Shown: one piece after another, positions 1 to 5,407 of the stretch
Layout: every line of letters starts with the position of its first letter
Position numbering within the stretch: the first letter of the stretch is position 1
Position numbers and translations under genes: made by a program
Assembly: GCA_016209155.1 (NCBI GenBank)
Contig: JACQWU010000343.1
Span: 1-5,407, forward strand
Reading direction: 5' to 3'
Source of the DNA: Candidatus Desantisiibacteriota bacterium
Lineage (GTDB): Bacteria; JACRDZ01
Length of the DNA: 5,407 nt
Notes under the pieces: model-generated
What the model saw: only the letters and a program-made list of their open reading frames with translations
The model's database searches: none
What the model was told of the DNA's origin: nothing

Positions 1-540
1 TGTACGAAGACTGGACGCGGAAAGACCGGTTAGTTTATGAATTTCCAGCGCCCGTATTAATCTTACTTTATCATTAAAATGAATTTTTTTTGCGGTATCG
101 GGATCTACTTGTTTCAGTTGTTCATATAAATATTCTGAACCCTTTTCCTCAATAATTTTCTCCAATTCTTTTCTTATTTTATCATCCCGTGATGAATATG
201 TTGAAATATCATAAAGAACAGCTCTCATATAAAGACCGGTTCCGCCGGCCATAATTACTTTTTTCTTTTTATTTAAAATCTCATCAATTATTTTTCGTGC
301 TTCATTCTTATATTCACCGGCGCTATACACTGTATCAGGAGTGATTATATCTATCATGTGATGAGGAACACGCATGATATCTTCAGGAGAAGGTTTTGCC
401 GCACCGATATCCATGAATTTATAAATCTGCCTTGAATCGGCAGAAACAATTTCAGCGGAAATTTTTTCAGCCAGGATAACAGCCAGTTTGCTTTTCCCGC
501 TTGCGGTCGGTCCCGATATAATTATTAGCTCTGTTTGCAT
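1..540 (-). CDS. miaA: tRNA dimethylallyltransferase MiaA, N-terminal part (cut by window edge)
   Basis: MiaA transfers a dimethylallyl group from DMAPP to N6 of A37 in tRNAs that read codons starting with U; it is a cytoplasmic enzyme. Reading the minus strand from the ATG at 540-538 gives 180 open codons with no stop before the edge, against a usual family length near 300, so roughly the C-terminal 40% lies outside. Visible motifs in order: P-loop GPTASGKS (residues 10-17), SADSRQIY (33-40), the DxxxPxxxYS stretch (64-73), GGTGLY (99-104), and the tRNA-binding FNDKVRLIRALEI segment (155-167). The usual HPND reads HFND here, a minor change. No Shine-Dalgarno sequence precedes this ATG, unlike the plus-strand genes, but the protein begins just before the P-loop as expected, so I keep this start. 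It is divergent from the PEP-CTERM gene. Identification is firm. Confidence 0.96.
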   Translation of the reverse strand, partial: MQTELIIISGPTASGKSKLAVILAEKISAEIVSADSRQIYKFMDIGAAKPSPEDIMRVPHHMIDIITPDTVYSAGEYKNEARKIIDEILNKKKKVIMAGGTGLYMRAVLYDISTYSSRDDKIRKELEKIIEEKGSEYLYEQLKQVDPDTAKKIHFNDKVRLIRALEIHKLTGLSASSLRT

Positions 541-547
541 GGTGAAA

Positions 548-575
548 ATTTTAGCATAAATTAATTGAAATGCAA
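548..575 (-). promoter_or_regulatory. Possible miaA promoter giving a leaderless transcript
   Basis: On the minus strand TTGCAT (575-570) and TAAAAT (553-548) are separated by 16 bp. TAAAAT is 5/6 to the sigma70 -10 box; the -35 is only 3/6. Only seven bases lie between the -10 box and the miaA ATG, so initiation at the normal distance would start the mRNA at or next to the A of the start codon. That fits the absence of a ribosome binding site. In AT-rich DNA such boxes arise by chance, so confidence is low. Confidence 0.3.
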
Positions 576-580
576 ATAAG

Positions 581-610
581 ATTAAATTAAGGTTTTATAA
601 TTATCGATAA
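581..610 (+). repeat. 30-bp element, copy A (sigma28-like)
   Basis: This stretch matches 1709-1738 at 27 of 30 positions; the three differences are all transitions. It has TAAA (583-586), 16 bp, then ATCGATAA (603-610), resembling the sigma28/FliA pattern TAAA-N15-GCCGATAA with one extra base. The last ten bases form a palindrome (TTATCGATAA). It lies in the miaA/PEP-CTERM divergent region, about 220 bp before the PEP-CTERM start. The repeat is seen directly; the promoter reading is inference and is weaker for this copy than for copy B. Confidence 0.6.
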
Positions 611-657
611 ATGTAGTTTTTATGTAATGGTTCAGTTATTAGTGGTAATCGATATTT

Positions 658-687
658 TGTAGAGACGCAAAATTTTGCGTCTCTACA
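658..687. repeat. Perfect 30-bp palindromic dispersed repeat, copy 1
   Basis: The left arm TGTAGAGACGCAAAA (658-672) is followed with no loop by its exact reverse complement (673-687). A second copy, 28/30 identical, lies at 3481-3510. Palindromes with GTAGAGACGC-type arms are a common dispersed intergenic repeat in cyanobacteria and many environmental genomes (from memory, not searched). It has no transposase and behaves like a REP- or MITE-like sequence. It ends 20 bp before the -35 box of the PEP-CTERM gene, so it could influence that promoter or insulate it from the divergent miaA unit. Confidence 0.9.
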
Positions 688-707
688 TTAGCTGCACCAA
701 ATTTTTG

Positions 708-738
708 TTGACAACGCGGGAAATTTTTGATATATAGT
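708..738 (+). promoter_or_regulatory. Sigma70-type promoter of the PEP-CTERM gene
   Basis: A perfect -35 box TTGACA (708-713) is followed after 17 bp by TATATA (731-736); read two bases later, TATAGT (733-738) matches the -10 consensus at 5/6 with a 19-bp spacer. Transcription should begin near 743, leaving a leader of about 90 nt before the ATG at 834. No sigma54 (GG-N10-GC) element, known to drive some PEP-CTERM genes, is apparent here. Confidence 0.6.
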
Positions 739-766
739 CTATAGATAGAGCGAAGAGTGTATAATA

Positions 767-792
767 AGATGCTCGGTAAGACGGGCAGATGC
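767..792 (+). promoter_or_regulatory. Small hairpin framed by AGATGC repeats in the PEP-CTERM leader
   Basis: TGCTCG (770-775) can pair with CGGGCA (782-787), including one G-U pair, around a GTAAGA loop. The hexamer AGATGC occurs twice, at 767-772 and 787-792, overlapping both sides of the stem. This is the only GC-rich patch in an otherwise AT-rich leader and lies about 30 nt before the ribosome binding site. It could stabilise the mRNA or bind a regulator. It matches no riboswitch I recognise. Confidence 0.3.
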
Positions 793-820
793 ACATAATT
801 ACTAAAATAAAAGGTGAAAA

Positions 821-825
821 GGAGG
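821..825 (+). promoter_or_regulatory. Ribosome binding site that fixes the PEP-CTERM gene start
   Basis: GGAGG (821-825) lies 8 nt before the ATG at 834. The in-frame ATG at 789 has no such site and would add a charged, hydrophilic 15-residue stretch in front of the signal peptide, so 834 is the better start. Confidence 0.85.
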
Positions 826-833
826 AAACAAAA

Positions 834-1583
834 ATGAAGAAAAATTTTTTGGCAGTAGCAGTATTAGTTGTTGGTGTGATGATGATTAGTGTGGCGGGTG
901 TTGTGAATGCGAATCCAATCAATGTTGTTGATTATTCCAGTTTAACTGGGATTGGGTTAATTACTTTTGATGATGTCGCCGGAGGTCCTGCGCCAGGGAC
1001 AAATTATGATAATCTATTTGAGTCTGATGGGGCCATGTTTGGGGAACACTTTGCAGGTCAAACTTTATCATATAATGGCAATTCTGATGTATTATCAGGT
1101 GCCCCGACAGGTGGTACACTTAATTTAGTAGCAGGATCTGCTTCACAAAATTTAAATGTTTTTAACTATTCAAGTAATGTTTTAACAGGGTTGGGCCCTT
1201 TAGGTTTTCCGGATTTTGATGCAATTGGAGAAGGAGCCATTTCTCTGGTGTTTGATAATGATCAATCAGAATTTGGATTTCAATTGCTTGGAGGGGACAT
1301 GGGATCAGCTTATATTTATTTTTATGCAAGAAACGCTTCACTTATTGACACAATACAGCTTAATAATCTCTCTGATTCATATTATGGCTTTTCCCGTGAA
1401 GGCGGTGTTAATGATATAGCTGGTATTTCAATTTACAATCTTGATGGTGGAGGTATCGGTTTTGATAATTTAAAACATGATGTGCCTGGTAAAAATGAAA
1501 ACCCGGTCCCTGAACCATCCACTATGTTGCTCTTAGGCATTGGCGTAGCTGTCCTCACTGGCATCAAATTTAAAAAAAAATAA
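834..1583 (+). CDS. Secreted PEP-CTERM sorting-domain protein
   Basis: The 249-residue product has a classic Sec signal peptide: MKKN, a hydrophobic core to about residue 22, and a likely cut after VVNA (residue 26). The mature part lacks cysteine, is rich in Gly, Asn, Asp and Ser, and looks like an all-beta domain. It includes LITFDD near the start, an FGFQLLGG strand mid-protein and GGIGFDNL before the tail, a pattern common in PEP-CTERM beta-sandwich proteins. The last 25 residues (225-249) are a textbook PEP-CTERM signal: VPEPST, a hydrophobic helix, then a basic KFKKK end. Exosortases recognise and cleave such tails during export, usually in exopolysaccharide- or biofilm-forming Gram-negatives; no exosortase gene is in the window. 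The ligand or role of the mature domain is unknown. It appears to be a single-gene unit with its own promoter and terminator. Confidence 0.93.
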   Translation: MKKNFLAVAVLVVGVMMISVAGVVNANPINVVDYSSLTGIGLITFDDVAGGPAPGTNYDNLFESDGAMFGEHFAGQTLSYNGNSDVLSGAPTGGTLNLVAGSASQNLNVFNYSSNVLTGLGPLGFPDFDAIGEGAISLVFDNDQSEFGFQLLGGDMGSAYIYFYARNASLIDTIQLNNLSDSYYGFSREGGVNDIAGISIYNLDGGGIGFDNLKHDVPGKNENPVPEPSTMLLLGIGVAVLTGIKFKKK

Positions 1584-1606
1584 GTATAAATAATAATTAT
1601 AAAATA

Positions 1607-1632
1607 AAACCCCGCAGTTTTTTGCGGGGTTT
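1607..1632. terminator. Rho-independent terminator after the PEP-CTERM gene
   Basis: AAACCCCGCA (1607-1616) pairs perfectly with TGCGGGGTTT (1623-1632) around a six-base GTTTTT loop, giving a 10-bp stem 23 bp past the stop codon. The plus-strand U-tract is only the three Ts closing the stem. On the minus strand the stem is followed by a T-rich run, so it may also stop antisense transcription. Confidence 0.85.
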
Positions 1633-1708
1633 CAAAACCACAAAAACATCTATATCCCACAGCAATTAATCCTCTTAGCATAATGTTCATTATAATATGA
1701 ATAGTTAT

Positions 1709-1738
1709 ATTAAATTAAAGTTTTACAATTACCGATAA
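1709..1738 (+). promoter_or_regulatory. 30-bp element, copy B: possible sigma28-type promoter for mltD
   Basis: This is the second copy of the element at 581-610 (27/30 identical). It contains TAAA (1711-1714), a 16-bp gap and ACCGATAA (1731-1738), close to the sigma28/FliA pattern TAAA-N15-GCCGATAA, and a further TAAAGTTT (1716-1723) at shorter spacing. If used, transcription would start near 1745 and leave a leader of about 90 nt before the mltD ATG at 1834. A TATAAT lies at 1691-1696, but no matching -35 box precedes it. The repeat is observed; the sigma-factor assignment is inference. Confidence 0.45.
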
Positions 1739-1777
1739 TATAGAAATACAAAATATAAGCGAAAAATAAATATATTA

Positions 1778-1815
1778 ATGAAGAATTCTGTGGTAAAGCC
1801 ACATGTTATCTTCAT
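1778..1815 (+). repeat. Nested inverted repeat in the mltD leader
   Basis: An outer pair ATGAAGA (1778-1784) / TCTTCAT (1809-1815) encloses an inner pair TGTGG (1789-1793) / CCACA (1799-1803) with a five-base loop. As RNA it would fold into a two-tier hairpin ending 5 nt before the GGAG ribosome binding site. It could modulate translation or be a worn repeat copy: GTTATCTTCA (1805-1814) is shared with 3647-3656 in the pre-metK repeat. Confidence 0.45.
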
Positions 1816-1820
1816 TTTAT

Positions 1821-1824
1821 GGAG
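1821..1824 (+). promoter_or_regulatory. Ribosome binding site that fixes the mltD start
   Basis: GGAG (1821-1824) is 9 nt before the ATG at 1834. The upstream in-frame ATG at 1819 overlaps this site and has no site of its own. Starting at 1834 yields MSKK followed directly by the hydrophobic lipoprotein signal core. Confidence 0.75.
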
Positions 1825-1833
1825 ATGATTTTA

Positions 1834-3282
1834 ATGTCTAAAAAAATGCTGATAATTATAGTTTTTCTAATGATGTTCCAATTCAGCTGTTCTAAAAATA
1901 ATGTAAGAACCGGCAATGATTATACCCGAAAAAAATTACCCGAGACAGGCAGTAAAAATGAGTCAAAGATGAATAAAACAGATTGTAATGAGTTTGAAAA
2001 TATTATGGTGAATAAAAACAATAGTGATTTTAATTTAGAAAGTTCTTCGCTTAATTTTGAAACAACAATATCAGATACGAAAGAAAATTCATCAAAAAAT
2101 AATAAAGATAATGTGGTATCAGGCAGTTTATTTAATACTGCCGATATCATTTCAAATCAAGCTGAAATAATTGTTTCTCCCGGGACAACAGATGATATAT
2201 TAATTGATAAGGATAAAAATGACGAAGAAAAAAGAAAAGAAATATTGGATCTTATGAAGGAGCATTACAATAGGGCTTTATTACTCTATAATTCAGGTGA
2301 ATATGAAGAATCTAAAAATGAATTTAAAATATCATTAAGGATTATGATCGATTCAGATCTGGAAACAGAAACATTTTTTAAGCTTGCCCCTTTTTATAAA
2401 AATATTTTTGATAGTTCAGAATGCAGGCAGGTGGCAGTAGATGAAAATAGCTGTTCTGAGGACCCGAATGTAAATGAATTTAATCAGGAAGTCGTTGATT
2501 ATATTAATAAATATAAAACAAATTATCGTAAAAAGATGTTAAAACGTTTATCAAGATCCACCCGCTATATCGGTAAAATAAGAGAGATTTTTGAGAATGA
2601 GGGATTAGCTCAGGATCTTGCCTATTTACCCATGATAGAAAGTGATTTCGCAATTAGGGCTCACTCAAAAGAAGGTGCTGCGGGTTTATGGCAATTTACA
2701 AAGAAGGCAGGGAAAAAATATAATTTAAGGATGGATTCATCAATAGATGAAAGATATGATCCTGTTATATCAACTATAGCTGTTGCAAAAAAAATAAAAG
2801 ATCTTTATAAAACATACGATTCCATTTTGCTTTCTGAAGTCGGTGAATTTACAACACTAAGAACAGTCGGAATAGCTGTAACGCATAATTTACAGAATCT
2901 GACAGATCAAAAAGATTTATCGATTGAAGCAAGAAAATATATAGCAGATTTTGTGGCAAATTTGGTAATAGCTAAAAATCCGGAAAAATATGGTTTTGAG
3001 AAAATAGAATATGCGCTTCCTCTGGAATATGATGAAGTTTCAGTTAATGGAGATTATCCTCTTTCAATATGCGCAAAAGCGGCACAATGTTCTTTGCAGG
3101 AAATAAAAGATTTAAATCCGGCACTTCTCCTGGGACGTACTCCAACTGGTGATAATCAATTTATTTTGAAAATTCCCGGTGGAAAATCTGAAATATTTAA
3201 TAATGCCATTGAGTCAGGGTTGATACATATTGTCAGGCCCGGAGAAACAATGTTGAGCATTGCACTTAAATATAATATATAA
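1834..3282 (+). CDS. mltD: MltD-like lytic murein transglycosylase lipoprotein, truncated in its LysM domain
   Basis: Family members cleave the MurNAc-GlcNAc bond of peptidoglycan, forming 1,6-anhydroMurNAc, in the periplasm. The 482-residue product begins with a lipoprotein-like signal (hydrophobic core, FQFSC, Cys19; the lipobox is imperfect). Residues 20-130 are an Asn/Ser/Lys-rich linker. Residues about 140-190 form TPR-like helices (YNRALLLYNSGEYEESKNEF). The SLT (GH23) domain follows, with the catalytic Glu269 in YLPMIES, GAAGLWQF (281-288), DERYDPV, and Tyr369 in ARKYI before the MltD-typical NPEKYGF. The usual AYNAGEG loop is not recognisable; the aligned stretch (about 336-342) reads VGEFTTL. 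A LysM-like domain typical of MltD spans about 399-450, and a second LysM starts at 465 but is cut by TAA at 3280-3282; the rest continues in frame beyond. Family assignment is strong; activity is doubtful given the missing motif, and full wall binding given the cut LysM. Confidence 0.88.
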   Translation: MSKKMLIIIVFLMMFQFSCSKNNVRTGNDYTRKKLPETGSKNESKMNKTDCNEFENIMVNKNNSDFNLESSSLNFETTISDTKENSSKNNKDNVVSGSLFNTADIISNQAEIIVSPGTTDDILIDKDKNDEEKRKEILDLMKEHYNRALLLYNSGEYEESKNEFKISLRIMIDSDLETETFFKLAPFYKNIFDSSECRQVAVDENSCSEDPNVNEFNQEVVDYINKYKTNYRKKMLKRLSRSTRYIGKIREIFENEGLAQDLAYLPMIESDFAIRAHSKEGAAGLWQFTKKAGKKYNLRMDSSIDERYDPVISTIAVAKKIKDLYKTYDSILLSEVGEFTTLRTVGIAVTHNLQNLTDQKDLSIEARKYIADFVANLVIAKNPEKYGFEKIEYALPLEYDEVSVNGDYPLSICAKAAQCSLQEIKDLNPALLLGRTPTGDNQFILKIPGGKSEIFNNAIESGLIHIVRPGETMLSIALKYNI

Positions 3283-3462
3283 TTACATAATCTGGCTAAA
3301 GCAAATAATATTACAGAATTAAACAATATTAAAGCCGGAATGCATTTGATAATCCCACTGGATAAAAAATTAAGTTTAAAGAAAATAAAAAAAGATACGG
3401 ATGTAAAAAAAGATTTATGTAATGCCCTTGTAGGTGCAGGTCTTGCGCCTGCCCGTCATTAA
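3283..3462 (+). pseudogene. In-frame remnant of mltD: second half of the LysM domain and a repeat-derived tail
   Basis: Directly after the TAA at 3280-3282 the same frame stays open for 59 codons to a TAA at 3460-3462. It begins LHNLAKANNITELNN and runs through IKAGMHLIIP, exactly the second half of a LysM domain whose first half (HIVRPGETMLSIALKYNI) ends the CDS above. Only one residue, at the turn where LysM domains often have Ser or Thr, is replaced by the stop, so a single nonsense change such as TCA to TAA explains it. The last residues (NALVGAGLAPARH) are encoded by the dispersed repeat at 3427-3457, so the original C-terminus may have been altered by that repeat too. There is no ribosome binding site for independent translation. 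Confidence 0.82.
3427..3457 (+). repeat. Dispersed hairpin repeat of the GTAGG(T)GCAGG...CCTGCCC type
   Basis: GG-T-GCAGG (3433-3440) pairs with CCTGCCC (3448-3454) around TCTTGCG, leaving one bulged T, inside an AT-rich region. GC-rich hairpins with the core GTAGGGGCAGG-TCTTGCG-CCTGCCC are a familiar dispersed repeat in environmental bacterial genomes (recalled, not searched); when read as protein they give tails such as VGAGLxPA. This copy overlaps the end of the original mltD frame and could act as a weak transcript-end hairpin, though no U-tract follows. Confidence 0.7.
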
Positions 3463-3480
3463 CATCTAACCTGTTATTTA

Positions 3481-3510
3481 TATAAAGACGCAAAATTTTG
3501 CGTCTCTACA
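3481..3510. repeat. 30-bp palindromic dispersed repeat, copy 2 (two changes)
   Basis: This copy matches 658-687 at 28/30 positions. The right arm (3496-3510) is identical; the left arm TATAAAGACGCAAAA has G-to-A changes at 3482 and 3485. In minus-strand RNA both become G-U wobbles and the stem survives, while in plus-strand RNA they are A-C mismatches. It lies between the mltD remnant and the metK promoter. Confidence 0.88.
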
Positions 3511-3559
3511 TATTTTCTATAATGACATATCCGTCCTAAAAATATATTAAAAAAATATA

Positions 3560-3588
3560 TTGAAAAAAACAAAAAATATTTATATAAT
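3560..3588 (+). promoter_or_regulatory. Near-consensus sigma70-type promoter of the metK-apt unit
   Basis: TTGAAA (3560-3565; 5/6) and a perfect TATAAT (3583-3588) are exactly 17 bp apart, with an A-rich upstream region resembling an UP element. Transcription should begin near 3595, giving a leader of about 105 nt before metK. The leader holds the degenerate repeat at 3604-3662 and no recognisable SAM riboswitch. Confidence 0.65.
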
Positions 3589-3603
3589 ATTATAAATTTA
3601 AAA

Positions 3604-3662
3604 AACCACAGAGTGCACTGAGTTTGTATTTTATAAAAATCTCCGTGTTATCTTCAGGTTAA
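3604..3662. repeat. Degenerate AACCACAGAG / CTC-GTG-GGTT inverted repeat
   Basis: AACCACAGAGTGCACTGAG (3604-3622) faces CTCCGTGTTATCTTCAGGTT (3641-3660), imperfect inverted arms about 18 bp apart. The arms resemble the widespread CCACAGAG...CTCTGTGG dispersed repeat found in many environmental genomes (recalled, not searched). The right arm is decayed. It falls inside the predicted metK leader, so it may be transcribed and fold weakly. Confidence 0.5.
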
Positions 3663-3687
3663 TCTTTAATGTTATCAAAATTCGAAT

Positions 3688-3694
3688 GGGAGGA
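3688..3694 (+). promoter_or_regulatory. Ribosome binding site that fixes the metK start
   Basis: GGGAGGA (3688-3694) puts the AGG core 8 nt before the ATG at 3702. The in-frame ATG at 3669 would add 11 residues ([11 protein letters not shown]) absent from typical MetK, and those codons span the ribosome binding site itself. Confidence 0.88.
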
Positions 3695-3701
3695 ATTATT
3701 A

Positions 3702-4862
3702 ATGAAGAAAAGAAATTATTTGTTCACTTCAGAATCCGTAACTGAAGGTCATCCTGATAAAATAGCGGATCAAATCTCGGACGGTGTTCTCGATGCTATA
3801 CTAACGGACGACCCTTACGCAAGAGTAGCATGTGAAACCATGCTTACAACAGGGCTTATAGTAATAGCAGGAGAAATTACCACTAAAAGTAAAATTGATT
3901 ATCAGGAAATTGCAAGAAATGCAGTACGTAAAATAGGATACACAAGAGCTAAATACGGTTTTGACTGTGATACCTGCGGAGTGCTCGTTTCAGTTCATCA
4001 GCAGTCTCCGGATATTGCACAGGGAGTTAATGAAACTGATTCGCATGAACAGGGAGCAGGAGATCAGGGGATGATGTTTGGATATGCATGTAATCAGACA
4101 AAAGAACTTATGCCGCTTCCTATAACTTTATCTCATAAACTTACAATGCGTCTTACAGAATTACGCAAAAAAGGTGTTCTTGATTATTTAAGACCGGATG
4201 GTAAAACACAGGTCACAGTAGAATATAAAGACGGAAAACCTTATAGAGTAGATGCAGTCGTTGTATCCACACAGCATGCGCCGGATGTGAAAAGCAAACA
4301 GATTGAGAAAGATATTATAGAAAAAGTAATTAAAGCTATTATTCCTGTAAAATATATTGATAAAAAAACAAAATTTTTTGTTAATCCCACCGGACGGTTT
4401 GTAATTGGCGGTCCTCAGGGAGATACAGGCGTGACCGGAAGAAAAATTATTGTTGATACTTATGGCGGATACGCAAGTCACGGCGGTGGAGCTTTTTCAG
4501 GCAAGGATCCTTCAAAAGTTGATCGCAGCGCGGCATATATGGCAAGATACGCGGCTAAAAATATAGTTGCGGCAGGACTTGCGGATGAATGTGAAATACA
4601 GGTTTCATATGCGATAGGAGTTGCAAAACCGGTATCCGTAAAAATTGATACCTATGGAACAGGTGTTATTTCTGATGAAGAAATTTCAAAACTTGTTGAC
4701 CAGCATTTTGATTTCCGTCCTGCAAAAATAATTTCGCATTTAAATTTAAGAAGGCCGATTTATGCGAAAACTGCAGCTTACGGGCATTTTGGCAGAAATG
4801 ATAATGATTTTACATGGGAGAAAACAGATAAAGCAGAGGAACTTAAGAAAGCTATTAGATAA
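3702..4862 (+). CDS. metK: S-adenosylmethionine synthetase (methionine adenosyltransferase)
   Basis: MetK makes S-adenosylmethionine from methionine and ATP, releasing phosphate and pyrophosphate; the enzyme is a cytoplasmic tetramer using Mg2+ and K+. The 386-residue product is full length for the family. It opens with [14 protein letters not shown], whose GHPDK (16-20) includes the catalytic His and metal-binding Asp. The signature GAGDQG (118-123) and the glycine-rich loop GGGAFSGKD (261-269), which closes over the triphosphate, are intact, as is the conserved C-terminal AYGHFGR segment (359-365). All three structural repeats of the fold appear present. A strong promoter and ribosome binding site precede it, and apt follows after 20 bp, suggesting co-transcription. 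Nothing in it looks degraded. Identification is essentially certain. Confidence 0.98.
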
Positions 4863-4882
4863 AAAATAAGGAGGAGAATTAA

Positions 4883-5395
4883 ATGGATTTAAAAAAATAT
4901 ATTAGAGATATTCCTGACTTCCCTAAAAAAGGTATAATTTTTAAAGATATTACCACTCTTTTAATAAACGGTAAAGCTTTAAAATATGTAATAAATAAAA
5001 TGGCTGAACAATACAAAAATGATAAAATAGATGCTGTTGTTGGTGTTGAATCAAGAGGTTTTATTGTCGGTTCAGCGCTGGCATATAAAATGGGTGTAGG
5101 TTTTATTCCGATTCGTAAACCAGGTAAACTGCCATATAAAACCATTAAAGCCACCTACGCTCTGGAATACGGTACAGATTCAATAGAAATTCATGAAGAT
5201 GCTATAAAACCATCGCAAAATATATTAATAGTTGACGATCTCCTGGCAACGGGCGGCACAGCCGGCGCGGTGGTTGAGCTGGTTTCAAAACTCGGCGGCA
5301 ATATAGCCGGAATAGCGTTTATAATTGAACTTTCTTTTTTAAACGGCAAAGACAAACTTCCCGGACAGAAAATATTTTCTCTTATTCAATATTAA
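4883..5395 (+). CDS. apt: Adenine phosphoribosyltransferase
   Basis: Apt converts adenine and PRPP to AMP and pyrophosphate in purine salvage, in the cytoplasm, as a dimer. The 170-residue product is full length for the family. It begins with the typical IRDIPDFPKKGIIFKDIT; GVESRGFI (54-61) and the flexible loop IRKPGKLPYKT (77-87) follow. The PRPP-binding motif VDDLLATGGT (117-126) is complete, as is the C-terminal ELSFLNG adenine-pocket region (149-155). AGGAGG (4869-4874) sits 8 nt before the ATG, within the 20-bp gap after metK, and no terminator separates them, so the two are likely one operon. Functionally, adenine released by some SAM-dependent pathways would be reclaimed by Apt. No terminator is visible in the 12 bases after the stop. 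Confidence 0.97.
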   Translation: MDLKKYIRDIPDFPKKGIIFKDITTLLINGKALKYVINKMAEQYKNDKIDAVVGVESRGFIVGSALAYKMGVGFIPIRKPGKLPYKTIKATYALEYGTDSIEIHEDAIKPSQNILIVDDLLATGGTAGAVVELVSKLGGNIAGIAFIIELSFLNGKDKLPGQKIFSLIQY

Positions 5396-5407
5396 AATTT
5401 AAATACA

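Follow-up and report, generated by a model that had tools for sequence, protein, structure and literature searches.

How should an in-frame stop codon be read when it cuts a LysM domain in two and the frame resumes behind it? We addressed this question for an MltD-like lytic transglycosylase gene in a window of 5,407 nucleotides, which is contig C324 of a 3.08-Mb assembly (352 contigs; 79% complete, or 78.8% to the decimal). The window begins with miaA, which lies on the minus strand and is truncated where the contig ends; genes for a PEP-CTERM protein and the transglycosylase follow, and then metK and apt. The names miaA, metK and apt are taken from the sequences themselves and general knowledge. 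Binning contamination was considered and rejected: metK was found once in the assembly, in the window, and the window shares its repeats with many other contigs, so that the contig very probably belongs to the assembly. The reading we favor, with a probability of about 0.72, is that the window copy is a diverged, probably non-catalytic duplicate recently hit by a nonsense codon. Coordinates of the relevant features are collected in Table 1.

Table 1. Features of the transglycosylase copy in the window and of the frame beyond its stop.
Feature	Position	Strand	Basis or remark
MltD-like lytic transglycosylase duplicate; in order, signal/lipoprotein-like N-terminus, TPR-like stretch, SLT without motif III, degenerate LysM1, half LysM2	1834–3282	+	ORF; 482 aa to in-frame TAA
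SLT domain	within 1834–3282	+	Pfam SLT, 52.2 bits
Catalytic Glu and following Ser (motif I, ES; residues 269–270), retained	2638–2643	+	E in 110 of 110 homologs
Codons GAA and GTC bordering the 12-nt in-frame deletion of AAYN (motif III)	2836–2841	+	Codon alignment
LysM2 split by the stop	3226–3357	+	40.7 bits (Pfam LysM, X in place of the stop)
In-frame TAA	3280–3282	+	Pro codon in paralog, G001 and G003; Thr in G002
Frame past the stop: remaining LysM2, linker and repeat-derived codons, without LysM3	3283–3459	+	
Dispersed repeat (GTAGGTGCAGGTCTTGCGCCTGCCC...) forming the last codons and stop of the read-through frame	3428–3462	+	

The first-pass annotation had described a TAA that splits a LysM domain with exactly one residue missing at the join, and both observations hold. 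The MltD-like frame (1834–3279) reads ...HIVRPGETMLSIALKYNI up to the stop and gives LHNLAKANNITELNNIKAGMHLIIP past it, remaining open for 59 codons to 3459, with the next TAA at 3460–3462. With an X at the stop, the joined domain matches positions 1–43 of the Pfam LysM profile, whereas the first half alone (profile positions 1–18) scores 14.4 bits and the second (22–43) 15.9 bits, both below the cut-off of 20.9 bits; the LysM across the stop is therefore no chance resemblance. In a codon alignment, the position of the TAA is occupied by proline or threonine in the intact paralog described below and in the same-phylum relatives G001–G003 (Table 1), so one residue has been replaced by a stop. 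None of these relatives carries a stop at that codon.

The gene had been taken for an otherwise intact MltD, and its status as a duplicate was missed. An intact paralog of 657 codons lies on contig C10 of the same assembly, is 57% identical to the window copy and has a complete architecture: its SLT domain contains AAYN and is accompanied by two Pfam LysM domains and a stretch resembling LysM1. The three same-phylum genomes each have one complete, full-length copy, in no case beside metK. The window and C10 copies are sisters in a maximum-likelihood tree (support, 100/97), with end branches of 0.81 and 0.27, respectively, a roughly threefold difference; duplication therefore took place within the lineage and was followed by faster change in the window copy. 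No close relative carrying the window copy appeared among the 80 loci retained of 559 confirmed relatives (best identity, 40%), nor was the copy found in 97 further genomes searched, and it is carried by one genome only.

The window copy has also lost much of what defines its sister. Where the paralog reads GAG GCG GCT TAT AAT GCC, the window copy reads GAA ---- GTC in the codon alignment, a deletion that removes AAYN and with it the motif III tyrosine (AYN) found in 110 of 110 homologs, leaving no AYNxG. Two further conserved positions are substituted, Trp331 (99% of homologs) by isoleucine and Pro259 (100%) by alanine. AYNxG contacts the substrate in Slt70 (PMC550655), and AYNAG is part of the ES-GLMQ-AYNAG signature (PMC8517470). 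Given these roles, the loss of AAYN together with W331I and P259A makes weak or no lytic activity likely. Some function may nevertheless persist, given that the copy retains motif I (E269 and its serine; role from PMC8517470 and PMC550655), motif II (GLWQF, 2683–2697) and many other conserved SLT positions. Alignment with the paralog and relatives further revealed in-frame loss of a 27-residue segment preceding the SLT domain and of 11 linker residues before LysM2. LysM3 is absent: a tblastn search with the paralog's LysM3 tail found no convincing remnant downstream of LysM2, and in its place a dispersed genomic repeat closes the read-through frame. With LysM2 cut by the stop and LysM3 gone, the C-terminal LysM repeats of the MltD type are lacking. 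Since all of the earlier losses are in frame, the window copy probably persisted for a while with a protein product that was altered or no longer catalytic.

The repeat at the end of the frame belongs to a family (GTGCAGGTCTTGCGCCTGC, 3428–3462) with many copies on other contigs at 88–96% identity, several of them on contig C186. Near-identical palindromes with a GACGCAAAATTTTGCGTC core (655–688 and 3478–3511) flank the pair formed by the PEP-CTERM and transglycosylase genes; the genome contains 20 exact matches to this core and none to the reversed control, and the palindromes possibly represent a small dispersed element. A 30-nt intergenic direct repeat, 90% identical between its copies (581–610 and 1709–1738), flanks the PEP-CTERM gene (834–1583; Pfam PF07589, 29.1 bits), a gene whose presence hints that the genome encodes an exosortase system. 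An Rfam search of the window returned no matches.

Despite its rapid divergence, the window copy evolved under constraint. A codon model rejected omega = 1 on the window branch by 27 lnL units (−6092.7 versus −6065.6), and by 16.7 units (−5362.6 versus −5345.9) with pre-stop codons only; omega values are rough, as the model took in four sequences with saturated synonymous sites and several branch lengths at fitting bounds. Neutral simulation from the paralog (480 codons) produced a mean of 4.9 stops at 0.05 substitutions per site and 26 at 0.5, compared with none before 3280 and one at 3280 in the window frame, which caps neutral change in the window copy at about 0.05 substitutions per site. 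It follows that the frame enjoyed protection over most of the period after duplication and that the stop probably arose recently relative to that event, although a sequencing error would fit the counts too. We considered that an AYN-less paralog under purifying selection might have acted as a pseudoenzyme, partnering the active MltD in a regulatory or peptidoglycan-binding capacity and now being trimmed of its LysM domains, a possible but unlikely role.

The LysM2 half behind the stop is identical to the paralog at 15 of 25 positions, the similarity that either a very recent stop or a base-calling error would leave. An assembly or base-calling error in the MAG would conceal a real gene with a sense codon, whose non-catalytic product would be longer and include all of LysM2. 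The fragmentation and incompleteness of the assembly, the clean frame on both sides of the stop and the otherwise whole LysM2 all accord with this, but the proline codons of the paralog, G001 and G003 (CCT or CCA) differ from TAA at two or more bases, even if the codon of the immediate ancestor may differ, and in a gene already degenerate a true nonsense change is plausible. We regard an error as improbable and the stop as probably real in the organism. A recent nonsense change, among the explanations first put forward, fits best. The undecayed downstream half had been attributed to a recent event or ongoing selection; the former stands, whereas selection for short and long forms of a working enzyme does not, given the prior losses of motif III, linkers and LysM3. 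We see little likelihood that the truncated 482-residue protein is a stable functional form, with the residual LysM2 half a young non-coding remnant: purifying selection up to the stop and stepwise C-terminal loss, with LysM3 gone earlier, would suit it, but the remnant shows scarcely any decay, which marks the truncation as young and barely exposed to selection. Decay appears the more probable fate.

Programmed readthrough, yielding a short and a long form with different peptidoglycan binding, had also been raised and is extremely improbable. Its one attraction is the frame that stays open after the stop, but TAA followed by T (TAAT) is an efficient stop context, RNA folding downstream of the stop is unremarkable (z, −0.18), and the extension ends in repeat-derived sequence. 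No suppressor tRNA with a UUA anticodon was present among the tRNA genes and tmRNA found in this incomplete assembly. The relatives have a sense codon at this position, whereas a readthrough gene would be expected to conserve both the stop and the frame behind it. Reassignment of TAA had been judged unlikely; in agreement, the paralog, metK and apt also end in TAA. The case is one of commonplace gene decay or truncation and involves no new decoding mechanism.

Together, these results suggest that an MltD-type lytic transglycosylase was duplicated within the lineage, that the window copy then changed at about three times the rate of its sister, losing motif III, two linkers and LysM3 in frame, and that the nonsense codon in LysM2 would have been gained later. 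The present product would be a 482-residue protein with a damaged SLT domain and a degenerate LysM1, and housekeeping activity presumably comes from the intact paralog. Split domains need reading against paralogs, as a seeming readthrough candidate here proved to be a redundant, already damaged copy. At most, the locus points toward a lytic transglycosylase paralog that lacks catalysis, of mild interest for an active-site motif lost in frame while the copy stayed under constraint, a possible pseudoenzyme stage.

Compared with MltD (GH23; Pfam SLT and LysM), the window copy shares the domain order and the catalytic ES and GLWQ motifs but lacks the motif III AYN, LysM3 and half of LysM2. It matches the NCBIfam murein transglycosylase D model only partly (63.5 bits), whereas the intact paralog fits it over 375 residues (201.1 bits). 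Like young nonsense pseudogenes of bacterial duplicates, it combines a faster branch and an intact sister with a single in-frame stop, here inside a conserved LysM domain; unlike them, it had sustained earlier losses, all in frame, and remained constrained long after duplication.
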